64,000 bases of DNA, from contig NZ_RJJW01000003.1 in assembly GCF_003781945.1 (NCBI RefSeq), positions 196,260 to 260,259 on the forward strand, read 5' to 3'. The stretch comes from Halorubrum sp. CSM-61. GTDB taxonomy: Archaea > Halobacteriota > Halobacteria > Halobacteriales > Haloferacaceae. A program made the position numbers and the translations under genes. Of the stretch, positions 1 through 64,000 are shown one piece after another. Below the pieces are notes generated by a model. The model saw only the letters and a program-made list of their open reading frames with translations, was not told the origin of the DNA and searched no databases. Numbering within the stretch: position 1 is the stretch's first letter; every line of letters begins with the position of its first letter.

Positions 1-2
1 AA

Positions 3-161
3 GTGATTCGACATGGAAATCGGAATGCCATCGAACGTGTCTTTTGGGAAATAGAAAGACGAACATCATCGTTTGCGAATAGTTTCAGCAATGTCGCGTT
101 CGAGACAGCTCAAAATTGGCTCGAAGCCCTCGCAGTCTACCACAATTCACGCCAAACTTAA
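3..161 (+). pseudogene. IS6-type transposase, C-terminal end (cut by window edge)
   Basis: An open frame runs from the window edge to a TAA at 159-161 and encodes 52 residues. They include RNAIERVF, RRTSSFANSF and ETAQNWLEALAVYHNS, which is how haloarchaeal IS6-family (ISH14/ISH29-like) DDE transposases end: the catalytic Glu helix region followed by the NWL helix. Only the C-terminal end is visible, so it may be an intact gene cut by the window or a remnant. The DNA is less GC-rich than its surroundings. I could not find the element's terminal inverted repeat in the 250 bases after the stop. Confidence 0.7.
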
Positions 162-370
162 CGCGACCCCGAATATTACCCCTGATACTGCATCGACGCT
201 CGAACGGCCTCCAGCGGCGCCAACGGGTGTTCTCGCGAGGCGGCCGTCGGGACGAGTCGCTCCCCGCGAAGCCTCGCGGACGGAGCCGGTAGCGCGGACG
301 AGTCTGGGAGAGAAAGTGACGGAATCGAGACAGTCACATAATAACTACATTCAAGAAAACGTGAAAATAA

Positions 371-378
371 TTTATATA
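371..378 (+). promoter_or_regulatory. TATA box of the small membrane protein gene
   Basis: TTTATATA lies 28 bases before the ATG at 406, the spacing of a haloarchaeal leaderless promoter. The bases before it are A-rich, as expected for a BRE. Confidence 0.6.
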
Positions 379-405
379 CCATCGCCGAATACTCGAGTTA
401 AGGCG

Positions 406-681
406 ATGATAACAACCACGTTACTGAGTATAATTCGCGATGCCGACGAGGATCTACTTAACCAGCTTACCGGCCTCACCGGGATGGGATGGACCGCCTC
501 GGTACTGGGATATCTGAGCACAGTCATCGGCTACGGGAACAGCCTCATAAGTCGACTCGTCGCCGAACCGCAGTCGCTCCTGTACGTCGGCGGGAGCTTC
601 TTCCTTCTCACGCTCGGGCTCGATCGGTTACAGAGCAAACTCGTGGCCGAACGGGTTGCGGAGGACGGGGCTGGGGAGTAG
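406..681 (+). CDS. small membrane protein of unknown function
   Basis: 91 residues. I chose the ATG at 406 because a TATA box ends 27 bases upstream; the frame stays open further upstream but that part has no coding look. A charged N-terminal helix is followed by two hydrophobic stretches, roughly residues 27-47 (WTASVLGYLSTVIGYG) and 57-75 (LLYVGGSFFLLTLGL), and a charged tail. This suggests two membrane helices or a membrane-anchored hairpin. I do not recognise the family. It sits between a transposase fragment and nurA, so it may be accessory. Confidence 0.6.
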   Translation: MITTTLLSIIRDADEDLLNQLTGLTGMGWTASVLGYLSTVIGYGNSLISRLVAEPQSLLYVGGSFFLLTLGLDRLQSKLVAERVAEDGAGE

Positions 682-708
682 CGTTCCCCGCCCGCCCGAG
701 CCGACGCG

Positions 709-716
709 TTTTATAT
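709..716 (+). promoter_or_regulatory. TATA box of nurA
   Basis: TTTTATAT lies about 23-30 bases before the GTG at 739. It supports that GTG as the start of a leaderless nurA transcript. Confidence 0.55.
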
Positions 717-738
717 CCCTCCGAACCGCGGTACGGCC

Positions 739-2031
739 GTGACGCTCGATCCGATCCACGTCGAGAACATCGCGCAGCTCGCGTACGGCATCGCGGGCGA
801 CGTGGACGCGACCGATCACGACGACCTCGCGGGCCGGGTGTGGCGCGACTGGCTCCCCGAGCTCCGGCGCGACGGCCGGGTCGTGATCGAGCCCGTCGAC
901 GCACACGAGCGCCGGCGGGCCCCCGTCGACGACGCCGCCCTCACCGACCGCCCGTTCGAGACGGTCCACGGGCTCGACTCCGGCACGATCAACCCGACCA
1001 CCTTCAAGAACGGACTCGTCGTCGACGTGGCCCACGCCGCGATGGCGAGCGCGCCGAGCGACCTCGATCTCCACCGCGACCGGACGATCGTCGCGACCGT
1101 CCACGCCGGCGACTCGACCGCGAGCTTCGACGGCGAGTGGCGCTCGCGCGACGACGGCCACACCCGACAGCGCGTGCTTCACGCCCCCCGCGTGAACCGG
1201 TACGCCGAGGGGGTCGTCCACGCGCTCGCCTTGTACCTCGCCGAGGGGACCCACGCGCTCGACCACGCCGACGAGGTCGACGACCTGCTCGTCCTCGACG
1301 GGCCGATCTACCCGAAGGAGCTGTTCACGTGGGACGACCGCAACCCCGAACTGGGCGCGCTCGCACGGGAGGCGAAGCCCCGCGCCGTGGTCGAGAAGTA
1401 CGTCCGGCTCGTCGAGCGGTTCGTCGAGCGCGACGTGCCGCTGGCCGGCTTCGTGAAGAACCCCTCCAGCGGGACGATCGTCCGCGCGCTGACCCGGAAG
1501 GGCGTCGAGCCGCCGTGGCCCGACGACACGGCGCTTTTCACCCGGCTCTTGGAGCGTCGCGAGGGCGACGGCGAAGGCGGGGACGGAGGGTCCGGCGGCG
1601 ACGCCCCCGACGCCCGGTCCGAGCGCGTCGACGACGAGCTCACCTTCACCACGTGGTTTCACAGCCGGGGCGGCGCCGACGCGACGATGGCCGCCGACGG
1701 CGACGCCCTCGGGATCGAACGGGAGCTCGACCCGGAGCTGTACGAGCCGACGTTCATGGTCGTGTACGACCCCCGGACCGACGTGACCTACAAGCTGGAG
1801 GCGCCGTACGCGTTCGCCCGCGACGCCGAGACCCGCGACCGGCTCACCCGGCAGGTCCTCGCCGACGTGGCGACGACGCGGGGACCGCCGGAGGCGGTCG
1901 GCAAGGCGGACGAGCTGGCGCGGATCTCGGCGACGGAGAAGGCCGCGCTCCGCCGGAAGTTCGAGGAGCGCTTCGACAGCGACCAACAGGCGACGTACGA
2001 CGACCGGCGGTGGGGCAAGGAGCCGTATTAA
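739..2031 (+). CDS. nurA: DNA repair nuclease NurA
   Basis: 430 residues, GTG start chosen from the TATA box just upstream. The stretch HGLDSGTINPTTFKNG near residue 78, followed by VVDVAHAAM, is the N-terminal metal-binding core of haloarchaeal NurA proteins. A second conserved block is PIYPKELFTWDD near residue 192. NurA is a Mn-dependent 5'-3' nuclease that works with the HerA translocase and Mre11-Rad50 to resect double-strand breaks. HerA is not next to it here. A Gly/Asp-rich low-complexity insert lies near residues 277-296. The family call rests on motif memory; the function is from the family. Confidence 0.8.
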   Translation: MTLDPIHVENIAQLAYGIAGDVDATDHDDLAGRVWRDWLPELRRDGRVVIEPVDAHERRRAPVDDAALTDRPFETVHGLDSGTINPTTFKNGLVVDVAHAAMASAPSDLDLHRDRTIVATVHAGDSTASFDGEWRSRDDGHTRQRVLHAPRVNRYAEGVVHALALYLAEGTHALDHADEVDDLLVLDGPIYPKELFTWDDRNPELGALAREAKPRAVVEKYVRLVERFVERDVPLAGFVKNPSSGTIVRALTRKGVEPPWPDDTALFTRLLERREGDGEGGDGGSGGDAPDARSERVDDELTFTTWFHSRGGADATMAADGDALGIERELDPELYEPTFMVVYDPRTDVTYKLEAPYAFARDAETRDRLTRQVLADVATTRGPPEAVGKADELARISATEKAALRRKFEERFDSDQQATYDDRRWGKEPY

Positions 2032-2043
2032 ACGGCCCGTCGA

Positions 2044-2412
2044 CGCGGTCGGCGCGTGCCTGCGAGCGCCCCGTGGGCGCGAGTCAGCACGCGCGAGGGA
2101 GCCCGCGGCCGCCTCCGGCGGCCGCGGCGAGGTTGGGGAGGTGTGAGGTGCGGGGCGGTGCTGTGCGGGGTGGGACTCAAAGGGGCAACCGCGAGGGCGA
2201 AGCACGGCGCAGCAAGTACCGCAGCGAGGGAGCGATAGCGACCGAGCGAGGAACGCAGCAAGCCGCGCGAGCCCTCGCGGCTGGGGCTTTGGAGGGTTCA
2301 CCGTCGATCCGCAGCCGATCACTTATAGCCGAGCGGCTGGGGCTTTGGAGGTGTTCACCGCCGATCCACGGTAACCGACCACGTACAGCCGAGCGGCTGG
2401 GGCTTCGGGAGT
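2044..2412 (-). repeat. dispersed structured element, copy 1
   Basis: First of five copies; read on the minus strand it has the same order of boxes as the others. It holds CTCCAAAGCCCC, then stem 1 (2189-2198 pairs with 2271-2280), CCCCTTTGAGTCCC, a C-rich box, stem 2 (2103-2113 with 2117-2127, 11 pairs, 3-base loop) and stem 3 (2052-2059 with 2087-2094, inner arm 2066-2071 with 2075-2080). On its 5' side the GGCTGGGGCTT unit recurs three times at about 60-base spacing (2279, 2335, 2395). It lies between convergent nurA and the CPBP gene. It has no plausible protein-coding frame. Confidence 0.8.
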
Positions 2413-2436
2413 GGTCTCGTCAGCGTCGATCACGTC

Positions 2437-3165
2437 TCACAGCGACTGCGCGAGCAACACCACGTAGATGACGGCGTTGTACACGCCGTGAGCCAACCCG
2501 GGGACTAACACGTTCTCCGTGTGCTCGTAGAGGACGCCGAGCACCGCGCCGAGCACGACGACGACGGCGACGTAGGCCCACCGCTGGCCCGGCGTGCCGG
2601 AGACGGAGGGGAGGTGGATCAGTCCGAACATGAGGCTCGCGAGGAGGATCGCCGGGGCGGCGTCGAACGCGCGCCGGAGCCCGCCCTGCACGGCGCCGCG
2701 GAACAGCGCCTCCTCGACGGGGCCGACCACGAGCAGCGACACGGCGATCATCGCGAGGTAGTAGGTCACCGGGTCGCCCGCGGGGACGACCGCCTGGTTC
2801 TGTCCGGTCGTGAGTCCGATCTCACCAAGAACGAACAGCGCGCCGTACTGGAACGCGAACAGGGCGATCCCGCCGCCGAGGACGAGCCCGGCGTCCCGGA
2901 GCGTCGGCCGAGAGACGCCGACGAGCCCCCACTGGTCGGTGATCGCGAGGTAGCCGGCCACCGCGGCGAGGAACCCGGCGAACTGCAGCAGGGTCTGTAA
3001 CACCTGCAGCCCGGTCGTCCCCTCGCCGACGAGACCCAGCGAGACGGCGAACTGCGCCGCCGGCGCGGTCACCGCGCTGGCGACGAGGAGTGCGAAGACG
3101 ACGACGAAGGCGGCGCTGGCGACGCGGAGGACCCGGTTCATCGGCTCGGGGGGCGACTCGCTCAT
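2437..3165 (-). CDS. CPBP-family intramembrane metalloprotease
   Basis: 242 residues with about six to seven hydrophobic helices. The CPBP (Abi, Rce1-like) signature is visible: EEALFRGAVQGGLRR near residue 148, GLIHLPS near 188 and GLAHGVYN near 224, which supply the catalytic Glu and zinc or active-site His residues within the membrane. These proteins cleave CAAX-like or other membrane substrates; the archaeal substrate is unknown. It is a single gene on the minus strand, converging on nurA with copy 1 of the dispersed element between them. Confidence 0.85.
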   Translation of the reverse strand: MSESPPEPMNRVLRVASAAFVVVFALLVASAVTAPAAQFAVSLGLVGEGTTGLQVLQTLLQFAGFLAAVAGYLAITDQWGLVGVSRPTLRDAGLVLGGGIALFAFQYGALFVLGEIGLTTGQNQAVVPAGDPVTYYLAMIAVSLLVVGPVEEALFRGAVQGGLRRAFDAAPAILLASLMFGLIHLPSVSGTPGQRWAYVAVVVVLGAVLGVLYEHTENVLVPGLAHGVYNAVIYVVLLAQSL

Positions 3166-3258
3166 CGACGGCGATACGACTCGCGACGGTTTATTCGCAC
3201 CGGAAGGGACACCCGCCCGCGGGACGGCGCCGGACTACGACACCGCGACCGCCTCGCC

Positions 3259-4551
3259 TCAGGAGCCGTCGATCCGCAGTTCGCGCTTGTCGGCCACGGC
3301 GTCGGCCTCCGGGAAGTCGCCGCCGCCGAGCAGTCCCCGAGCCGCCTTCTTCCCCCACTCGACCGCGGGCTGGGTGAACGTCGAGACGCTCGCGAGCTCG
3401 CCGTACAGCACGCAGGCGGCCTCCATCCCGTACAGCAGCTCCCCGAGGCTCCGCTCGTCGACGCGGTCGATCTCGACGCGGAGGTTCGGCACGTCGGCCG
3501 CCGCGAGGCTCGCCTCGGTCGCCTCGAACTCGGCGTCGAGCAGGTCGCCGAGCGACGAGCCGCCGAGGTACGCCAGCCCGTCGAGGTCGGTCTCGGGGAT
3601 CGCCGTCTCGGCGCGCTCGGTCGGTCGGATCAGCGAGACGAGCTTGTCCGGCGGGCCGGCGCGGTACAGCTGGAGCTGGGAGTGCTGGTCGGTCGCGCCG
3701 AGCGCGCGCGCCGGGGTCTGGCCGAGCCCGTCCTTCCCGAGGCTCTCGGCCCACAGCTGGGCGAACCACTCCGCGAACGTCTCCAGCGACTCCGCGTACG
3801 GCATCACGGCGTTGGTGAGCGCGCCGCGCTCCGCGAGCGCGTAGGTCGCCGCGCCGTAGGCGTAGGCGGGCGTCTGGAACAGCGACCCCGACAGGCTCTC
3901 CATCCCGTCGCGCCCGCCCGCGAGGATCGCCTCGACGTCGTGACCCTGCAGGGCCGGCACCGCGAGCCCGACCGGCGAGAGCGCGGAGAAGCGCCCCGGG
4001 ACCCCGTCCGGCACGCCGAGTGCCGGGAGGTCGTGGGCGTCGGCGAGCGCGCGGAGGTTCCCCGCCTCGCCCGTCGTCACGAGGGTGCGCTCGGTCCAGT
4101 CGACGCCCGCCTCCGTCATCGCCTCGCGGACGACGAGGAAGTTCGCGAGCGTCTCCGCGGTCGTCCCGGACTTCGAGACGACGTTGACGACGGTCTCGTC
4201 GAGCGGGAGGTCGTCGAGGAGCGACCTGACCGCGTCGGGGTCGACGTTGTCGAGGAAGTAGGCGTCCACGTCGCTCTCGAGGGCGTTCGCGAGCGTCGCC
4301 GCGCCGAGCGCGCTCCCGCCGATGCCGACAGTCAGGACCGCCTCGGGACGGTCGAACCGGTCGGTCGCCGCGCGGATCGCGTCGGGATCGGTCGTCTCCG
4401 GGAGGTTCAGGGCGGCATAGCCGAACTCGTCGTCGGCCATGCCGGCGGCGATTCGCTCGTGCGCGCCCGCGACCCGCAAATCGAGCCGCTCCAACGTCTC
4501 CTCCGTGAGTCCCGGTGTCGTCTCCAAGGCGTTGCCGAGGTCGACGTGCAT
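3259..4551 (-). CDS. pgi: glucose-6-phosphate isomerase
   Basis: 430 residues, full length for archaeal Pgi of the classical superfamily. It interconverts glucose-6-phosphate and fructose-6-phosphate. Visible motifs are VGIGGSALGAA near residue 97, VSKSGTTAET (phosphate binding) near 144, ALGATDQHSQLQLYRAGP (PGI signature 1, with the catalytic His) near 285 and EWGKKAARGLL (signature 2) near 402. Haloarchaea use it mainly for gluconeogenesis and sugar interconversion. It is monocistronic on the minus strand, with CTTAAG-like promoter sequence near 4575. Confidence 0.93.
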   Translation of the reverse strand: MHVDLGNALETTPGLTEETLERLDLRVAGAHERIAAGMADDEFGYAALNLPETTDPDAIRAATDRFDRPEAVLTVGIGGSALGAATLANALESDVDAYFLDNVDPDAVRSLLDDLPLDETVVNVVSKSGTTAETLANFLVVREAMTEAGVDWTERTLVTTGEAGNLRALADAHDLPALGVPDGVPGRFSALSPVGLAVPALQGHDVEAILAGGRDGMESLSGSLFQTPAYAYGAATYALAERGALTNAVMPYAESLETFAEWFAQLWAESLGKDGLGQTPARALGATDQHSQLQLYRAGPPDKLVSLIRPTERAETAIPETDLDGLAYLGGSSLGDLLDAEFEATEASLAAADVPNLRVEIDRVDERSLGELLYGMEAACVLYGELASVSTFTQPAVEWGKKAARGLLGGGDFPEADAVADKRELRIDGS

Positions 4552-4626
4552 ACCGGACGTGCGAGCGACCGGAACTTAAGAATAGGTCTCGTACCGGCGC
4601 GGGGGCGTGATCTCACCGCGGCGGGC

Positions 4627-5538
4627 TCACTGCGACGGGCCCGGCGGCCGCAGGTCGCGCTGGAACTCGTCGAACCGATCGAGGCCGTCGGGGAGCTCGT
4701 ACTCGATCTCGCGCTCGTCCTGCCGGTCCGGGAGCCGACCGTCCTTCAGTTCGTCGGCGACCTCCTCCCAGCCCGGCTTCACTCGGACGCTCCGGGCGGG
4801 CGAGCCGACGACGACGTGGTGGTCGGGCACGTCGCCCTGCACGACCGAACGCGCGCCGACGACGCTGTTCTCGCCGATCCGGCAGCCGGCGCGTACCATC
4901 GCGTCGTAGGTGACGCGGGCGTCGTCTTCGACGATCGTGTGGAAGTTCCGGACCTCGGTCTGGTCGACGAGGTCGTGGTCGTGGCTGTAGAGGTGGACGC
5001 CGTCGGAGATCGACGCGCGGTCGCCGATCGTCAGCTTCCCCCGGTCATCGAGGTGGACGTCGTCGTGGACCACGACGTTGTCGCCGATCTCGATGTTGTG
5101 ACCGTAGGTAACCGAGATACCTTTGAAAAAGCGGCAGTTCTCCCCGCACTCGGCGAAGAGGTGGTTCCCGAGCATCTGGCGGAAGCGGAGCGCGAACTCG
5201 ACGTTGTCGGCCATCGGCGTGGCGTCGAACTGGCGCCAGAGCCACTGGAGGTGCTTCGAGCGCTGGAACCGGTCCTCGTCCTTCTCGGCGTAGTACTCCG
5301 ACTCCAGCGTGGCGTTACAGGGGTCGTACCCCTGCAGGCGCACGCGCTCCGCCTTCGATACCGACTCGCCGTCCCGCCACGCCTCCCATCGCTCCCGGTC
5401 GCCGTGGAGGTCGATCAGCGTGTCTCGGACGACCTCGCAGGTGTCCTCGTCCGAGGAAAGCCGTTCGTCCACCTCGTCGATGAACCCTCGGACCCCGGCC
5501 TCCGCACCGTCGGGCAGGGAGACGTGTCGCTTTGTCAT
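4627..5538 (-). CDS. left-handed beta-helix acyltransferase (maltose O-acetyltransferase-like)
   Basis: 303 residues from the ATG at 5538; an earlier GTG at 5565 adds nine residues and is less likely. The first 130 residues are charged and helical. The C-terminal part has hexapeptide repeats such as IGDNVVVHDDVHLD, LTIGDRASISDGVHLYSHDHD and ENSVVGARSVVQGDVPDHHVVVGSPARSV, the typical ending of CysE/NodL/LacA-type transferases. The His in YSHDHD is the likely catalytic base. It probably moves an acetyl or acyl group from CoA to a sugar or small molecule; the acceptor cannot be read from the sequence. Confidence 0.8.
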   Translation of the reverse strand: MTKRHVSLPDGAEAGVRGFIDEVDERLSSDEDTCEVVRDTLIDLHGDRERWEAWRDGESVSKAERVRLQGYDPCNATLESEYYAEKDEDRFQRSKHLQWLWRQFDATPMADNVEFALRFRQMLGNHLFAECGENCRFFKGISVTYGHNIEIGDNVVVHDDVHLDDRGKLTIGDRASISDGVHLYSHDHDLVDQTEVRNFHTIVEDDARVTYDAMVRAGCRIGENSVVGARSVVQGDVPDHHVVVGSPARSVRVKPGWEEVADELKDGRLPDRQDEREIEYELPDGLDRFDEFQRDLRPPGPSQ

Positions 5539-5697
5539 CGTCGCACGTTCGTCGCCGTGCCTCAAAGGGATTCGGTTGTGCGAAGGCGTCGTCAGGCCGG
5601 GCCGAGCCGGGAGCGGTCGATGTTATAAACGCATCTCGCTATCCCGCCGCGTGAGGGAGACCGCACCCGCTAAGTGTCCCGATCCCGAAGGTCGGGT

Positions 5698-6771
5698 ATG
5701 CAGCACCGCGAACTCGGGAACTCCGGCGTCGAGGTCTCGGAGATCGGCTTCGGCGCGTGGGTCGTCGGCACCGACTGGTGGGGCGACCGCTCGGACGAAC
5801 AGGCGGTCGGCATGGTCGAGGACGCGCTCGACGCGGGCGTCACCTACGTCGACACCGGCGACGTGTACGGCCACGGCGACAGCGAGGAGATCGTCGGGCG
5901 GGCGATCGCGGACCGCCGCGACGAGGTCACGCTCGCGACGAAGATCGGCTACGACTTCTACGACAACCCGCAGGCCGGCCACGGGGAGCTCCCGAAGGAG
6001 CTCGACCGCGAGTACCTCGAGACCGCGTTCGAGCGCTCGCTCGACCGGCTCGACACCGATCACGTCGACCTGCTCCAGCTCCACAACGCCAACGTCGACG
6101 ACGTCACGCCCGAGGTGCGCGACCTCCTCCGCGAGTGGAAGGAGTCCGGGCGCGTCCGCGCGCTCGGCTGGGCGCTCGGCCCCTCGATCGGCTGGCTCGC
6201 CGAGGGCGACGCCGCGATCGAGTACGAGGAGTTCGACGCGGTCCAGACCGTCTTCAACCTCTTCGAGCAGCAGCCGGGCCGCCACTTCGTCGACGCCGTC
6301 CGCGAGAGCGGCTCGGACACCTCGGTGATCGCCCGCGTCCCGCACTCCTCCGGCCTGCTCAACGAGCAGGTGACGCCCGACACCGTCCTCGAGGACGGCG
6401 ACCACCGCTCGCACCGCCCGAAGGAGTGGTACGAGACGGGCTGGGAGAAGGTCGAGGCGATCCGCTTCCTCGAGGAGCCCGATAACGCCGAGGGAACCCG
6501 CACGATGGCGCAGGCCGCGATCCGCTGGCTCCTCGCGCACGACGAGGTCGCCTCCGTGACGCCGACGTTCCGCGACGGCGACGACATCGCCGCGTGGAGC
6601 GCCGCGAGCGAGGTGCCGCCCCTCTCCGACGCCGAGTACGACCGCGTCCAGGAGCTGTACGCGCGCAACTTCGACATCGACCGCGACGACGGGATGGACG
6701 CCCTCCGGACCTCCGTCGACGGCGAGGACATCGAGGCCGCCGGCCTCGACAAGCGCGCCGCGTCGTACTGA
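5698..6771 (+). CDS. aldo/keto reductase
   Basis: 357 residues. I used the ATG at 5698 (MQHRELGNSGVEVSEIGFGAW), which matches the usual AKR start; upstream codons are not family-like. The AKR core is visible: TYVDTGDVYGHGDSEEIVGRAI (catalytic Asp and Tyr), then LATKIG with the Lys, then DHVDLLQLHN with the His. A distinctive long insert follows the barrel strands near residues 190-270. It is an NAD(P)H-dependent carbonyl reductase, or a YajO/Tas-like enzyme, of unknown substrate. It is transcribed alone, divergent from the acyltransferase; a TTATAAA box at 5622 could serve either strand. Confidence 0.85.
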   Translation: MQHRELGNSGVEVSEIGFGAWVVGTDWWGDRSDEQAVGMVEDALDAGVTYVDTGDVYGHGDSEEIVGRAIADRRDEVTLATKIGYDFYDNPQAGHGELPKELDREYLETAFERSLDRLDTDHVDLLQLHNANVDDVTPEVRDLLREWKESGRVRALGWALGPSIGWLAEGDAAIEYEEFDAVQTVFNLFEQQPGRHFVDAVRESGSDTSVIARVPHSSGLLNEQVTPDTVLEDGDHRSHRPKEWYETGWEKVEAIRFLEEPDNAEGTRTMAQAAIRWLLAHDEVASVTPTFRDGDDIAAWSAASEVPPLSDAEYDRVQELYARNFDIDRDDGMDALRTSVDGEDIEAAGLDKRAASY

Positions 6772-7037
6772 CCGGTCGACCCGCTCGTTTCCCGTCGAGA
6801 TCGCCGGACTGCGACGCCTCTCTGTCCGTTCGAACCACTTTCACCACGCCCATGTCGGAGATCGCCGCCGCTCGCGGTTTCGAAGTGGTGGCTCGGTGGA
6901 AAACCCTCATCACAAGGGGCTCAGTGGGGGTAACACGTCGTCATGGCCACCGTCTGCAGCGTGGCCGTCGTCGGGTATAAACCTCCCGCGATGGGTCGGC
7001 TCGGATCGCTCCGCGAGACGGCGGCGCAAAGCCGGAC

Positions 7038-7991
7038 TCAATGCGGCGCGACCACCGCCTCCGCGAACGTCTCCATTCCCGCCTCGGGGTCGTCGCCACG
7101 CAGGCCGACGATCACGTGGTCGACGCCGAACTCGTCGAGCCGCCGGAAGTACTCACGAAACCACTCGGCGCCGGCGCGGTAGCCGAGGTGGAGGTGTTCG
7201 GGCTCGGCGGTCGGGTCGTCGGCGAACTCGACGCCGACGGCGATGGCGAACGGCTTCGCACCCGCCAGCTCGCGCCACTCCGCGACGTAGCTCCGGAGCG
7301 TCTCGTCCGGCAGGTGGTAGAACAGCCAGCCGTCGCCGCGTTCCGCGATCCACTCGGTCGACTGCCGGGCGTTGCCCGTCGGCAACACGGGAAGCGTCTC
7401 GGTCGTCGGCTTCGGGAGCACGTCGAGCTCGCCGTCGAGTTTCCCCCACTCGCCGTCGACCTCCGGGAACTCCTCGCGCCAGCACGCGCGCATCGCCGCG
7501 ATCCGGTCGCGGACCGTCTCACCCCGTCGCTCGGGATCGACGCCGAACGCCGGGTACTCGGGGTCGCGGTCGCCGGAGGCGACTCCCAGCACGACCCGGC
7601 CGTCGGAGAGCCGGTCGATCGTCGCGGCGGACTTCGCGAGGTGGATCGGGTGCCGGAGCGGGAGGACGACGCTCGACGTGCCGAGCGCGACCTCGTCGGT
7701 GCGGGCGGCGACGTGGGAGAGCAGCGCCCACGGGTCGAACGCGCCGCCGGCGTCGCCGAACCGCGGCCAGTAGGTCGGCACGTCCCGCGCCCAGAGCCCG
7801 TCGAAGCCGAGGGCCTCGGCGCGCTCCGCGAGCCGGACCTCCTCGACGGGGTCCGGCGTTCCGCGTCGCTCGCCAGTCAAGGGGAATCCGAGCCCGAACG
7901 TGAGTCCGTCGCCGCCGAACAGGCGTCGGAAGCCGGCGTTGGCGTGGCTCGCGTCCTCGGGCGCGCCGGCGTCCGGCATCGCGCGAGTCAC
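7038..7991 (-). CDS. luciferase-like (LLM) class oxidoreductase, TIGR03571-like
   Basis: 317 residues, a bacterial-luciferase-like TIM barrel. The N-terminal region LTFGLGFPLTGERR and EALGFDGLWARDVP, then VALGTSSVVLPLRHPIHLAKSAATIDRLSDGRVVLGVASGD, is the standard flavin/F420 binding core. The TIGR03571 subgroup uses FMN or F420. It probably reduces or oxidises a small organic substrate; that is family-level inference. Its start overlaps the stop of the DUF7260-like gene by four bases (ATGA), so the two are co-transcribed. Confidence 0.8.
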   Translation of the reverse strand: MTRAMPDAGAPEDASHANAGFRRLFGGDGLTFGLGFPLTGERRGTPDPVEEVRLAERAEALGFDGLWARDVPTYWPRFGDAGGAFDPWALLSHVAARTDEVALGTSSVVLPLRHPIHLAKSAATIDRLSDGRVVLGVASGDRDPEYPAFGVDPERRGETVRDRIAAMRACWREEFPEVDGEWGKLDGELDVLPKPTTETLPVLPTGNARQSTEWIAERGDGWLFYHLPDETLRSYVAEWRELAGAKPFAIAVGVEFADDPTAEPEHLHLGYRAGAEWFREYFRRLDEFGVDHVIVGLRGDDPEAGMETFAEAVVAPH

Positions 7992-8953
7992 TCGCCGCCG
8001 GCGACGCGGTTCGCGACCCGATCGCGGTCGCTCCGGATCCGTCCGACGATCTCCGCGATCTGGGCCAACACGGGGTAGCGCGGCCGGTCGGCCGATCCGT
8101 ACAGGTACTCGTGGAACGACCGCCGATCCGCCCCCTCGCCCGGGGCGTCGACGGTCATCGGCGGATCGTCGAGCGCGCGCTGGCGCTCGGTCGCGGCCTC
8201 GTCGCAGTCGTCTTCGAGCTCGTCGAGGCGGTTCCAGACGTCGATCGCGGCGTCCGTTCGGTCACCCTTCACGCCGTCGAGGTGTTCGAGGAGCCGACGG
8301 CGGCGGCGGTCGACGCGGCTCAGGTCGTTCTCGTACTGCGACAGCGCGTCGATCTCCGCCCCGATCGCGTCCGCCAGCGACGATCGTGCGTCCGCGGCCT
8401 GCCGGCTCCGCCGCACCAGCGCCGTCTGCGCCCCGGACGAGAGGGTGCCGTTGGAGGCCAGCGCGGCGGTCGTGTCCGGCCCCAGCTCGGCGGCGAGGCT
8501 CTCGGGGACCGTTTCGTCGTACTCCTCCCCGTAGTGGGGCAGCGACATCACCGTGTCGCGGTACGCCGCGAGCACGCGCCTGAGCCGGACGTCGCCGGTC
8601 CCGCTTCTCCCGTCGACCGCGGAGACAGTGCGGACCGCGGCCGTCGGCCCGTCGAACGACGGCGCGGTCGAGGAGGCTGGCGCGGGGTCGAGCCCGGAGA
8701 CGCGGTCCGCGAACTCTTCGAAGGCGGCGCGCTCGTCGAGGACCCGCCGCCGCTCGTCGTGACAGTTCGCCTTGGCGTCGCGGACGTACGCCAGCGCGAC
8801 GAACGCGACGACGCCCGCAAGGACGAGCGCGGTGACGGCGCCGGGCTCGGTCGCGACGGAGGCGATGTCACAGGAGAGGCCGGTACACTCCGCCGTCGCC
8901 GGCTCCGCGCTCTGGATCCGAAAGACGCCCGTCGCCCCCTGTTTCACGCTCAT
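7988..8953 (-). CDS. DUF7260-like membrane-anchored protein
   Basis: 321 residues from the ATG at 8953; a TTG four codons earlier is less likely. An N-terminal hydrophobic segment near residues 36-56 (VTALVLAGVVAFVALAYV) is followed by a long charged helical part containing LSQYENDLSRVDRRRRRLLEHL. This resembles the haloarchaeal DUF7260 family of unknown function. The likely topology is one membrane anchor with a cytoplasmic coiled-coil domain. It precedes and overlaps the luciferase-like oxidoreductase gene, but nothing else links the two functionally. Confidence 0.65.
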   Translation of the reverse strand: MSVKQGATGVFRIQSAEPATAECTGLSCDIASVATEPGAVTALVLAGVVAFVALAYVRDAKANCHDERRRVLDERAAFEEFADRVSGLDPAPASSTAPSFDGPTAAVRTVSAVDGRSGTGDVRLRRVLAAYRDTVMSLPHYGEEYDETVPESLAAELGPDTTAALASNGTLSSGAQTALVRRSRQAADARSSLADAIGAEIDALSQYENDLSRVDRRRRRLLEHLDGVKGDRTDAAIDVWNRLDELEDDCDEAATERQRALDDPPMTVDAPGEGADRRSFHEYLYGSADRPRYPVLAQIAEIVGRIRSDRDRVANRVAGGE

Positions 8954-9077
8954 TGTGTGCGACAACGAGGCACACGTACAAAGTGCTTGTGGCGGATCTC
9001 GGAAGCTGACTCGACGGTTCCCGGATCCGACGGGTCGCTCCGTCTCGGTGACGGCGACCGGTTCGCCTTCCCGCCGA

Positions 9078-9920
9078 CTACTCGACGACGCCGTCGTCGG
9101 TGATCACGGTGTCGATCATGCCGATCGGGGTCGCGTCGTAGCTCGGGTTCTCGATCGTCACGCCCTCGACGGGCTCGCGCATCACCTCGACCGCGTCACG
9201 GAACTCGTTTTCGAACCGGAACTCCTCGATCTGCTTCGCGCCGGAGCCGACCGCGGTCACCGGCACGCCGAGCTCGCGCGCGGTGACGACGAGCGGGAAC
9301 GTCCCGACGCGGTTGTAGTACGTGCCGCCGGTCATGCAGGTGATCCCGAGGAGCACGCGGTCGCAGTCGCGGAGGGCGTATCCCATCGCGCTGTCGACCA
9401 CCATCCGGGTGTCGACCCGCGCCATGCCGGCGAGCGCGCGGGCGGTCTTCCGGCCGAGAGTGCGCGGGCGCGCCTCGGTGACGTACACCGTCAGGTGGGC
9501 GCCGTCGCGGGCCGCGTTCTCGATCGACTCCAGCACGGTCGTCGAGTAGTCGTGGACCAGGAGGGTGTCGCCGTCCTCGATGCGCTCGGCCGCGTTGGCG
9601 GCGGCCTCGCCCTTCGCCGTCTCGATGTCGTCGACGACGCGGGCGATGGTCTCTTCGAGCCGCTGTTTGCCGCCCTCGACGCTCGTCGCCTCGCCGACGA
9701 TGGAGCGCTCGACCTCGCGCATCGCGTTGTGGAGCGCGGCGTGGGAGGGGTTCGACCGGCGCAACACCCCCGCGTTGTGTTCGAGGTCGCGCTCGAACTC
9801 GTCGACCGTCCTGTACTCGCGGTCGAGCAGGTCCGCGAGCGACCGCGTCGCCTTCACGGCCACCGCCGACGTGCTGTGGGTCCGCATCGCCCGAATTTCG
9901 GCGACCGTCTCGTCGATCAT
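9078..9920 (-). CDS. eIF2B/R15P-isomerase-like protein lacking the isomerase catalytic residues
   Basis: 280 residues. I used the ATG at 9920 because the frame further upstream runs into repeat copy 2. The fold is that of eIF2B alpha/beta/delta: an N-terminal helical domain, then TVYVTEARPRTLGRK and VTAVGSGAKQIE. Against the true R15P isomerase at 19088 in this window, the catalytic Cys (HCHST) is replaced (HDYST) and the catalytic Asp (GADSI) is replaced by Thr (GITCM). It is therefore unlikely to be an R15P isomerase. Haloarchaeal annotation usually calls it translation initiation factor eIF2B-like; its real role is open. Confidence 0.75.
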   Translation of the reverse strand: MIDETVAEIRAMRTHSTSAVAVKATRSLADLLDREYRTVDEFERDLEHNAGVLRRSNPSHAALHNAMREVERSIVGEATSVEGGKQRLEETIARVVDDIETAKGEAAANAAERIEDGDTLLVHDYSTTVLESIENAARDGAHLTVYVTEARPRTLGRKTARALAGMARVDTRMVVDSAMGYALRDCDRVLLGITCMTGGTYYNRVGTFPLVVTARELGVPVTAVGSGAKQIEEFRFENEFRDAVEVMREPVEGVTIENPSYDATPIGMIDTVITDDGVVE

Positions 9921-10025
9921 ACCGGAGAGTGGTCGCCCCAATTCAAAGGGGTTCCGGGGTCTCGTCGGATCGCTGAAGCGTGACTCCGATCGGCCGAAAC
10001 GCCGGTGGCACAACGCGTCCATCTG

Positions 10026-10336
10026 CGGTGGCGCGCGCCTCCGAGTGGCCGACAGGCCACGAGGAGCGCCGCGCGAGGGAGTCGGGCGGCCGGAGCGAAG
10101 CGGAGGGCGCCCGACGAGGTTGGGGAGGCGTGAGGCTGCGGTGCTGTGCGGTCGGGTGGGACTCAAAGGGGCAGTCGCGAGGACGAAGCACGACGACGGA
10201 AGCACCGCAGCGAGGGAGCGCCAGCGACCGAGCGAGGAGCGCAGCAAAGCGCGCGAGTCGTCGCGGCTGGGGCTTTGGAGGCGTTCACCGCCGATCCAGT
10301 ATCAACCACTTATAAGCGAGCGGCTGGGACTTCGGA
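10026..10336 (-). repeat. dispersed structured element, copy 2
   Basis: Minus-strand copy between the eIF2B-like gene and rpoF. Box CTCCAAAGCCCC is at about 10264-10279 and CCCCTTTGAGTCCC at about 10158-10172. Stem 1 is 10174-10184 with 10257-10267 (imperfect). Stem 2 is 10081-10088 with 10108-10115. Stem 3 is 10031-10074, with an inner arm GTGGCC at 10045 pairing with GGCCAC at 10055 and the same GA/GA internal step seen in other copies. Upstream on the minus strand a CTTATAAG box and a second, degenerate copy of the CCCAGCC unit are present. No protein-coding look. Confidence 0.8.
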
Positions 10337-10408
10337 AGCGTACTCTACAGAGTAAGCGTCAGCGACGTATCGAACGAAACGCGAAACGAAAAGACGGTCA
10401 GATGCGTA

Positions 10409-10765
10409 TCAGGCGTACTTCGCGACGACGTTCAGCACGTCGTCGAGCTCGTCGCCGTCGAGCGAGTAGCGCTCCTGTGCGAACACCGAACGAAGCTCGG
10501 TGCGGTCCTCGGGCAGCAGGTCCGCGATCTTCACCGCGGTCGGCACGTCGATCTGGTCGAGCTCGGTCAGCTCCTCGACCAGCTCCCGAGACTCCTCGGC
10601 GTCGAGGTGAGCGAAGCGGTTGACGTGCTCGATCGCGCGGGCGAGCTCGTAGCGCAGGTCGCGGTCCTCGTCGTCCGCGCGCTCCGCCTCGATGTCCACG
10701 AGGATCTCCTTCGCCTCGGAGGTGGTGACGTACTCCTCGTCGATCTTCTCTTTGAAGATGGTCAT
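10409..10765 (-). CDS. rpoF: DNA-directed RNA polymerase subunit Rpo4 (F)
   Basis: 118 residues, the Rpb4/RpoF length. It begins MTIFKEKIDEEYVTTSEAKEIL and ends with the HRDC-like helical bundle LPEDRTELRSVFAQERYSL. With Rpo7 it forms the stalk of RNA polymerase, which helps open-complex formation and termination. It lies six bases downstream of the L21e gene on the same strand, an arrangement conserved in archaea (rpl21e-rpoF), so the two form an operon. Confidence 0.92.
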   Translation of the reverse strand: MTIFKEKIDEEYVTTSEAKEILVDIEAERADDEDRDLRYELARAIEHVNRFAHLDAEESRELVEELTELDQIDVPTAVKIADLLPEDRTELRSVFAQERYSLDGDELDDVLNVVAKYA

Positions 10766-10771
10766 TGCGGT

Positions 10772-11065
10772 TCAGTTCTGCTGCGCGCTCATGTGGGCGG
10801 CGGTGACGACGAGGGTCTTCGTCTTGCCGCCGTCCGGAATCTCGACTTTGAACGCGGCGCCCTGCTTGCCGACCACCGTGCCGGTGCGACCGTCGAAGCG
10901 CGGGTGGAACCGGCCCTTCTGGACGCTCGGGTCGATCTTGAGGTGGACCTGCGACCCCTCGTCGAACTCCTGGATCGCTCGCTGCGGCGGCGACGTGCCG
11001 CGGTCGCGGGGTTTGTTCGAGAGCTTGTCGCGGGTCGCCTTCTGGGGCCCATTGGAACTCGGCAT
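10772..11065 (-). CDS. rpl21e: 50S ribosomal protein L21e
   Basis: 97 residues beginning [20 protein letters not shown] with [13 protein letters not shown], then [24 protein letters not shown], the SH3-like core of L21e. It is a component of the archaeal large ribosomal subunit. It is first in the rpl21e-rpoF operon. A TTTATAAC box at 11093-11100 lies 28 bases upstream of the start on the minus strand. Confidence 0.95.
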
Positions 11066-11092
11066 GGTCTTGGGCGTTCTTCCGCTGCCGCG

Positions 11093-11100
11093 GTTATAAA
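11093..11100 (-). promoter_or_regulatory. TATA box of rpl21e-rpoF
   Basis: Read on the minus strand it is TTTATAAC, 28 bases upstream of the L21e ATG: a standard leaderless promoter. Confidence 0.65.
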
Positions 11101-11219
11101 TGGTGCGTTACGGCGCTCGACCGGGAGCCGGTACCACGGTCGTTCGGAGACCGCCGCGTCGAGCCCGGAGCGCTTCCGCCGCCGACGCACCGCCGGCCGA
11201 GACTACCCCACGCGACTCC

Positions 11220-11233
11220 CCCTTTCGAAAGGG
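11220..11233. promoter_or_regulatory. perfect 14-base palindrome upstream of mptA
   Basis: CCCTTTCGAAAGGG is fully self-complementary and sits 31-44 bases before the mptA ATG, where BRE/TATA or an operator would lie. A dimeric regulator site is possible. Confidence 0.4.
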
Positions 11234-11263
11234 CTAATCCGGTGACTCCCGATCGTATTCGTA

Positions 11264-12193
11264 ATGAGTCACCAGCTGCCGGACGTCCAGGCGTCGGCGC
11301 CCGACGTCTCGGTCGGGCTCTCGCAGGTCGGGGTCACCGGGGTCGAGAAGCTCGTCAAGATCGCTCGCGGCGACAAGCGCCCGATCGTCCTCATGGCGGA
11401 GTTCGAGGTGTTCGTCGACCTCCCGAGCGGTCGCAAGGGGATCGACATGTCGCGGAACCTCGCGACGATCGACGAGATCCTCGAAGAGATCACCCGCGAG
11501 GAGGCGTACCGCGTCGAGGAGGTCTGCGGCGACGCCGCCGAGCGACTCTTAGAGAAGCACGACTACACCACCACCGCCGAGGTGTCGATGTCGGCGGAAC
11601 TGGTCACCCGCGAGGACACGCCGGCGTCCGGGATCGAGACGCAGAGCACGGCGACGATCGTCGCCAGCGCTACCGCGACCGAGGAGGGCACTCGCGAGGA
11701 GATCGGCGCGGAGGTCACCGGCATGACCGTCTGCCCCTGCTCGCAGGGGATGAGCGAGTCCCGCGCCCGCGAGAAGCTCGCCGATCTGGGCGTCGACGAG
11801 GAGACGACCGAGGAGTTCTTGGAGGCCGTCCCGCAGCCGGGCCACTCCCAGCGCGGTCACGCCACCCTGACCGTCACCACCGACGGCCATCCCGACATCG
11901 ACCTCCGGGACCTGATCGACGTCGCCCGCGACTCGATGAGCGCCCGGATCTACAACATGGCGAAACGGCCCGACGAGGACCACATGACCTACGAGGCGCA
12001 CGCCGACGCGAAGTTCGTCGAGGACTGCGTCCGCGCGCTCGCCGAGGGCACCGTCGACGAGTTCGACCACCTCGCGGACGACGCCGTGATCCACATGCGA
12101 CAGTCCAACGACGAGTCGATCCACCAGCACAACGCCCACGCCGAGCGGGAAGTCCGGATGGGCGATCTGCGGGACGAACTGGACGTGGAGTGA
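11264..12193 (+). CDS. mptA: GTP cyclohydrolase MptA (type IV, FolE2-related)
   Basis: 309 residues, full length. It opens with [26 protein letters not shown] and shows the FolE2/MptA features [12 protein letters not shown] (metal-binding Cys) and [12 protein letters not shown] (His). The enzyme makes 7,8-dihydro-D-neopterin 2',3'-cyclic phosphate from GTP, the first step of tetrahydrofolate or methanopterin pterin synthesis in archaea; it needs Fe(II) in characterised members. It is a single plus-strand gene, with a perfect palindrome CCCTTTCGAAAGGG 31 bases upstream. Confidence 0.92.
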
Positions 12194-12224
12194 GCGCGGT
12201 CTAGCCTTTTCTCGTCGGTTCATC

Positions 12225-12790
12225 CTGGTTAACGAGATCCGTTGAACCTTTTCAGACGCTCCCTCGTCCGGAACAACTGGTCGTTGAATGCCGGCTCTTG
12301 AGCGATGGCGGGAGTAGGTATAGCACGGTTCTGGGGTGGCCGTTTATAAGTTATCGAGTGGTGTTGCCAGCGGCTGTTTATAAGCGATCGACCACTCTGC
12401 GGTGAACAGCTTCAAAGCCCCAGCCGCTGCGGGCGGCGCACGCTCGCTGCGCGCCTCACTCGGTCGCTCACGGTGTTCGCTCCCTCGTTGCGGTGCTTAC
12501 GTCGCCTGCGCCGCCCGCAGCGGCTGCCCCTTTGAGTCCCACCCTCCCCGCACCGCAGCCTCACGCCTCCCCAGCCTCGTCGCTGGCGGCTGTCGCCGCC
12601 AGCGACTCCCTCGCGCGTGCTCCTCGCGCCCTGTGGGCGCTCGGAGGCACGCGCCACCGCACATCCATTTATAAGCAATCGTCGTCGTCACTCTCGGTCA
12701 TTTAAATACTCGATCACCGCCACCGATCTGCAATACTCACTCCCGAACTCGCTCACCGTTATTCCTGTGCTAACCACACGCTGACCGGTA
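12225..12790 (+). repeat. dispersed structured element, copy 3 (long form)
   Basis: Intergenic between convergent mptA and the TrmB gene. The 5' part (12225-12400) carries GTTTATAAG boxes near 12343 and 12375. The core has GGTGAAC at 12401, CAAAGCCCC, stem 1 12422-12440 with 12507-12525 (19 pairs without mismatch), CTGCCCCTTTGAGTCCC, a C-rich box, stem 2 12579-12590 with 12595-12606 (12 pairs) and stem 3 12613-12620 with 12647-12654 enclosing 12626-12631 with 12635-12640. TTTATAAGC at 12668 and an AT run (ATTTAAATA near 12701) follow. Similarity to copy 5 extends over the whole interval, including the flanks. Confidence 0.85.
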
Positions 12791-12822
12791 CGCGCCTCTC
12801 GGTGAAGCCGTAACGAGGCAGT

Positions 12823-13629
12823 TCACCCGAACGTCAGCGGCTCCGCCTCTCTCCACTGCGGCTCGAACTGGTCTTTCACGCTCGCCGCGAACTCCGCGTC
12901 CTTCACGTCGATCATCGCGAACGGCTCGTCGCCGGAGAGCGGGTGCGGCACCTCGATACACACCTCTATCCCGTCGAAGACGGAGAAGGTCCCGTCGACA
13001 CCGTCGATCGTGCGCACCTCGAACCCCTCCATGTCCGAGAGCTCGGCGGTGTACCGCCGGCCGACGCTCCGCGGGAGCGCGTCGACCGTCGCCGGCGACA
13101 GCAACACGCGGATCTCGACGCCCCGGTCCAACGCGGCCTCCAGCTCGTCGGTCACTTGCTCGCCGATCGTCCCGAGGTCGAAGCCGGTCGCGGGCGCGCC
13201 GGCGACGACGACCATCCGGCGCTCCGCGGCCGCGATCCGCTCTAGGAGGAGGTCGGTGGCGTCCTCCGCGCCGACGGCCGCGGTCCAGAACTGCCCGTCG
13301 ACGGGCTCGCCCGCGTCGAGCTCCGTCGAGAGGTCGGCGACGACCTCCTCGTACTGCTCCGCCTGGGTCTCCAGCTCCCGCTTCTTCTCCTCTAACAGCC
13401 GGTCGAGCGCGGCGTCGGGCTCCACCGCCGCGTACTTCTTCGGCCGGCTGGCCGCCTGACTCCGGACCAGGTTGTGCTGCTCCAAGCTGTTGAGCACGTC
13501 GTACACCCGCCCCATCGGGACCTCGCTGGCCCGCGAGAGGTCCTTCGCCGTCGTCGGCCCGGTGCGTAAGAGCGCGCGGTACGCGCGGGCCTCGTACTCG
13601 GAGAGCCCGAGGTCGCGGAGAGATGCCAT
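12823..13629 (-). CDS. TrmB-family transcriptional regulator
   Basis: 268 residues from the ATG at 13629, which has a TTTATA box 24-29 bases upstream. The N-terminal winged helix is clear: LRDLGLSEYEARAYRALLRTGPTTAKDLSRASEVPMGRVYDVLNSLEQHNLV (residues 4-55). It is followed by a helical linker (residues 78-105) and a TrmB-type effector domain with RGVEIRVLLSP. TrmB proteins sense sugars or other small molecules and repress or activate transport and central carbon genes. The target cannot be read here; the neighbouring DUF255 gene is divided from it by its own stop and start and is not evidently regulated. Confidence 0.88.
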   Translation of the reverse strand: MASLRDLGLSEYEARAYRALLRTGPTTAKDLSRASEVPMGRVYDVLNSLEQHNLVRSQAASRPKKYAAVEPDAALDRLLEEKKRELETQAEQYEEVVADLSTELDAGEPVDGQFWTAAVGAEDATDLLLERIAAAERRMVVVAGAPATGFDLGTIGEQVTDELEAALDRGVEIRVLLSPATVDALPRSVGRRYTAELSDMEGFEVRTIDGVDGTFSVFDGIEVCIEVPHPLSGDEPFAMIDVKDAEFAASVKDQFEPQWREAEPLTFG

Positions 13630-13652
13630 ACCGTCCGATCCGCCGGCAGCCG

Positions 13653-13658
13653 TATAAA
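13653..13658 (-). promoter_or_regulatory. TATA box of the TrmB-family gene
   Basis: TTTATA on the minus strand, 24-29 bases before the ATG at 13629. It fixes the start choice. Confidence 0.55.
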
Positions 13659-13775
13659 CACGTCGCCGGTTTACACGGAACAGGGGTGGTCGTCGCTTGG
13701 GCGCATCGCCGACCGGATCGGCGAAGATACCCAACCGAAGTACCCAATAGCGAGGAACGCGGCGCGACCGGACCG

Positions 13776-15434
13776 CTACTCGATCGTCTCTGCGACTCGC
13801 GTCATCAACTCGTCAGGTGTTTCCGCGGGCTCGGAGGCGGCGTCTCCCGCGAGCACGACCGCCGACCCCTCGGGCACCGACCGCGGGGCGGGCGCGTCCT
13901 CCCGGTGGGCGTTCGGGACGACGACCTTCTCGTGGTCCGCGACCCGCCACGCGGCGCGGTGGAGGTCGCTCCCGGGCTCGTCGCCGACGACGACCGCGGT
14001 GGTGCCGCGGAGGAGCCGCCCCGCGAGGCTCCCGTACCCCGCGACCTGCACGCTCAGCCGCTCGGTGGCGCCGGCGAACGCCTCGGCGGTCTCGCGGGCG
14101 ACCGTCTCGTAGCGCTCCTCGCCGGTCAGCGCCGCCAGGTCGAGCAGCGCGGTCGCCATCTCCACGTTGCCGTCGAGCGGGCGGAAGGGGCGGTCGAGCA
14201 GCCCCGCGCCCGACCGCGGCCCGTCGACGAAGGAGCCGTCGACGCGGAGCCGATCGATCGCTCGGTCCGCGACCGCGCGGGCGACGCCCGCGCCATCGCC
14301 CAGCACGCCGGCGGCGCGGGTGTACGCGCTCACGACGCGCGCGACGTCGGCGAGCAGGTCCGACTCGCCGACCTCGTCGCTCCCGCGGTAGCGGGTCACT
14401 TCCCCGGTGTCGACGTCGATCAGGTCGCGTTCGAGCCCGTCGAGGACCCGCTCGGCGTACTCGCGCGCGCGCTCGTCGTCGGTGTAGGCGGCCACCGCGA
14501 GCAGCGCGTCGGCCGCGAGCGCGTTCCCGCCCGCGAAGACGGTCAGGTCCCGACGGGGGGCGTCCAGCTCCTCGCGGTCCGCGGCGGAGGCGGCGTAGTA
14601 GGCGCGCCCGAGCCCGGGGCCGAGGCTCCCCCCGACGCCGTAGCCGGTCCAGAGGTCGTCGGTGAGGAACTCCACCGCGTCGGTCGCGGGATCGAGGTAC
14701 GCCTCGTCGCCGGTGTAGAGGTAGGCGTTCGCGAACGCCCGGGTGACGGCCGCGTTCGTGTCGATCGGCTTCTCGTAGGCCACGTCGCCCCAGTCGTGCG
14801 TCCCCGCGAACCGGAAGAAGCCGCCGGCGACGTCGTCGGCGAGGTGGTCGCGCACCGCGTCGAGCGTCCGGAGGGCGCGGTCGCGGTCGCGCTTCAGCGC
14901 GAACTCGACGGTGCGGGGAAGCGGGAACTTCGCGTCCGACCCCCAGCCGGCGTACTCCTCGTCGTACTTCGCCTCGATCTGGCCGGCGAGGTGGCTCTCG
15001 ATCGCGTCCGTCACCTCCCCGCTCGGCGGGAGGTCGGCGTCGAGCGCGCGCGGGACCCGACCCGCGTCTCGACCCTTGTCGGCCCACATCTGTCGGACCG
15101 ACTCGAGCACCTGCCGCATCCCGTCCACGTCGAGGTACCCCGCGCCGGTGAGCAGCTCTCCCTCCGGCGTGAGGAAGGCGGTCGTCGGGAACCCGCCCAT
15201 GTTGTACCGCTCGCGCACCCGCGGGTGGCGGTCGACGTCGACGCGGACCGGGACGAACCCCTCGTTGACGTTGGCGGCGATCCGCGGCTCCGCGTAGGTG
15301 ATCGCGTCCATCTCGTGACAGCCCTCACACCACGTGGCGGACAGCGACAGGAGGACCGGGCAGTCCCGCTCGTCGGCCTCGGCGAAGGCCTCGGCGCCCC
15401 AGTCGCGCCACTCGACGTGCGTCTCGTCGGTCAT
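13776..15434 (-). CDS. DUF255 thioredoxin-like protein (YyaL/SPATA20-type N-terminal half)
   Basis: 552 residues. The first 110 residues form a thioredoxin fold with WCEGCHEM as the active-site CxxC and YNMGGFPTTAFLTPEG with the cis-proline. The rest is an (alpha/alpha)6-like helical domain (AGWGSDAKFPLPRTVEF, GGFFRFAGTHDWGDVAYEKPI, TRAFANAYLYTGD) as in YyaL/SPATA20 proteins. That larger family runs near 700 residues, so this is the shorter haloarchaeal form. A thiol-disulfide or carbohydrate-related role is family speculation. The gene is alone on the minus strand. Confidence 0.85.
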   Translation of the reverse strand: MTDETHVEWRDWGAEAFAEADERDCPVLLSLSATWCEGCHEMDAITYAEPRIAANVNEGFVPVRVDVDRHPRVRERYNMGGFPTTAFLTPEGELLTGAGYLDVDGMRQVLESVRQMWADKGRDAGRVPRALDADLPPSGEVTDAIESHLAGQIEAKYDEEYAGWGSDAKFPLPRTVEFALKRDRDRALRTLDAVRDHLADDVAGGFFRFAGTHDWGDVAYEKPIDTNAAVTRAFANAYLYTGDEAYLDPATDAVEFLTDDLWTGYGVGGSLGPGLGRAYYAASAADREELDAPRRDLTVFAGGNALAADALLAVAAYTDDERAREYAERVLDGLERDLIDVDTGEVTRYRGSDEVGESDLLADVARVVSAYTRAAGVLGDGAGVARAVADRAIDRLRVDGSFVDGPRSGAGLLDRPFRPLDGNVEMATALLDLAALTGEERYETVARETAEAFAGATERLSVQVAGYGSLAGRLLRGTTAVVVGDEPGSDLHRAAWRVADHEKVVVPNAHREDAPAPRSVPEGSAVVLAGDAASEPAETPDELMTRVAETIE

Positions 15435-15557
15435 ACCGGTAGTCGGGTCGGGCGGTGGGTAAGCGCTTCGAGAGCGGTCAGGGAGGAAGCAAAAGGACCG
15501 AGAGGGAGGGAGTCTTCGGCCGTCGATCGCGACGCGATTCGGGGGCTTGCGGCGGCC

Positions 15558-15779
15558 TCACCGCTTGTAGTCGTGGCCGAGCGCGAGCGCGAGGGCGTTC
15601 GCGAACAGCAGGCCGACGAACAGCAGACCGGGAGTGCCTTCGAGCCCCATGTAGAGGAGCACGGGGTAGGCGGCCGGGATGGCGATCGCCGCCCAGAAGG
15701 CGGCGGCCTTCATCGTGCCGGTCATCAGCCCGGTCACCTGTCGGCCGGAAGCGAGGCGCGTGGGCGCGGGGATGGACAT
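15558..15779 (-). CDS. small two-helix membrane protein, unknown
   Basis: 73 residues from the ATG at 15779. After about 20 polar residues come two hydrophobic stretches, AAAFWAAIAIPAAYPVLLYMG (about 25-45) and TPGLLFVGLLFANALALALG (about 49-68), ending HDYKR on the presumed cytoplasmic side. The compact two-helix design and a start shared by no other strong frame support a real gene. I know no function. It lies upstream of and on the same strand as the DUF255 gene, 123 bases away. Confidence 0.65.
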   Translation of the reverse strand: MSIPAPTRLASGRQVTGLMTGTMKAAAFWAAIAIPAAYPVLLYMGLEGTPGLLFVGLLFANALALALGHDYKR

Positions 15780-16126
15780 GGATACTCCCGACTACCACCG
15801 GTATCCACATATAGCCCGCAGAGGGTTCGGACCATTTCACCGACCCCCGGCGACGTTTTAAAACGCTCTCAGATCCGCTCTAATACTTCATCGATTTCTC
15901 TCACGCTTTTTCGGATATCAACGACGATCGTCGAGGAGTCGGTTCGATCGCGGCGAGACGAGGGCGATGCCGGCGCTCGATCGGATTGCGCTCGATCGGA
16001 TCGCGTTCGATCGGAGACGGTGCCCGACCCGAGCCCCGGTCGACCGGAGACCGCACCGGCGTGACACAGAGAGGTCTTTGCGTCTACGGGAAGCCCTTAT
16101 GTGGGGCCGTCGTAGCCACGCCCGAC

Positions 16127-17332
16127 ATGACCGAACTCACGCGCCGAACGGCGATATACGGCATCGGGACGGGCGGCGTCGCCGCGCTCGCCGGCTGTAC
16201 CGACGGGACCGATCCCGGAGACGGCGGCGACGGGAGCGACGGGAGCGACGGCGGAACCGGCAACGGGACCGACGGCGGAACCGGCAACGGGACCGACGGC
16301 GGCGACGGCGGCGACGGCGTCACCGACACGGCGGTCCGACAGGCCGGCGACGCCCTCTCGGGACCCGCGTGGGACCGCGAGTCGCGGCGCGGCTTCTGTG
16401 TGCTGTTCACCGCGGAGGACGAGACCCGGTGGCTGTTCGACGACGCCCCCGCGGAGGTGGGGGAGTTCGTCGAGGCGACCGACTTCGACGAGTCCGTGCT
16501 CGCGTACGTCGAGTCGGTCGGCCCGACAACCTGCCACGACCGGATCGCGTTCGACGACGTCGGCGTCGAGGACGGGACGCTCGTCGCGAGCGCGACCGTC
16601 GAGAGCACCGCCGCGGACGAGGAGGCGTGCGGCGAGGCGATCACCTTCTCCGGCGCGCTGCTCCGGGTCACCGCCGATCCCCTGCCCGACGCGCTCCGGC
16701 TCTCGCTGACGGACGGCTGGGGCGAGACCGCGGAGCTGACCGGCGAGGAGGGGATCCGCGACCCGGAGGCGCTGCCCGGCGGCGTCCGCCCGGACGGCGA
16801 CCCCCCGAACGTCCCCGCCTCGTTCGAGTGCGAGACGGAGGGGTTCGAGCGGCACCCGCAGTGGTACGAGGGCGAGGTCAACTGGGGCGGCGGCGGGGGC
16901 GCGGGCAGCGACGCGGGCGGCGACGGACCGCTCGCGCTCCGAGCCGTAATTCCCGGGGACGACGACCCCGCCTCCGAGCAGATGGCGATCGGCCGCGGAA
17001 CTCGCTTCAGGATCGAACTGACGAACGTCTCGAGACGCCTGGCCTACGTCGGCAACCAGGGGAAGTACAACCTCGAACTGCGGACCGAGGCCGGATGGAC
17101 CGAGATCCGCGGCGGCGGCGAGGGCGCCACGTTCGAGTACACCGACGAGGCGCTCGTCGTTCGACCGGGCGAGACGCTCACCTGGGAGTTCGAGATGACC
17201 GAGTCCGGCCTCGTCGCGGACGGTCCCCACGCCGACGCCCTCCGGGTCTGTCCCGACTTGGTGCCGGGTCGCTACCGGTTCGTCTTCTTCGGCGCCGCCG
17301 ACATCGCGATCGCGTTCGACTACGTCGGGTAG
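16127..17332 (+). CDS. Tat-exported lipoprotein with a Gly/Asp/Thr-rich linker, function unknown
   Basis: 401 residues from the ATG at 16127. The signal MTELTRRTAIYGIGTGGVAALAGC has twin arginines and a lipobox, so a Tat-exported, lipid-anchored protein facing the outside is expected. Residues 24-64 are a linker with repeated GNGTDGG. Two globular parts follow; the last 130 residues (FRIELTNVSRRLAYVGNQ, ALRVCPDLVPGRYRFVFFG) form a beta-rich domain. The same ending RVCPPLGAGTYRFVYWG occurs in the lipoprotein at 31071, so the two are paralogues. Both genes abut copies of the dispersed element. Confidence 0.75.
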   Translation: MTELTRRTAIYGIGTGGVAALAGCTDGTDPGDGGDGSDGSDGGTGNGTDGGTGNGTDGGDGGDGVTDTAVRQAGDALSGPAWDRESRRGFCVLFTAEDETRWLFDDAPAEVGEFVEATDFDESVLAYVESVGPTTCHDRIAFDDVGVEDGTLVASATVESTAADEEACGEAITFSGALLRVTADPLPDALRLSLTDGWGETAELTGEEGIRDPEALPGGVRPDGDPPNVPASFECETEGFERHPQWYEGEVNWGGGGGAGSDAGGDGPLALRAVIPGDDDPASEQMAIGRGTRFRIELTNVSRRLAYVGNQGKYNLELRTEAGWTEIRGGGEGATFEYTDEALVVRPGETLTWEFEMTESGLVADGPHADALRVCPDLVPGRYRFVFFGAADIAIAFDYVG

Positions 17333-17335
17333 CGG

Positions 17336-17893
17336 GATCGGATATATCGATACGGTGGTTCAGTCGTTTAGAAGTGATCGAGTGGCGTCGCTGGCGGCTA
17401 TCCACAAGTGAAAGGCGGTGCCGTGGAGGGGGGCCTCCAAAGCCCCAGTCGCTCGCTTATAAATGGTTGCTGATAAACCGTCGGTGAACCTCTCCAAAGC
17501 CCCAGCCGCGAGGACTCGCGCACCTCGCTGTGCTCCTCAGTCGCTCACTTCGTTCGCTCCCTGCGGTGCTTGCGTCGGTGTGCTTCGTCCTCGCGGCTGC
17601 CCCTTTGAGTCCCCCCGACCGCACCACCGGAAGACGTTCCTGCTCGCTTCGCTGCGCGGGCTGCGACTTCCGTACTCCCGCTCGCTCCCGGTGGTCGCTC
17701 GCGGGACCGCAACCGCGCCTCACACCTCCCCAGCCTCGTCGGTCGGCCGGAGAAACGCGGAGGCCGACCGACTCCAGCGAGGGACCTTCGGTCCCTCTGG
17801 CAGTCGGACGAAGCCCGACGACCTCGCGCATGCTGGCTCGCGGCCGCCGCACTGCTCTTTATAAGCGATCGTCGCTGTCGCTCGTAGCACGTT
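17336..17893 (+). repeat. dispersed structured element, copy 4 (longest core)
   Basis: Between convergent genes ending at 17332 and 17907. Two CTCCAAAGCCCCAG units occur (17435 and 17492). The second starts stem 1, 17504-17515 with 17587-17598 (12 pairs), extended by GCGCACC with GGTGTGC. The box CTGCCCCTTTGAGTCCC follows, then about 110 extra bases with further hairpins absent from other copies, the C-rich box, stem 2 17738-17748 with 17762-17772 (11 pairs) and GGGACC/GGTCCC at 17780-17794. The stem 3 region is degenerate. TTTATAAGCGATCG at 17857 closes it, as in copy 5. Confidence 0.82.
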
Positions 17894-17906
17894 CACCAGC
17901 GCCGTC

Positions 17907-19091
17907 TCACACCCGGATCTCGATCAGCAGGTCCGACTCGGGCGACTCGCCCATCACCGAGCGGACGCGCTCCCACGAGAGTTCGGCGCGGGCGGTCACC
18001 GTCTCGGCGGCGATCGCGCCGCACGCGTTCCCCACGAGCAGCGGCACCTGGTAGTCGCGGGGGTCGTGCGAGAACCCGTCGCGGGTGATCTCGGGGTCTC
18101 TCAAGGCGGCGCCCAGGAACCCGGCCGCGAACGCGTCGCCGGCGCCGACGGTGTCGACCGCGTCGACGTCGAACCCCGGGTGCGACACGTCGCCGTGGGG
18201 GGTCCGGACCGTCGCGCCCTCCTCGCCGAGTTTGATCGCGACGACGCGGTCGTCGGGCTCCCACGGGTCGATGTCGGTCGAGTCGGCGAGCGCGTCGGCC
18301 TCGGGGGCGTTGAGGAAGAGCACGTCCGTGGCGTGGAGCGCGGCCTCGAACTCGCGGTCGCCGACCCGGCGCCCCGGGTCGAAGCTTCGGGTCGTCCCGG
18401 CCTCCGCCGCGGCGGTCGCGAGCGCGGCCGCGGTCCCCGGCTGCTGGCCGGTGAGGTGGAGGTGATCGGCCGCCGTCAGCGTGTCGCGGTCGAGCTCGGC
18501 CGCGGTGAACGACTCGTTGGCGCCGTCGTTCGCGAGCATGAGCAGCTCCCCGCCGCCGTCGACGATCGCGTACTTCACCGAGGTCGGCTCGTCCGCGTCC
18601 ACGAGGACCTGTCCGGGGTCGACGCCGGCGCTCGCCAGCTCGCGGAGCGCGAGCGCGCCCGACTCGTCGCCGCCGACGCTCCCGTAGACGACCGACTGGC
18701 CGCCGAGGCCCACGAGCCCGACCGCGACGTTCGCGGCGCTGCCGCCGCCGGACTGTTCGAGCAAGTCGATGCGGGTCTCCCCGTCCGGCTCCGGCAGCTG
18801 ATCGACGTGGATCGTCACGTCCCAGTTGATGTGGCCCGCCGAGATCACCTTCGGGACGCGGTCGGCGGACTCCGGTTCGAGGTCGGGGTCGGCGTCGACG
18901 GGGTCGTTGTCGCCGCCCCCGTCTTCACTGGCGCTCCCATCGGCCTCAGCCCCGACGTCGGCGTCGGCCCCGTCGCCGGCGACGGAGTCTTCCCCCTCGC
19001 CGGCCTCCCACTCGGAGACCTCCTCGTCCCACTCCGCGAGCTCCTCCTCCCAGTCGTCGGTCCCGTCGCGTCCCGGGCCGTCCCCGCTCAT
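17907..19091 (-). CDS. PfkB-family kinase, probable ribose-1-phosphate kinase
   Basis: 394 residues from the ATG at 19091, overlapping the R15P isomerase stop (ATGA). Residues 1-79 are a very acidic extension; the PfkB kinase follows with VISAGHINWDVTIHVDQLPEPDGE, GGGSAANVAVGLVGLGG and the C-terminal DTVGAGDAFAAGFLGAAL (anion hole and catalytic Asp). The gene order with R15P isomerase, a class II aldolase and a HAD phosphatase matches the haloarchaeal non-carboxylating pentose bisphosphate pathway, in which a PfkB enzyme phosphorylates ribose-1-phosphate from guanosine phosphorolysis. The substrate is inferred from context. Confidence 0.82.
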   Translation of the reverse strand: MSGDGPGRDGTDDWEEELAEWDEEVSEWEAGEGEDSVAGDGADADVGAEADGSASEDGGGDNDPVDADPDLEPESADRVPKVISAGHINWDVTIHVDQLPEPDGETRIDLLEQSGGGSAANVAVGLVGLGGQSVVYGSVGGDESGALALRELASAGVDPGQVLVDADEPTSVKYAIVDGGGELLMLANDGANESFTAAELDRDTLTAADHLHLTGQQPGTAAALATAAAEAGTTRSFDPGRRVGDREFEAALHATDVLFLNAPEADALADSTDIDPWEPDDRVVAIKLGEEGATVRTPHGDVSHPGFDVDAVDTVGAGDAFAAGFLGAALRDPEITRDGFSHDPRDYQVPLLVGNACGAIAAETVTARAELSWERVRSVMGESPESDLLIEIRV

Positions 19092-20059
19092 GGCTCGGCC
19101 CACGGCTCGGCGGCGCCCTCGCCGAACAGCTCGCGCATCAGCGTCACGATGCTCTCGGGTGGGAACTGACCGTGTTCGGTGACGATCGCGTCCATGTATC
19201 GCGGCGGCGTCACGTCGAACGCCGGGTTCTCGACCGTGATCTCGCCGATCTCCTCGCGGGCCGCCGGCTCGATCACCTCGTCCTCGTCGCGCATCTCGAT
19301 CTCGACGGTGTGGCCCGTCAGGGTCTCCGGGTGGAGCTTGATCGTCTGGGCGGCGGTCATGATCGGGACGCCGCGCTCGCGGGCGTTGACCGCGAGCCCC
19401 GAGGTGCCGATCTTGTTGATGACGCCGCCGTCCGCGGCGATCGAGTCGGCGCCGACGACGACGTGGTCGACCTCGTCGAGGTACCGCCGCGCCGCCGAGT
19501 CGACGATCATGGTGACGGGAACGCCGATGTCCCGGAGCTGCTCGGCGGTGATGTGGCCCTGCAGGCGCGGGCGCGTCTCCTTGACGACCGCCGAGATCGA
19601 CTTCCCCTGCTCGACGGCGGCCTCGACGCAGGCGAGCGCGTCCGTCGAGTGGCAGTGGGTCATCACCGTGTCGCCGTCGGCGAGGCGGTTCGCGCCGACC
19701 TGCCCGAGGTCGTCCTGCGCGCGATCGAGTTGGCGGACGAACGCGTCGCTCGCGTCGACGACGCTGCGGCGGAGTCCGTCGACCGCCTCGCCCTCCATCC
19801 GCTGGAGGACGTAGCGGAGGGCGTTCGGCAGCGACACGGCGGTCGGTCGCGTCTCGCGGAGGGTCCGCGCCGCGGCGCGCATCGACGCTCGGAAGGCGGC
19901 GGGGTCGCTCGCGGTCTCACCGGAGTCGGCCGCGGCCTCGGCCTGCGCGGCGAGCGCCTCGGCGGCCGCGGACGCGATGGCCGCCGCGCCGCGGGTCTCC
20001 ATCGTCGCGATCGATTCGGCGGTCTCCCGGACCGGGGCCGCCGGCTCTCTGTCGGTCAT
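19088..20059 (-). CDS. ribose-1,5-bisphosphate isomerase
   Basis: 323 residues. It is an eIF2B-related protein with the isomerase residues in place: Cys136 in MTHCHST and Asp205 in VVGADSIAADGGVINKIGTSG, plus KETRPRLQG for the bisphosphate. It converts ribose-1,5-bisphosphate to ribulose-1,5-bisphosphate in nucleoside ribose catabolism. It overlaps the PfkB gene downstream by four bases, so the kinase and isomerase are co-translated. A TTTATAA box lies at 20087-20094, 28 bases upstream. Confidence 0.9.
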   Translation of the reverse strand: MTDREPAAPVRETAESIATMETRGAAAIASAAAEALAAQAEAAADSGETASDPAAFRASMRAAARTLRETRPTAVSLPNALRYVLQRMEGEAVDGLRRSVVDASDAFVRQLDRAQDDLGQVGANRLADGDTVMTHCHSTDALACVEAAVEQGKSISAVVKETRPRLQGHITAEQLRDIGVPVTMIVDSAARRYLDEVDHVVVGADSIAADGGVINKIGTSGLAVNARERGVPIMTAAQTIKLHPETLTGHTVEIEMRDEDEVIEPAAREEIGEITVENPAFDVTPPRYMDAIVTEHGQFPPESIVTLMRELFGEGAAEPWAEP

Positions 20060-20086
20060 ACCGGTCCAGTAGCCGCCCCCGGTATT

Positions 20087-20094
20087 TATAAAAC
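20087..20094 (-). promoter_or_regulatory. TATA box of the R15P isomerase-kinase operon
   Basis: GTTTTATAA on the minus strand, 28 bases before the isomerase ATG. It separates this operon from the upstream HAD-aldolase pair. Confidence 0.6.
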
Positions 20095-20113
20095 CGGGCA
20101 GGAGGCGGTCGGG

Positions 20114-20806
20114 TTACGAGTCGTCGGCGCCCGGCTGTTGGCCGTAGCTCTCGAACCGCTCCTCGACGGTCGCCATCTGCTCGTCGGAGAGCACGTGCGG
20201 CTCGCCCACGGCCGACGCCCGGAGGTAGAGCCGGCAGAGGTCCTCGACGTGGTGGGTGTTCTCGACCGCCGTCTCGACGTCGGGACCGGTGACGACGAGC
20301 CCGTGGTTCGCGAGGATCGCCGCGTCGGAGTCGGCCTCGCCCATCGCGGCCACCACGTTCGCGGCCAGCTCCTCGGTGCCGTACGGCGCGTAGTCGGCCA
20401 GCGGGACCTCCCGCCCGACGGCGGCGATCATGTAGTGGACGGGCGGGAGCTTCCGGTGGAGCGTCGCCATCGTCGTCGCCCACGGGGAGTGGGTGTGGAC
20501 GATCGCGCCCGGCCGGTCGTGCTTGTAGATCCCCGTGTGCATCGGCACCTCGCTCGACGGGGCCATCCGACCCGCCAGCCGATCGCCCTCCAGCGAGACC
20601 ACCGGCACGTCGGCCGCGTCGAAGGAGTCGTAGGGGACGCCGGTCGGCGTCACCGCGACCGAGTCGCCGTCGCGGACGCTCAGGTTTCCGGTCCGGCCGG
20701 GCGTCAGGTCCGCGAGCGCCGGCGCGTACTCCACGACCGCCTCGCGGGCGTCGCGCAGGAGGTCGGGGTCGGCGTCCGCGCCGGAACCGGAGTCATCTCG
20801 GCTCAC
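20114..20806 (-). CDS. class II aldolase, probable ribulose-1-phosphate aldolase
   Basis: 230 residues of the class II aldolase/adducin fold. Visible are the [21 protein letters not shown] strand region, [12 protein letters not shown] with the catalytic Glu, HTHSPWAT with two zinc-binding His and ANHGLVVTG with a third. Family members cleave fuculose-, rhamnulose- or ribulose-phosphates. Next to R15P isomerase, the expected reaction is ribulose-1-phosphate to DHAP and glycolaldehyde. Its ATG overlaps the HAD gene's stop, so the two are co-translated. Confidence 0.82.
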
Positions 20807-21516
20807 GCCGCCACCTCCGTCAGGTCGGCGAACGAGTCGAGCCGGTAGTCCGGGCGCCGGTCGCCGTCGAGCTCGTCGGCGGGGGGAGCATCGCCGTCGG
20901 CGACGAACAGCGCCGTGTCCATCCCGACCGCGTTCGCGCCGGCCACGTCGGCGCCGACGTTATCTCCGACCATGAGCGCCTCGCTCGGCCGGCGGTCGAA
21001 CGCCGCGAGCGCGGTCGTGAAGGGGATCGCGCTCGGCTTCTCGCGGCCGACCTCCTCGGAGGTGACGAGCCGGTCGATCCGGTCGTCGATCGCGAGCCGC
21101 GAGAGCTTCCGCAGCTGGACGCGCGTGGTGAGGTTAGTCACGACGGCGATATCCGTCCCCGCCTCGGCCAGGGCGTCGAAGACGCGCTCGACCCCGTCGC
21201 ACAGCTCCATCTCGCTCGCGTACCCCTCCCAGTACGCGTCGCCGAGCGCCAGCGCGTCGGCGGCGTCGTGCTCGCCGGCGTGGCGCCGCAGCGCGCGTTT
21301 AAAGTAGATGTGCCGGTCGTGGGAGGCGGCGGTCTCGCGGGTCTCGCGCTTCGTCTCCCGGCGCCCGGCCGCGTACAGTTCGTCGAACGTCTCGCGGTCC
21401 ATCTCGTACCCCCGCTCGCGGAACGCCGCGAGGGCGGCCCGCTTACCCGCCTCGTTGCAGGGGGCGTACGGGTACAGGGTGTTATCGAGGTCGAAGAACA
21501 CCGCCTCGTAGCTCAT
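20803..21516 (-). CDS. HAD-family phosphatase, probable ribulose-1,5-bisphosphate phosphatase
   Basis: 237 residues with the four HAD motifs: [10 protein letters not shown] (nucleophile Asp and acid Asp), [14 protein letters not shown] with the Lys, and [12 protein letters not shown] with the metal Asp. The cap is of the small helical C1 type. Its operon with the aldolase and the neighbouring isomerase and kinase fits the step that removes one phosphate from ribulose-1,5-bisphosphate to give ribulose-1-phosphate in haloarchaea. The substrate is inference from neighbours. A CTTAAG promoter element is seen near 21540. Confidence 0.8.
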
Positions 21517-21792
21517 GCCCTGCCTCGGTCCGGCGGTGACTTAAGCGTGATTCGACGGCGGGGCGCGGAGCGGCCGCGACGGTGCGGGGCATTTCCGACG
21601 ATGCGGGACACCCCGACGACGTCGCTTAACACCGATACCGCGACCAAGACGCCCGTGACGTGAGCGACGCCCCGCGGCGGCCGAGGCGGGAGCCCGGCGC
21701 ACCGCCGCGGAAAAGCGACCGCGCCGGCTGTCCGCCACCCCCCGCCAACGACTTTCGACAGCGACGCCCGCCGGCGAGCGATCGCCCGCCGG
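21517..21792. other. 276-base intergenic stretch with a terminator-like hairpin
   Basis: No gene is seen. A GC-rich inverted repeat CCGGCG/CGCC with a short loop lies at about 21770-21790, just past the cheF stop on the minus strand. It has no T-run, so it may act as an RNA 3' end or a processing site only. The left part carries the HAD promoter. Confidence 0.4.
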
Positions 21793-22665
21793 CTACTGCT
21801 CGTTCATCGCCTCGCTGGCGATGTTGCGTCCGCGGGAGTTCAGCGCCACCTCGCGACGCACCCGCACCTCCTCGACGACTTCGAGGTCGATCAGCCGCTC
21901 GAACGTCTCCTCGACGGCGTCGACGTCCATCCCGAGGAACGACGGGATCTCGAACGGCGAGACGCCGGAGTAAAGCGCCATCAACACCTCTCGGTCGCGG
22001 CTGGAGAGGTCGACGTTCGTCGACGAGCGCTCCTCGCCCTTCCGGAGCCACGCCTCGACGAACCGCATCCGGCTGGGGTCGCCGGCGATGTGGGTCTCGA
22101 TGCTGGTCCCCTCGTCGTCGGTGTGCGACACCTCGATCACGGGCTTCTTCTCGCCGTTGACGGTGCGTTTCGCGGCGTCGAGCCCGCTGATGTCGTCGAG
22201 GTCGAACTTCACGAACGCGCCGCTTTCCAGGGCCGCGTTGAGCCCGTTCTCGTCGATCTTCACCCGCGCCTGCTCCCATTCGGTCTCCTGGACGACGCCG
22301 CCCTCGATTGCGGGATGTTTCGCGGTCACCGTCCGCTGGTCGAGCAGCGCCCGGTACACGTCGCGCTCGAACGACTCGTGCTCCGAGGCGGCGACGAGCA
22401 GCACCTGATCGCCGAGGTCGAAGCTGACGTAGTTAGAGACCCGCGCGACCGACTGGTTGGCGTCGTGACGCCCGCCGAGCCCCTCGAGCTTCGAGAGCGG
22501 GATCGTGCGCTTGCCGTCGTTGCCGGCCAAGATCAGCCGGCGGTTCGATAAGAGCACGCGTCCCGCCGTCCACGAGACGTCGCTCACCTTCCGCCCGTCG
22601 CGGACGGCGACCGCGAACCGCGCCTGGGTGTCGGCGACCTTGTACTCGCCGCCTCCGTCGGACAT
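21793..22665 (-). CDS. cheF: taxis protein CheF
   Basis: 290 residues. It shows the archaeal CheF (DUF439) pattern: an N-terminal beta domain (KVADTQARFAVAVRDGRKVSDVSWTAGRVLLSNRRLIL), a middle domain with the VDENGLN region, and a C-terminal winged helix (SSRDREVLMALYSGVSPFEIPSFLGMDVDAVEETFERLIDLEVVEEV). CheF bridges CheY/CheC-CheD and the archaellum motor in haloarchaea. It is the last gene of the che operon and its start abuts the stop of the HEAT-repeat gene. Confidence 0.87.
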   Translation of the reverse strand: MSDGGGEYKVADTQARFAVAVRDGRKVSDVSWTAGRVLLSNRRLILAGNDGKRTIPLSKLEGLGGRHDANQSVARVSNYVSFDLGDQVLLVAASEHESFERDVYRALLDQRTVTAKHPAIEGGVVQETEWEQARVKIDENGLNAALESGAFVKFDLDDISGLDAAKRTVNGEKKPVIEVSHTDDEGTSIETHIAGDPSRMRFVEAWLRKGEERSSTNVDLSSRDREVLMALYSGVSPFEIPSFLGMDVDAVEETFERLIDLEVVEEVRVRREVALNSRGRNIASEAMNEQ

Positions 22666-23877
22666 TTACGGACCCCCCGCCCGGAGCTTCGAGACCGCCG
22701 AGAACACCCGCTTCCGGACCGCCGGGCTCTCGTCGTCGGTGAACTCTTCGAGCTTGTTGAGCGTCTCTTGGCCGCCGACTTGTCCGAGCACGAACACCGC
22801 TTTCGCGCGGGCGTCCTCGGGGTGTTCGGTGCCGAGCCGGTCGAGGAGCCGGTCCTCGACGGTCGGCCCGCCGAGGCTCTTGAGGCTGGTGGCCGCGAAC
22901 TGCGCGGTCTGCGCGTCGTCGTCGGCGAGCGCGTCCGCGAGCGCCTCGACCGCGACCGCCGACTCCGGCTCCGCGACCCGACCGAGGATCCACGCCGCGT
23001 TCCGCCGTTGACGGCTCTGCTGCCCGTCGGTGAGGATCTCGACGAGCGGCTCGACGACGGTCGCGTCGTCGGCCTGCTTCAGCTCGGAGACGACCTGATC
23101 GCGGACGGCGTGGCTCTGCTGCGTCGGCACGTTCGAGAGCAGCTCGATGACCGAGTACACCGCTGCGTTGCGCACCACCGCGCTCTCGTCGCCGAGCGCG
23201 CGCGCCAGCGGCTCGACCGGCTCCGGGTTGTTCGCCTTCCCCAGGGCGCCGGCCGCGATGCGCCGGAGCGATTCGTCGGAGTCGTCGAGCAGGTCGAGCA
23301 GCGGCGCGAGCGCCTGATCGGTGCCGACGTTACCGAGCGCGTTCGCGGCGGCCCGTCGGACCCGCGCGTCGTCGTCGTCGAGTCGCTCCGCCAGTCCGGG
23401 GATCGCACGCGGATCCGCGTAGGTCCCGCAGGCCTGACACGCGCGGAGCCTGACGCGGGAGTCCTCGTCGTCGAGCGCCTCGACGAGGTGTTGAAGGCCG
23501 CTACCGTCGTCGAGCCGGCCGAGCGCCTTGGCGGCGGCCATCCGGAGCTCCGGGCGGTCGGCCCGCAGCGCGCGGGCGAACTTCCGGGCGGTGACCCACT
23601 CCGCCTCCGATCCCTTCGTGCCCGTGAGCTCCGCGAGGAGCTGTTCGAGCGCCGCCTCACCGACCTCGTCGAGCGCGTCGACCGCGGCCCCGCGTACCTG
23701 CGCGTCCTCGTCGCCGGTCGCGGCGCGCAGGAGCACGTCGATGGACGGCTGGTCGTCCGGATCGGCGACCTCGCCGAGGAATTCGGACGCGCGCTTCCGG
23801 ACCGCGGCGCTGTCGCTGCCCATGGCGTCTCTGAGCCGTTCGGCGTTCCCGTCTCGCGCGTGCTGGTACAGCGACAT
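22666..23877 (-). CDS. HEAT-repeat protein of the chemotaxis operon
   Basis: 403 residues built of about a dozen helical HEAT/PBS-lyase-like repeats (for example SRVRLRACQACGTYADPRAI, ARVRRAAANALGNVGTDQAL, ESLRRIAAGALGKANNPEPV). Haloarchaeal che clusters carry such a gene next to cheF; in Halobacterium the homologue OE2401F was found in the chemotaxis interaction network with CheF and the archaellum. It is therefore likely an adaptor. ATGA overlap with cheR (upstream) and immediate contact with cheF (downstream) show one operon. No enzyme residues are visible. Confidence 0.85.
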   Translation of the reverse strand: MSLYQHARDGNAERLRDAMGSDSAAVRKRASEFLGEVADPDDQPSIDVLLRAATGDEDAQVRGAAVDALDEVGEAALEQLLAELTGTKGSEAEWVTARKFARALRADRPELRMAAAKALGRLDDGSGLQHLVEALDDEDSRVRLRACQACGTYADPRAIPGLAERLDDDDARVRRAAANALGNVGTDQALAPLLDLLDDSDESLRRIAAGALGKANNPEPVEPLARALGDESAVVRNAAVYSVIELLSNVPTQQSHAVRDQVVSELKQADDATVVEPLVEILTDGQQSRQRRNAAWILGRVAEPESAVAVEALADALADDDAQTAQFAATSLKSLGGPTVEDRLLDRLGTEHPEDARAKAVFVLGQVGGQETLNKLEEFTDDESPAVRKRVFSAVSKLRAGGP

Positions 23878-24686
23878 CAGACCCTCCGGAACACCCGCCG
23901 GCGCTTGTCGATCGGGTCGTACCTGTCCGAGCGGTCCGGAGGGACGCTCTCGGTCATGCCGAGGACGAGCACGCCGTCGTCCGCGAGCGACGCCTCGAGC
24001 GTGTCGAACAGCGCCCCCTTGTGGTCCACGTCGATGTAGATCAACAGGTTGCGACATAACACCACGTCGAAGGGGTCGCGCGCGCCGTCGCGGATCAGGT
24101 CGTGCGTCTGGAAGTCGACGAGCCGCTGGACTTCCGGGCGCACCCGGAACGCGTCCTCGTCGCGCTCGACGTAGCGATCGGGGTCCGAGAGCGGTTCGAG
24201 CTCCGCCGCGATGTCGGTCGTGCGCGTGGTGTGGTAGACGCCATCGCGGGCGTTGTCGAGCGCCTCCTCGCTGATGTCCGAGCCGAGCACCTCGACGCGA
24301 GACTCGTCGATATCGGGGTCGTCGCAGGCTAACATTGCGACCGAGTACGGCTCGCGGCCGTCGGCCGAGGGGGCCGACCAGACGCGGACCCGCCGCTTTT
24401 CGTCGGTCCGCTCGCGGAGCACGCCTCGGAGCACGTCCCACATCTCCGGGTTGCGGAAGAACTCCGTCACGTTGATCGTGAGCGCGTCCATCAGCGCCTC
24501 GCGCTCGCCGTCGTCCTCCCGGAGCAGTCGCTCGTACTCGGCGTGCGACTCGGTGTCTCGCCGGCGCATCCGAGCGGTGATCCGGCGGTCGAGGTACGAC
24601 TCGTTGTAGTAGCCGGGCTCGAACGGCACCGTGTCGTTGATCTGCCTGAGGACGCCCTCGAACTCCGTCTCGGTGTCGCCGCTCAT
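23877..24686 (-). CDS. cheR: chemotaxis protein methyltransferase CheR
   Basis: 269 residues, full length. An N-terminal helical domain (RITARMRRRDTESHAEYERLL) precedes the SAM-binding domain with TEFFRNPEMWDVL, VWSAPSADGREPYSVAML and FDVVLCRNLLIYID, all standard CheR blocks. It methylates glutamates of the transducers using S-adenosylmethionine and is balanced by CheB. The usual Cys/Gly-rich ASCGSGEE motif reads APSADGREP here, a variant shared with other haloarchaea as far as I recall. It overlaps cheA by four bases. Confidence 0.92.
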   Translation of the reverse strand: MSGDTETEFEGVLRQINDTVPFEPGYYNESYLDRRITARMRRRDTESHAEYERLLREDDGEREALMDALTINVTEFFRNPEMWDVLRGVLRERTDEKRRVRVWSAPSADGREPYSVAMLACDDPDIDESRVEVLGSDISEEALDNARDGVYHTTRTTDIAAELEPLSDPDRYVERDEDAFRVRPEVQRLVDFQTHDLIRDGARDPFDVVLCRNLLIYIDVDHKGALFDTLEASLADDGVLVLGMTESVPPDRSDRYDPIDKRRRVFRRV

Positions 24687-26944
24687 AAGCTCACCACGTC
24701 GAGGACGGCCACGACGTCACCGTCGCCGAGGACCGCCGTGCCGCTGAGGCCCGGCGTCCCCGACAGCGGCCCGTCGAGCGGTTTCACGACCACTTCCTCC
24801 TGATCGAGCACGGCGTCGCAGTGGAGCGCGACCTGTCGGGTCTCCTCGCGGATCCGCACGAGCATCCCCTCGTCGGTCACGCCGCCGTCCGTCGTCGCGG
24901 AGGCGGACTCGCCGTCAGCGTCCGCGGCTCCTCCCTCGTCGCCGGTTGCCGCGTCGGGCCCGCCCGGTCCGCCGGCGCCGGTTTCGGACCGGACCGCCGC
25001 GGCGCCGCCGTTCGCGAGCCGCTCGTTCAGCCGGATCACGGGGTAGAGATCGTCTTCGTGGCGGACGATCTCGTCGCCATGGACCTCCTCCACGTCGTCC
25101 GCGCGGGCGACCTCGGCGATCGACTTGATCGGGATCCCGTACTCCGTGCCGCCCACGTCGACGAACATCACCTTCACGATGGCGACGGTGACGGGGAGCC
25201 GGAACCGGACCGTGGTCCCCTCGCCCGGCTCGCTCTCGACCGAGACCGAGCCGTCGAGGTCGCGCGCGGTCGTCCGGACCACGTCCATCCCGACGCCGCG
25301 CCCGGAGACGTCCGTCACCTCTTCCGCGGTGGAGAAGCCGGGGTGGAACACGAGGTCGTAGACCTCGTCGTCCTCCATCGCCTCGACCGCCTCGCGGCTC
25401 TTGACGCCTTCGTCGACCGCCTTCTCGCGGAGCTGGTCGGCGTCGAGCCCGCCGCCGTCGTCCCCAACCTCGATGATGACGTGATCACGCTCGCGCTCGG
25501 CCGTGAGCCTGACGTGTCCCGTCGGGTCCTTGCCGGCCGCCTCGCGCTCCTCGGGGGTCTCGATCCCGTGGTCGACCGCGTTCCGCAGGACGTGGACGAG
25601 GGGATCGCGCATCTCCGTGAGGATGGTGCGGTCGAGCTCCACGTCGGAGCCCTCGATCTCGAAGTCGATCCGCTTGTCGAGGTCTCGCGAGATGTCGCGG
25701 ACGAGCCGCGGGAACGAGTCCGACACCTGCGAGAACGGGATGAGCCGCATGTCCATCGCCGTGTCCTGCAGGCTGGACGCGAGCTTGTCGAGCTCGTCTA
25801 ACGCGTCCGACTGCGCGTTCAGCTCCTCTAACTCCCGGCGGAGCTTGATCCGGCTCGTCACCAGCTGCTCGACGAGCCCGTACAGCTCGTCGACCTGATC
25901 GACGTCGACCCGGATCGACTTGATCTCGTCGCCGGACTTGGAGCCGGACGGCGCGCCGTCGTCGTCTTTGCTGGCCGAGTCGCCCTCGGAATCGTCCGCG
26001 TCCGCATCGCCGTCGTCGACTGCGTTTCCGTCGTCTGTGTCGCCGGCGGCGGTGGTATCGCCTGCCTCCGCAGTCGCGTCGCCCGCGTCGCCCGCTTCGT
26101 TACCTTCGCCGTCGTCGCCGTCTCCGACGGGGGCCGTCGCGATCGACTCGACCTGCGTGAGCGCGCCGATCCCCTCGGCGACGACCGCTGGGTCGGCGTC
26201 GCCGACGAAGGCGTCGAACCGCTCGTCGTACTCGCCGTCCTCCAGCGTCTCGGCGTCGGGAACCGTGACGTACTCGCCGAACTGATTGCCGAGCGCCTGC
26301 ACCACGAGCGCCGCGTCGACGCCCGCCATCGCGGTCTCGCCGATCGTCACGTCCGCGTAGACGACCGGGTCGTCGAGGGCGGCCGCCGCGTCGGGGACCT
26401 CGGGGACGGCGACGTCGACCGCGTCCGCCGTATCGTCCTCAGCGGCGGCGTCGCCGCTATCTTCATCGCCCTCGTCGCCTTCGTCCGCGTCGCCGTCGGC
26501 ACCGCCCGCGTCGGCCTCGTCGCTGGTCTCCGCCTCGTCGCCGGCGTCTCCGTCCCCGCCGCCGACGGTCCCGTGCTCTTCCATCTCGCGGAGGCGGCTC
26601 TCCAGATCGGAGGGGTCGGTCGACACGTCGCCCGTGTCCGCGATCTCCGAGACCATCGCCTCGACGGTGTCGACCCCCTCGAAGAGGAGGTCCATCAGCT
26701 CGGGCGTCACCTCGCGGTCGCCCTGCCGGACCGCGTCGAGGAGGTCCTCGAGGGCGTGCCCGAAGTCGGAGACGTCCTCGTACCCCATCGCCGCGGCGTT
26801 GCCCTTGAGCGTGTGCGCGACGCGGAACACGTCGTCCATCGCCTCGGCGTCCTCGGGGTCGGCCTCCAGCGCGAGCAGGGCGTTGTTCAGGTCCGTGATC
26901 CCGTCTTCCGCCTCGGCGACGAACGCGGCGCGGTGGGAGTCCAT
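24683..26944 (-). CDS. cheA: chemotaxis histidine kinase CheA
   Basis: 753 residues. Order of parts: Hpt domain (residues 1-105, phospho-His44 in VAHTLKGNA), a highly acidic Asp/Glu/Gly linker with the P2-like segment between, dimerisation helices (VDELYGLVEQLVTSRIKLRRELEEL), the HATPase with N-box HVLRNAVDHGIETPEE and G-boxes EVGDDGGGLD and GRGVGMDVV, and a CheW-like domain with another acidic insert (the GGPDAATGDEGG region). It autophosphorylates in response to transducers and passes phosphate to CheY and CheB. Start overlaps the cheB stop. Confidence 0.95.
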   Translation of the reverse strand: MDSHRAAFVAEAEDGITDLNNALLALEADPEDAEAMDDVFRVAHTLKGNAAAMGYEDVSDFGHALEDLLDAVRQGDREVTPELMDLLFEGVDTVEAMVSEIADTGDVSTDPSDLESRLREMEEHGTVGGGDGDAGDEAETSDEADAGGADGDADEGDEGDEDSGDAAAEDDTADAVDVAVPEVPDAAAALDDPVVYADVTIGETAMAGVDAALVVQALGNQFGEYVTVPDAETLEDGEYDERFDAFVGDADPAVVAEGIGALTQVESIATAPVGDGDDGEGNEAGDAGDATAEAGDTTAAGDTDDGNAVDDGDADADDSEGDSASKDDDGAPSGSKSGDEIKSIRVDVDQVDELYGLVEQLVTSRIKLRRELEELNAQSDALDELDKLASSLQDTAMDMRLIPFSQVSDSFPRLVRDISRDLDKRIDFEIEGSDVELDRTILTEMRDPLVHVLRNAVDHGIETPEEREAAGKDPTGHVRLTAERERDHVIIEVGDDGGGLDADQLREKAVDEGVKSREAVEAMEDDEVYDLVFHPGFSTAEEVTDVSGRGVGMDVVRTTARDLDGSVSVESEPGEGTTVRFRLPVTVAIVKVMFVDVGGTEYGIPIKSIAEVARADDVEEVHGDEIVRHEDDLYPVIRLNERLANGGAAAVRSETGAGGPGGPDAATGDEGGAADADGESASATTDGGVTDEGMLVRIREETRQVALHCDAVLDQEEVVVKPLDGPLSGTPGLSGTAVLGDGDVVAVLDVVSL

Positions 26945-28056
26945 CAGGCCTCACCCCCCACGATAGCGCCGGCCACGTCGTCGAGGTCGCGGACCTCGTC
27001 GACGCCGCCCGTCTCCACCGCGCGCTTCGGCATCCCGTAGATCACGCAGGTGTCCTCGCTCTGCGCGATGGTCCGCGCGCCCGCGTCGGCCATCGCTCGG
27101 ATCCCCTCCGCGGCGTCCGATCCCATCCCGGTCAACACGACGCCCACGAGGGGGCCGTCGACGACCTCGGCCGCCGAGCGCATCGTCACGTCCGCGGCGG
27201 GCGTGACCGACTGCGAGTCGTCCTCGTCGAGCTTGACGCGGAGCCGCCCGGACCGGTAGCTGTCGATCCGGGTGTGGCTCCCGCCGCGGGCGACGAGCGC
27301 CTCGCCGGAGCCGATCCGGGCGCCGTCGCTCGCCTCGCGCACGTCGTACGCCGAGGCCTCGTCGAGGCGGTCGGCGAACCGCGACGTGAACGCCTCCGGC
27401 ATGTGCTGGACGACGACGACCCGACAGTCGGCCATCGGCAGCGCCGCCATGACGCGCTCGACCGCGTTCGGTCCGCCGGTCGACGCGCCGATCACGACCG
27501 TCAGCGGCCCGTCGACCTCGGCCGTCGGGGTCGGCGCGGACGGGGCTGACGGTCCCGAAACCGCCGCCTCCGAGCCGCCCCCGGCGGCCTCGCGCTCGCG
27601 GCGGTCGCGCGTCGCCGCGGCGAGGTCGGCGCCCGCGACCGACCGGACCGCCTCGACGAGCCGGTCCGACTCGCGGGAGACGCCGGTCGAGACCTCGCCG
27701 CCGGGCTTCGAGAAGAAGTCGACCGCCCCACGCTCGAGCGCCTCGAACGTCACCTCTGCGCCCTCGGCGGTGTGCGCCGAGAGCATCAGCACGGGCGTCG
27801 GCGTCTCGTCCATCAGCCGCTCGACGGCTTCGAGCCCGCCCATTCCCGGCATCTCGACGTCCATCGTCACGACGTCCGGACGCGTCTCGGCGACCACCGA
27901 CAGCGCCTCGGCGCCGTCGCCCGCCTCGCCGACGACCGCGACCCCCGCGTCGGTCAGGAGGTCGGAGATCAACCCTCGCATGAACGGCGAGTCGTCGACG
28001 ACAACCACCCGCAAGGAGTCGTCGCGACCGCCTCGCCGATCCGTCGTCCTACTCAT
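26944..28056 (-). CDS. cheB: chemotaxis response regulator methylesterase CheB
   Basis: 370 residues from the ATG at 28056; another ATG at 28083 adds nine residues, but an ATTTATG box at about 28079-28085 favours the later start. Receiver domain with phospho-Asp66 (VVTMDVEMPGMGG), then the methylesterase with GASTGGPNAVER (Ser), VVVQHMPEAFTSRFA (His) and TGMGSDAAEGI (Asp). It demethylates or deamidates transducers and tunes adaptation. First gene of the minus-strand che operon, divergent from cheW. Confidence 0.93.
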   Translation of the reverse strand: MSRTTDRRGGRDDSLRVVVVDDSPFMRGLISDLLTDAGVAVVGEAGDGAEALSVVAETRPDVVTMDVEMPGMGGLEAVERLMDETPTPVLMLSAHTAEGAEVTFEALERGAVDFFSKPGGEVSTGVSRESDRLVEAVRSVAGADLAAATRDRREREAAGGGSEAAVSGPSAPSAPTPTAEVDGPLTVVIGASTGGPNAVERVMAALPMADCRVVVVQHMPEAFTSRFADRLDEASAYDVREASDGARIGSGEALVARGGSHTRIDSYRSGRLRVKLDEDDSQSVTPAADVTMRSAAEVVDGPLVGVVLTGMGSDAAEGIRAMADAGARTIAQSEDTCVIYGMPKRAVETGGVDEVRDLDDVAGAIVGGEA

Positions 28057-28158
28057 GTACGGAAGCGGGCCCAGAATCAGCATAAATGCACGGACCCGGT
28101 AATCACGCCTGATAATTCAGGGGACACGGTTATTGGTCCCTTCGCCGCAGACACGTCC

Positions 28159-28659
28159 ATGGCAGCCATCGAGACGGACGCCGAACCCACGAAGGTGCTG
28201 GAGTTCGGACTGGGCGAGGGGACGTACTGTCTGGACATCGGCGTCATCGACGAGATCGTCGACGCCGGCGAGCTCACGCGGATCCCCAACTCCCCCGACC
28301 ACGTCGAGGGCGTGATGGATCTGCGGGGGCGCACGACCACGATCGTCGACCCGAAGACGCTCTTCTCTATCGACGAGGAGGGCCCCCGCGAGCGGATCGT
28401 CGTCTTCGACGACGCGGAGATCGACGAGGGCGGTACGGTCGGCTGGATGGTCGACGAGGTGTTCCAGGTGCGCGACGTGGCCCCGGAGAACGTCGATCAG
28501 GCGACGACCGTCGACGACGAGGGTGTCAACGGGATCGTCAAGTCCGACGACCGCTTCGTGGTCTGGGTCTCGCCCGACATCGACGAGATCGCTGACCTCG
28601 ACGCGGCCGACCTCGACGCCGCCGAGCTCGGCGCGGAGAGCGAGGACGCCGAGGCGTAA
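28159..28659 (+). CDS. cheW: chemotaxis coupling protein CheW
   Basis: 166 residues from the ATG at 28159. The CheW fold is clear: EFGLGEGTYCLDIGVIDEIVDAGELTRIPNSPDHVEGVMDLRGRTTTIVDPKTLF and later GIVKSDDRFVVWVS. It couples transducers to CheA. It is divergent from cheB across about 100 bases holding both promoters. The Asp/Ala/Glu-rich tail is typical of halophilic proteins. Confidence 0.93.
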   Translation: MAAIETDAEPTKVLEFGLGEGTYCLDIGVIDEIVDAGELTRIPNSPDHVEGVMDLRGRTTTIVDPKTLFSIDEEGPRERIVVFDDAEIDEGGTVGWMVDEVFQVRDVAPENVDQATTVDDEGVNGIVKSDDRFVVWVSPDIDEIADLDAADLDAAELGAESEDAEA

Positions 28660-28716
28660 GGCGTCGGTCGCCGGCCGCCGACCGTTCGCGGACCGTCCGG
28701 CGATCGATCCCCGATC

Positions 28717-28734
28717 GTTCTCACCCGTGAGAAC
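28717..28734. promoter_or_regulatory. inverted repeat between cheW and the RecA-like gene
   Basis: GTTCTCAC CC GTGAGAAC, eight-base arms with no mismatch. It lies 58 bases past the cheW stop and about 42 bases before the next ATG, so it may be an operator of the RecA-like gene or the 3' hairpin of cheW. Confidence 0.4.
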
Positions 28735-28775
28735 CGGGTGCCAACCCTTAACCGGTGACCGACGAGTCGATCCGT

Positions 28776-29471
28776 ATGCGCGCCTCAAGCGGCGTTCCCG
28801 GGTTCGACGACCTCGTCGACGGCGGCTTCCCGGAGAACCGCCTGTACGTTGTCAGCGGCCCTCCCGGCAGCGGGAAAACGACGTTCTGCTCGCAGTTCGC
28901 CGCGCAGGGCGCCCGCAACGGAGAGGACGTGCTGTACATCAGCATGCACGAGACGAAGGAGGGGATCCGTCGCGACATGGGCGGGTACGACTTCGGGTTC
29001 GACCGCGCGCTCGACTCCGACCGGATCACCTTCCTCGACTCCTTCTCCTCGGACGGTCGACGCTTCTTCGGCCTACCGGGCGAGCGACGCGACCACTCCG
29101 GGGTGACGAACCGGCTCACGGGCTTCATCAACTCCCGCGACATCGACCGGGTCGTCTTCGACTCCACCATGCTGTTGCGGTTCCTGCTCGACGACGACGA
29201 GGACACGATGATCCAGCTGCTCTCCTCGCTGAAGCGGACGGACGCGACGACGCTGCTCATCTCCGAGATGACCGATCCGAGCGCCTACTCCGAGGAGCAC
29301 TACCTCGCGCACGGCGTCGTCTTCATGCACAACTACCTCGAGGACGGCGGGATGCAGCGCGGGATTCAGGTGCTGAAGATGCGCGGGACCGACCTCGACA
29401 CCGACATCCAGGGCGTCGAGTTCACCGACGGCGGGCTCCGGGTCGGCGAGGCCGCGGCGGTGGACCGCTGA
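28776..29471 (+). CDS. RecA/KaiC-superfamily ATPase
   Basis: 231 residues from ATG 28776; a GTG at 28755 is possible, but a CTTAAC element at 28747 suits the ATG. Visible are SSGVPGFDDLVDGGFPENRLYVVSGPPGSGKTTFCSQF (Walker A at 28-36), VLYISMHETKEG, VVFDSTML (Walker B-like) and a C-terminal KMRGTD. It resembles KaiC/RAD55/GvpD-type haloarchaeal regulators with a single ATPase domain. Function unknown; its place beside cheW suggests a link with taxis or archaellum control (FlaH/ArlH is a related fold). Its stop overlaps the next start (TGATG). Confidence 0.75.
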   Translation: MRASSGVPGFDDLVDGGFPENRLYVVSGPPGSGKTTFCSQFAAQGARNGEDVLYISMHETKEGIRRDMGGYDFGFDRALDSDRITFLDSFSSDGRRFFGLPGERRDHSGVTNRLTGFINSRDIDRVVFDSTMLLRFLLDDDEDTMIQLLSSLKRTDATTLLISEMTDPSAYSEEHYLAHGVVFMHNYLEDGGMQRGIQVLKMRGTDLDTDIQGVEFTDGGLRVGEAAAVDR

Positions 29472-29857
29472 TGTACGACCGGACCTTCGGCACGGAGTGG
29501 GACGATCTCGACCGCGAGGAGGCGGTCGAGCGCGCGTTCGCGCTCGGGGTCGCGGACGGCGTCGGCAGCGAGCGGCCGGCCGAGCTCGACCGCGTGCTGG
29601 AGAACTTCGAGAACGCGTACGACCGGAGTCTGATCGAGCTCTCGTACGACGAGGGACGGACGAAGGCGCTGGATATCGCCGCCGAGGCCGACGACGCCGA
29701 GGCGGTCTGGAACCGGCTCGTCGACGGCGGGGGCTCCCCCCGCGGTTCGCCCGTGTCGGCGGCGCTCCCTGGAGCGATAACGGAACTGACACTCACGAGG
29801 CGGCCCCGCGAGGGTCCCCCGTCCTCGCTTGACTTCCCGTCGATGCTTCGGAAGTGA
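29471..29857 (+). CDS. small acidic protein co-transcribed with the RecA-like ATPase
   Basis: 128 residues. Start overlaps the preceding stop by one base (TGATG), so translational coupling is likely. It has TEWDDLDREEAVERAFALGVADGVGSERPAELDRVLENFENAYDRSLIELSYDEGRTKALDIA, mostly helix, then a Pro/Gly/Ser-rich tail with no clear fold. I do not recognise the family; conservation next to a KaiC-like ATPase would make it a partner protein. The last 40 residues may be non-conserved. Confidence 0.65.
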   Translation: MYDRTFGTEWDDLDREEAVERAFALGVADGVGSERPAELDRVLENFENAYDRSLIELSYDEGRTKALDIAAEADDAEAVWNRLVDGGGSPRGSPVSAALPGAITELTLTRRPREGPPSSLDFPSMLRK

Positions 29858-29900
29858 TCCCTCGGAAGGGTTTTACCCGATACCGCCTCATGCCAGACAC

Positions 29901-30509
29901 ATGACCGTGCTTCCCGACGCTGTCCGCGACGCCGACAGCGTGCTCGTCACCGGGCCGCCGATGAGCGGGAAGTACGACCTGTTCAACCGACTGCTCGCCG
30001 AGTGGTCGACCGGACCGGTCGTCATCTCCACCGGCCGCACCGCGGAGAAGGTCCGCGAGGACTACGAGTCGATCACCGGGAGGGACGGCGACGACGTGGT
30101 CGTCATCGACTGCGTCACCCACGAGCAGGGCGACAAGCGCGACGACACGCCGACGACGAAGTACGTCGCCAGCGCCGGCAACCTCACCGACATCGGGATC
30201 AAGTTCACCGACGTGGTCGAGTCCTCCGCCGGCCGCGACCGCGCCGTCGGCGTCTACTCGCTGTCTCAGCTGTTGATGTACTGGGACCCCGAGCGAATCT
30301 ACCGGTTCACCCGCGTGATGACCTCGCAGACCTCCGGCGAGGGGTGGCCGTTCGTCGGCGTGGTCAACTCGACCGCCCACGACGAGCAGGTGGTCCACAC
30401 CCTCCACGAGCCGTTCGACGTGATCGCCGAGACCCGTGTCGAGGGCGACGCCCGGGAGTTCCGCGTCCGCGGTCGAGTCGGGCAGCCCTCGGAGTGGACC
30501 TCGTTTTAG
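29901..30509 (+). CDS. RecA-like P-loop protein (DUF7504-like)
   Basis: 202 residues from the ATG at 29901. A Walker A variant VTGPPMSGKYDL lies at residues 16-27. It is followed by GPVVISTGRTAEKVREDYESI, DVVVIDCVTHEQGDKRDD, RAVGVYSLSQLLMYWDPERIYRF and WPFVGVVNSTAHDEQVV, which suit the haloarchaeal DUF7504 family of degenerate KaiC-like proteins. The Thr/Ser after the P-loop Lys is Tyr, so ATP hydrolysis is doubtful. It is third in the run behind cheW. Role likely regulatory. Confidence 0.7.
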   Translation: MTVLPDAVRDADSVLVTGPPMSGKYDLFNRLLAEWSTGPVVISTGRTAEKVREDYESITGRDGDDVVVIDCVTHEQGDKRDDTPTTKYVASAGNLTDIGIKFTDVVESSAGRDRAVGVYSLSQLLMYWDPERIYRFTRVMTSQTSGEGWPFVGVVNSTAHDEQVVHTLHEPFDVIAETRVEGDAREFRVRGRVGQPSEWTSF

Positions 30510-30511
30510 GG

Positions 30512-31057
30512 ATCGGGATCTTTTGAAACCCTCTTCAGAGACGTTCTCGTCCGAAATAGTCGATCGCTGAAGCGGCCTTCTTGATCGATAGCGGGAGTGG
30601 ATATAGTACGTTGTGAGTGTGGTTGTTTATAAGCCGGATTGTGGTGTTGCTGTCGGCTGTTTATAAGCGATCGACTTCGCTCCGGAGGAGACCTCCAAAG
30701 CCCCAGCCGCTGGGGGCGGCGCACGCTCGCTGCGCTCCTCGGTCGCTCGTGTTACTCGCTCCCTGCGGTGCTTGGGTCGCCTGCGCCGCCCCCAGCGGCT
30801 GCCCCTTTGAGTCCCGCCCGTACCGCACAGCCTCACGCCTCCCCAGCCTCGCCGCTCGCTCCGCTCGCGGCGTCCCTCGCGCGGTGCTGCTCGGCCGCGA
30901 GGCGGCCTCGCAGGCACGCGCCGACCGCAACCGAATTTATAAGCGATCGTCGCCGTCGCTCACAGTCTTTTAAATATCGTCTCAACGCTGCCGATCTGCA
31001 ACATCCACTTCCGCTATCGCTCGCCGCGGTGGCTGTACTGACTGCACCCGGATCGGA
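30512..31057 (+). repeat. dispersed structured element, copy 5 (long form)
   Basis: Between convergent genes ending at 30509 and 31071. It aligns with copy 3 through 5' flank, core and 3' flank. TATA-like GTTTATAAG occurs near 30624 and 30658. Core: CTCCAAAGCCCC at 30692, stem 1 30705-30723 with 30782-30800 (19 pairs), CTGCCCCTTTGAGTCCC, C-rich box, a stem 2 at about 30850-30872 that is weak, and stem 3 30879-30887 with 30914-30921, enclosing 30893-30898 with 30902-30907 and the same TC/TC step as copy 3. TTTATAAGCGATCG at 30936 and TTTTAAATA follow. Confidence 0.85.
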
Positions 31058-31070
31058 CTCCTTCCCCTGA

Positions 31071-31673
31071 TCACCCGATCAGCTCGAACTCGGCGGCCAG
31101 CGGCGGGGCGTCGACGATCCCCCAGTAGACGAACCGGTACGTGCCGGCCCCGAGCGGCGGGCACACCCTCAGGTCCCGGTCGGGGACCGCGGACGCGATC
31201 GCCGCCTCCTCTAAGTCGATCGACCAGATGTACGCGCCGCTCGGGTCGAGCGTCTCCTCGTCTCGGGGGAGCTCGACCGCCTCGCCGGCGGCCGACCCCC
31301 GGACGTCCAGCCACCCCTCGCCCGTCTCGCGCTGGAGCGAGTAGGCGTGCCTCCCGAGGACCGTCCCCGGCTCGTCGCCGGTGTTGCGGAACACGAGCCG
31401 CAATGACTGGCCGTACGTCTCGGCGTTCCCCTCCGCCGACAGCTCGAACCGCGTCTCCCCGGCGTCGACGATGGTCCCCTCGACCGGTTCGTCGAAGGGG
31501 GCCGTCAGCCGGACGAACGCGTCGTCCTCGCAGGTCAGCGTCTCCGGGATCCCCTCGGGGCCCTGGGGCCCGTCTCCCGCGGCGAAGTCGAGGCACCCGG
31601 CGACGCCGACCGATCCGACGGCGGTGAGGGTCGCCGCGCTCGTCGCCAACAGATCCCGTCGCGTGCGCTCCAT
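31071..31673 (-). CDS. Tat lipoprotein, paralogue of the 16127 protein
   Basis: 200 residues. The signal MERTRRDLLATSAATLTAVGSVGVAGC has twin arginines and a lipobox, so the product should be exported by Tat and lipid-anchored. The mature part is beta-rich (RFELSAEGNAETYGQSLRLVFRNTG, RHAYSLQRETGEGWLDVRG) and ends RVCPPLGAGTYRFVYWG, as in the longer lipoprotein at 16127, which suggests an immunoglobulin-like domain. Function unknown. The 3' end faces dispersed element copy 5. Confidence 0.72.
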   Translation of the reverse strand: MERTRRDLLATSAATLTAVGSVGVAGCLDFAAGDGPQGPEGIPETLTCEDDAFVRLTAPFDEPVEGTIVDAGETRFELSAEGNAETYGQSLRLVFRNTGDEPGTVLGRHAYSLQRETGEGWLDVRGSAAGEAVELPRDEETLDPSGAYIWSIDLEEAAIASAVPDRDLRVCPPLGAGTYRFVYWGIVDAPPLAAEFELIG

Positions 31674-31723
31674 GCGACCCGTTGGGAGGCCGCCGGCTTG
31701 AACCGCACGCGTCGGTTCGGAGC

Positions 31724-31768
31724 GTGACAGGTGGTCTCAAAGGGTCGTGACAGGGGGTCTCGCTCCGG
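31724..31768. repeat. tandem 23-base repeat upstream of glmM
   Basis: Two imperfect copies of GTGACAGG-GGTCTC start at 31724 and 31747, about 45-90 bases before the glmM ATG and just upstream of the divergent lipoprotein. They could be a paired operator or a small duplication. Confidence 0.45.
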
Positions 31769-31813
31769 CGCCGGTTCGGAACCGCTTTCCCGGCGGCCGG
31801 CGCATGGCCGCCC

Positions 31814-33175
31814 ATGGAGCTGTTCGGATCCAGCGGCATTCGCGGGGTCGCGCTCCGGTACCTCACGCCGGAGCTCGTCCTCGAGATCGCGAAGGCCGCC
31901 GGCACGACCTGGGACGCCGACCGGGTCGCCGTCGCCCGCGACACCCGCACCACCGGCGAGCTGTTCGCCAACGCCGCGGCGAGCGGGCTCGCCGCGGTCG
32001 GCTGCGACGTCGACCGGCTGGGCGTCGTCCCGACGCCCGCGGCCGGCAACTACTGCGAGTCGGCCGGCGTCCCGTGCGTGCTCGTCACCGCCTCGCACAA
32101 CCCGCCGGAGTTCAACGGGATCAAGCTCGTCGGGGACGACGGCGTGGAGCTGTCGGTCGACGTGCTCGAACGGATCGAGCGGCGGGTCCTCGACGACGAC
32201 TACGACCACACGGACTGGCGGAACGCGGGCGCCACGTCCCGGGTAGAGGGCGCGGTCGACGACTACGCGGACCAGCTGATCGACGCGGTCGACGCCGAGG
32301 CGATCGCCGACGCGGACCTCACGGTCGCGGTCGACCCCGGTCACGGCGCGGCGTCGGTGGCGTCGCCGCGGATCTACCGGGAGCTCGGCTGCGAGGTGCT
32401 GACCGTGAACGCGACGCCCGACGGCCACTTCCCCGGCCGGGATTCGGAGCCGGTCTCGGAGAACCTCGAGGACCTCCGGCGGCTCGTCGCGACCACCGAC
32501 GCCGACGTGGGGATCGCTCACGACGGCGACGCGGACCGGGCGGTGTTCGTCGACGAGGACGGAGAGTTCGTCGACGGCGACACCTCGTTCGCGGCGATGG
32601 CGGACGCCTGCCTCCGCCCCGGCGACGCCGTCGTCAGCGCGGTGAACGTCTCACAGCGGCTCGTCGACGTCTGCGACGCCAACGACGCCGACCTCGAGCT
32701 CACGCCCATCGGGGCGACGAACATCATCACCCGAACGCGCGAACTCCACGAGGAGGGCGTGCGGGTACCGATCGCCGGCGAGGGGAACGGCGGGCTGTTC
32801 TTCCCGCCGTACCGGCTCTCCCGGGACGGCGCGTACATCGGCGCGCGCTTCCTCGAACTGCTCGCGGCCGCCGACGGCCCGGTCAGCGAGACGGTCGCCC
32901 CCTACGCCGACTACCACTTCGTGCGGCGCAACGTCGAGTACGCGGACGACGACGAGCGCGACGAGATGCTGTCGGCCGCGCGCGCCTACGTGGAGACTGC
33001 GGACGCGGAGCCGAACACCACCGACGGCTACCGGCTCGACTACGGCGACGCGTGGGTGCTCGTGCGTCCCTCCGGCACCGAGCCGAAGATCCGGATCTAC
33101 GCCGAGTCGGCCGACGCCGACCGCGCGGAACGGCTCGCGACGGACATGTACGTCGCGGTCGAGAGCGGGCGGTAG
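31814..33175 (+). CDS. glmM: phosphoglucosamine mutase / phosphohexomutase
   Basis: 453 residues, full length. Motifs of alpha-D-phosphohexomutases: FGSSGIRGVALRYL, LVTASHNPPEFNGIKL with the phospho-Ser, DGDADR (metal loop), GEGNGG (sugar loop) and VRPSGTEPKIRIYAES (phosphate loop). GlmM converts glucosamine-6-phosphate to glucosamine-1-phosphate for UDP-GlcNAc; the archaeal family also includes phosphomannomutases, so exact specificity is open. A short tandem repeat lies in the upstream divergent region. Confidence 0.88.
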   Translation: MELFGSSGIRGVALRYLTPELVLEIAKAAGTTWDADRVAVARDTRTTGELFANAAASGLAAVGCDVDRLGVVPTPAAGNYCESAGVPCVLVTASHNPPEFNGIKLVGDDGVELSVDVLERIERRVLDDDYDHTDWRNAGATSRVEGAVDDYADQLIDAVDAEAIADADLTVAVDPGHGAASVASPRIYRELGCEVLTVNATPDGHFPGRDSEPVSENLEDLRRLVATTDADVGIAHDGDADRAVFVDEDGEFVDGDTSFAAMADACLRPGDAVVSAVNVSQRLVDVCDANDADLELTPIGATNIITRTRELHEEGVRVPIAGEGNGGLFFPPYRLSRDGAYIGARFLELLAAADGPVSETVAPYADYHFVRRNVEYADDDERDEMLSAARAYVETADAEPNTTDGYRLDYGDAWVLVRPSGTEPKIRIYAESADADRAERLATDMYVAVESGR

Positions 33176-33226
33176 GGAGGATCGCAGGCGTTCGAGAGCA
33201 AGACACCCGTCAGCGACGCCGACCGA

Positions 33227-33625
33227 TCACTCGGTGACGGCGGACGCCGCCGGCTCCGAGGGGCACTTCGCCCACCGCATCGCGGCCGCGGCGTCGTTGA
33301 AGGGCTCGGCGTCGACCCCCTTGACGTCCATCGTCCGTTCGAGGTACCGCCGCTTTGGGCGTTCCGCGACCACCGCGAACCGCGTCACGCCGCGCTCGGC
33401 GGCGGCCCGCGCCGCGAGCCGGAGGGTCCGGCGGCCGGCGTCCGAGCAGGGTCGCGTCGTCCGCACGACGAGCACGACGGCGGTCACTCGTCGCTCGGCC
33501 GCCAGCGCCCGCCACCGATCGAGCAGCGCCTCGCCGTCCGACGGGGAGAGCCCCGTCCCGTGCGGGAGCTCGACGACGAGCACCCCGTCGTCGACCCGGA
33601 TCGACCAGCGCTCGCTCGGTTCCAT
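33227..33625 (-). CDS. STAS-like small protein, unknown
   Basis: 132 residues from the ATG at 33625, 26 bases after a minus-strand TTTAT box (33651-33658). Pattern WSIRVDDGVLVVELPHGTGLSPSDGEALLDRWRAL, then VTAVVLVVRTTRPCSDAGRRTLRLAARAAAERGVTRFAVV, looks like a beta-alpha-beta STAS/SpoIIAA-like fold, but I see no phosphorylatable Ser at the usual place. Role unknown. Confidence 0.6.
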   Translation of the reverse strand: MEPSERWSIRVDDGVLVVELPHGTGLSPSDGEALLDRWRALAAERRVTAVVLVVRTTRPCSDAGRRTLRLAARAAAERGVTRFAVVAERPKRRYLERTMDVKGVDAEPFNDAAAAMRWAKCPSEPAASAVTE

Positions 33626-33650
33626 GTCACTTCTTCTCACCTGTCGGCTG

Positions 33651-33658
33651 ATAAATGT
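33651..33658 (-). promoter_or_regulatory. TATA box of the STAS-like gene
   Basis: CATTTATC on the minus strand, about 26-33 bases before the ATG at 33625. Confidence 0.5.
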
Positions 33659-33911
33659 ACGGGGCTAGATATCTACTATGATAATCAAGAAGTGTCAGTG
33701 GTCGTTCCGAATGGCGCTCAAAGGGCGCTCACATCGGCTCTCACGCCCGTCTCTCCGATTCGATAACTGCTCCGCACCTCGGTATCGGTCGTGAGACCTA
33801 CCGCCTCACGAGAGGCGTTCGACGAGTAATCCGCTCGATCGTCGATAGCGCCGTCCGTCGCCACCTGACAGTTCCCGTCGGCGGTGAGCGTCGGTTTATA
33901 AGTCGCAGCCG

Positions 33912-34751
33912 CTATCGACGACGCTCGGTCGCCCCGTCCTCGGCTTTGTCGCGGCCGGCTTCCCCGTCCCCGTCTACCGCCTCGACGACGGCCCGCGCGA
34001 GCGCTTCGAAGTCGGCGTCGTCGGGGACCACGTCGACGTCGATCCCGCGTTCGGCGGCCGTCTCCGCGGTCGGCGGCCCGATGGCGCCGACGACCGCGTC
34101 GTTCAGCCCGTCGATCGCCGCGTCGCGGACTCCCCGATCTTCGGCGGCGTCGAGGAAGTGAGTCACCGTGAGCGACGAGGTGAACGCGGCGGCGTCGAGG
34201 TCGCCCGCGGCGGCCAGCGCCGCGGACTCGCCGGCTCCCTCCGGGCGCGTCAGTCGGTACAGCACCGTCTCGGTCACGGTCGCCCCGGCCTCGCGGAGCC
34301 CGTCCAAGAGCACGTCGCTGCCGTGGTCCGACCGCGCCACCTCGACGCGCTCGCCGTCGACGCGACCCGAAAGCGCCGCCACCAGCCCGGCGGAGGTGTA
34401 CTCGTCCGGCACGAGGTCGACGGTCCAGCCCGCCGCCCGCGCCGCGTCCGCGGTCGCGGGACCGATGGCGACGAGCGTCGCGTCGCCCGGTTCCCAGCCC
34501 GCCTCGGCGGCGAGTTCGACGCCCGTCTTGCTCGTGAGGACGACGTACGGCGCTGCCCCGGACGCGGCGGGCACCGCGCCCGTCGGCTCGACCGCGAGCA
34601 TCGGGTCCGCGACCGTCTCGGCGTCGAGCGACGCCAACAGTTCCTCCGCGTCCTCGATCCGCTCGTCGGCGGGGCGGAAGACGGCGACGCGGGGGGCGTC
34701 GGGATCGCCAGGGGCGTCAGCGTCGCCGCGAGCTTCGTCCCCGTCGCTCAC
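33912..34751 (-). CDS. hemD: uroporphyrinogen-III synthase
   Basis: 279 residues, GTG start overlapping the SUMT stop. The family is loosely conserved; visible are YVVLTSKTGVELAAEAG, VAIGPATADAARAAGW, YTSAGLVAAL, RSDHGSDVLLDGLREAGATVTETVLYRL, AFTSSLTVTHFLDAA and AIGPPTAETAAERG, all standard HemD blocks. It closes hydroxymethylbilane into uroporphyrinogen III. Last gene of the hemC-SUMT-hemD operon. The acidic C-terminal tail (DGDGEAGRDKAEDGATE) is dispensable-looking. Confidence 0.87.
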   Translation of the reverse strand: MSDGDEARGDADAPGDPDAPRVAVFRPADERIEDAEELLASLDAETVADPMLAVEPTGAVPAASGAAPYVVLTSKTGVELAAEAGWEPGDATLVAIGPATADAARAAGWTVDLVPDEYTSAGLVAALSGRVDGERVEVARSDHGSDVLLDGLREAGATVTETVLYRLTRPEGAGESAALAAAGDLDAAAFTSSLTVTHFLDAAEDRGVRDAAIDGLNDAVVGAIGPPTAETAAERGIDVDVVPDDADFEALARAVVEAVDGDGEAGRDKAEDGATERRR

Positions 34752-35536
34752 GCCCCGTCACCTCGCTCAGCGTCGTCGTTCCGGAGGTACCCGACGACGC
34801 GGTCGCGCGTCGCGGCCACGTCGCCGATCACGGTGATCGCGGGCGGCTCGATCCCCGCCTCGTCGCGGACCTCGACGATAGTGTCGAGGGTGCCGGTCGC
34901 GACGCGCATGTCGGGCCGCGTCGCCCGCTCGACCAGCGCGACGGGGGTGTCGCCGTCGAGCCCGGCGTCGCGGAGCTCCGCGGTGTACGCCGGGAGCTTG
35001 CCGACGCCCATCAGCACGACGAGGGTGCCGCCGGTGGCCGCGAGCGCGTCCCAGTCGACCGCCGACTCCTCCTTCGTCGGGTCCTCGTGGCCCGTGACGA
35101 AGGAGACGGAGGAGGCGTGGTCGCGGTGCGTCACCGGGATCCCGGCGACCGCGGGGCCCGCGATCGCGGAGGTGACGCCGGGGACGACCTCGAAGGGAAT
35201 CTCGGCGTCCGCGAGGTGTTCCGCCTCCTCGCCGCCGCGCCCGAAGACGAACGGGTCGCCGCCCTTCAGGCGGACGACCGACTTCCCCTCCCGCGCCAGC
35301 TCGACGAGGCGGCGGTTCGTGTACTCCTGCGGGGTCCACTCGCCGCCGGCCCGCTTCCCCACGTCCTCGCGCTTCTCCTCGGGGATCCGTCCGAGGATCT
35401 CCGGGCCGGGGAGCTTGTCGTGGAGCACCACGTCGGCCGACTCGATCAGGTCGGCGGCCCGCACCGTCAGCAGGTCCGGGTCGCCCGGGCCTGAGCCGAC
35501 GAGGTACACCGTTCCGAGGGAGTCCCCCTCACTCAT
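34748..35536 (-). CDS. cobA: uroporphyrinogen-III C-methyltransferase
   Basis: 262 residues, SUMT. The signature VYLVGSGPGDPDLLTVRAADLIESADVVLHD is at the N-terminus. Then KGGDPFVFGRGGEEAEHL, PGVTSAIAGPAVAGIPVTHR, VLMGVGKLPAYTAEL and PPAITVIGDVAATR. It adds two methyl groups from SAM to make precorrin-2, the branch to siroheme and cobalamin. The operon position between hemC and hemD, with ATGA overlaps, fits. Confidence 0.93.
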   Translation of the reverse strand: MSEGDSLGTVYLVGSGPGDPDLLTVRAADLIESADVVLHDKLPGPEILGRIPEEKREDVGKRAGGEWTPQEYTNRRLVELAREGKSVVRLKGGDPFVFGRGGEEAEHLADAEIPFEVVPGVTSAIAGPAVAGIPVTHRDHASSVSFVTGHEDPTKEESAVDWDALAATGGTLVVLMGVGKLPAYTAELRDAGLDGDTPVALVERATRPDMRVATGTLDTIVEVRDEAGIEPPAITVIGDVAATRDRVVGYLRNDDAERGDGA

Positions 35537-36788
35537 CGTTCGCCTCCTCCTCCGTCCCTTCCCGGGTCCCCTCGTCCGCCTCGGCCTCCGTCTCCTCGCG
35601 CGCCGTCTCGATCAGGTCCGCGGCGCCTCTGTCGGCGAGGTCCGCCGCGAACTCCTCCGCCGCCTTCGCGTGCGAGCGGATCGGGAGGTCGCGGGTGTCG
35701 GCCACCTCCTCGGTGCCGTCGGTCGAGAGCACGCGGACGCGGGTGTGGACGTGCTCGCCCTGCACGAGCGCGGAGACGCCGATCGGGGCGACGCAGCCGC
35801 CGTTGAGCTCGCCGAGGATCGTGCGTTCGACGGTGACGGCGACGCGGGTCCGCGGGTGGTCGACCGCGGAGCGAACGTCCTCGATCACGTCCGGGTCGGT
35901 CGCGGTGACGGCGATGGCGCCCTGCCCGGCCGCGGGGACGAACTCCTCGCGGGGGAGCCGCGTCGTGGGCACCTCGTAGAACAGCTCCGAGCGCCGGAGC
36001 CCGGCCTCAGCGAGGACGATGGCGTCGTACTCGGTCTCGACCTTCCGCTCCATCGCCGAGCGTTCGAGGTCCGAGAGCGAGTCGAACCACTCCTCGACGC
36101 TCCGGTCGAACTCCTCGTCGACCTCGTCTCCCGCTTCCACGTTGTTTCCGTCGTTTCCGTCGCCTTCGTCGTCGCCGAGCGCGTCCCAGTTCGGCTCGTC
36201 GGCGTCGCTCTCGCCGTCATCTCCCTCGCCGCTCTCTCCACCTTCCTCCGCCGTCGCCGCGCGCGCCTCGCCCGAGGCGATCAGCCGTCGCTCGTGTTCC
36301 GCCTGTAACCCCGGCGCGAGCAGCTTCTCGATCCGGGTGTCGACGTTGCCGCGGAGGGGTTCGACCACGAGATCGGGCCGGGCGGCCTTGATCTGGGCGG
36401 TCCGCCGGAGCGAGCCGGTGCCGACCACCGAGCCCGCGGGGAGGTCCTCGATCGCGAGGCCGTCGGGGTGGACGAGCACGTCGCCGGAGGGCGCGCGCTC
36501 GGGGACGCCGGCGATCACCACGTCGTCCATCCCCTCGGTGGGCACGTCCTTCAGCGAGTGGACGGCGAGGTCGGCGTCGCCGGAGAGCACCTCCTCGTCG
36601 AGCGCGCGCACGAAGGCGCCGGTCTTACCGAGGCGGTGGATCAGCTCGTCGGGGATCTGGTCGCCGCGGGTCTCGACGCGCCGGATCTCCACGTCGCGTC
36701 GGCGGCTCGACAGGGCGTCGCGGACGGTCCCGGCCTGCCGGAGGGCCAGGTCCGATCCGCGCGTCGCGAGCCTGAGCGTATCGGTCAT
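35529..36788 (-). CDS. hemC: hydroxymethylbilane synthase with an acidic insertion
   Basis: 419 residues from the ATG at 36788. The core is typical: LATRGSDLALRQA, TRGDQ, KDVPTEG, GTGSLRRTAQIKAARPDL, GNVDTRIEKL, and LGELNGGCVAPIGV with the Cys carrying the dipyrromethane cofactor. Unusual is an insert between residues about 158 and 252 (36033-36317) rich in Asp, Glu and Gly; most HemC proteins are about 310 residues. It polymerises four porphobilinogens. First gene of the tetrapyrrole operon. Confidence 0.92.
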   Translation of the reverse strand: MTDTLRLATRGSDLALRQAGTVRDALSSRRRDVEIRRVETRGDQIPDELIHRLGKTGAFVRALDEEVLSGDADLAVHSLKDVPTEGMDDVVIAGVPERAPSGDVLVHPDGLAIEDLPAGSVVGTGSLRRTAQIKAARPDLVVEPLRGNVDTRIEKLLAPGLQAEHERRLIASGEARAATAEEGGESGEGDDGESDADEPNWDALGDDEGDGNDGNNVEAGDEVDEEFDRSVEEWFDSLSDLERSAMERKVETEYDAIVLAEAGLRRSELFYEVPTTRLPREEFVPAAGQGAIAVTATDPDVIEDVRSAVDHPRTRVAVTVERTILGELNGGCVAPIGVSALVQGEHVHTRVRVLSTDGTEEVADTRDLPIRSHAKAAEEFAADLADRGAADLIETAREETEAEADEGTREGTEEEANDE

Positions 36789-36916
36789 ACCCGGACTGAG
36801 GTTCCCCGCGTTCAAAAGGGCACTAGTTCGGGCGTGACGTTGGCGCGGGAGCGGAATACGGGATCGGGGCGTGTGTACGTATCACGAGCGCTAAGCCGTC
36901 TGAGTCGTCGATGACA

Positions 36917-37109
36917 GTGAGAGAGTACATTTCGTGTGTTCTCCGAGGCGGTTGCAGTCCGTGTCGGATATTCGATCCCGCGAACCGTGAGAGTAGGTTT
37001 CGTGTGTTCTTGGGATGTTGTGTGGCGTGTCGGATACCCTAGATCTGCAAGCTGCTCGAGGCGAGCCGCTCGAAGTGAGTGAAGTGAGAGAGTACATTTC
37101 GTGTGTTCT
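36917..37109 (+). repeat. three direct copies of the GAGAGTA-TTTCGTGTGTTCT motif
   Basis: Copies at 36917-36942, 36987-37010 and 37084-37109 share GTGAGAG-GTA-TTTCGTGTGTTCT. Between copies a second motif GTGTCGGATA recurs (36961 and 37033), so the repeat unit is about 70-95 bases. A fourth copy lies inverted at 38231-38255 beyond the toxin-antitoxin genes. Confidence 0.75.
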
Positions 37110-37280
37110 CGAGAAACCAACGTAGAAAACCGAGAGCAGCAGTCAATACAGGTGACTCACTGAACGCTCAGTACGCCCGTTCACCGAACTGGTGATTCGT
37201 CCGATTTGACGCGAAATAACCAACAAACAAGCTAACATCCACTGAAGATGTCGCCGACGAGCGGCGTTTCTGCTCAGTGT

Positions 37281-37323
37281 TGGACTTCTGCCCAACGCTT
37301 ATGGCGTTGGGGTGTGTCCCAAC
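37281..37323. promoter_or_regulatory. overlapping inverted repeats, likely toxin-antitoxin operator
   Basis: CCCAACGC (37291-37298) pairs with GCGTTGGG (37304-37311) and GTTGGG (37306-37311) pairs with CCCAAC (37318-37323), so the middle arm is shared. A further TTGG at 37280 extends the alternation. CTTATG inside could be the TATA box. The ATG at 37333 is ten bases on. Autorepression by the downstream winged-helix protein is plausible. Confidence 0.5.
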
Positions 37324-37332
37324 ACGTAAGGG

Positions 37333-37650
37333 ATGCCCCCAGAGCCGCTCTTCCAATACACGCACGTCGAAGCCGGCCTCGTCGAGAACGTCGTGCTTCG
37401 GCCGACTGACGACACCGAGACGTACCCCTCGGGTTGGAAGTACACGCTCCATCTGGGCACCCTCGACGATCTCACGCTCGTCCGGTACGACAACTCCCAC
37501 GAGGACACGAAGGGGCACGAGCATCACACCGCAGCCGGCGATCTCGACGGCGTCGAGTTCCCCGGGATGGAGGAGCTGCTCGTCGAGTTCTGGGCGAGCG
37601 CGGACGAGTACTGGGACGCTGTCGGCGGCGACCCGCCCCGGCCACACTGA
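37333..37650 (+). CDS. DUF6516 family protein, probable toxin of a toxin-antitoxin pair
   Basis: 105 residues: GWKYTLHLGTLDDLTLVRYDNSHEDTKGHEHHTAAGD near the middle, then FPGMEELLVEFWASADEYWD. This is the pattern of DUF6516, which in haloarchaea sits directly before an HVO_A0114-type DNA-binding protein. The His-rich KGHEHH stretch could be catalytic or metal-binding. Molecular activity is unknown to me. The partner gene starts 33 bases downstream. Four copies of a repeat flank the pair. Confidence 0.72.
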   Translation: MPPEPLFQYTHVEAGLVENVVLRPTDDTETYPSGWKYTLHLGTLDDLTLVRYDNSHEDTKGHEHHTAAGDLDGVEFPGMEELLVEFWASADEYWDAVGGDPPRPH

Positions 37651-37683
37651 TCGAACACCACCCGACCCACCGCCACCCCGACC

Positions 37684-38100
37684 ATGACCACACTCCACAT
37701 CACCGTCGGCGACCGAGAACAGACCCGTCAGGACGCACTCCAATTCGTCCAAGGCGTCGAGGCCGACGATCTCGACGACCAGGACGGAAAAGCGACGCTC
37801 CAGTTCGGAACCTACGATGACCTCGTCGACAGTCTCACCCCGCTCCGCCTAGAGCTCATCCGAGCGATCGCTGAGGAAGCTCCCGAAAGCATGCGCGAAG
37901 CGGCACGGCTCGTCGAACGAGACGTATCCGACGTCCACTCTGACCTGAAGCAGTTGGAAGTACTGGGTATCCTGACGCTCGAAGCGGGCGGCCCCAGCGG
38001 CGCGATACAACCGATCGTCCCATTCGACCGCATCGAAGTCCACATCGACTACCCGCTCATCGATAACGGCGATGCCGACAGCGCCCCCGCGAGTGCGTAG
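37684..38100 (+). CDS. HVO_A0114-family winged-helix protein, probable antitoxin
   Basis: 138 residues. The central part LTPLRLELIRAIAEEAPESMREAARLVERDVSDVHSDLKQLEVLGILTLEAGG is a winged helix-turn-helix, typical of the HVO_A0114 putative DNA-binding family. It follows DUF6516 as a pair and likely represses its own operon through the TTGG/CCAA operator at 37281-37323. The antitoxin role is inferred from pairing. Confidence 0.78.
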   Translation: MTTLHITVGDREQTRQDALQFVQGVEADDLDDQDGKATLQFGTYDDLVDSLTPLRLELIRAIAEEAPESMREAARLVERDVSDVHSDLKQLEVLGILTLEAGGPSGAIQPIVPFDRIEVHIDYPLIDNGDADSAPASA

Positions 38101-38230
38101 TCGGGTCGTCTCAAACTGGGAGGATTCTCAGCGATCAATTCGCAGATCTCATCGACCAGCTGTTTCAGACGATGATATCTCCGAAGGATAGTATTTCAAC
38201 ACCGCCAACCAAAGTGTTCTCGTATTTCAC

Positions 38231-38255
38231 AGAACACACGAAACGTACTCTCTCG
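38231..38255 (-). repeat. inverted fourth copy of the TTTCGTGTGTTCT motif
   Basis: AGAACACACGAAACGTACTC is the reverse complement of the motif found three times at 36917-37109 apart from one or two bases. With those it brackets the toxin-antitoxin pair in opposite orientations. Confidence 0.7.
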
Positions 38256-38275
38256 TACGCGAGATCATAACGAGA

Positions 38276-38283
38276 TTTATAAG
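38276..38283 (+). promoter_or_regulatory. TATA box upstream of sufS
   Basis: TTTATAAG, about 100 bases before the sufS ATG, which would leave a leader of roughly 70 bases. Confidence 0.4.
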
Positions 38284-38381
38284 GACGAACCAGCGGTGAA
38301 GCTCTCTAGATCCACCTCCGAGACACTGGCAACACGTACCGGACCGAAGGGGTGTTAGTGCTCGGGGCCCAACTCCGGGTA

Positions 38382-39659
38382 ATGGGAGTTCAGGAACAGT
38401 ACCCGTTCGACGTCGAGGCCGTCCGCGCCGACTTCCCGATCCTCGATCGGAAGGTCGGCGGCGATCCGGAGACGCCGGGCGAGGGGCCGGGCGACGACAC
38501 CCCGCTCGTCTACCTCGACAACGCGGCGACGTCGCACACGCCGGACCCCGTCGTCGACACGATCGCGGACTACTACCGCGGCTACAACGCCAACGTCCAC
38601 CGCGGGATCCACCAGCTGAGCCAGGAGGCCTCCGTCGCCTACGAGGAGGCACACGACACCGTCGCCGACTTCATCGGGGCGTCGGGCCGCGAGGAGATCG
38701 TCTTCACGAAGAACACCACGGAGGCGATGAACCTCGTCGCGTACGCGTGGGGGCTCGAAGAGTTAGGTCCCGGCGACAACGTCGTCCTCACGCAGATGGA
38801 GCACCACGCGTCGCTCGTCACCTGGCAGCAGATCGGCAAGCGAACCGGCGCCGACGCCCGGTTCATCGAGGTGACCGACGAGGGGCGGCTCGACATGGAG
38901 CACGCCGCGGAGTGTATCGACGACGACACGCAGATGGTGTCGGTCGTCCACGTCTCGAACACGCTGGGCACCGTCAACCCGATCCCCGAGATCGCGGCGA
39001 TGGCTCACGACCACGACGCGTACGTCTTCGCGGACGGCGCGCAGTCGGTGCCGACGCGCCCGGTCGACGTCGAGGACCTCGGCGTCGACTTCCTCGCCTT
39101 CTCCGCCCACAAGATGTGCGGCCCGACCGGTATCGGGGCGCTGTACGGCCGCGAGGAGATCTTAGAGGAGATGCAGCCGTACCTCTACGGCGGCGACATG
39201 ATCCGGCGCGTCTCCTTCGAGGACTCCACGTGGGAGGACCTGCCGTGGAAGTTCGAGGCCGGCACGCCCTCGATCGCGCAGGGGATCGCCTTCGCGGCCG
39301 CGATCGAGTACTTAGAGGATATCGGCATGGAGAACGTGCAGGCCCACGAGGACCTGCTGGCCGAGTACGCGTACGACGAGCTGACCGACCTCGGCGGCGT
39401 GGAGATCTACGGCCCGCCGGGCCACGACCGCGGCGGGCTCGTCGCGTTCAACGTCGAGGGCGTCCACGCTCACGACCTGTCCAGCATACTCAACGACTAC
39501 GGCGTCGCGATCCGCGCCGGCGACCACTGCACCCAGCCGCTCCACGACGAGCTCGGCGTCGCCGCCTCCGCGCGCGCCTCGTTCTACCTCTACAACACCG
39601 TCGAGGAGGTCGACGCCTTGATCGAGGCGGTCGGCGAGGCGCGCGACCTGTTCGCGTAA
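38382..39659 (+). CDS. sufS: SufS-type cysteine desulfurase
   Basis: 425 residues from the ATG at 38382. Visible: VYLDNAATSHTPDPVVD, NANVHRGIHQLSQEAS, VFTKNTTEAMNLVAYAWG, FLAFSAHKMCGPTGIGALYG (PLP Lys) and IRAGDHCTQPLHDELGV (active-site Cys region), the SufS-like group II arrangement. It takes sulfur from cysteine for Fe-S clusters. The SufU scaffold gene lies 2.5 kb downstream, past an accessory insertion, so the two may once have been closer neighbours. Confidence 0.93.
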   Translation: MGVQEQYPFDVEAVRADFPILDRKVGGDPETPGEGPGDDTPLVYLDNAATSHTPDPVVDTIADYYRGYNANVHRGIHQLSQEASVAYEEAHDTVADFIGASGREEIVFTKNTTEAMNLVAYAWGLEELGPGDNVVLTQMEHHASLVTWQQIGKRTGADARFIEVTDEGRLDMEHAAECIDDDTQMVSVVHVSNTLGTVNPIPEIAAMAHDHDAYVFADGAQSVPTRPVDVEDLGVDFLAFSAHKMCGPTGIGALYGREEILEEMQPYLYGGDMIRRVSFEDSTWEDLPWKFEAGTPSIAQGIAFAAAIEYLEDIGMENVQAHEDLLAEYAYDELTDLGGVEIYGPPGHDRGGLVAFNVEGVHAHDLSSILNDYGVAIRAGDHCTQPLHDELGVAASARASFYLYNTVEEVDALIEAVGEARDLFA

Positions 39660-39814
39660 GCGCGGCCTTTCGGACACCGATAGCGCGCTCGACGCAGATC
39701 GTTTCGGGGCCCAGTCGTTTGCTTGTGAGTCGGCATTCCTCAGTTGAGACACGGGTGGATACTAAAAAGAGCCAGTCAGGAGACGGAGCGGAGGTTGTCT
39801 ACCTAATCAAAGAT

Positions 39815-39822
39815 TTTATATA
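39815..39822 (+). promoter_or_regulatory. TATA box of the zinc micro-protein gene
   Basis: TTTATATA within an AT-rich run, 23-30 bases before the ATG at 39845. Confidence 0.6.
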
Positions 39823-39844
39823 TTATATATTTAGTTCGCCTAGT

Positions 39845-39958
39845 ATGGGTTTGTTTGACCGATTTAAAAAGTGGGAGTGTGCCAATTGCGGGAAAAAATA
39901 CCGCTCAGAACCAACAGAGTGTAACAACTGCGGACATACGGTATATAATCAGATTTAG
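39845..39958 (+). CDS. 37-residue zinc-ribbon micro-protein
   Basis: MGLFDRFKKWECANCGKKYR then SEPTECNNCGHTVYNQI: two CxxC pairs separated by about 13 residues, a compact zinc ribbon. The TATA box 23 bases upstream and the low GC content compared with neighbours support a real, recently acquired gene. Haloarchaea have many such one-domain zinc-finger proteins; their partners are mostly unknown. It converges on the zinc-finger/CAP gene, whose stop is five bases away, with the two reading toward each other. Confidence 0.7.
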   Translation: MGLFDRFKKWECANCGKKYRSEPTECNNCGHTVYNQI

Positions 39959-39962
39959 CAAT

Positions 39963-41174
39963 TCAGGCGCAGAACTTCTGCGTCGCGTAGACCTTGTCGT
40001 CTTCTGTGAGTTCGATACCAATTCCGGTTTGTGACCACTCTTGTCGAAGCAGATTTTCGCGGTGTCCCGGTGAGTTCATCCACTGAGTAACGAGTTCCTC
40101 GGCGAGAGTTTCTTCATCCCCGATGTATACCTCTCCTTCCGATGTTTCTACTCGTTTTTGGTACCACGACTGTGCAACGTTTTCACCGCCGAAGTTGCAA
40201 TTTGCCATTGCGAGACGTTCATCTGTGGTCGATCCCGGGAGATCGTGCGCTAGTTCGTCATGTTCGACCATATCAACGCTGTGTAACCGGGCTTGTTCTT
40301 GCAGACTAACCGACGATGAAAGTCTCGACAATTCCCTCTCTGCCCTTCTCTCGTTGATGTCCTCTCGAACGAGCCGCTCGACTTTCTGCTCGTCGAGCTG
40401 TCCCGGTTCGGTAGCGTTCAACGCTGTATCCGCCAGCGGGGAGACGATCTCCCCGGGAGATGAACCGACAGGACCCACGCCTATCTGACCAGCGAGTAAG
40501 AGTGCGACACCGATTATTAGGGCCAGTTTAGTCGCTTTCCAGACGCTGTCAGCTGGATATGTAAATACGCGTTTTACGAAACCGGTCACTGATGAGGCCA
40601 ACCACATTAGCACACCCACTACGAGCCAAAAAGCGTTTGAGAACCCACTACTCTCGGAGTTTTCATCTTTAGACATCTGGTTTTTGTCTGAACTATCACG
40701 AATTATTGATCCATCAGGTGCGACATCAGGTGACCCTGCAGTATCAACATCGTTTTCTTGTTGATCGGTTGGGGCACCTGCCGTGGGAGGATCAAAGCAC
40801 TCCGAGCGGTGTGCGCCGATGTGTTCACCGCAGTACACCTCCCCACAATACGGACAGCCCGCGATCTCATGATCGCGTAGCGGTGTTCCGCAGGTTTGGC
40901 ACTCGGCTGTTGACTTCGGCTTCTCGTCGGCAGGGTGTTTTCGAGTGCGTTTCGTGGAGTCTGAGGCGTCGACGTTTGATAACCGAAAATCGTCTTTAAA
41001 CCACGGCCCTACATCTCCCTCTTCACGCTTCAGTCGGCGTTCTGCCTTCTCAACTTCAAGAGCGACACAATCATGCGATTCGGGTAGTCGACACTTGGTA
41101 CAAAATGTGCCGTTACACCGACTGCAGGTATACTCAAGGGCCTTCAACTCGCGACCGCAGTGGTCGCACTCCAT
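39963..41174 (-). CDS. AN1-type zinc finger membrane protein with a C-terminal CAP domain
   Basis: 403 residues. Residues 1-35 (ECDHCGRELKALEYTCSRCNGTFCTKCRLPESHDC) look like an AN1 zinc finger, and residues 92-127 (CQTCGTPLRDHEIAGCPYCGEVYCGEHIGAHRSEC) a second zinc-binding module. Hydrophobic segments at about 182-202 and 217-237 follow. The last 135 residues are a CAP/SCP domain (RRAERELSRLSSSVSLQEQARLHSVDMVEHDELAHD, ENVAQSW, LVTQWMNSPGHRENLL). The CAP part is probably outside the membrane and the zinc fingers inside. Codon use and GC are lower than the neighbours. Confidence 0.82.
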   Translation of the reverse strand: MECDHCGRELKALEYTCSRCNGTFCTKCRLPESHDCVALEVEKAERRLKREEGDVGPWFKDDFRLSNVDASDSTKRTRKHPADEKPKSTAECQTCGTPLRDHEIAGCPYCGEVYCGEHIGAHRSECFDPPTAGAPTDQQENDVDTAGSPDVAPDGSIIRDSSDKNQMSKDENSESSGFSNAFWLVVGVLMWLASSVTGFVKRVFTYPADSVWKATKLALIIGVALLLAGQIGVGPVGSSPGEIVSPLADTALNATEPGQLDEQKVERLVREDINERRAERELSRLSSSVSLQEQARLHSVDMVEHDELAHDLPGSTTDERLAMANCNFGGENVAQSWYQKRVETSEGEVYIGDEETLAEELVTQWMNSPGHRENLLRQEWSQTGIGIELTEDDKVYATQKFCA

Positions 41175-41514
41175 ACTCTTCGGTGAACCGGGTTTGGTAT
41201 AGATTTATTGATAAAATTTCGCACCTGAACATTCGCCGGAACACGGATGGAGTGCTAAGCTGGTCCCGAACGTCGACATGCCGGAGGTCCATTTCGATTC
41301 CGGTCGCGATCCCACCGAAGTTACCAGCAACCGCAAGCGTAGCGGTCGATGAGGTGCTGAGTTCGGTTGTGAGGCGATCCCGGTGTGACCGGTTGTACCG
41401 AGTCGTGCCAACGACGCTCGCACCATATTTATTATCTACCGAGTAAACATTCATTTGAAGAAGAATAACAACTCGCGTTGTAGTCCTCCGATGAGTTGTC
41501 GCCCGTATCCAACA
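41175..41514. other. intergenic stretch, no gene supported
   Basis: 340 bases, AT-rich at both ends (promoters). A 106-residue minus-strand frame ending at 41134 overlaps the start of the CAP gene and shows no family motif. Confidence 0.4.
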
Positions 41515-42036
41515 ATGACCGACCGCAACCCGTCCACGCCGTCAGATATCTCCGAACCGAGCCCGCTGACCGACGAGAAGCCGACAATCGACGTGCTTCA
41601 CGTCGAGCCCGACCCGCGATCGACGGAACTCTTCGCGACGTTCGCGGCGCACTTCGCGGACGGGGTGTCCGTCCGGACGGTGAGAGGAACGGAGGCGGCC
41701 CTGGCCGCGGTCGACGACGCCGACTGCGTCGTCACCGAACAGCGACTTCCCGACGGGTCGGGCGTGGAACTCGTCGATCGGCTCCGGCGCGACGGCGAGG
41801 ACCTCCCCGTCGTGTTTCACACCACCCATCGCGGCGAGCGGGTGGAGGCGCGGGCGTTCGGCGCCGGCGCGGACGCGTACTTCGAGAAACGGCCGGCCCC
41901 GGGACAGTACGAGCGCATCCTCGACCGGGTTCGGACACTCGTCGAGGAGCGCGGCGCCGGCCGCGGCGAGCCCGCGGAATCCCTCTCCGCCGACGACGCG
42001 TCAAGTGTTTCGGGGCCGATCCGTTTGGAGGAGTGA
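41515..42036 (+). CDS. receiver-like protein with Glu in place of the phospho-Asp
   Basis: 173 residues from the ATG at 41515. Receiver domain at residues about 24-140: IDVLHVEPDPRSTELFATF (acidic pocket Glu31/Asp33), DADCVVTEQRLPDGSG where the phosphorylated Asp would be Glu75, VVFHTTHRG (Thr) and DAYFEKRPA (Lys125). A Glu at this place can mimic constitutive phosphorylation, so this may not be phosphorylated. There is no output domain, only a short C-terminal tail. Stand-alone receiver proteins are common in haloarchaea. Confidence 0.75.
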   Translation: MTDRNPSTPSDISEPSPLTDEKPTIDVLHVEPDPRSTELFATFAAHFADGVSVRTVRGTEAALAAVDDADCVVTEQRLPDGSGVELVDRLRRDGEDLPVVFHTTHRGERVEARAFGAGADAYFEKRPAPGQYERILDRVRTLVEERGAGRGEPAESLSADDASSVSGPIRLEE

Positions 42037-42117
42037 CTGCGCCGCCGCTCGGAGGAGTGGCTCGCCTCTCGAGGCGACGGAACCCTTTTGACTCGCACGG
42101 GCCTACCTGAGACCGAT

Positions 42118-42540
42118 ATGGGACTGGGCTCGGACATGTACCGGCAGCAGATCCTCGACCACTACAAGAACCCGCGCAACTACGGGGAGCTCGAGGACCC
42201 CGACTTCACGCACGTCGGCGAGAACCCCTCCTGCGGCGACACGATCCGGATGCAGATCGCCCTCGACGACGCGGGCGAGACGATCGACGCGGTGCGCTTT
42301 ACCGGCGACGGCTGCGCCATCTCGATGGCCTCGGCGAGCATGCTCTCCGAGCGGCTCCACGGGATGTCGATCGAGGAGCTCGACGAGCTCGACACCGACG
42401 ACGTCACCGAGATGCTCGGCGTCGACATCTCGCCCATGCGCGTGAAGTGCGCGGTGCTCGGCCGCCAGGTCGCGCAGGACGGCTCGAAGATCCACCGCGG
42501 CGAGCTCGACCCCGACGACCGCACGATCACCGAGGAGTAG
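42118..42540 (+). CDS. sufU: SufU/NifU-type Fe-S scaffold protein
   Basis: 140 residues with the three conserved Cys: NPSCGDTI, GDGCAISMASASM and RVKCAVLGRQV. MYRQQILDHYKNPRNYGELE is the family's N-terminal block. SufU receives sulfur from SufS for cluster assembly; it may act as scaffold or zinc-dependent sulfurtransferase. The Asp in the CGD motif is present. It is a separate plus-strand gene downstream of the receiver gene. Confidence 0.92.
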   Translation: MGLGSDMYRQQILDHYKNPRNYGELEDPDFTHVGENPSCGDTIRMQIALDDAGETIDAVRFTGDGCAISMASASMLSERLHGMSIEELDELDTDDVTEMLGVDISPMRVKCAVLGRQVAQDGSKIHRGELDPDDRTITEE

Positions 42541-42647
42541 GTCCCTCGCTACCGAATCGCCTCGATCCGCTCCGTCCCCTTCTCTCGGTCCGATCCACCC
42601 GTCCCGAGCCCACGGGACTTTTGCTCGTGAGTCACGTTCGTCCGCGT

Positions 42648-43283
42648 ATGAGCGACGGGTTCGACAAGGAGGCCGAACGCGAGAAGCTCCGCGAGAAGTT
42701 CGCGGAGGACGACCAGAAGCGAGAACACACCCAGCGGATGTCCGAACTGCTGTTGCAGGGCGCGACGATGACGAACCGCCACTGCGACGACTGCGGCGAC
42801 CCCATCTTCCGCCACGACGGGCAGGAGTTCTGTCCGACGTGTCAGGCGACCAGATCGGACGAGAGCGCGCAGGGCGGCTCACAGGAGAGCGCGCAGACCG
42901 CGGATCTGGAAGAGGCGGGGAACGCGCCCCGAACGGTCGTGAGGACCGGGGACAAAGACGAGAGCCAGCCGCAGAAAGACCCCGGAGACGCGTCTGCGTC
43001 CTCGGCTGCGGAGCAGTCGGTTCCCTCAAGCGCGAGGCAGAACGCCGCGACTTCGAACGCGGCCTCGCCTCCGCCGAACGCCGAGGCGTCGCGTGATAAG
43101 CCGACTGCGACTCCACCGGCCGAGCCGGCCGGATCGGGAACCGTCGCCGACGCCCGCGCGTCGCTGACGCGGACGCTGGCGCGGTTCGCCCGCGCGGCCG
43201 AGGAGACGGACGACCCGCGGCGCGCCCGCGACCACCTGCGGGCGGCCCGAGAGGCGGCGGAGGCGCTGGCGGCGCTGGACTGA
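42648..43283 (+). CDS. zinc-ribbon protein of the Sjogren autoantigen-1 (UPF0148) family
   Basis: 211 residues. Residues 1-40 are charged helix (KEAEREKLREKFAEDDQKREHTQRMSELLLQGATM), then CDDCGDPIFRHDGQEFCPTCQ is the zinc ribbon (CxxC, CxxC). A long Ala/Ser/Pro-rich linker leads to a C-terminal helix (ARASLTRTLARFARAAEETDDPRRARDHLRAAREAAEALAAL). The N-terminal half matches the archaeal autoantigen p27-like family; its role is unknown. Confidence 0.82.
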   Translation: MSDGFDKEAEREKLREKFAEDDQKREHTQRMSELLLQGATMTNRHCDDCGDPIFRHDGQEFCPTCQATRSDESAQGGSQESAQTADLEEAGNAPRTVVRTGDKDESQPQKDPGDASASSAAEQSVPSSARQNAATSNAASPPPNAEASRDKPTATPPAEPAGSGTVADARASLTRTLARFARAAEETDDPRRARDHLRAAREAAEALAALD

Positions 43284-43352
43284 CGCGTTCGCGTCCCGGC
43301 GGCCGAGGTTCGGACGGCACACTTCTTAGTGGTTCGACACGTCTGGAGGCGT

Positions 43353-44273
43353 ATGACCGATTCCCCCGCTTCGGCCACCTCCGACGACGACGGCACCGAT
43401 CGCGTCCTCGGCGAGCTCACGCTCACCAGAGCGCTGACGGTCCAGATGACGGCCGTCGGCACGCTCGGCATGGTGGCCGGTTGGATCCTCTTCGCCGGGC
43501 TGTTCCGGTTCGCGACCGGGGAGACGATCGGGTTCCAGTTCGCGCCGGCGACGCTCGGGTGGATCGCGACACCGGTCAACATCCTCGTGATCGCGTTCCT
43601 CGGAACGTTCTTTCTCGTCCCCCACGAGTGGCTGCACGGTCTCGCGATCCGGTACTACGGCGGGAAGCCGCGGTACGGGGTCGGCGTCGCCCACTTCGTC
43701 CTCCCGTACGCGTACGCGACGACCGACCACGAGTTCACTCGGAACCAGTTCGTCGTCGTCCTCCTCACCCCCCTCGTCGTCATGACGGCGGTCGGCGTCC
43801 CCCTCATGCTCGCGTTCGGGTGGGGGTGGCTGGCCCTCCCGCTGACGCTCAACGCGGCCGGCGCGGTCGCGGACCTCTGGATGACAGTCTCGGTGCTGGG
43901 GTACCCCGCCCACGTCCGGATCGTCGATCACGAGACCGGCGCTCGGATCGTGGGTCGAGCCGGCGACGCTCCGCGGACGCCCTCCGTGACCGCGGTCGCG
44001 TGGGACGCCCTCGCGGGCGCGGCCGTCGCGGTCGTCTCGACGGCCCTCGCGCTGGCGGTCGGCGGCCCGCTCCTCCTTCCGGCGCTCGGCGTCGAGTCGA
44101 TCGTCGTCGGAACGCCGGGACGGGTCACCTACCTCTTCGAGTTCGTGAACGCGCCGAACGAGATCTCGTTCAGCGTCGGTCCCGGCGTGTTCGGCGTCGG
44201 GGCACTGATCGGGCTGGCGTACGCGCTCGTGCGAGCGTATCGCCGCGGACGGCGGGCGGCCGACAGGACGTAA
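43353..44273 (+). CDS. DUF3267 membrane protein, putative zinc metallopeptidase
   Basis: 306 residues from the ATG at 43353 with about five to six membrane helices. VPHEWLHGLAIRYYGGKPRYGVGV is the HExxH-like element (HEWLH) of DUF3267 and neighbouring membrane peptidases, at about residue 91. Substrate unknown. Alone on the plus strand, converging on the methyltransferase. Confidence 0.82.
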   Translation: MTDSPASATSDDDGTDRVLGELTLTRALTVQMTAVGTLGMVAGWILFAGLFRFATGETIGFQFAPATLGWIATPVNILVIAFLGTFFLVPHEWLHGLAIRYYGGKPRYGVGVAHFVLPYAYATTDHEFTRNQFVVVLLTPLVVMTAVGVPLMLAFGWGWLALPLTLNAAGAVADLWMTVSVLGYPAHVRIVDHETGARIVGRAGDAPRTPSVTAVAWDALAGAAVAVVSTALALAVGGPLLLPALGVESIVVGTPGRVTYLFEFVNAPNEISFSVGPGVFGVGALIGLAYALVRAYRRGRRAADRT

Positions 44274-44314
44274 GCCGGCCGGCGCTCGGTTCTCCCCGGC
44301 GTTCGTCGGTCCCC

Positions 44315-44908
44315 TCAGCGCTCGAAGACGAGCCCGTAGTGGTACGGCGGGAGGTCGACCTCCCGCGCGAGGCGCAGGTCGCTCGCGTCTTCCACGGCCC
44401 GGCGGGTCGCCGCCGGCGAGAGCCGCAGGTCGGTCGGCGGCCCCCGGGGCTCGCCGCCGATCGTCGTCTCCTCGCGCGGCAGGTCGCGCCAGTTCACCAC
44501 GACGAACCGGCCGTCGGAAGCGATCGCGGCGGCGACGCCCTCGACGAACGCGGCGCGGTCCTCGATCCCGTGGAACGCGTTCGCGAGCAGCGCGACGTCC
44601 GCGGGCTCGGGGAGCAGGTCCGGGAGCGCCCGGGCGTCCCCCTCCACCGTCGCGACGTTGTCGACTCCCTGGTCCGCCGCGAGCGCGTCGAGCTCGGCGA
44701 GCAGCGACCCGTCGACGTCGACGGCGTACACCGTCGCCGGGTCGGCGATCCGCGCCGCGGGCAGCGCGAAGTAGCCGTTCCCGCTCCCGACCTCGGCGAC
44801 GCGGTCCCCGGGCGCGAGGCCGAGCCGTCGGAGGGTGGCGCCCGGCGTCGGCCACACCCGTCCCCACCAGTCCCAGTCCGGCTGTCCCGTGTTCCGGAAA
44901 CGGTCCAT
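44315..44908 (-). CDS. class I SAM-dependent methyltransferase
   Basis: 197 residues. Rossmann-like motif I VAEVGSGNGYFALPAARIADPATVYAVDVDGSLLAEL, then DVALLANAFHGIEDRAAFVEGVAAAIASDGRFVVVNW. It begins RFRNTGQPDWDWWGRVWPTPGATLRRLGL, which is a subgroup marker. It could modify a small molecule or act on arsenite- or ubiquinone-like substrates; the substrate is unknown. Confidence 0.8.
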   Translation of the reverse strand: MDRFRNTGQPDWDWWGRVWPTPGATLRRLGLAPGDRVAEVGSGNGYFALPAARIADPATVYAVDVDGSLLAELDALAADQGVDNVATVEGDARALPDLLPEPADVALLANAFHGIEDRAAFVEGVAAAIASDGRFVVVNWRDLPREETTIGGEPRGPPTDLRLSPAATRRAVEDASDLRLAREVDLPPYHYGLVFER

Positions 44909-45701
44909 GTCCGGGCGTGAGAGGCGAGGGAAGGTAGCAGTTCGGATCGCTCGCCGACGGCCCCCGTGTTGACGCGGAGGTCCGGGCGAATCGAGAAATC
45001 GCGGCGGTTGCTCGTGAATTCGATCTGATTTTCAATCCTCTCTGTTTTCAATATTATGTCGTATTTTGATATGTATTTAATCCTATACGCCGTTCGCGGT
45101 TCGTCCCGGAGCGGGATCGACCGTAGGGAATCGATCGAAATCGGAACGGCGCTGCGATCGGCGAGGGGGGCCGGCGAAGACGGCGCTCAACAACGCCGAC
45201 AGTTCCCGTCGTCGGTCCTCAGTCGACCGATTCACTACGGGCGAAAGGCGACGCTCGCGGCGAGCGTGGAAGTCGGGACGGCGCCGAACCCGCCTCCCGT
45301 GAGACGAGACCGAGTGTAACCCGGTTTTTGACCCTCGTATCGACGCCCACACGGAGGGAATTTTGACCAGTGGCCGAACCTTCTCTTTTCCGACAGAGGA
45401 CGGACACGCCCCGAGTGAAACGTCGAACGCTTTCACCGTCGGAATCGACGGGCCCGTGGGCGTATCGAGAGATCGCTTCGATGCCCGATCGGGCCGATGG
45501 ATCGGCTCCGCCGGAGAATATTTGTTTAGTCTTATGTTATTTCTAATACATCGGGTATAGTATCTATTTTCGGAGGAGGTATCGTTCGATCGAGAGCAGC
45601 TTCGGGTGGGCGAGCGACGCAGACGCACTTGATTCGAAATACCGCGACTCGTGAGCGAAGGATACACTTAACACCCTGACCACCCTTCTCCGACCATATC
45701 G
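44909..45701. other. 793-base stretch without a supported gene
   Basis: Frames of 62-194 codons exist on both strands but none has family motifs, halophilic acidic composition or a matching promoter. The peptides are basic and Ser/Arg-rich, as for non-coding high-GC DNA. AT-rich patches at about 45040-45080 and 45520-45570 could be promoters, the second one near the ASRP gene. Confidence 0.5.
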
Positions 45702-47630
45702 ATGGCTCAGATCTCGAAATCCGCCGTCCGCATCGACGTCCGAAACATCGGTGGCATCGACGAGGCGTCGGTCACACTCTCCGACGGTGTCTCGATTTTG
45801 ACCGGGCGAAACGCGACGAACCGGACCTCCTTCTTGCAGGCGTTGATGGCCGGGCTGGGCAGCCGGCAGAGCTCGCTGAAGGGCGACGCCGAGGAGGGCG
45901 ACGTGACCCTCGAACTCGGCGACGAGACGTACACGCGAACCCTGCAGCGCCGCGGCGACTCCGTCGCGTTCGGCGGCGACCCGTACCTCGACGACCCGGA
46001 GCTGGCCGACCTGTTCGCGTTCCTGCTCGAGAACAACGAGGCGCGGCGGGCGGTGGCGCGCGGCGACGACCTCCGCGAGATCATCATGCGGCCGATCGAC
46101 ACCGACGCGATCGACGCGGAGATCCGCGAGTGCAAGCGCGAGCGCGACGATCTGGAGTCAGAGATCGAGCAGCTCGACAGCCTCGAACGCGACCTCCCCG
46201 ACCTCGAAGCGGACCGCCGCGAGAAGGTCGAGGAGCTGGAGGCGGCCGAAGAAGAGCTCGAGTCGGTCCGCGGGGAGCTCGACGAGCTCGATGCCGGCGT
46301 CGAGGAGAGCCGGACGCGCAAAGAGGAGATGGAGGAGGCGTTCCAGCGGGTCCGCGACGCCCGCTCTGACCTCGATGACCTCGAGTTCGACCTCGAAACG
46401 GAACGCTCGACGATCTCGGAGCTGAAGGCGGAGCGCGAGGAGCTTCGGGAGACCGTCGAGGAGGCGGAGGAGCCCGACGAGAACGCGGACCGGCTCGCCG
46501 GTCGCATCGACGAACTGCGCCGCCGGAAGCGCTCGCTCGACGACGACATCAACGAGCTCGGCAGCGTCATCGGCTTCAACGAGGACATGGTCGACGGCTC
46601 CGGGATCGACATCGACGAGGGGACGCCCGGCGACGATCCGACCGACGCGCTGACCGCGGGCGACCAGACGGTCTGTTGGACCTGCGGGTCCGAGGTCGAG
46701 ACGGACCAGATCGAGGCGACCCTCGACCGGCTCCGCGAGCTCCGGTCCGACAAGCTCGACGAGCGCAACGAGATCCGCGCGGAGATCCAGGAGCTCACCG
46801 ACCGGCAGTCGTCGATCCAGCAGGCCCGACGCGAGATCGAGCGCGCCGAGGAGCGGCTCGACGCGGTCGGGACGGAGATCGAGTCGACCGAGTCGCGGAT
46901 CGCGGACCTCGAAGAGCGGATCGAGTCGAAGGAGGCGGAGATCGAGGAGCTGGAGGAAGAAGCCGAGTCGGTCGACGTCGACGGCTACGACGAGGCGTTG
47001 GAGCTCCACCGCGAGGCGAACGGGATCGAGCTCCGGGTCGAGCGGCTCGAAGACGAGATCGACGAGATCGACGACGAGATCGACGAGCGGGAGGCCGCGA
47101 TCGAGCGCCGCGAGGAGCTGAAGGCCGAACGCGAGGAGCTCGCGGAGCGCCTGACGGAGCTGCGGACGCGCGTCGACCGCATCGAGGAGACCGCCGTCGA
47201 GGAGTTCAACGAGCACATGGAGACGGTCCTCGACATCCTGGAGTACGAGAACCTCGACCGGATCTGGATCGAACGCCGAGAGACCGAGGTCCGCGAGGGC
47301 CGCCGCAAGGTCACCCGGACCCGCTTCGACCTGCACATCGTCCGCTCGTCGCCCGACGGGACCGCCTACGAGGACACGGTCGACCACCTCTCGGAGAGCG
47401 AACGGGAGGTGACGGGGCTCGTGTTCGCGCTCGCCGGCTACCTCGTCCACGACGTCTACGAGTCGGTCCCGTTCGTCCTGCTCGACTCGCTGGAAGCGAT
47501 CGACTCGGACCGGATCGCGCGCGTCGTCGACTACTTCCGGACGCACGCCGACTATCTCGTCGCCGCGCTCCTTCCGGAAGACGCCGCCGCCCTCCCCGAG
47601 GAGTACGCCTACGTCGAACAGATCGACTGA
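45702..47630 (+). CDS. archaea-specific SMC-related protein (ASRP)
   Basis: 642 residues. N-terminal ATPase half SVTLSDGVSILTGRNATNRTSFLQALM has a changed Walker A (residues 35-43, GRNATNRTS: no Gly-Lys-Ser/Thr). A long coiled coil runs from about 140 to 530, interrupted by a hinge-like CWTCGSEV at about 325 with one CxxC pair (Rad50-like zinc hook position). The C-terminal half has HLSESEREVTGLVFALAGYL (signature) and PFVLLDSLEAIDSDRI (Walker B with Asp-Ser). It is likely a chromosome-organising relative of Rad50/SMC (Sph-like). Confidence 0.85.
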   Translation: MAQISKSAVRIDVRNIGGIDEASVTLSDGVSILTGRNATNRTSFLQALMAGLGSRQSSLKGDAEEGDVTLELGDETYTRTLQRRGDSVAFGGDPYLDDPELADLFAFLLENNEARRAVARGDDLREIIMRPIDTDAIDAEIRECKRERDDLESEIEQLDSLERDLPDLEADRREKVEELEAAEEELESVRGELDELDAGVEESRTRKEEMEEAFQRVRDARSDLDDLEFDLETERSTISELKAEREELRETVEEAEEPDENADRLAGRIDELRRRKRSLDDDINELGSVIGFNEDMVDGSGIDIDEGTPGDDPTDALTAGDQTVCWTCGSEVETDQIEATLDRLRELRSDKLDERNEIRAEIQELTDRQSSIQQARREIERAEERLDAVGTEIESTESRIADLEERIESKEAEIEELEEEAESVDVDGYDEALELHREANGIELRVERLEDEIDEIDDEIDEREAAIERREELKAEREELAERLTELRTRVDRIEETAVEEFNEHMETVLDILEYENLDRIWIERRETEVREGRRKVTRTRFDLHIVRSSPDGTAYEDTVDHLSESEREVTGLVFALAGYLVHDVYESVPFVLLDSLEAIDSDRIARVVDYFRTHADYLVAALLPEDAAALPEEYAYVEQID

Positions 47631-47723
47631 GCGACCGAACTCTCTATTACACTGATACGCTTGTAACGGTTGTCCTCTCACCGTTCCGAATTCCAGAACG
47701 GTTGGCGACTCTCGGACGAGACG

Positions 47724-49991
47724 CTACAGGTCGACGGTCGTCGACTCCTCGGCCACGTCGAGCCGATACGCTCCGGACTCCACGACGCGCCCCTCACGCG
47801 GCTTGTGGAACCCGAGTCGCTCCGCGGGGACCGGCACCTCGACGCGCTCGCGCTCGCCGGGATCGAGGGTCACGCGGTCGAACCCGACGAGCGACCGGAC
47901 CGGTCGCACGCGGGACGCGTGCCGCTGGCTGGCGTACACCTGTACCGTCTCGGTGCCGGCGCGGTCGCCGACGTTGGACACCTCGACCGCGACCCGGACC
48001 GTTCGCTCCGCGGGGTCGGCCGCTCCCTTGCCCTCGGCGCCCTTCTCGACCGTCGCGCGCAGATCCGTCGTCTCGAAGTCGGTGTAGCTGAGCCCGTGGC
48101 CGAACGGGTACAGGGGGTCGTACGAGTCGGGGTGTTCGTCCGCCCCGATCGGCGTCGGATGCGCGAGTGCGTCGTGGTATTGCGGGAGATCGCCCTCGTC
48201 GCGCGGCACGGAGATCGGCAGTCGACCGCTCGGGCCGTTCCCGCCGAACAGCGTCTCCGCGACCGCGACGCCGCCCTCCGTGCCGGGGAAGTACGCCATG
48301 AGGAGGGCCGGCACGTGCTCGGCCATCCAGTCGACGATCAGCGGTCGGCCGGCCACGAGGACGCCGACGACCGGCGTTCCCGTCTCGTGTACCCGTCGAA
48401 CGAGCTCCCGTTGCGCCTCCGGGAGGCGGAGATCGCCTCTGGTGGGCCAGTCGCCCGTCTCGCTCCCGGCCAGCGCCTCCGGGCCGAACTCGTGGATGTA
48501 CCACCCTTCGCCGAGCGCGAGCACGGCCACGTCCGCCTCGCGCGCCCCCCTGACCGCCTCGTCGACGTCGACGGGCTCGTCGAGCGTCGTCCCCGGCGCG
48601 TACGCCACGTCGCCGGCGGTCGCGTCCTCGATCGCCTCCCGGATCGTCTCCCCCGGGACCCCGTCGTCGCGCGCGACGCTCCAGCCGCCGAGCTGGTCGA
48701 CGAGGTCGTCGGCGTTCGGGCCGCCCACGAACACGTCCTCGTCGCCGGAGAGCGGCAGCAGTCCGTCGTTCTCCAAGAGCGTCATGCTGTCCCGCGCGGT
48801 CTCCAACGCCCGATCGCGATGGGCCGACGCGCCCAGCGTCTCGACGGCGGCCGCCTCGTCGGCGGTGTCCTCAGGGTCCTGGTCGAACAGTCCGAGGTCG
48901 AACTTCACGCGGAGGACGCGCCGCACCGCCCGGTCGAGCGTCGCCTCGTCGAGGTCGCCGTCCTCGACCAGTTCGACGACCCGCTCGGCGTGGGGCGCGT
49001 GGCCGACCGACGCCACGTCGACGCCCGCCTCGCGCGCCTGCCGGACGCCGTCGGCGTGATCGGCGGCGGTGCGGTGGTCCTCGTGGAGGTGTCGGATCCC
49101 GTTCCAGTCGGAGACGACGTGCCCCTCGAACCCCAGCTCCTCGCGGAGCAGGCCGTCGAGGTGCGCCGCGGAGCCGTGGGAGGGCTCGCCGTTGATCGAG
49201 TTGTACGACGGCATCACCGACGCGACGCCCGCGTCGAGTGCGCGCTCGAACGGGCGGACGAACGTGTTCCGGAGCTTGTACTCGGAGACGTCGACGGGCG
49301 AGGCGTCCTCGCCGCGCTCCGGCTCGCCGTACGCCGGGAAGTGCTTGGCCGTCGCGACGACGCGGTCGGGATCGGAGGGGGCCGCGGAGTCACCGAGGTC
49401 CTCTCCCTGATACCCCCGGACCTTCGCGGCCGCGAGCTCTCCCACGAGGTGCGGGCTCTCGCCGAACGTCTCGAAGACGCGCCCCCACCGCGGGTCGCGC
49501 CCCACGTCGACCGTCGGCCCGTAGTTCTGGTGGGCGCCCGTCGCGCGGACCTCTCGCGCCGTCACGGCGGCCGCGGCCTCGATCCCCTCCGGGTCCCACG
49601 TCGCCGCCGCCCCGAGCCCGTTCGGGAACACCGTCGCGCCCGAGATGTACGCGTGCCCGTGGACCGCGTCGACGCTGAACAGCAGCGGGATTCCCAGCCG
49701 CGTCTCCTCTCGGGCGTAGGTCTGGAGCTCCTCGACTGCGGCCACGGCGTCCTCGGGAGTCGTCGCGAGCGCCCCGCCCCAGCCGAACGGGGCCGCGAAG
49801 CCGAGGTGACGCTCGTCGATCGCCGCCTTCACGTCGTCGAGGTCGTGCGTCTCGCGGAGCGTCCCCGCCCACGTCCCGGTCACCTGTCCGGCCTTCTCCG
49901 CCGGCGTCATCCGGTCGAGGAGGTCGTCGATCCGCTCGTCCGTCGAAGCGCCGCCCTGCCGGTACGTCGGCGGCTCGGCTCGGTCGTCCAT
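47724..49991 (-). CDS. glycoside hydrolase family 3, probable beta-glucosidase or xylosidase
   Basis: 755 residues from the ATG at 49991, no signal peptide. The TIM barrel carries LGIPLLFSVDAVHGH, VDVGRDPRWGRVFETFGESPHLVGELA, ATAKHFPAYG and nucleophile Asp295 in HVVSDWNGIRHL. The C-terminal alpha/beta sandwich has LLENDGLLPLSG and LAGRPLIVDW. A fibronectin-like tail (VEVSNVGDRAGTETVQVY) follows. It releases terminal beta-linked glucose or xylose from imported oligosaccharides. It is divergent from the second GH3 gene; the TATA box is at 50012. Confidence 0.9.
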   Translation of the reverse strand: MDDRAEPPTYRQGGASTDERIDDLLDRMTPAEKAGQVTGTWAGTLRETHDLDDVKAAIDERHLGFAAPFGWGGALATTPEDAVAAVEELQTYAREETRLGIPLLFSVDAVHGHAYISGATVFPNGLGAAATWDPEGIEAAAAVTAREVRATGAHQNYGPTVDVGRDPRWGRVFETFGESPHLVGELAAAKVRGYQGEDLGDSAAPSDPDRVVATAKHFPAYGEPERGEDASPVDVSEYKLRNTFVRPFERALDAGVASVMPSYNSINGEPSHGSAAHLDGLLREELGFEGHVVSDWNGIRHLHEDHRTAADHADGVRQAREAGVDVASVGHAPHAERVVELVEDGDLDEATLDRAVRRVLRVKFDLGLFDQDPEDTADEAAAVETLGASAHRDRALETARDSMTLLENDGLLPLSGDEDVFVGGPNADDLVDQLGGWSVARDDGVPGETIREAIEDATAGDVAYAPGTTLDEPVDVDEAVRGAREADVAVLALGEGWYIHEFGPEALAGSETGDWPTRGDLRLPEAQRELVRRVHETGTPVVGVLVAGRPLIVDWMAEHVPALLMAYFPGTEGGVAVAETLFGGNGPSGRLPISVPRDEGDLPQYHDALAHPTPIGADEHPDSYDPLYPFGHGLSYTDFETTDLRATVEKGAEGKGAADPAERTVRVAVEVSNVGDRAGTETVQVYASQRHASRVRPVRSLVGFDRVTLDPGERERVEVPVPAERLGFHKPREGRVVESGAYRLDVAEESTTVDL

Positions 49992-50011
49992 GATCGACAC
50001 CTCCCGGCCGT

Positions 50012-50019
50012 ACTATTTA
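50012..50019 (-). promoter_or_regulatory. TATA box of the first GH3 gene
   Basis: TTTTAAAT on the minus strand, 21-28 bases before the ATG at 49991. Confidence 0.5.
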
Positions 50020-50267
50020 AAAGTACTGCGGCGGTCGCCTCCGGGCGTGACGACGGATCTCCCGATCCGCTGTCCGATCCGAGCCGCGTGCATCGCATTC
50101 TTCCGTTCTCTATCACAGAACGACGCCGTATAAATCATCAGTCTGAAACGTCGTCGCGAAGCGTCCGAATTCCGACGCGAAACCGGATTGACCGCGCCGA
50201 ATCTGAGAAATTATGTCTCCTTTATCAGCACGAGAGTTCTGACACCGAGAACGAAGCTGCCGTCGTC

Positions 50268-50345
50268 GTCACGGGGACGATCCCGTTGGGATAGGTCACG
50301 GGGCGGTCCAGTGGGAATACGTCACGGGGCGGTCCCGTTGGGATG
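50268..50345 (+). repeat. three tandem 26-base repeats, each a palindrome, upstream of the second GH3 gene
   Basis: Units begin at 50268, 50295 and 50321 with consensus GTCACGGGG-CGGT-CCCGTTGGGATA. In units 1 and 3 ACGGG and CCCGT are complementary; unit 2 has lost one base of the pairing. They end about 30 bases before the TATA element and 66 bases before the GH3 ATG, an ideal place for an operator array. Confidence 0.65.
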
Positions 50346-50376
50346 CCCGTCCGGGCCGACGCCCGCCGACACCCGA

Positions 50377-50386
50377 ATCATTAATA
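50377..50386 (+). promoter_or_regulatory. TATA-like element of the second GH3 gene
   Basis: CATTAATATC, 25-34 bases before the ATG at 50411. Confidence 0.45.
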
Positions 50387-50410
50387 TCTGGGATCGAGAG
50401 GTGTCCGGTG

Positions 50411-52741
50411 ATGCGAACTTGTCCAGACGGCGGTGTCGCCGAGACACCGACCGAACGACGCGTCGATCGGCTCCTCGACCGGATGACGGTCGCGGAGAAG
50501 GCAGCGCAGCTCGGCTCCGTGAACGCCGACCGAATCCTGACCGAGGACGGCGAGCTCGACGAGGATGCCGTCGACGAGCACCTCTCGAACGGGATCGGTC
50601 ACCTCACGCGGATCGGCGGGGAGGGCGGACTCCCCCCGAAGGCGGCCGCCGAGCGGACGAACGAGCTTCAACAATACCTCCGCGAGGAGACCCGGCTCGG
50701 AGTCCCGGCGATCCCCCACGAGGAGTGTCTGAGCGGGTACATGGGGCCCGCGGGCACGACGTTCCCGCAGATGATCGGGATGGCGAGCACGTGGTCGCCG
50801 GAGCTGCTCGAGTCGGTCACGGACACCGTCCGGGAGCAGCTCGAAGCGATCGGCACCGCGCACGCGCTCTCGCCCGTCCTCGACGTCGCCCGCGACCTCC
50901 GGTGGGGACGCGTCGAGGAGACGTTCGGCGAGGACCCGTACCTCGTCGCGTCGATGGCGTGCGGCTACGTCGAGGGGTTACAGGACGGCGGCGACGGCGT
51001 CACGGCGACGCTCAAACACTTCGCGGGCCACGGCGTCGGCGAGGGCGGGAAGAACCGAAGCTCGGTCAACGTCGGCCGCCGCGAGCTGCGCGAGACGCAC
51101 CTGTTCCCGTTCGAGGCCGCGGTCCGCACCGCGAACGCGGAGTCCGTGATGAACGCGTACCACGATATCGACGGCGTTCCCTGCGCCAGCGACGAGTGGC
51201 TGCTGACGGAGGTGCTCCGCGGCGAGTGGGAGTTCGACGGCACCGTCGTCTCCGACTACTACAGCGTCGAGTTCCTCCGGAGCGAGCACGGCGTCGCCGC
51301 CGACGAGCGCGAGGCCGGCACCGCGGCCCTGGAGGCCGGCGTCGACGTGGAGCTCCCCTACACCGACTGCTACGGCGAGCACCTCGTCGACGCGGTCGAG
51401 GCGGGCGAGCTCTCCGAGGCGACGCTCGACGCGGCGGTCCGGCGCGTCCTCCGCGCGAAGGCCGACGCGGGGCTCCTCGACGACGCGACCGTCGACGCCG
51501 AGGCGGCCGCCGAGCCCTACGGCACCGACGCGGCCCGCGAGCTCACCGAGCGCGCGGCCCGGGAGTCGATGACCCTCCTGAAAAACGAGGGCGACCTGCT
51601 CCCGCTCGCCGGCGCGGAGACCGACTCCGTCGCGGTCCTCGGGCCGAAGGCTGACGACGCACAGGAGCTCATGGGCGACTACGCCTACCCCGCTCACTAC
51701 CCCGAGGCGGAGGTCGAGCTCGACGCCACGACGCCGCTCGACGCGGTCCGCGAGCGCGCCGACGAGCACGGCTTCGACGTGACCTACGAGCGGGGCTGTA
51801 CGACCACCGGCCCCGAGACCGACGGCTTCGACGCGGCAGCGGACGCCGCCGCGGACGCCGACGCCGCGCTCGCGTTCGTCGGCGCGCGCTCGGCCGTCGA
51901 CTTCTCCGACTCCGACCGCGACCGCGTCAACAAGCCAAGCGTCGCCACCAGCGGCGAGGGGTGTGACGTGGTCGACCTCGGGCTTCCCGGCGTCCAGCGC
52001 GACCTCGTCGAGCGCGTCCATGAGACCGACACGCCGCTCGTCGTCGTCGTCGTGAGCGGGAAGCCGCACTCGATCGAGTCGATCGCGGAGTCGGTTCCCG
52101 CGGTCGTGCAGGCGTGGCTCCCCGGCGAGCGCGGCGGCGAGGGCGTCGCCTCCGTGCTGTTCGGCGAGCACAATCCCGCCGGCCACCTCCCCGTCTCCAT
52201 CCCGCGGTCGGTCGGCCAGCTCCCGGTCCACTACAGTCGGAAGCCCAACACCGCCAACGAGGAGTACGTCTACACCGAGAGCGACCCGCTGTACCCGTTC
52301 GGACACGGGCTCAGCTACACCGACTTCGAGTACGGCGACCTCTCGCTGTCGGCGACCGAACTGCCGCCCGCGGGGGCCATCACCGCCGAGGTGACCGTCG
52401 AGAACGTCGGCGACACGGCGGGCCGCGACGTGGTCCAGCTGTACGCCAGCGCCGAGAACCCCGATCAGGCCCGCCCGGTGCAGGAGCTCGTCGGGTTCGA
52501 GCGCGTCGCCCTCGACCCCGGTGAGAGCGCGCGCGTCGCCTTCGAGGTCGACGCCACGCAGCTCGCGTACCACGACCGCGACATGGACCTCGCCGTCGAG
52601 GCCGGTCCCTACGAGTTCCGCGTCGGTCACTCCGCGGCCGACGTCGCCGACACCGCCGCGTTCGAGGTCACCGGGACGAAGGAGGTGCCGGAGAACGGGC
52701 GGACGTACTTCACCGAGACGCGGGTGGGAGACGAGGTGTAG
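50411..52741 (+). CDS. glycoside hydrolase family 3, probable beta-xylosidase
   Basis: 776 residues from the ATG at 50411. GH3 motifs: TRLGVPAIPHEECLSGYMG, DVARDLRWGRVEETFGEDPYLVA, LKHFAGHGVGEGGKN, and nucleophile Asp282 in TVVSDYYSVEFL. The SDYYS context and CLSGY are nearer to GH3 xylosidase-type enzymes than SDW. The C-terminal domain and fibronectin-like tail are complete. No signal peptide, so cytoplasmic. Beside xylose-pathway genes, a xylo-oligosaccharide role is likely. Confidence 0.88.
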   Translation: MRTCPDGGVAETPTERRVDRLLDRMTVAEKAAQLGSVNADRILTEDGELDEDAVDEHLSNGIGHLTRIGGEGGLPPKAAAERTNELQQYLREETRLGVPAIPHEECLSGYMGPAGTTFPQMIGMASTWSPELLESVTDTVREQLEAIGTAHALSPVLDVARDLRWGRVEETFGEDPYLVASMACGYVEGLQDGGDGVTATLKHFAGHGVGEGGKNRSSVNVGRRELRETHLFPFEAAVRTANAESVMNAYHDIDGVPCASDEWLLTEVLRGEWEFDGTVVSDYYSVEFLRSEHGVAADEREAGTAALEAGVDVELPYTDCYGEHLVDAVEAGELSEATLDAAVRRVLRAKADAGLLDDATVDAEAAAEPYGTDAARELTERAARESMTLLKNEGDLLPLAGAETDSVAVLGPKADDAQELMGDYAYPAHYPEAEVELDATTPLDAVRERADEHGFDVTYERGCTTTGPETDGFDAAADAAADADAALAFVGARSAVDFSDSDRDRVNKPSVATSGEGCDVVDLGLPGVQRDLVERVHETDTPLVVVVVSGKPHSIESIAESVPAVVQAWLPGERGGEGVASVLFGEHNPAGHLPVSIPRSVGQLPVHYSRKPNTANEEYVYTESDPLYPFGHGLSYTDFEYGDLSLSATELPPAGAITAEVTVENVGDTAGRDVVQLYASAENPDQARPVQELVGFERVALDPGESARVAFEVDATQLAYHDRDMDLAVEAGPYEFRVGHSAADVADTAAFEVTGTKEVPENGRTYFTETRVGDEV

Positions 52742-52749
52742 GTCGGGTA

Positions 52750-52801
52750 GTCGCGGGCGGCGCGCAATTCGGGCGGTCGCGGACGACGCGTAGTTCGAGC
52801 G
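52750..52801 (+). repeat. two tandem 26-base repeats after the GH3 stop
   Basis: Unit 1 52750-52775 and unit 2 52776-52801 share GTCGCGG-CG-CGCG-A-TTCG and differ at about five places. They lie just after the GH3 stop at 52741 and before the xacE stop at 52814. Confidence 0.55.
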
Positions 52802-52813
52802 TAAATCGGGTCG

Positions 52814-53689
52814 TCAGACGTTGACGGTGCCGTTGACGAGCTGTCCGATCTCGTCGATGTCGATCGCGATCCGATCGCCCTCGGCGAGCGTGAACGACTC
52901 CGGCGGCACTAAGGCGGTGCCGGTCAGCAGGACGACGGTCTCGGGGAGGTCGTTGTGCCGCCGGAGGTAGGAGACGAGCTTCTCGCAGGTGGTCGCCATC
53001 TCGCTCGTCGAGGTGGAGTCCTCGAAGAGGACCTCGCCGTCGCGCTCGATGGCGAGCGACATCCCGAGGTCGTGGGGGTCGCCGACGGCGTCTCCGGTCG
53101 CCACGCACGGGCCGATCGAACAGCACTTGTCGTACACCTTCGCCTGCGGGAGGTACAGCGGGTTCTCGCCCTCGATGGACCGGCTCGACACGTCGTTACC
53201 GATCGTGTACCCGACGACCTCCTCGCGGTGGAGCACGACGCCGAGCTCCGGCTCCGGCACGTCCCACGTGGAGTCGCCGCGGATCCCGACGGCGTCGTTG
53301 GGGCCGACCGTCCGCGAGGGGGTGGCCTTTAAGAACAGCTCCGGGCGCTCGCTGTCGTACACGTCGATGTACACCTCGGGCTTGCCGCTCTCGGCCTCGC
53401 GCGCCTGTTCGCTGATCTGGTACGTGACGCCCGCGGCCCACACCTCGTCGGGGGTCACCGGGAGGAGCACGTCGTCGTGGTCGAGGTCCACCCGATCCGC
53501 GTCGGGGATCCGGTCCCGAGCGATGGAGTCGATAGACTCGTCGCACGCGTTCGCGGCGCGAGCGAGCTCCGTGAACGACCCGAGATCGTCCGACGCCGTC
53601 GACAGGTCGTAGGCGTCGCCGTCGTCGACGACGACCAGCGAGTCGGACCCCGCGCTGTGCTCTCCGCCGGGGAGTCGGTAATACCGCAT
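52814..53689 (-). CDS. xacE: 2-keto-3-deoxypentonate dehydratase (FAH family)
   Basis: 291 residues of the fumarylacetoacetase superfamily: VWAAGVTYQISEQARE, ELFLKATPSRTVGPND, PEPELGVVLHREEVVGYTIGNDVSSRSIEGENPLYLPQAKVYDKCC with the metal Glu and Asp residues. In Haloferax the FAH enzyme XacE dehydrates 2-keto-3-deoxyxylonate to 2-oxoglutarate semialdehyde. The neighbours xacD, xacA and xacF support this. A minus-strand TTATAA box is at 53712-53718. Confidence 0.85.
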   Translation of the reverse strand: MRYYRLPGGEHSAGSDSLVVVDDGDAYDLSTASDDLGSFTELARAANACDESIDSIARDRIPDADRVDLDHDDVLLPVTPDEVWAAGVTYQISEQAREAESGKPEVYIDVYDSERPELFLKATPSRTVGPNDAVGIRGDSTWDVPEPELGVVLHREEVVGYTIGNDVSSRSIEGENPLYLPQAKVYDKCCSIGPCVATGDAVGDPHDLGMSLAIERDGEVLFEDSTSTSEMATTCEKLVSYLRRHNDLPETVVLLTGTALVPPESFTLAEGDRIAIDIDEIGQLVNGTVNV

Positions 53690-53711
53690 ACCACACAGAT
53701 ACGCAGTCGCC

Positions 53712-53718
53712 GTTATAA
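53712..53718 (-). promoter_or_regulatory. TATA box of xacE
   Basis: CTTATAAC on the minus strand, 24-29 bases before the xacE ATG. Confidence 0.55.
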
Positions 53719-53840
53719 GAGTACCGCCAGTACGACCGTCCGCCCGGATCGCCTCCTCGCACTCTGCCGGTTTCGCCGGATCGGACGACGCGAAGCGAAG
53801 ATTCGCTGGCTCGGCTTCGGCTTACGCCTCGTCAAACACC

Positions 53841-53865
53841 GATAGACTCGCTGCGCTCGTCTATC
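53841..53865. terminator. stem-loop downstream of xacD
   Basis: GATAGAC and GTCTATC pair around an 11-base loop. It lies 18 bases past the xacD stop on the minus strand. It has no T-run in either direction, so its termination role is only possible. Confidence 0.35.
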
Positions 53866-53882
53866 TGGCTCGACGAGTCGTT

Positions 53883-55121
53883 TTACTCCTCGTCGAACAG
53901 CGTCTCGCCCTCGACCATGTGCTCCCCGACGGCGTCGAGGTCAAGCGTCAGGCCGAGCCCCGGCTCCTCCGGGATCTCCATGCGGCCCTCCTCGATCAGG
54001 TCGTCCTCTTCGACCAGGTCCTCCCACCAGCCGAGCTCGTAGGAGTGGTACTCCAAGGCGAGCGAGTTCGGGATGGCCGCGCCGACCTGCGCGGACGCCA
54101 TCGTGCCGATCGGCGAAGAGACGTTGTGCATCGCCACCGGGATGTAGTACATGTCCGCCAGGTCCGCGATCTTGCGGGTCTCGCGCATCCCGCCGACGCG
54201 CGGCAGGTCCGGCGCGACGATGTCGACCGCCTGCGGTTCGAGGAGGGTCCGCTGGCCGTGTTTCCGGTAGACGTTCTCGCCGACCGCGATGGGGGTCGTC
54301 GTCGACTTCGTCACCTCCTCCTGCACCTCGTGGTTCTCCGGCGGGACGGGGTCTTCGAGCCACCACACGTCGTACGGCTCGAGGGCCTCCGCGAGGCGCT
54401 TCGCGGAGCCGCCGGTGAACGACCAGTGGCAGTCGAAGGCCACGTCGGCCTCGTCGCCGACCGCCTCGGTGGTCGCCTCGACGATCTCGACCTTGTGGTC
54501 GATCTCGGGGTTGCGGAGGTGGCGGTTCGCGCGGTCCTTCTCGTGGCCGGACGGCACGTCGAGGTCGAACTTGATGGCGTCGTAGCCGAAGTTCTCGACG
54601 ACGCGTTCGGCCTCGGCGGCGCAGGCCTGCGGGTCGGCCTCGTTCTCGGTGTGGAGGTCGCAGTACACGCGGACCTCGTCGCGGTACTTCCCGCCGACGA
54701 GCTGGTAGGCGGGCACGTCGAGGAGCTTCCCGGCGGCGTCGTGGAGCGCGATCTCGATGCCGGAGATGGCGGAGATGACCTTCCCCGAGATCGAGCCCTC
54801 GCCGGACATCTTCTGGACGAGGTGCTCGTAGAGCCGGTCGATGTCGAGGGGGTTCTCCCCGACGAGGAACGGCTTCATGCGCTCGATGATGGCGGTGTCG
54901 CCGCCGCCCCAGTAGGACTCGCCGGTGCCGACGACGCCCGCGTCGGTGTAGACCCGGACGAGGATCCACGGGTAGTTGCCGTCGACCATCGTCGTCTGTA
55001 CGTCCGTGATCTCGGCGTCGCGGACTCCGCCCCGCGAGTTCGTGATGTCCATCGTCTCCGCCGAGAGGTCCCGCATGGTGTACTCCGCGTTCGGGTCGCG
55101 GAGCTTCGCGTGATCGACCAT
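53883..55121 (-). CDS. xacD: xylonate/arabinonate dehydratase (enolase superfamily)
   Basis: 412 residues from the ATG at 55121 (MVDHAKLRDPNAEYTMRDLSAE), matching the start of Haloferax XacD. Catalytic and metal residues seen: Lys in AIKFDLD, VAFDCHWS, WWLEDPVPPE, IAVGENV, and MHNVSS with the His. It dehydrates D-xylonate or L-arabinonate to the 2-keto-3-deoxy acid. Three to four steps of the oxidative pentose pathway are encoded here. The shared TATCCCAGAAC site lies 12-22 bases before the start. Confidence 0.9.
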   Translation of the reverse strand: MVDHAKLRDPNAEYTMRDLSAETMDITNSRGGVRDAEITDVQTTMVDGNYPWILVRVYTDAGVVGTGESYWGGGDTAIIERMKPFLVGENPLDIDRLYEHLVQKMSGEGSISGKVISAISGIEIALHDAAGKLLDVPAYQLVGGKYRDEVRVYCDLHTENEADPQACAAEAERVVENFGYDAIKFDLDVPSGHEKDRANRHLRNPEIDHKVEIVEATTEAVGDEADVAFDCHWSFTGGSAKRLAEALEPYDVWWLEDPVPPENHEVQEEVTKSTTTPIAVGENVYRKHGQRTLLEPQAVDIVAPDLPRVGGMRETRKIADLADMYYIPVAMHNVSSPIGTMASAQVGAAIPNSLALEYHSYELGWWEDLVEEDDLIEEGRMEIPEEPGLGLTLDLDAVGEHMVEGETLFDEE

Positions 55122-55132
55122 TAGCGTCCGTA

Positions 55133-55143
55133 TATCCCAGAAC
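55133..55143 (-). promoter_or_regulatory. TATCCCAGAAC site upstream of xacD
   Basis: Eleven bases identical to half of the palindrome upstream of the IclR gene (61020-61036), here 12-22 bases before the xacD ATG. A candidate half-operator for the IclR regulator. Confidence 0.5.
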
Positions 55144-55422
55144 CCGATAGTAAAGCTTGTGGGTGGGGTTCCGTTCCCCATCTCGATCGGGAGTGAAACG
55201 CCGACTACGATCAACGTTCACGAGACCGTGACGGCCCTTCCGCACACCGGCGAGACGATCGACGAGCTCCGCGAGTACGACGCGAGCACCGAGCGGTACG
55301 GGGTACCGCTCCGCACCGTCACGTTCGCGAACGAGCCGTTAGACATCCTCGACGCGCCGGGGGAAGGAGGAGTCCGACGCGTCCCGGTAGGACCGCTGTC
55401 CGCCGGCCGGAGACGACGACGT
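55144..55422. other. spacer between xacA and xacD with a short coding-like stretch
   Basis: The plus-strand frame from about 55216 to 55380 reads TVTALPHTGETIDELREYDASTERYGVPLRTVTFANEPLDIL, with GC-rich third positions as in real genes here, then loses coding character. It looks like a gene fragment whose parent I do not recognise. It may equally be chance. Confidence 0.35.
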
Positions 55423-56508
55423 CTACAGCGAGACGGTCGTCCCGGTCTCGGCGGCCTCGTAGATCGCTTCGAGGGCGCGCATGTCGACGAGTGCGTGGTC
55501 GCCGTCGGGGCCGATCGGCGCGTCGCGGAGCACGCGGTCGGCGAAGTAGTCGAACTCCTCGGTCATCTCGTCTCTCATCACGTCTCGCCGGCCGTCGTCA
55601 AGCTCGAAGCGCCGGCCGTCGCTGCGGAGCGTCAGCGTCCCTTCCGGCTGTCCGAGGAAGCTCGGTTCGAGGACCAGCTCACCGTCGGTGCCGACGACGC
55701 GGAAGTGCCCCGTGTACGCGGCGTGTTGGCTGGCCGTGCAGGCCGCCTGCGTCCCGTCGTCGAACCGGATCGTGAAGGCGGCGTACTGGTCGGGCACGTC
55801 CCGGAACGCCTCGTCTACCGACCGCATCTGAGCGGTCACGCTGACGGGGTCGGCGTCGAGGACGAACCGCGCGGTGTTGAGCGGGTAGATGCCCAGATCC
55901 ATCACGCTCGCGCCGTAGCCGACGAGCTCCGGGTCGAGGCGCCACTGGTCGGGGTCGCCGGAGACCGTCTCCTGCATCTGTTGGCTCATGCTCCCGTGGA
56001 CGCTTACGGGATCGCCGACGGCGCCCGCCGCGATCAGCTCGCGCGTTCGGCGGACCAGGGGATCGGTCTGCATCCGGTAGGCGACCATCAGCGGCACGTC
56101 CGCGGTGGCCTCGACGAGGCGCTCGGCGCGCTCGCGGGTCGACTCCACGGGCTTCTCACAGAGGACGGCCTTTCCGTGTTCGGCGGCGGCCTCCGCGTAC
56201 GGCAGGTGGAGCGCGTTCGGCGTGCAGACGTAGGCCGCGTCGTACGCGTCGGTCGCCTCGCCGTCCGCGAACTCCTCGTCGGTGAGCGCGGCCTCGACGG
56301 TCGGAATCTCCTCTGCGGCCGCGGTCGCCTTCTCGCGGCTCCGGCTGACGAGAACGGTGGTCTCGCAGAACTCCGAGTCGGCGACCGCGGGGATCGCCTG
56401 TTCGCGGGTCCACCAGCCGAGGCTGATCATCGCGATCCGGAGCGTTCCCGACTCCAACTCCTCCCAGTCCCGATCTCTGACGCTCTTGAGATAGTCGGCG
56501 GCTGCCAT
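55423..56508 (-). CDS. xacA: D-xylose 1-dehydrogenase (Gfo/Idh/MocA family)
   Basis: 361 residues, the length of Haloferax XacA. The Rossmann N-terminus [20 protein letters not shown] precedes [32 protein letters not shown] (EKP with the catalytic Lys). The C-terminal part holds [21 protein letters not shown] with the catalytic Asp/His region. It oxidises D-xylose to xylonolactone with NADP. It is first in the minus-strand xac run, but 300 bases from xacD. Confidence 0.88.
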
Positions 56509-56655
56509 GGCTCGACGTTCGCGGCTATCTGCAAAAGCCTATTGGACGACGCGGCTCGCGGGGAACGAGACCCACTCTCGGTGGACGCCGCCGACGCCGT
56601 CTCGCGGATCGCTAAAACCGTAAGAATGGTATGGGTCGGCCTCGAAGGTGGAGGC

Positions 56656-58104
56656 GTGCCTGAGCCCAATCAGAACTACGTCGACGGCGAGTGGGTCTCC
56701 TCGGAGACGGGAGAGACGTTCGAGGTTCACGACCCCGCGGCCCCCGACGAGACGATAGCGAGCTACCAGCAATCCGACACGGCGGACGCCGTCGAGGCGG
56801 TCGAGGCGGCGGCCGACGCGCAGGAGGAGTGGGCGACCACGCCCGGTCCGGAGCGCGGTCGGGTCCTCCGGCAGGCGGGGACGATCCTCGCCGATCGGAA
56901 GGACGAGCTCACCGAGACGCTCGTCGCGGAAGAGGGGAAGGCCCGTCCCGAGGCGGCCGGCGAGGTACAGCGCGCGATAGACATCTTCCACTACTTCGCC
57001 GGGAAGGCCTCGGACCTCGGCGGGACGGTGAAAGGCTCCAGCAGCCGTGACACGACGCTCTACACGCGCAAGGAGCCGGTCGGCGTCGCGGCGCTGATCA
57101 CGCCGTGGAACTACCCCATCGCCATCCCGGCGTGGAAGCTCGCCCCCGCGCTCGCCGCGGGCAACACCGTGGTCATCAAGCCCGCGAGCGCCGCCCCGGG
57201 CGTCGTCTTCGCGATCGCGGAGGCGTTAGACGAGGCCGGGCTCCCGGACGGCGTGCTCAACGTCGTGACCGGCCCCGGAAGCTCGGTCGGCAACGAGTTC
57301 ATCACGAACGAGGGCACCGACGCCGTCTCCTTCACGGGCAGCGGACAGGTCGGCGAGATGGTCTACGATCAGGCCACGGACGCCGGCAAGCGGGTCCAGA
57401 CGGAGATGGGCGGGAAGAACCCGACGCTGGTCGCCGATTCGGCCGATCCCGCCGAGGCCGCCGAGATCGTCGCCTCCGGCGGTTTCGGAACGACGGGCCA
57501 GTCGTGTACCGCGTGTTCCCGCGCGATCGTCCACGAGGACGTGTACGACGAGTTCGTCGACGAGCTCGTCGACGCCGCGGAGGCCATCGACATCGGCCCC
57601 GGCCTCGACCACGAGATGGGACCGCAGGTCAGCGCCGACGAGATGGAGTCCACGCTCGAGTACGTCGACATCGCCCGCGACGAGGGCGCGACGGTCGCGG
57701 CCGGCGGCGGGAAGCCCACCGGCGACGCGGTCGAGACCGGCCACTTCGTCGAGCCGACCGTCCTGACCGACGTCGACAACGACGACACGATCGCCTGCGA
57801 AGAGGTGTTCGGCCCGGTGATCGCCGTCATCGAGGTGAGCGACTACGACGAGGGGCTCCGCGTCGCCAACGACGTGGAGTACGGGCTCTCGGCCAGCGTC
57901 GTCACCGACGACCACACGGAGGCCAAGCGGTTCATCGACGAGGCGGAAGCCGGCGTCGTCAAGGTCAACGAGAAGACGACCGGCCTCGAGCTTCACGTCC
58001 CCTTCGGCGGCTTCAAGCGCTCCTCCTCAGAGACCTGGCGCGAACAGGGCGACGAGGGGCTGGAGTTCTACACCATCGAGAAGACCGTCTACGACAACTA
58101 CTGA
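56656..58104 (+). CDS. xacF: 2-oxoglutarate semialdehyde dehydrogenase
   Basis: 482 residues from the GTG at 56656 (PEPNQNYVDGEWVSS). An in-frame ATG at 56626 adds ten residues, but AT-rich sequence at 56611 favours the GTG. ALDH motifs: ITPWNYPIAIPAWKLAPALAAGNTVVIKPAS, TEMGGKNPTLV (catalytic Glu), GFGTTGQSCTACSR (Cys nucleophile) and CEEVFGPVIAV. It oxidises 2-oxoglutarate semialdehyde to 2-oxoglutarate, the last step of the Xac route. Divergent from xacA. Confidence 0.88.
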   Translation: MPEPNQNYVDGEWVSSETGETFEVHDPAAPDETIASYQQSDTADAVEAVEAAADAQEEWATTPGPERGRVLRQAGTILADRKDELTETLVAEEGKARPEAAGEVQRAIDIFHYFAGKASDLGGTVKGSSSRDTTLYTRKEPVGVAALITPWNYPIAIPAWKLAPALAAGNTVVIKPASAAPGVVFAIAEALDEAGLPDGVLNVVTGPGSSVGNEFITNEGTDAVSFTGSGQVGEMVYDQATDAGKRVQTEMGGKNPTLVADSADPAEAAEIVASGGFGTTGQSCTACSRAIVHEDVYDEFVDELVDAAEAIDIGPGLDHEMGPQVSADEMESTLEYVDIARDEGATVAAGGGKPTGDAVETGHFVEPTVLTDVDNDDTIACEEVFGPVIAVIEVSDYDEGLRVANDVEYGLSASVVTDDHTEAKRFIDEAEAGVVKVNEKTTGLELHVPFGGFKRSSSETWREQGDEGLEFYTIEKTVYDNY

Positions 58105-58200
58105 GCCGGTCGCCGCCCCGTATCTCCACAGTATCGTCCCGAAACCACCGGCCGCGTCTGTCCCACTGACGGCCGGTCCACATTCCTTCCGAGAGAGGAG

Positions 58201-58208
58201 TTTTATAC
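58201..58208 (+). promoter_or_regulatory. TATA box of the UspA gene
   Basis: TTTTATAC, 24-31 bases before the ATG at 58232. Confidence 0.6.
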
Positions 58209-58231
58209 GGGACGGGTCCGTGAACGCGTCC

Positions 58232-58687
58232 ATGGAGAACGCGTTCGTAGCCATCGACGATCCGGACCACAGCGGCGACATGCTTCGAGAGGCCGCGGCG
58301 TACGCCGCCGGGACGGACGCCGACCTGGTGTTGTACCTCCCGCTGACGCCGGAGCAGTTCGAGGAGTCGCAGACGGCCCTCGACGAGATCGGTCGCGTGG
58401 AGAACAAAGACTACGCCGACGAGGACGCGCAGGCCGTCGCGAAGCAGTTCGTCGACGACATCGTCCGAGAGCCGTTCGCGGACTTCGATATCGAGTACAC
58501 GGTCCTGACGGACGTGACCGAGGAGATGGAGGCGAGCCGGGTCATCGAGCTCACGGAGGAACACGGCTGCGACCACGTGTACACCACGGGACGGCGGCGG
58601 TCCCCGACGGGGAAAGCGATGTTCGGCGACACCACCCAACAGCTCATCCTCAACTTCTCCGGGTTCGTCACCGTTCGCACGAACTGA
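58232..58687 (+). CDS. universal stress protein (UspA)
   Basis: 151 residues from the ATG at 58232, with a TATA box about 25 bases upstream. Alternating beta-alpha pattern ENAFVAIDDPDHSGDMLREAAAYAAGTDADLVLYLP, then TEEHGCDHVYTTGRRRSPTGKAMFGDTTQQLILNFSGFVTVR. The ATP-binding loop GxxGx9G(S/T) is changed to GRRRSPTGKAMFGDTTQ, so nucleotide binding is plausible. A stress-related role is the usual family view. Confidence 0.85.
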   Translation: MENAFVAIDDPDHSGDMLREAAAYAAGTDADLVLYLPLTPEQFEESQTALDEIGRVENKDYADEDAQAVAKQFVDDIVREPFADFDIEYTVLTDVTEEMEASRVIELTEEHGCDHVYTTGRRRSPTGKAMFGDTTQQLILNFSGFVTVRTN

Positions 58688-58773
58688 CGGCTCCGAATCG
58701 TCGGGATACCGATCGCTCGGCGGGACGGAAGACACGGTCGAGTTGATAGATGGTGACTTGTGGCACTCGACCG

Positions 58774-58797
58774 TACAAGCAAAACGTTTCGCTTGTA
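58774..58797. promoter_or_regulatory. near-perfect 24-base palindrome upstream of the mannonate dehydratase gene
   Basis: TACAAGC-AAAACGTTTC-GCTTGTA: 22 of 24 bases are self-complementary. It ends 86 bases before the ATG at 58884 and is typical of a dimer-binding operator. Confidence 0.55.
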
Positions 58798-58883
58798 ATA
58801 AGTAATTTTCCCCAATATGATTCACCACCGGATTACCGATTCGTTCACGCAACCACTATTGCGGCGCGTCGCGAAGGTGTCGC

Positions 58884-59846
58884 ATGGACACGACAGTCAT
58901 GTTGCCGCCGCGTCCCGACCGCCGGTGGACCCTCGCCCGTCAGCTCGGTGTTTCGACCGCCGTCGTCCGGTTCTGGGGGGAAGACGAGTGGTGGACGTAC
59001 GACTCGCTCCTCCGGACCAAAAACCGGTTCGCGGCCCACGGGCTCTCGCTGGACGTGGTGGAGGACCGCCCGCCGATGACGAAGACCGTTCTCGGACAGG
59101 AGGGCCGGGACGAGGAGATCGAGACGGTCAAGCGCCTGGTTCGGAACATGGGCCGGGCGGGCATCGGCGTCTACTGCTGGGTCTGGACGGAGAACCCGAT
59201 CGGGGTCCTCCGCACCGCCGACGAGGTCCCGCTGCGCGGCGACTCCCGGACGACGGCCTACGACCACGAGCAGGCAGAGCGCGCGTCGGACTACCCGGTC
59301 GACGTGACCGAGGCGGAGCTCTGGGAGAACCTCGAGCACTTCCTCGAGGAGGTCGTCCCCGTGGCCGAGGAGGCGGGCGTGAAGCTGGCGCTCCATCCCG
59401 ACGACCCGCCGGTCGACTCTCTGCGGGGGGTTCCGCGGCTGGTCAGTTCCGTGGAGAACGTCCGGCGCATCCTCGACCTTCACGACAGCCCGAACCACGG
59501 GCTGACGTTCTGTCAGGGCAACTACGCCGCGATGGGTGCCGACGTTCCCGAGACGATCCGGCGGTTCGGCGACCGGATCCACTTCGTGCACTTCCGAGAC
59601 GTCGACGGAACCCCCGAGGAGTTCGTCGAGACGTGGCAGGACGACGGGCCCACCGACATGCTCGCCGCGATGGAGGCGTACCGCGAGATCGGCTTCGACG
59701 GCCCGATCCGTCCCGACCACGTTCCGCGGATGCTCGACGAGGGCCACCGCGACGACGCGCAGGCCGGCTACACCGACATGGGGCGGCTGTTCGCGATCGG
59801 GTACATGAGGGGTCTGTTAGAGCAGACCGGTGGGGAGGCACCGTAG
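58884..59846 (+). CDS. uxuA: mannonate dehydratase (UxuA-type TIM barrel)
   Basis: 320 residues. VKLALHPDDPP, LTFCQGNYAAMG and RIHFVHFRDVDG fit UxuA, with metal residues His and Cys placed along the barrel, and PDHVPRMLDEG at the C-terminus. It converts D-mannonate to 2-keto-3-deoxygluconate. In a sugar island it may act on related uronic or aldonic acids. Its stop lies in the first of three tandem 26-base repeats. Confidence 0.85.
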   Translation: MDTTVMLPPRPDRRWTLARQLGVSTAVVRFWGEDEWWTYDSLLRTKNRFAAHGLSLDVVEDRPPMTKTVLGQEGRDEEIETVKRLVRNMGRAGIGVYCWVWTENPIGVLRTADEVPLRGDSRTTAYDHEQAERASDYPVDVTEAELWENLEHFLEEVVPVAEEAGVKLALHPDDPPVDSLRGVPRLVSSVENVRRILDLHDSPNHGLTFCQGNYAAMGADVPETIRRFGDRIHFVHFRDVDGTPEEFVETWQDDGPTDMLAAMEAYREIGFDGPIRPDHVPRMLDEGHRDDAQAGYTDMGRLFAIGYMRGLLEQTGGEAP

Positions 59847-59896
59847 TGCAGACCGGTGGGAAGGCACCGTAGTGCAGACCGGTGGGAAGGCGCGGT
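59822..59896 (+). repeat. three tandem 26-base repeats spanning the uxuA stop
   Basis: Units GCAGACCGGTGGG-AGGC-C begin at 59822, 59848 and 59874; the first contains the last codons and the TAG. The other two repeat them after the stop. A recent slip or duplication is likely. Confidence 0.7.
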
Positions 59897-60101
59897 CCGA
59901 GCTTCCGCCACCGCACCCCGCTCGGTCGGTTCGGATCGGTCGAGAGGATGGCCGAGTGCGCGCTGGAAAGCACACCGTTGGTCACAACTCAGTGGCGACC
60001 TTCGACGGGTCACGCGAAAGCGTACTTGAACCCGAGGAAACGCGCAACCTGAATATCCCCTTCGGGGAATCCTCGCCCTTTAGGGCGGAGAGGATGTCAA
60101 A
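59897..60101 (+). mobile_element. remnant of an IS200/IS605-family (TnpB type) right end
   Basis: The end segment 60054-60101 has TCCCCttcGGGGA, then GAATCCTCGCCCTTTAGGGCGGAGAGGATGTC, with CGCCC (60074-60078) pairing with GGGCG (60083-60087). I recognise this as the right-end hairpin typical of haloarchaeal IS1341-type elements, where it also forms the 3' scaffold of the TnpB guide RNA. Upstream the plus frame reads GKHTVGHNSVATFDGSRESVLEPE, which may be the degraded end of tnpB. No left end or full tnpB is present, so it is an orphan fragment. Confidence 0.5.
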
Positions 60102-60230
60102 AAAGCACGGTTGTAGTTCTGATCGCGGGAACCGACCTCGATCGACCGATATCCGTCGCAATTAGCAGTAGTGCTGCTCGCATCGGCGCGTGAAAGCCGC
60201 CGAAAGGCGTTCTGAATGACGGAACGACGG

Positions 60231-60986
60231 TCAGTAGTTGATGTTCAGTTCGACGACGTTGGCCGCGCTGAGCACGCGTTCGGGGAGCCGGCCGTGGAGG
60301 TCGTCGTCGCTGACGCGGCTGGCGGGCGCCGACACGCTGATCGCGCCCAGCACCTCGTCCGAGGAGTCCTTGACCGGGGCCGCGATACACCGCAGCCCCT
60401 CGAGGCGCTCCCCGTCGTCGATCGCGTACCCGCGGTCGCGGACGCCCTCTAGCGCGTCGAACAGCTCCTCGCGGGAGCCGACGCTGCGGGGGGTCTTTCG
60501 CTCTAACCCGCGCTGCTCGATGATCTCTTCGACGCGGGACTCAGGCAGGTGCGCGAGGACCGCCTTCCCGAGCGCGGTGGTGTGGAGGTTGGTCCGGAGC
60601 CCGGCGTAGGTGTCGAGGTCGACGGCCTCCTCGCCCTTCGACCGCATCAGGTACACGCCCATCCCCTGCTCCTCGACGAGGAGGTTCGCGAGCTCACCGG
60701 TCTCGTCCGCGAGCGACTTCACCTCAGGCTCGGCGACCTGATAGAACTCCATCGACTTCCGGGTGGAGCCGCCGACCTCGAGGAACTTCAGCCCGAGCTG
60801 GTACTTCTCGCCGGTCTTCAGCACGTACCCGTGCTTTTGGAGCGTCGTGAGGTGGTTGTGTACCGCGCTCTTCCCCATCTCTACCCCCTCCGCCAGCTCC
60901 GTCACTCCGCACGGCCCCCGGTCCATCAGCTCGTCGACCAGCGCGAGAGTCTTCTCGGTGGTTCGCACCGGATGCTTGGCGTCCAT
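60231..60986 (-). CDS. IclR-family transcriptional regulator, XacR-like candidate
   Basis: 251 residues. N-terminal winged helix: [66 protein letters not shown] (about 6-72). The rest is an IclR effector domain with [50 protein letters not shown]. In Haloferax XacR, an IclR protein, controls the xac genes. A palindrome at 61020-61036, 34 bases upstream, and its half-site before xacD support autoregulation and xac control. Confidence 0.85.
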
Positions 60987-61019
60987 GGTGATCGATCAAG
61001 ATACGAAGCGGTGATAAGC

Positions 61020-61036
61020 GTTCTGGGATACAGAAC
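61020..61036. promoter_or_regulatory. palindrome GTTCTG-GGATA-CAGAAC upstream of the IclR gene
   Basis: Six-base arms with a five-base spacer, 34-50 bases before the ATG at 60986. Read on the minus strand it contains TATCCCAGAAC, also found before xacD. Confidence 0.55.
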
Positions 61037-61261
61037 GACGTTCGGGAGTACGGGGTCCCGTTTACGGCGAGCGACGGAGGGATCGGCGGGCTGCCCGACC
61101 GGATCGGGCGGGCTCCACGTAGTAAGCCCGGAGCTAATCGACTATCGTCGAGCGAGGGAATGTAATCGTCGAATCAATACCCGGTATGCGTTCGACAGGC
61201 CCTCAGTGTGGCGAGACGGTAACGAGAGGCCACGGATCGCTCGTCTGCTCGGAGCGCTCCA

Positions 61262-62776
61262 CTAGTACATCGCGTCGCGGATCTCGTCGTCGAGGTCCTC
61301 GAACTCGGCGAGGTACTCGCGGCGGTCCTCGCGGAGCGCGTCGCGGGCCGCCTCGAAGTCGTCGACGCGGTCCGTGACGGCGAACCGCTCGACGTCGATC
61401 CCCGGAACCTCGCTCGGAACGGTCAGTCCGAGGTCGTCGTCGCGCTCCCACTCGATGCGGTTCCGGGCCGCTCCCTCCAGCACGGCGACGGTCTCCTCGA
61501 CGCCGACGTCGATCGGATCGTCGGTTCCCACCGTTCCCGTGTTGATGACGTAACACTCGACGTCGAGGTCGGCGATGAGATCGCGGAACTGGTTCCCCTC
61601 CTCGCCCTCGGAGCCGACGATGAACGGGTTGGTGCCGACGACCCGGATCGGCTCACCCACCCGCGAGGGGTCGCCCGCGCTCGTCTCCACGGACTCACCG
61701 AGCATGAACGCGACCGCGGCCTGCTCGTGGTCGAGGCGCGCGATCGGCGGCATCAGGGGGTTCCGGGTGATGAAAAACACCTGGTCGACGTGATCCAGGT
61801 CGATGTCGTCCGCCGAGCTCTCCAGCCGGTTCCGTCGGATGGTCGCCCGCGCGTTCTTCCCGTAGCGAGGCTCGTCGAAGTGGACCGCGCCGTCGTCGTC
61901 GACGGCGACGTTCTCGAGGACTGCGCTCTCGTCCGTCGCGGCGCTGTGCAGCTCCGGCTGTTCGGACGCGTCGAGGCCGATGGTTTTGATGTAGAGGCCG
62001 CCGCCCTCGCTCCCGGCGACCGTCCCGGAGGGCAGGAGCGCGCACACGTCGTCCTGGATCATCTCGACGCCCTCCGGGTCGTCGAGCCAGAGGCCGTGGC
62101 TGGTCAGTGTCGACTTCCCCGTCCCGGAGAGCCCCAGGAACAGCTGTCCCACGTCGCGGGTGTCGTCCCCGTCGGCGAGCGTAACGCGCTTGCTCCCCGC
62201 GTGAAGGCCCAGTCCGCCCTGTCGCTTCGCGCGGTGCATGAACAGCCGGAGGAACGACTTCTTCGCCTCGCCCGTGTAATCGCTCCCGAGAACCGTCGTG
62301 GCGCCGTCTTCCGGGTGGACCCGGATCCGCGGATCGTCGGTCGCGTCGGGCAGCTGCACCGTGACGAAGTCCGGGGACCGACCGTGAGACGGTTCGAGGA
62401 GCTTCGCCCACGACAGCGCGATCCGGCCGTACTCCGCGGGGAGGAACAGCCGACACACGTACGAGGTGTCCGGGTGCCGACCGACGACGCGGTCGACGCA
62501 GACCACGTCGTTCTCCGGGTCGTTGACCCACTCGACGCCGCGCGCGAACACGCCGTAATCCTCGTCGTCGAAGTCGTCGTCGAGGGTGTTCGCCGTCGCC
62601 TCGGCGCTCCGCGACCGATAGTCGCTCACGTACGACGGCGATCCGTACTCCGTCGTCACCTCCTCGTCCGCCGACAGCTCGCGCAGTTCAGCGAACGAGG
62701 GGTTGTACGTGACGTGGTCCGCCGTCTCCGGATCCGGATACGCCGTGGGTTCCGGGACCGGATCTTGAGTGGCCAT
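61262..62776 (-). CDS. pckA: phosphoenolpyruvate carboxykinase (ATP)
   Basis: 504 residues from the ATG at 62776. P-loop LFLGLSGTGKSTL, HDEPRYGKNARATIRRNRL-type region and GGLYIKTIGL; the adjacent NPLMPPIARLDHEQAAVAFMLGESVETSAGDPSRVGEPIRVVGTNPF is the family's C-terminal half. It turns oxaloacetate into PEP with ATP, the gluconeogenic link from xylose-derived 2-oxoglutarate. A minus-strand TATA box is at 62798-62806. Confidence 0.92.
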   Translation of the reverse strand: MATQDPVPEPTAYPDPETADHVTYNPSFAELRELSADEEVTTEYGSPSYVSDYRSRSAEATANTLDDDFDDEDYGVFARGVEWVNDPENDVVCVDRVVGRHPDTSYVCRLFLPAEYGRIALSWAKLLEPSHGRSPDFVTVQLPDATDDPRIRVHPEDGATTVLGSDYTGEAKKSFLRLFMHRAKRQGGLGLHAGSKRVTLADGDDTRDVGQLFLGLSGTGKSTLTSHGLWLDDPEGVEMIQDDVCALLPSGTVAGSEGGGLYIKTIGLDASEQPELHSAATDESAVLENVAVDDDGAVHFDEPRYGKNARATIRRNRLESSADDIDLDHVDQVFFITRNPLMPPIARLDHEQAAVAFMLGESVETSAGDPSRVGEPIRVVGTNPFIVGSEGEEGNQFRDLIADLDVECYVINTGTVGTDDPIDVGVEETVAVLEGAARNRIEWERDDDLGLTVPSEVPGIDVERFAVTDRVDDFEAARDALREDRREYLAEFEDLDDEIRDAMY

Positions 62777-62797
62777 GTACGGAATTTCGTTTGAGAG

Positions 62798-62806
62798 TAT
62801 ATAAGC
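62798..62806 (-). promoter_or_regulatory. TATA box of pckA
   Basis: GCTTATATA on the minus strand, 22-30 bases before the pckA ATG. Confidence 0.6.
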
Positions 62807-63043
62807 GTGCTGAACGGTGGGACACTGGCCAGCGACGCCCGCCGACGCCCGCTGGCGATGACGCTCGGCGCGCGCTCGGGACCTGTGAACACACATACGA
62901 AAAATTACCAATTTGAAGAATTATACGAATATCGTAATGAATGCTGCCGGGGCCACGGGCCGTCGTCTCCCTTCGATTCCCCCTGAACGACCGGTGGGGC
63001 GGTACACCGATGATTTTGTCACGCTCGGGGTCGAACCCAGGGT

Positions 63044-63670
63044 ATGACCACCGAAGCGAGTGGCGCGAACACGAAGGTCGCCCGGGTGATCCGGGAGTAC
63101 GACCTCGACGGCATGGGCGCGAACTTGGAGGCCGCGTGGACCGGCGAGGCGGGCGAGCGGACGAGCCTGCGGGACCTCGCCGACGAGTTCAACGAGGCGG
63201 TGCTGGAGGCGGCCCTCCGCGAGGTCGGCGTCTCGTCGCTCAACGTCGACGTGTCGAGCACGTACGAGGCCCTCCGCGGCGAGTCGGGGTCGTCCGCGAC
63301 GCGGGCGCGTCGTCGCCTCGAACGCGAGGGGATCGACGTCGACGAGCTCACCGGCGACTTCGTCACTCACCAAGCGATCCACACGTACCTCACGCAGGAG
63401 CGCGAGGCGAGCCTCCCGGCGGCGGACGACGACATGGCCGACCGGAAGGTCGAGACCATCGAGAAGCTCCAGGGACGGGTCTCGGCGGTCGCCGAGTCGG
63501 CCATCTCCTCGCTCGCGAACGCCGAGGAGCTGGACCGGGGCGACTACGACGTGCTCGTCGACGTGCGCGCCGTCTGCCCGAACTGCGGCGCCGACTCGCC
63601 CGTCGGGGAACTGATCCGGCGCGGCGGCTGCGGCTGCGCGGCGGAGTCCGAGACCGCCGGCGACGAGTGA
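63044..63670 (+). CDS. rdfA: rod-determining factor RdfA
   Basis: 208 residues. It has KVARVIREYDLDGMGANLEAAWTGEAGERTSLRDLADEFNEAVLEAALREVG and a C-terminal CPNCGADSPVGELIRRGGCGC (CxxC, CxC), the RdfA pattern of haloarchaea. RdfA is needed for rod shape in Haloferax together with DdfA/volactin; the mechanism is not read from the sequence. Single gene on the plus strand. Confidence 0.85.
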   Translation: MTTEASGANTKVARVIREYDLDGMGANLEAAWTGEAGERTSLRDLADEFNEAVLEAALREVGVSSLNVDVSSTYEALRGESGSSATRARRRLEREGIDVDELTGDFVTHQAIHTYLTQEREASLPAADDDMADRKVETIEKLQGRVSAVAESAISSLANAEELDRGDYDVLVDVRAVCPNCGADSPVGELIRRGGCGCAAESETAGDE

Positions 63671-63882
63671 GCCGGCGGCCGGCTCGCTGGTTGGAACACG
63701 GTGGCGGTAGTACGGCGGTAAGTCATCAGTTTCCAATGTATTATATTTATTTTATATATCTTGGTCGGGTTCGGGGACCGAACCACCCCTCGGGCCGTCG
63801 TTTCCCTCGATCGGTCTCCGCACTCGCGCAGGTAACAGAGAGAAGGGTGGATTGCCGTGACGCCCGAAACCGTTCAACCCCG
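63671..63882. other. intergenic stretch with an AT-rich island
   Basis: About 210 bases between convergent genes. An AT run at 63736-63765 (TATTATATTTATTTTATATA) follows the rdfA stop by 66 bases and could serve as a T-rich terminator for rdfA. No gene seen. Confidence 0.4.
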
Positions 63883-64000
63883 TCAGTCGAGCTGTTGAGA
63901 CCTGTCGGTCCCGACGCCGAGATACTCCAGTTGCACGTCCTCGTCCGCTCGGAGTTCGTCGATCGAACCGTCGTAGACGACCCGGCCCTGATCGAGGATG
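63883..64000 (-). CDS. branched-chain amino acid type ABC transporter ATPase, C-terminal end
   Basis: The last 38 codons of a minus-strand gene whose 5' part lies beyond the window, ending TGA at 63883-63885. The peptide ILDQGRVVYDGSIDEL and DEDVQLEYLGVGTDRSQ is the ending of LivF/LivG-type ATPases (D-loop/H-loop area past, then QLEYLGV). The final Asp/Ser/Gln tail is typical. The full motif set is not visible, so the type is tentative. Confidence 0.6.
   Translation of the reverse strand, partial: ILDQGRVVYDGSIDELRADEDVQLEYLGVGTDRSQQLD

Follow-up and report, generated by a model that had tools for sequence, protein, structure and literature searches.

Dispersed repeats comparable to the element analysed here have been described in several systems. 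The Correia repeat enclosed elements of Neisseria are high-copy intergenic inverted repeats that carry their own promoters near their ends, can be inverted, and give RNA that can be processed (PMC10969869). ERIC and similar intergenic hairpin repeats are dispersed imperfect palindromes, and repeats of the ERIC type at gene 3' ends can affect transcripts (PMC10969869). The transposase-free elements of haloarchaea include MITEs, whose ends match a transposon, SMRs, whose ends match none and which show no duplication, and the PATEs (Haloquadratum) (PMC3119063). Finally, the intergenic repeats of halovirus HF2 are modules (58 bp and 29 bp) with repeated AT motifs that act as promoters; their TATA motif starts at -26 from the G at which transcription begins, and their BRE can be changed without loss of activity (PMC8707807).

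The window, i.e. the whole 64-kb stretch of DNA that was analysed, is haloarchaeal (G+C = 69%), in all likelihood from Halorubrum, and holds five copies of one element (c1 to c5), which resembles the Correia elements in being a high-copy intergenic inverted repeat with candidate promoters near its ends, the promoters here being read from spacing only. The GTP cyclohydrolase MptA adjoining c3 is 96-97% identical to that of H. saccharovorum, H. salsamenti and others. The copies are as follows:

c1, about 2020-2420, minus strand: tandem upstream modules and CTATAAG (2322); exact right box absent
c2, about 10015-10335, minus strand: CTTATAAG at 10309; right box absent
c3, 12299-12755, plus strand: the feature under study
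c4, about 17430-17870, plus strand: CTTATAAA at 17456; TTTATAAGCGATCG at 17858; contains additional inserted arms
c5, about 30582-30990, plus strand: left box present twice, right box once, followed by TTTAAATA; another sequence in place of GGTGAAC
30515..30533, plus strand: outer end of the IS6 type in degenerate form (GGGATCTTTTGAAACCCTC), to the left of c5

In the whole genome the 15-mer CTTTGAGTCCCACCC gave 177 matches with at most two mismatches, compared with 3 for the reversed control; the genome carries about 175 copies of the element. The parts of c3 are:

12299..12315, plus strand: left inner terminal inverted repeat TGAGCGATGGCGGGAGT (consensus TGATCGATAGCGGGAGT)
12343..12350, plus strand: distal left TATA-like box TTTATAAG, 34 bp ahead of the proximal box
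12377..12384, plus strand: proximal left TATA-like box TTTATAAG, 24 nt ahead of GGTGAAC (the first box of the preliminary description)
12401..12407, plus strand: GGTGAAC block, a possible plus-strand transcription start and also the 3' edge of the minus-strand structure
12413..12534, minus strand: hairpin H1 (CAAAG-GGG-CAGCCGC ... GCGGCTG-GGG-CTTTG on the minus strand), with variable covarying arms
12535..12578, minus strand: conserved purine-rich linker GGCTGGGGAGGCGTGAGGCTGCGGTGCGGGGAGGGTGGGACT
12579..12608, minus strand: hairpin H2 (GTCGCTGGCGGCGACAGCCGCCAGCGAC), one of a limited repertoire of interchangeable stems
12613..12655, minus strand: hairpin H3, with an invariant tandem GA/GA internal loop
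12668..12675, plus strand: right TATA-like box TTTATAAG(CAATCG) (the second box of the preliminary description)
12701..12708, minus strand: distal right AT box TTTAAATA (minus strand TATTTAAA), present in long-form copies
12739..12755, minus strand: right inner terminal inverted repeat ACTCCCGAACTCGCTCA

Two further motifs on the minus strand of c3, of the type GGAGGTGTTCACC and GGGGAGGTGTGAGG (12401-12417 and 12559-12578), resemble a Shine-Dalgarno sequence, the complement of the 16S 3' end. In c4 and in the copies L005, L008, L014, L026 and L027 the core has gained additional hairpin arms (e.g. CCAGAGGGACC...GGTCCCTCGCTGG), always at fixed junctions, and the H2 stems come from a limited repertoire that is common to unlinked copies, like swapped modules.

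The preliminary description of this locus took the element to carry its own TATA boxes at both ends, which holds for c3 and nearly for c4 and c5, while the right box is poor or absent in c1 and c2. The octamer TTTATAAG occurs 10 times in the 64-kb window, against 0.06 expected from shuffles, and 8 of these 10 sites lie within c3-c5 (12343, 12377, 12668, 17456 on the minus strand, 17858, 30626, 30660 and 30936); the other two (33895 and 38276) have no recognisable core adjoining them. Ahead of the core, the box is GTTTATAAG in c3 and c5, CTTATAAA in c4, CTTATAAG in c2 and CTATAAG in c1. After the last hairpin c3 has TTTATAAGCAATCG, c4 and c5 have TTTATAAGCGATCG, c2 has no box and c1 only TTTAATA, and TTTAAATA lies further 3' in c3 (12701) and c5 (30969). 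Genome-wide, an exact TTATAA lies left of the core in 51 of the 94 oriented copies of ordinary spacing, almost always at -38 or -35 (in a few copies at -41) from CAAAGCCCC, i.e. 26 or 23 nt ahead of GGTGAAC; in the remaining 43 the left boxes are degenerate, e.g. CTATAAG or GTACG. On the right, TTATAA stands beyond the last hairpin in 67 of about 104 copies. Conservation of the TATA columns is among the highest in the tandem modules, their entropy being 0.2-0.6 as compared with roughly 0.8-1.9 in the adjacent 24 columns. From one CAAAGCCCCAGCCGC module to the next (upstream of c1, c2 and c4, and in L001-L190) the distance is divisible by three in 98 of 102 cases (51, 54, 57, 60 ...).

The two statements on which the promoter reading was founded, i.e. 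that GGTGAAC is conserved in c1-c4 and that the first box has promoter spacing, were both borne out. The block is present in all four of these copies (c5 carries GGAGGAGA instead), and the box precedes GGTGAAC by 24 nt in c3 and by about 26 nt in c2 and c4. Measured to the first G of GGTGAAC, the common 26-nt class fits the spacing of the haloviral repeat promoters exactly (PMC8707807); in the leaderless genes of the home genome the TATA box lies 27-35 nt ahead of the start codon. Promoter activity of the boxes is plausible on this evidence, and in part of one genus they probably do work as promoters. In many copies the box is not the promoter of a neighbouring gene, because these copies lie between convergent genes. 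The box is palindromic and could drive transcription in either direction; a BRE comparison, which drew on only 28 gene promoters, favoured neither, and no A-rich BRE is recognisable at the boxes. On the folding strand (minus for c3) the left box lies downstream, and the proximal right box, a mere 20 nt or so from H3, leaves too little room for a transcript that includes the whole RNA; the distal right AT box (12701..12708) has the right spacing for a minus-strand transcript starting just ahead of H3.

As judged from comparison of the copies, the strand that folds is the minus strand of c3, opposite to that assumed in the preliminary description, as the wobble asymmetry, the purine-rich loops and the tandem-GA motif all place the fold there. 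The hairpin arms vary widely between copies with their complementarity kept, and 78% of the unpaired bases on the minus strand (c3 sense) are purines. G.U pairs outnumber A.C mismatches on this strand (12:1 in H3, 4:1 in H2 and, counted after register correction, 36:7 at the base of H1; 7:1 in H3 and 3:1 in H2 in other species), giving 62 wobble pairs and 11 A.C mismatches in total over the stems, although copies within one genome are related and the ratios are not independent events, and such an asymmetry does not separate RNA from single-stranded DNA. At one H1 position C-G, U.G and U-A occur 36, 15 and 15 times; the path from C-G through U.G to U-A has a G.U intermediate only on the minus strand (c3 sense).

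Compensatory changes in H3 exceeded both shuffled and slid controls, as a structured RNA would predict: its covariation was 0.324, compared with 0.139 +/- 0.010 after shuffling (0/500) and at most 0.10 after sliding. Such changes occur in 9 of the 17 H3 pairs, a count for which the structure was set by hand, RNAalifold having picked a shifted register for lower H3. The GA/GA internal loop is present in 35 of 38 cross-species H3 sequences. The minus-strand fold has a z-score of -7.5, although the fold of the plus strand, too, is far more stable than that of shuffled sequence (z -7.6), as for any inverted repeat. A leaderless plus-strand ORF (GTGAAC...CTTTGA) was considered and rejected, since its frame varies between copies and H1 lengths differ by single bases.

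We built a covariance model on the folding strand and searched same-genus and class genomes with it. The model matches every same-genus genome listed and, at class level, 102 of 391 genomes, some of which belong to other families and hold several to dozens of copies; several of the distant matches have E values no better than about 1e-4 to 1e-5. The elements of other genera and families retain CGAGGGA, GAGGCTGGGGAGGTGTGAGG and GGGACTGAAAGGGGC ... GGGGCTTTC, and the closing pair CAAAG/CTTTG of Halorubrum becomes GAAAG/CTTTC in them, i.e. both sides have changed. A TATA-like box was found in none of these relatives, either at the 5' side (0/18) or at the 3' side (0/16). Since the relatives keep the core without the boxes, the boxes do not define the element and are an addition of the Halorubrum lineage; boxes alone do not make the element an RNA gene. 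The claim of an autonomous RNA gene therefore survives only in part: the boxes are non-random and stand at a fixed promoter spacing, but a promoter conserved together with the RNA, as expected of an autonomous small-RNA gene, was not seen, because 43 of 94 home-genome copies have no exact box and related elements in other genera and families are boxless. Its autonomy is also doubtful because many copies lie inside nested layers of mobile DNA with IS6-type ends. Neither the window nor five distant loci matched Rfam at gathering score (the best permissive match was ASpks, 15 bits, E 3.2), and no paper on the element was found by sequence or topic in the open-access literature.

Sites between convergent genes are favoured: they hold 57 copies in the home genome, as compared with 14 at divergent and 35 at tandem gene pairs (convergent versus divergent p = 3e-7), while the window has as many convergent as divergent gene pairs (10 and 10). 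In the distant relatives the folding strand lies downstream of a gene read in the same direction in 14 of 18 cases; at tandem sites in Halorubrum it shows no co-directional preference with genes. The mptA/trmB site holds a copy in many Halorubrum species and a short empty spacer in others, and in H. aidingense (L042) the core at this site is inverted relative to c3.

About a third of the copies are long forms, delimited on both sides by TGATCGATAGCGGGAGT inverted repeats 420-530 bp apart, a 17-nt sequence with 125 genome matches compared with 2 for its control, and the best-conserved long-form ends stop sharply at this repeat. The outer flank E1 lies to the left of the core, as oriented in the preliminary description, in 16 copies and to the right in 13, and the core therefore occurs in both orientations. 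Outer ends of the type GGCTCTGTTGAAATCC gave 30 matches compared with 0 for the control and are carried by a resident IS6 transposase element (L199; NF033587, 148 bits); terminal inverted repeats matching this transposon are found in some long forms (L204, L121, L126 and the left end of c5), not in most copies. Sibling elements with other cargo have 8-bp duplications (8/8 in L203, 7/8 in L198, L200 and L212), whereas the target duplication is absent from the core-bearing L204. The ends of these siblings (on contigs C11, C22 and C23) enclose a lipoprotein-like gene, a membrane protein or nothing. The long forms are too short for a transposase (about 420-530 bp between the terminal repeats, about 650 bp as a whole, with no ORF kept), and no kilobase-size autonomous partner with the inner inverted repeats was present among the matches listed. 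From these ends we infer transposition of the core by IS6. The 229-kb contig C8 holds many IS6-type ends, and no core copy on it was among the matches listed; the core had no sequence match in the phage collection and two weak matches in the plasmid collection, and it looks chromosome-bound.

We consider it somewhat better than an even bet (probability about 0.55) that the feature is the Halorubrum form of a structured RNA element that haloarchaea carry at 3' ends, and that mobile DNA dispersed it in this genus and supplied the promoter-like boxes. The purine-rich strand (minus for c3) folds into H3-H2-linker-H1, and comparison shows that selection keeps this fold. To judge by its location, the element most likely acts as an RNA at gene 3' ends, where it would form a structured 3'-UTR or transcript end and buffer convergent genes from each other. 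In Halorubrum many copies would have been dispersed inside nested layers, consisting of an inner segment with the 17-nt repeats and IS6-type outer ends. The AT boxes belong to these layers; they probably drive transcription of one strand or of both but would be an add-on and not the source of the element's identity. More tentatively, and at somewhat less than even odds, the core may represent an undescribed haloarchaea-wide family of structured RNAs with dozens to about 200 copies per genome, a purine-rich linker, tandem-GA helices and interchangeable arms, situated at gene 3' ends, of which the Halorubrum form captured promoters and spread in IS6-type and inverting mobile layers.

The same data can be read in other ways. 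The element could be an autonomous small-RNA gene in which the left TATA box drives plus-strand transcription that starts at GGTGAAC. TTATAA does lie 26 or 23 nt ahead of GGTGAAC in most boxed copies and is conserved above neighbouring columns in the tandem modules, the spacing is that of mapped haloviral repeat promoters in which a BRE change is harmless (PMC8707807), and leaderless promoters of the home genome place TATA at 27-35 nt. We nevertheless regard this as unlikely, because on the plus strand the loops are pyrimidine-rich and A.C mismatches outnumber G.U pairs, and because the box is inexact in 43 of 94 copies and missing outside the genus. A passive miniature transposable element, in which hairpins and boxes serve only mobility or are leftovers with no RNA function, would account for the inner inverted repeats, the IS6-type outer ends, the siblings with 8-bp duplications, the two orientations relative to E1 (16 left, 13 right) and the copy number. 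It does not easily explain why the core keeps compensatory changes in other families, where these ends were not seen, why it is near-absent from the phage and plasmid collections and absent from C8 among the matches listed, why its wobble bias is strand-specific, or why occupancy of one site is patchy but common to many Halorubrum species, and we find it improbable.

Other alternatives concern the boxes alone. They could be sites for another DNA-binding protein, e.g. a transposase or nucleoid protein: CTTATAAG is palindromic and is repeated in tandem at intervals of 34 bp and 51-60 bp close to inverted repeats, there is no recognisable A-rich BRE, and spacing that is nearly always a multiple of three is odd for promoters. 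As the distance to GGTGAAC matches known promoters and a BRE is dispensable in the haloviral case (PMC8707807), we give this reading a low probability. That module spacing, divisible by three in 98 of 102, together with a minus-strand frame that repeatedly reads AAGALEVFTVDPQSTTYKR, could also mean that the TTATAA boxes encode Thr-Tyr-Lys within a short repetitive minus-strand ORF. Tests of codon position, synonymous change and stops led us to reject such an ORF: there was no codon-position signal (entropy 0.64, 0.72 and 0.70), the synonymous fraction of 0.25 was the lowest of the six frames, and 7 of 34 modules contained in-frame stops. Codons are thus a highly improbable source of the boxes.

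If the core is a real RNA family, it would be among the most abundant uncharacterised structured RNAs in archaea, situated mostly at gene 3' ends, and would bear on the poorly understood control of transcript ends in archaea; it would also show clearly how an RNA structure that already existed can acquire promoter-like boxes from mobile DNA. Compared with the Correia elements, the sequence is unrelated, the boxes are of the archaeal TATA type, the GC-rich core consists of several hairpins with strong covariation, relatives outside the genus keep that core without boxes, and gene 3' ends rather than 5' ends are favoured. It differs from ERIC in having several hairpins, interchangeable stems, the tandem-GA motif and a wobble bias on one strand. 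Whereas PATEs derive from IS605 types, the outer ends here are of the IS6 type and the core is a covarying structure. The HF2 repeats are without a hairpin core, and the phage collection yielded no sequence match to the element.

Follow-up and report, generated by a model that had tools for sequence, protein, structure and literature searches.

A toxin-antitoxin gene pair in the probable surviving frame of an orc1/cdc6-adjacent replication origin in Halorubrum

The window, that is the whole 64 kb stretch of Halorubrum sp. CSM-61 DNA analysed here, exhibits a compact two-gene unit between hemC (porphobilinogen deaminase, PF01379; 35529..36785, minus strand) and a sufS-like class-V aminotransferase gene (PF00266; 38385..39659, plus strand), which we take to be a cysteine desulfurase. 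Exact copies of the sequence TTTCGTGTGTTCT are found at positions 36930-36942, 36998-37010 and 37097-37109 on the plus strand, and at 38231-38243 on the minus strand. The initial annotation had described a bracket of about 1.1 kb, with three direct motif copies before two genes and one inverted copy after them. The exact-match search of the window bears out this layout: copies 3 and 4 are 1.12 kb apart, and the two genes between them encode a TumE protein and an HVO_A0114-family protein. With up to two mismatches, the window contains five matches to TTTCGTGTGTTCT against 0.49 expected (100 shuffles, none of which reached five). A genome-wide motif search, which the initial annotation had proposed as a check, revealed that the exact copies in the 3.7 Mb genome are only the four of the bracket, with two further places elsewhere at one mismatch. 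Alignment of the copies gives a full motif of about GAGAGAGTACRTTTCGTGTGTTCT, longer than the unit originally noted. The four exact copies are the cores of four ORB-like boxes of this full length: box 1 (36919..36942), which is common to the orc-bearing sites of three relatives described below, box 2 (36987..37010) and box 3 (37086..37109) on the plus strand, and box 4 (38231..38254), the outermost on the right, on the minus strand. Downstream of sufS, the segment 39700-41500 of the window is low in GC (about 45-57%, vs about 69% around it) and contains a 403-codon ORF on the minus strand.

The first gene of the pair (37333..37650, plus strand, 105 aa) encodes a TumE (DUF6516) toxin domain (PF20126, E-value = 5e-11). 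The second (37684..38100, plus strand, 138 aa) encodes a winged-helix protein of the HVO_A0114 family (PF25212, E-value = 2e-25), a putative antitoxin. Both domain matches are above the cut-offs, and a TumE-domain gene beside a DNA-binding partner in one operon is the layout of TumE-TumA pairs. By analogy with the six TumE pairs, all proteobacterial, tested in PMC10584680 (consulted in part), the two proteins would work as toxin and antitoxin. A padloc search returned no defence-system match for either of them. Promoter comparison identified two GTTGGR-N6-CCCAAC dyads before the toxin gene (37279..37323, plus strand; starting at 37279 and 37306); the window has no others. In a looser form, at least one dyad is located next to the start codon at 29 of the 30 fetched TumE loci. 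These dyads are likely the antitoxin operator, and are a candidate operator for the HVO_A0114 family.

The repeat motif has a different association. Matches to GTASRTTTCGTGTGTTCT with at most one mismatch occur in 15 of the 170 family genomes, compared with none for the reversed control pattern. The matches form groups in which forward copies are followed, about 1.3-1.7 kb on, by reverse copies. In three genomes carrying the arrays at the same site as the window, the gene between them is about 400 codons long and is an orc1/cdc6 (TIGR02928, E-value = 3e-122), with the AAA+ ATPase (PF13191), Cdc6_lid (PF22703) and C-terminal winged-helix Cdc6_C (PF09079) domains all above cut-off. The same unit of orc and converging arrays is also found at other places (G011, G046, G133). 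In a class-wide search, the relatives' Orc was found in 79 of 391 genomes (E-value of 1e-125 or better), and converging arrays (forward on the left, reverse on the right) flank 28 of the 30 fetched loci of this Orc clade, all except L095 and L096. We also searched a named genome collection including Halobacterium, Haloarcula, Haloferax and Natrinema, the species of which partly overlap with those of the class-wide search. In this collection, the Orc match had converging boxes on either side at a distance of up to 1 kb at 32/37 loci with an Orc identity of at least 66%, at 1/23 loci with 53-62% identity, and at 0/20 loci below 53%. At the other five close loci, boxes were seen on a single side; three of these loci are partial genes, and in two the right boxes fall within the tblastn span. 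The copy number per side ranges from 1 to at least 6 in the arrays, and the spacing varies.

Origin recognition boxes (ORBs) are known to go with the Orc family by their type, and haloarchaeal ORB-like elements carry a G-string (PMC3528665, consulted in part). At an H. ezzemoulense locus of the next subclade (L214, 60% Orc identity), the boxes have the same core followed by a G-string (AGAACAGACGAAACGAGGGGTGT, vs AGAACACACGAAACGTACTCTC here). Our motif in ORB orientation ends in TACTCTC, at the place where the L214 boxes have GAGGGGTGT; its lack of a G-string speaks against an ORB. The letters of our motif were not found in the main text of PMC3528665. Since its box type is linked to one Orc family, as that paper describes for ORBs, the motif is best read, from its sequence context, as the ORB of one Orc1/Cdc6 family, whose members would bind it. 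The three plus-strand and one minus-strand copies of the window form such an inverted ORB array.

The gene hemC lies next to sufS in 25 of the 52 genomes of the genus (counted by eye), which allows the same site to be compared between relatives. Among 21 hemC|sufS sites, three carry an intact orc with arrays, two a truncated orc with arrays, one is the window, one is a relic, and 14 are free of arrays. The intact genes lie between converging arrays in H. aidingense (G106), H. kocurii (G120) and H. lipolyticum (G123). H. amylolyticum (G108) and G128 have kept the boxes with only C-terminal parts of orc (Orc residues 97-397 and 259-397, respectively). The relic site, in G131, has a histidine-kinase gene and no orc, a right box with one change and a degenerate left box; there, the 3' flank of the TA unit is joined to the right box by the same junction as in the window. 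Given this common junction, the TA insertion is probably older than the divergence of the window and G131 lineages, or has moved between them. In a tree of the sites (333-360 flank bases per site, several support values being low), array-bearing and array-free sites are mixed. The hemC|sufS site of G121 (L111) is free of boxes and has an insert of more than 2 kb with a long transposase-like ORF. The initial annotation had regarded the bracket as a mobile or exchangeable cassette and had proposed comparing strains with and without it. The site comparison does reveal that the site content differs among the 21 sites (orc, truncated orc, the TA pair, or relics beside a histidine kinase), so that the exchange of content is supported; the recombinase sites that went with the idea are not.

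Compared with the three orc-bearing sites, the window sequence is similar through the three left boxes, loses the similarity at about 37138-37142 (left junction, 37138..37144), and regains it only from the outermost right box. No full-length orc1/cdc6 is present in the bracket, in contrast to G106, G120 and G123, and for this reason we call the locus a remnant and not an origin. The stretch from box 3 to orc in the three orc-bearing sites is 55-57% AT, with 65-67% in its richest 60 bases. The stretch from box 3 to the TumE gene in the window is a different sequence with 48% AT (richest 60 bases, 58%). The window genome exhibits 16 Orc-like matches, the best of which (43% identity) is on another contig and flanked by different repeats. 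The motif is absent from 11 Orc regions of this genome covering 13 of the 16 matches; three weak matches lie outside these regions. The site comparison, at the level of sequence, establishes that orc has been replaced in the window lineage, and the locus would be inactive as an origin.

The TA unit itself behaves as a mobile entity, as its distribution among genomes demonstrates. It can be aligned to every one of the other 29 fetched TumE loci (73-94% nucleotide identity), the similarity being limited to about 37172-38207 plus one 31-base match at 37144-37174, and it is found elsewhere at unrelated places. TumE relatives (E-value of 1e-10 or better) occur in 81 of 170 family genomes, and related DNA is found on 44 plasmid records. 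The 3' end of the unit (38190..38207, minus strand) resembles an eroded transposon-like terminal repeat, the exact form of which, GGCTCTGTTGAAATCCTC, terminates the TA unit of G119 (L129). The sequence GGCTCTGTTGAAATCCTC has no match in the window with up to three mismatches. In L141, it adjoins a DDE transposase gene (PF01609). This shared end makes a transposon-type delivery of the TA unit plausible. At the left junction, CAATACAGGTGACTCAC (37144..37160, plus strand) is a possible mobile-element remnant; allowing up to two mismatches in 19 bases, sequences of this type are dispersed in 14 of the 52 genus genomes, often near GGCTCTGTTGAAATCC-like ends and sometimes in tandem. A link to IS6 was rejected, since a search next to the IS6 transposase in L278 did not reveal the terminal repeat. 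A phage source was likewise rejected, the window segment 36860-38320 having no match in the phages collection.

We consider it very probable that the bracket is the surviving frame of a replication origin adjacent to orc1/cdc6, in which the orc gene has been replaced by a mobile TumE/HVO_A0114 unit. In the proposed course of events, the ancestral site would have had the normal organization of this haloarchaeal Orc1/Cdc6 family, with the orc gene between forward and reverse ORB arrays. The window lineage would then have lost orc together with the preceding AT-rich stretch and the inner boxes on the right, and the TumE/HVO_A0114 unit would have filled the vacated frame, probably through a transposon-type event. 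The TA pair would be self-contained, with its own promoter dyads as the likely operator. As orphan Orc sites, the four boxes would now be relics, or would still be capable of binding a related initiator.

Two other readings of the motif copies take the TA pair as their starting point. The copies might be recombination sites of a mobile or exchangeable cassette carrying the pair, as direct and inverted copies surround a compact two-gene unit and the site content varies among species. We regard this as highly improbable: the sites do not travel with the cargo, the TA unit being found at 29 other fetched loci without the motif, and the motif accompanies an orc gene at 28 of 30 loci across genera. 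Furthermore, the bracket contains no integrase, transposase or recombinase gene, and arrays of variable copy number and spacing are unlike fixed site pairs. The initial annotation had alternatively suggested that the antitoxin recognises the motif. The bracket indeed encodes a DNA-binding protein, and three copies lie upstream of the operon. The suggestion fails on the same 29 of 30 fetched TumE loci, the only bearer of the motif being the window locus, and on the different dyad that the operon has next to its start codon; operators of the HVO_A0114 antitoxin are, if anything, the least probable of the readings considered here. The replaced-origin reading accounts for the TA pair as a later occupant of the frame.

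Whether the orphan boxes are still used is a separate matter. They may have been kept by selection, binding an initiator supplied in trans, either for trans-dependent origin firing or for initiator titration, a possibility to which we give a minor but real chance. Box 4 of the window and its counterpart in G131 differ at 1 of 24 positions, against 47 of 155 in the flanks (binomial P = 0.002), although this test concerns one box in one genome pair and was chosen after looking. An ORB cluster acts as an initiator sink in oriC2D of Haloarcula hispanica, and oriC2 plasmids are incompatible with an oriC2 host (PMC3936714, consulted in part). On the other side, the left relic of G131 is degenerate, and the genome of the window has no Orc above the 43% identity given above. 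Nor are the boxes of the left array clearly more conserved than its spacers: changes specific to the window number 1 in 59 motif columns and 9 in 116 spacer columns, too few to decide. In favour of retained boxes, nine of 25 array loci examined combine two or more boxes with no detected orc (G007, G044, G066, the last at a contig end, G253, G292, G327, G356, G384 and G403); the 25 were chosen because an orc match was not evident there, so that nine of 25 is no estimate of frequency. With nine such loci, initiator loss with surviving boxes is recurrent, as judged from gene and box content.

The orphan loci differ in their content. In G044 (L044, 5471-7518), two boxes of the same direction enclose a DUF7342 gene and a partner gene without orc, and in G007 (L045, 4323-5949) the orphan array adjoins a gene of the Fic/DOC family. 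Besides these two, the orphan loci that we read exhibit no consistent pattern, and a regular link between orphan boxes and TA genes was therefore abandoned. In G327 and G403, which belong to one genus, a forward and a reverse box are separated by about 160 bases (L270, 2775-2936; L272, 2712-2873) without orc, looking as if orc had been excised cleanly. In G114 (L260, 1709-7431), the outer boxes enclose a different Orc gene (403 aa); the clade's own orc is present on the right as a broken copy, and a gene of the HVO_A0114 family lies just outside. A more specific proposal, which we put forward as speculative and improbable, is that the orphan boxes are selected as a decoy for a related Orc, excluding plasmids or integrated replicons of the same origin family, while the TA pair holds the island in place. 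Such a role is conceivable because the downstream cluster of H. hispanica oriC2 has been inferred to titrate Cdc6E and the oriC2 plasmid is incompatible (PMC3936714, consulted in part). If true, the locus would be a chromosomal exclusion island built from a dead origin.

The replaced-origin reading turns a repeat bracket into a readable history, in which an extra origin arrives with its initiator, the initiator is lost, and the box frame is reused by a TA unit. Because the hemC|sufS sites of Halorubrum represent intact and truncated as well as replaced and relic stages, origin loss, and the function of boxes without their initiator, become directly testable. The comparison also provides a candidate ORB, lacking the usual G-string, for one Orc family, in addition to the candidate operator mentioned above.

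Origin loss in haloarchaea, with disrupted or replaced origins (PMC4441112), and boxes flanking orc (PMC3528665, PMC3936714) are already known from these papers, each consulted in part. Among the open-access papers searched, none was found that describes a TA pair within an ORB frame; what is new here is an initiator-less ORB frame filled by such a pair. In several haloarchaea, including genes of Halorubrum lacusprofundi, ORBs are found on both sides of orc, like the arrays described here (PMC3528665, in part). H. hispanica oriC2-cdc6E with oriC2D, where a downstream box cluster is inferred to titrate the initiator Cdc6E, has kept its initiator gene and is active as an origin, whereas in the window the initiator is gone and a TA pair occupies the frame (PMC3936714, in part). 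The disrupted or replaced cdc6D origins of Haloarcula resemble the window locus in that a chromosomal origin disappeared from a variable region when an insertion was coupled with a deletion. In Haloarcula, the newcomer is a transposase gene; in the window, it is a TA unit, with boxes remaining to its left and right (PMC4441112, in part). The TumE-TumA superfamily shares with the window unit a two-gene operon in which a TumE/DUF6516 toxin is paired with a DNA-binding protein; the part of PMC10584680 consulted does not mention HVO_A0114. Its tested pairs are from proteobacteria, and the archaeal unit of the window has the toxin gene first.
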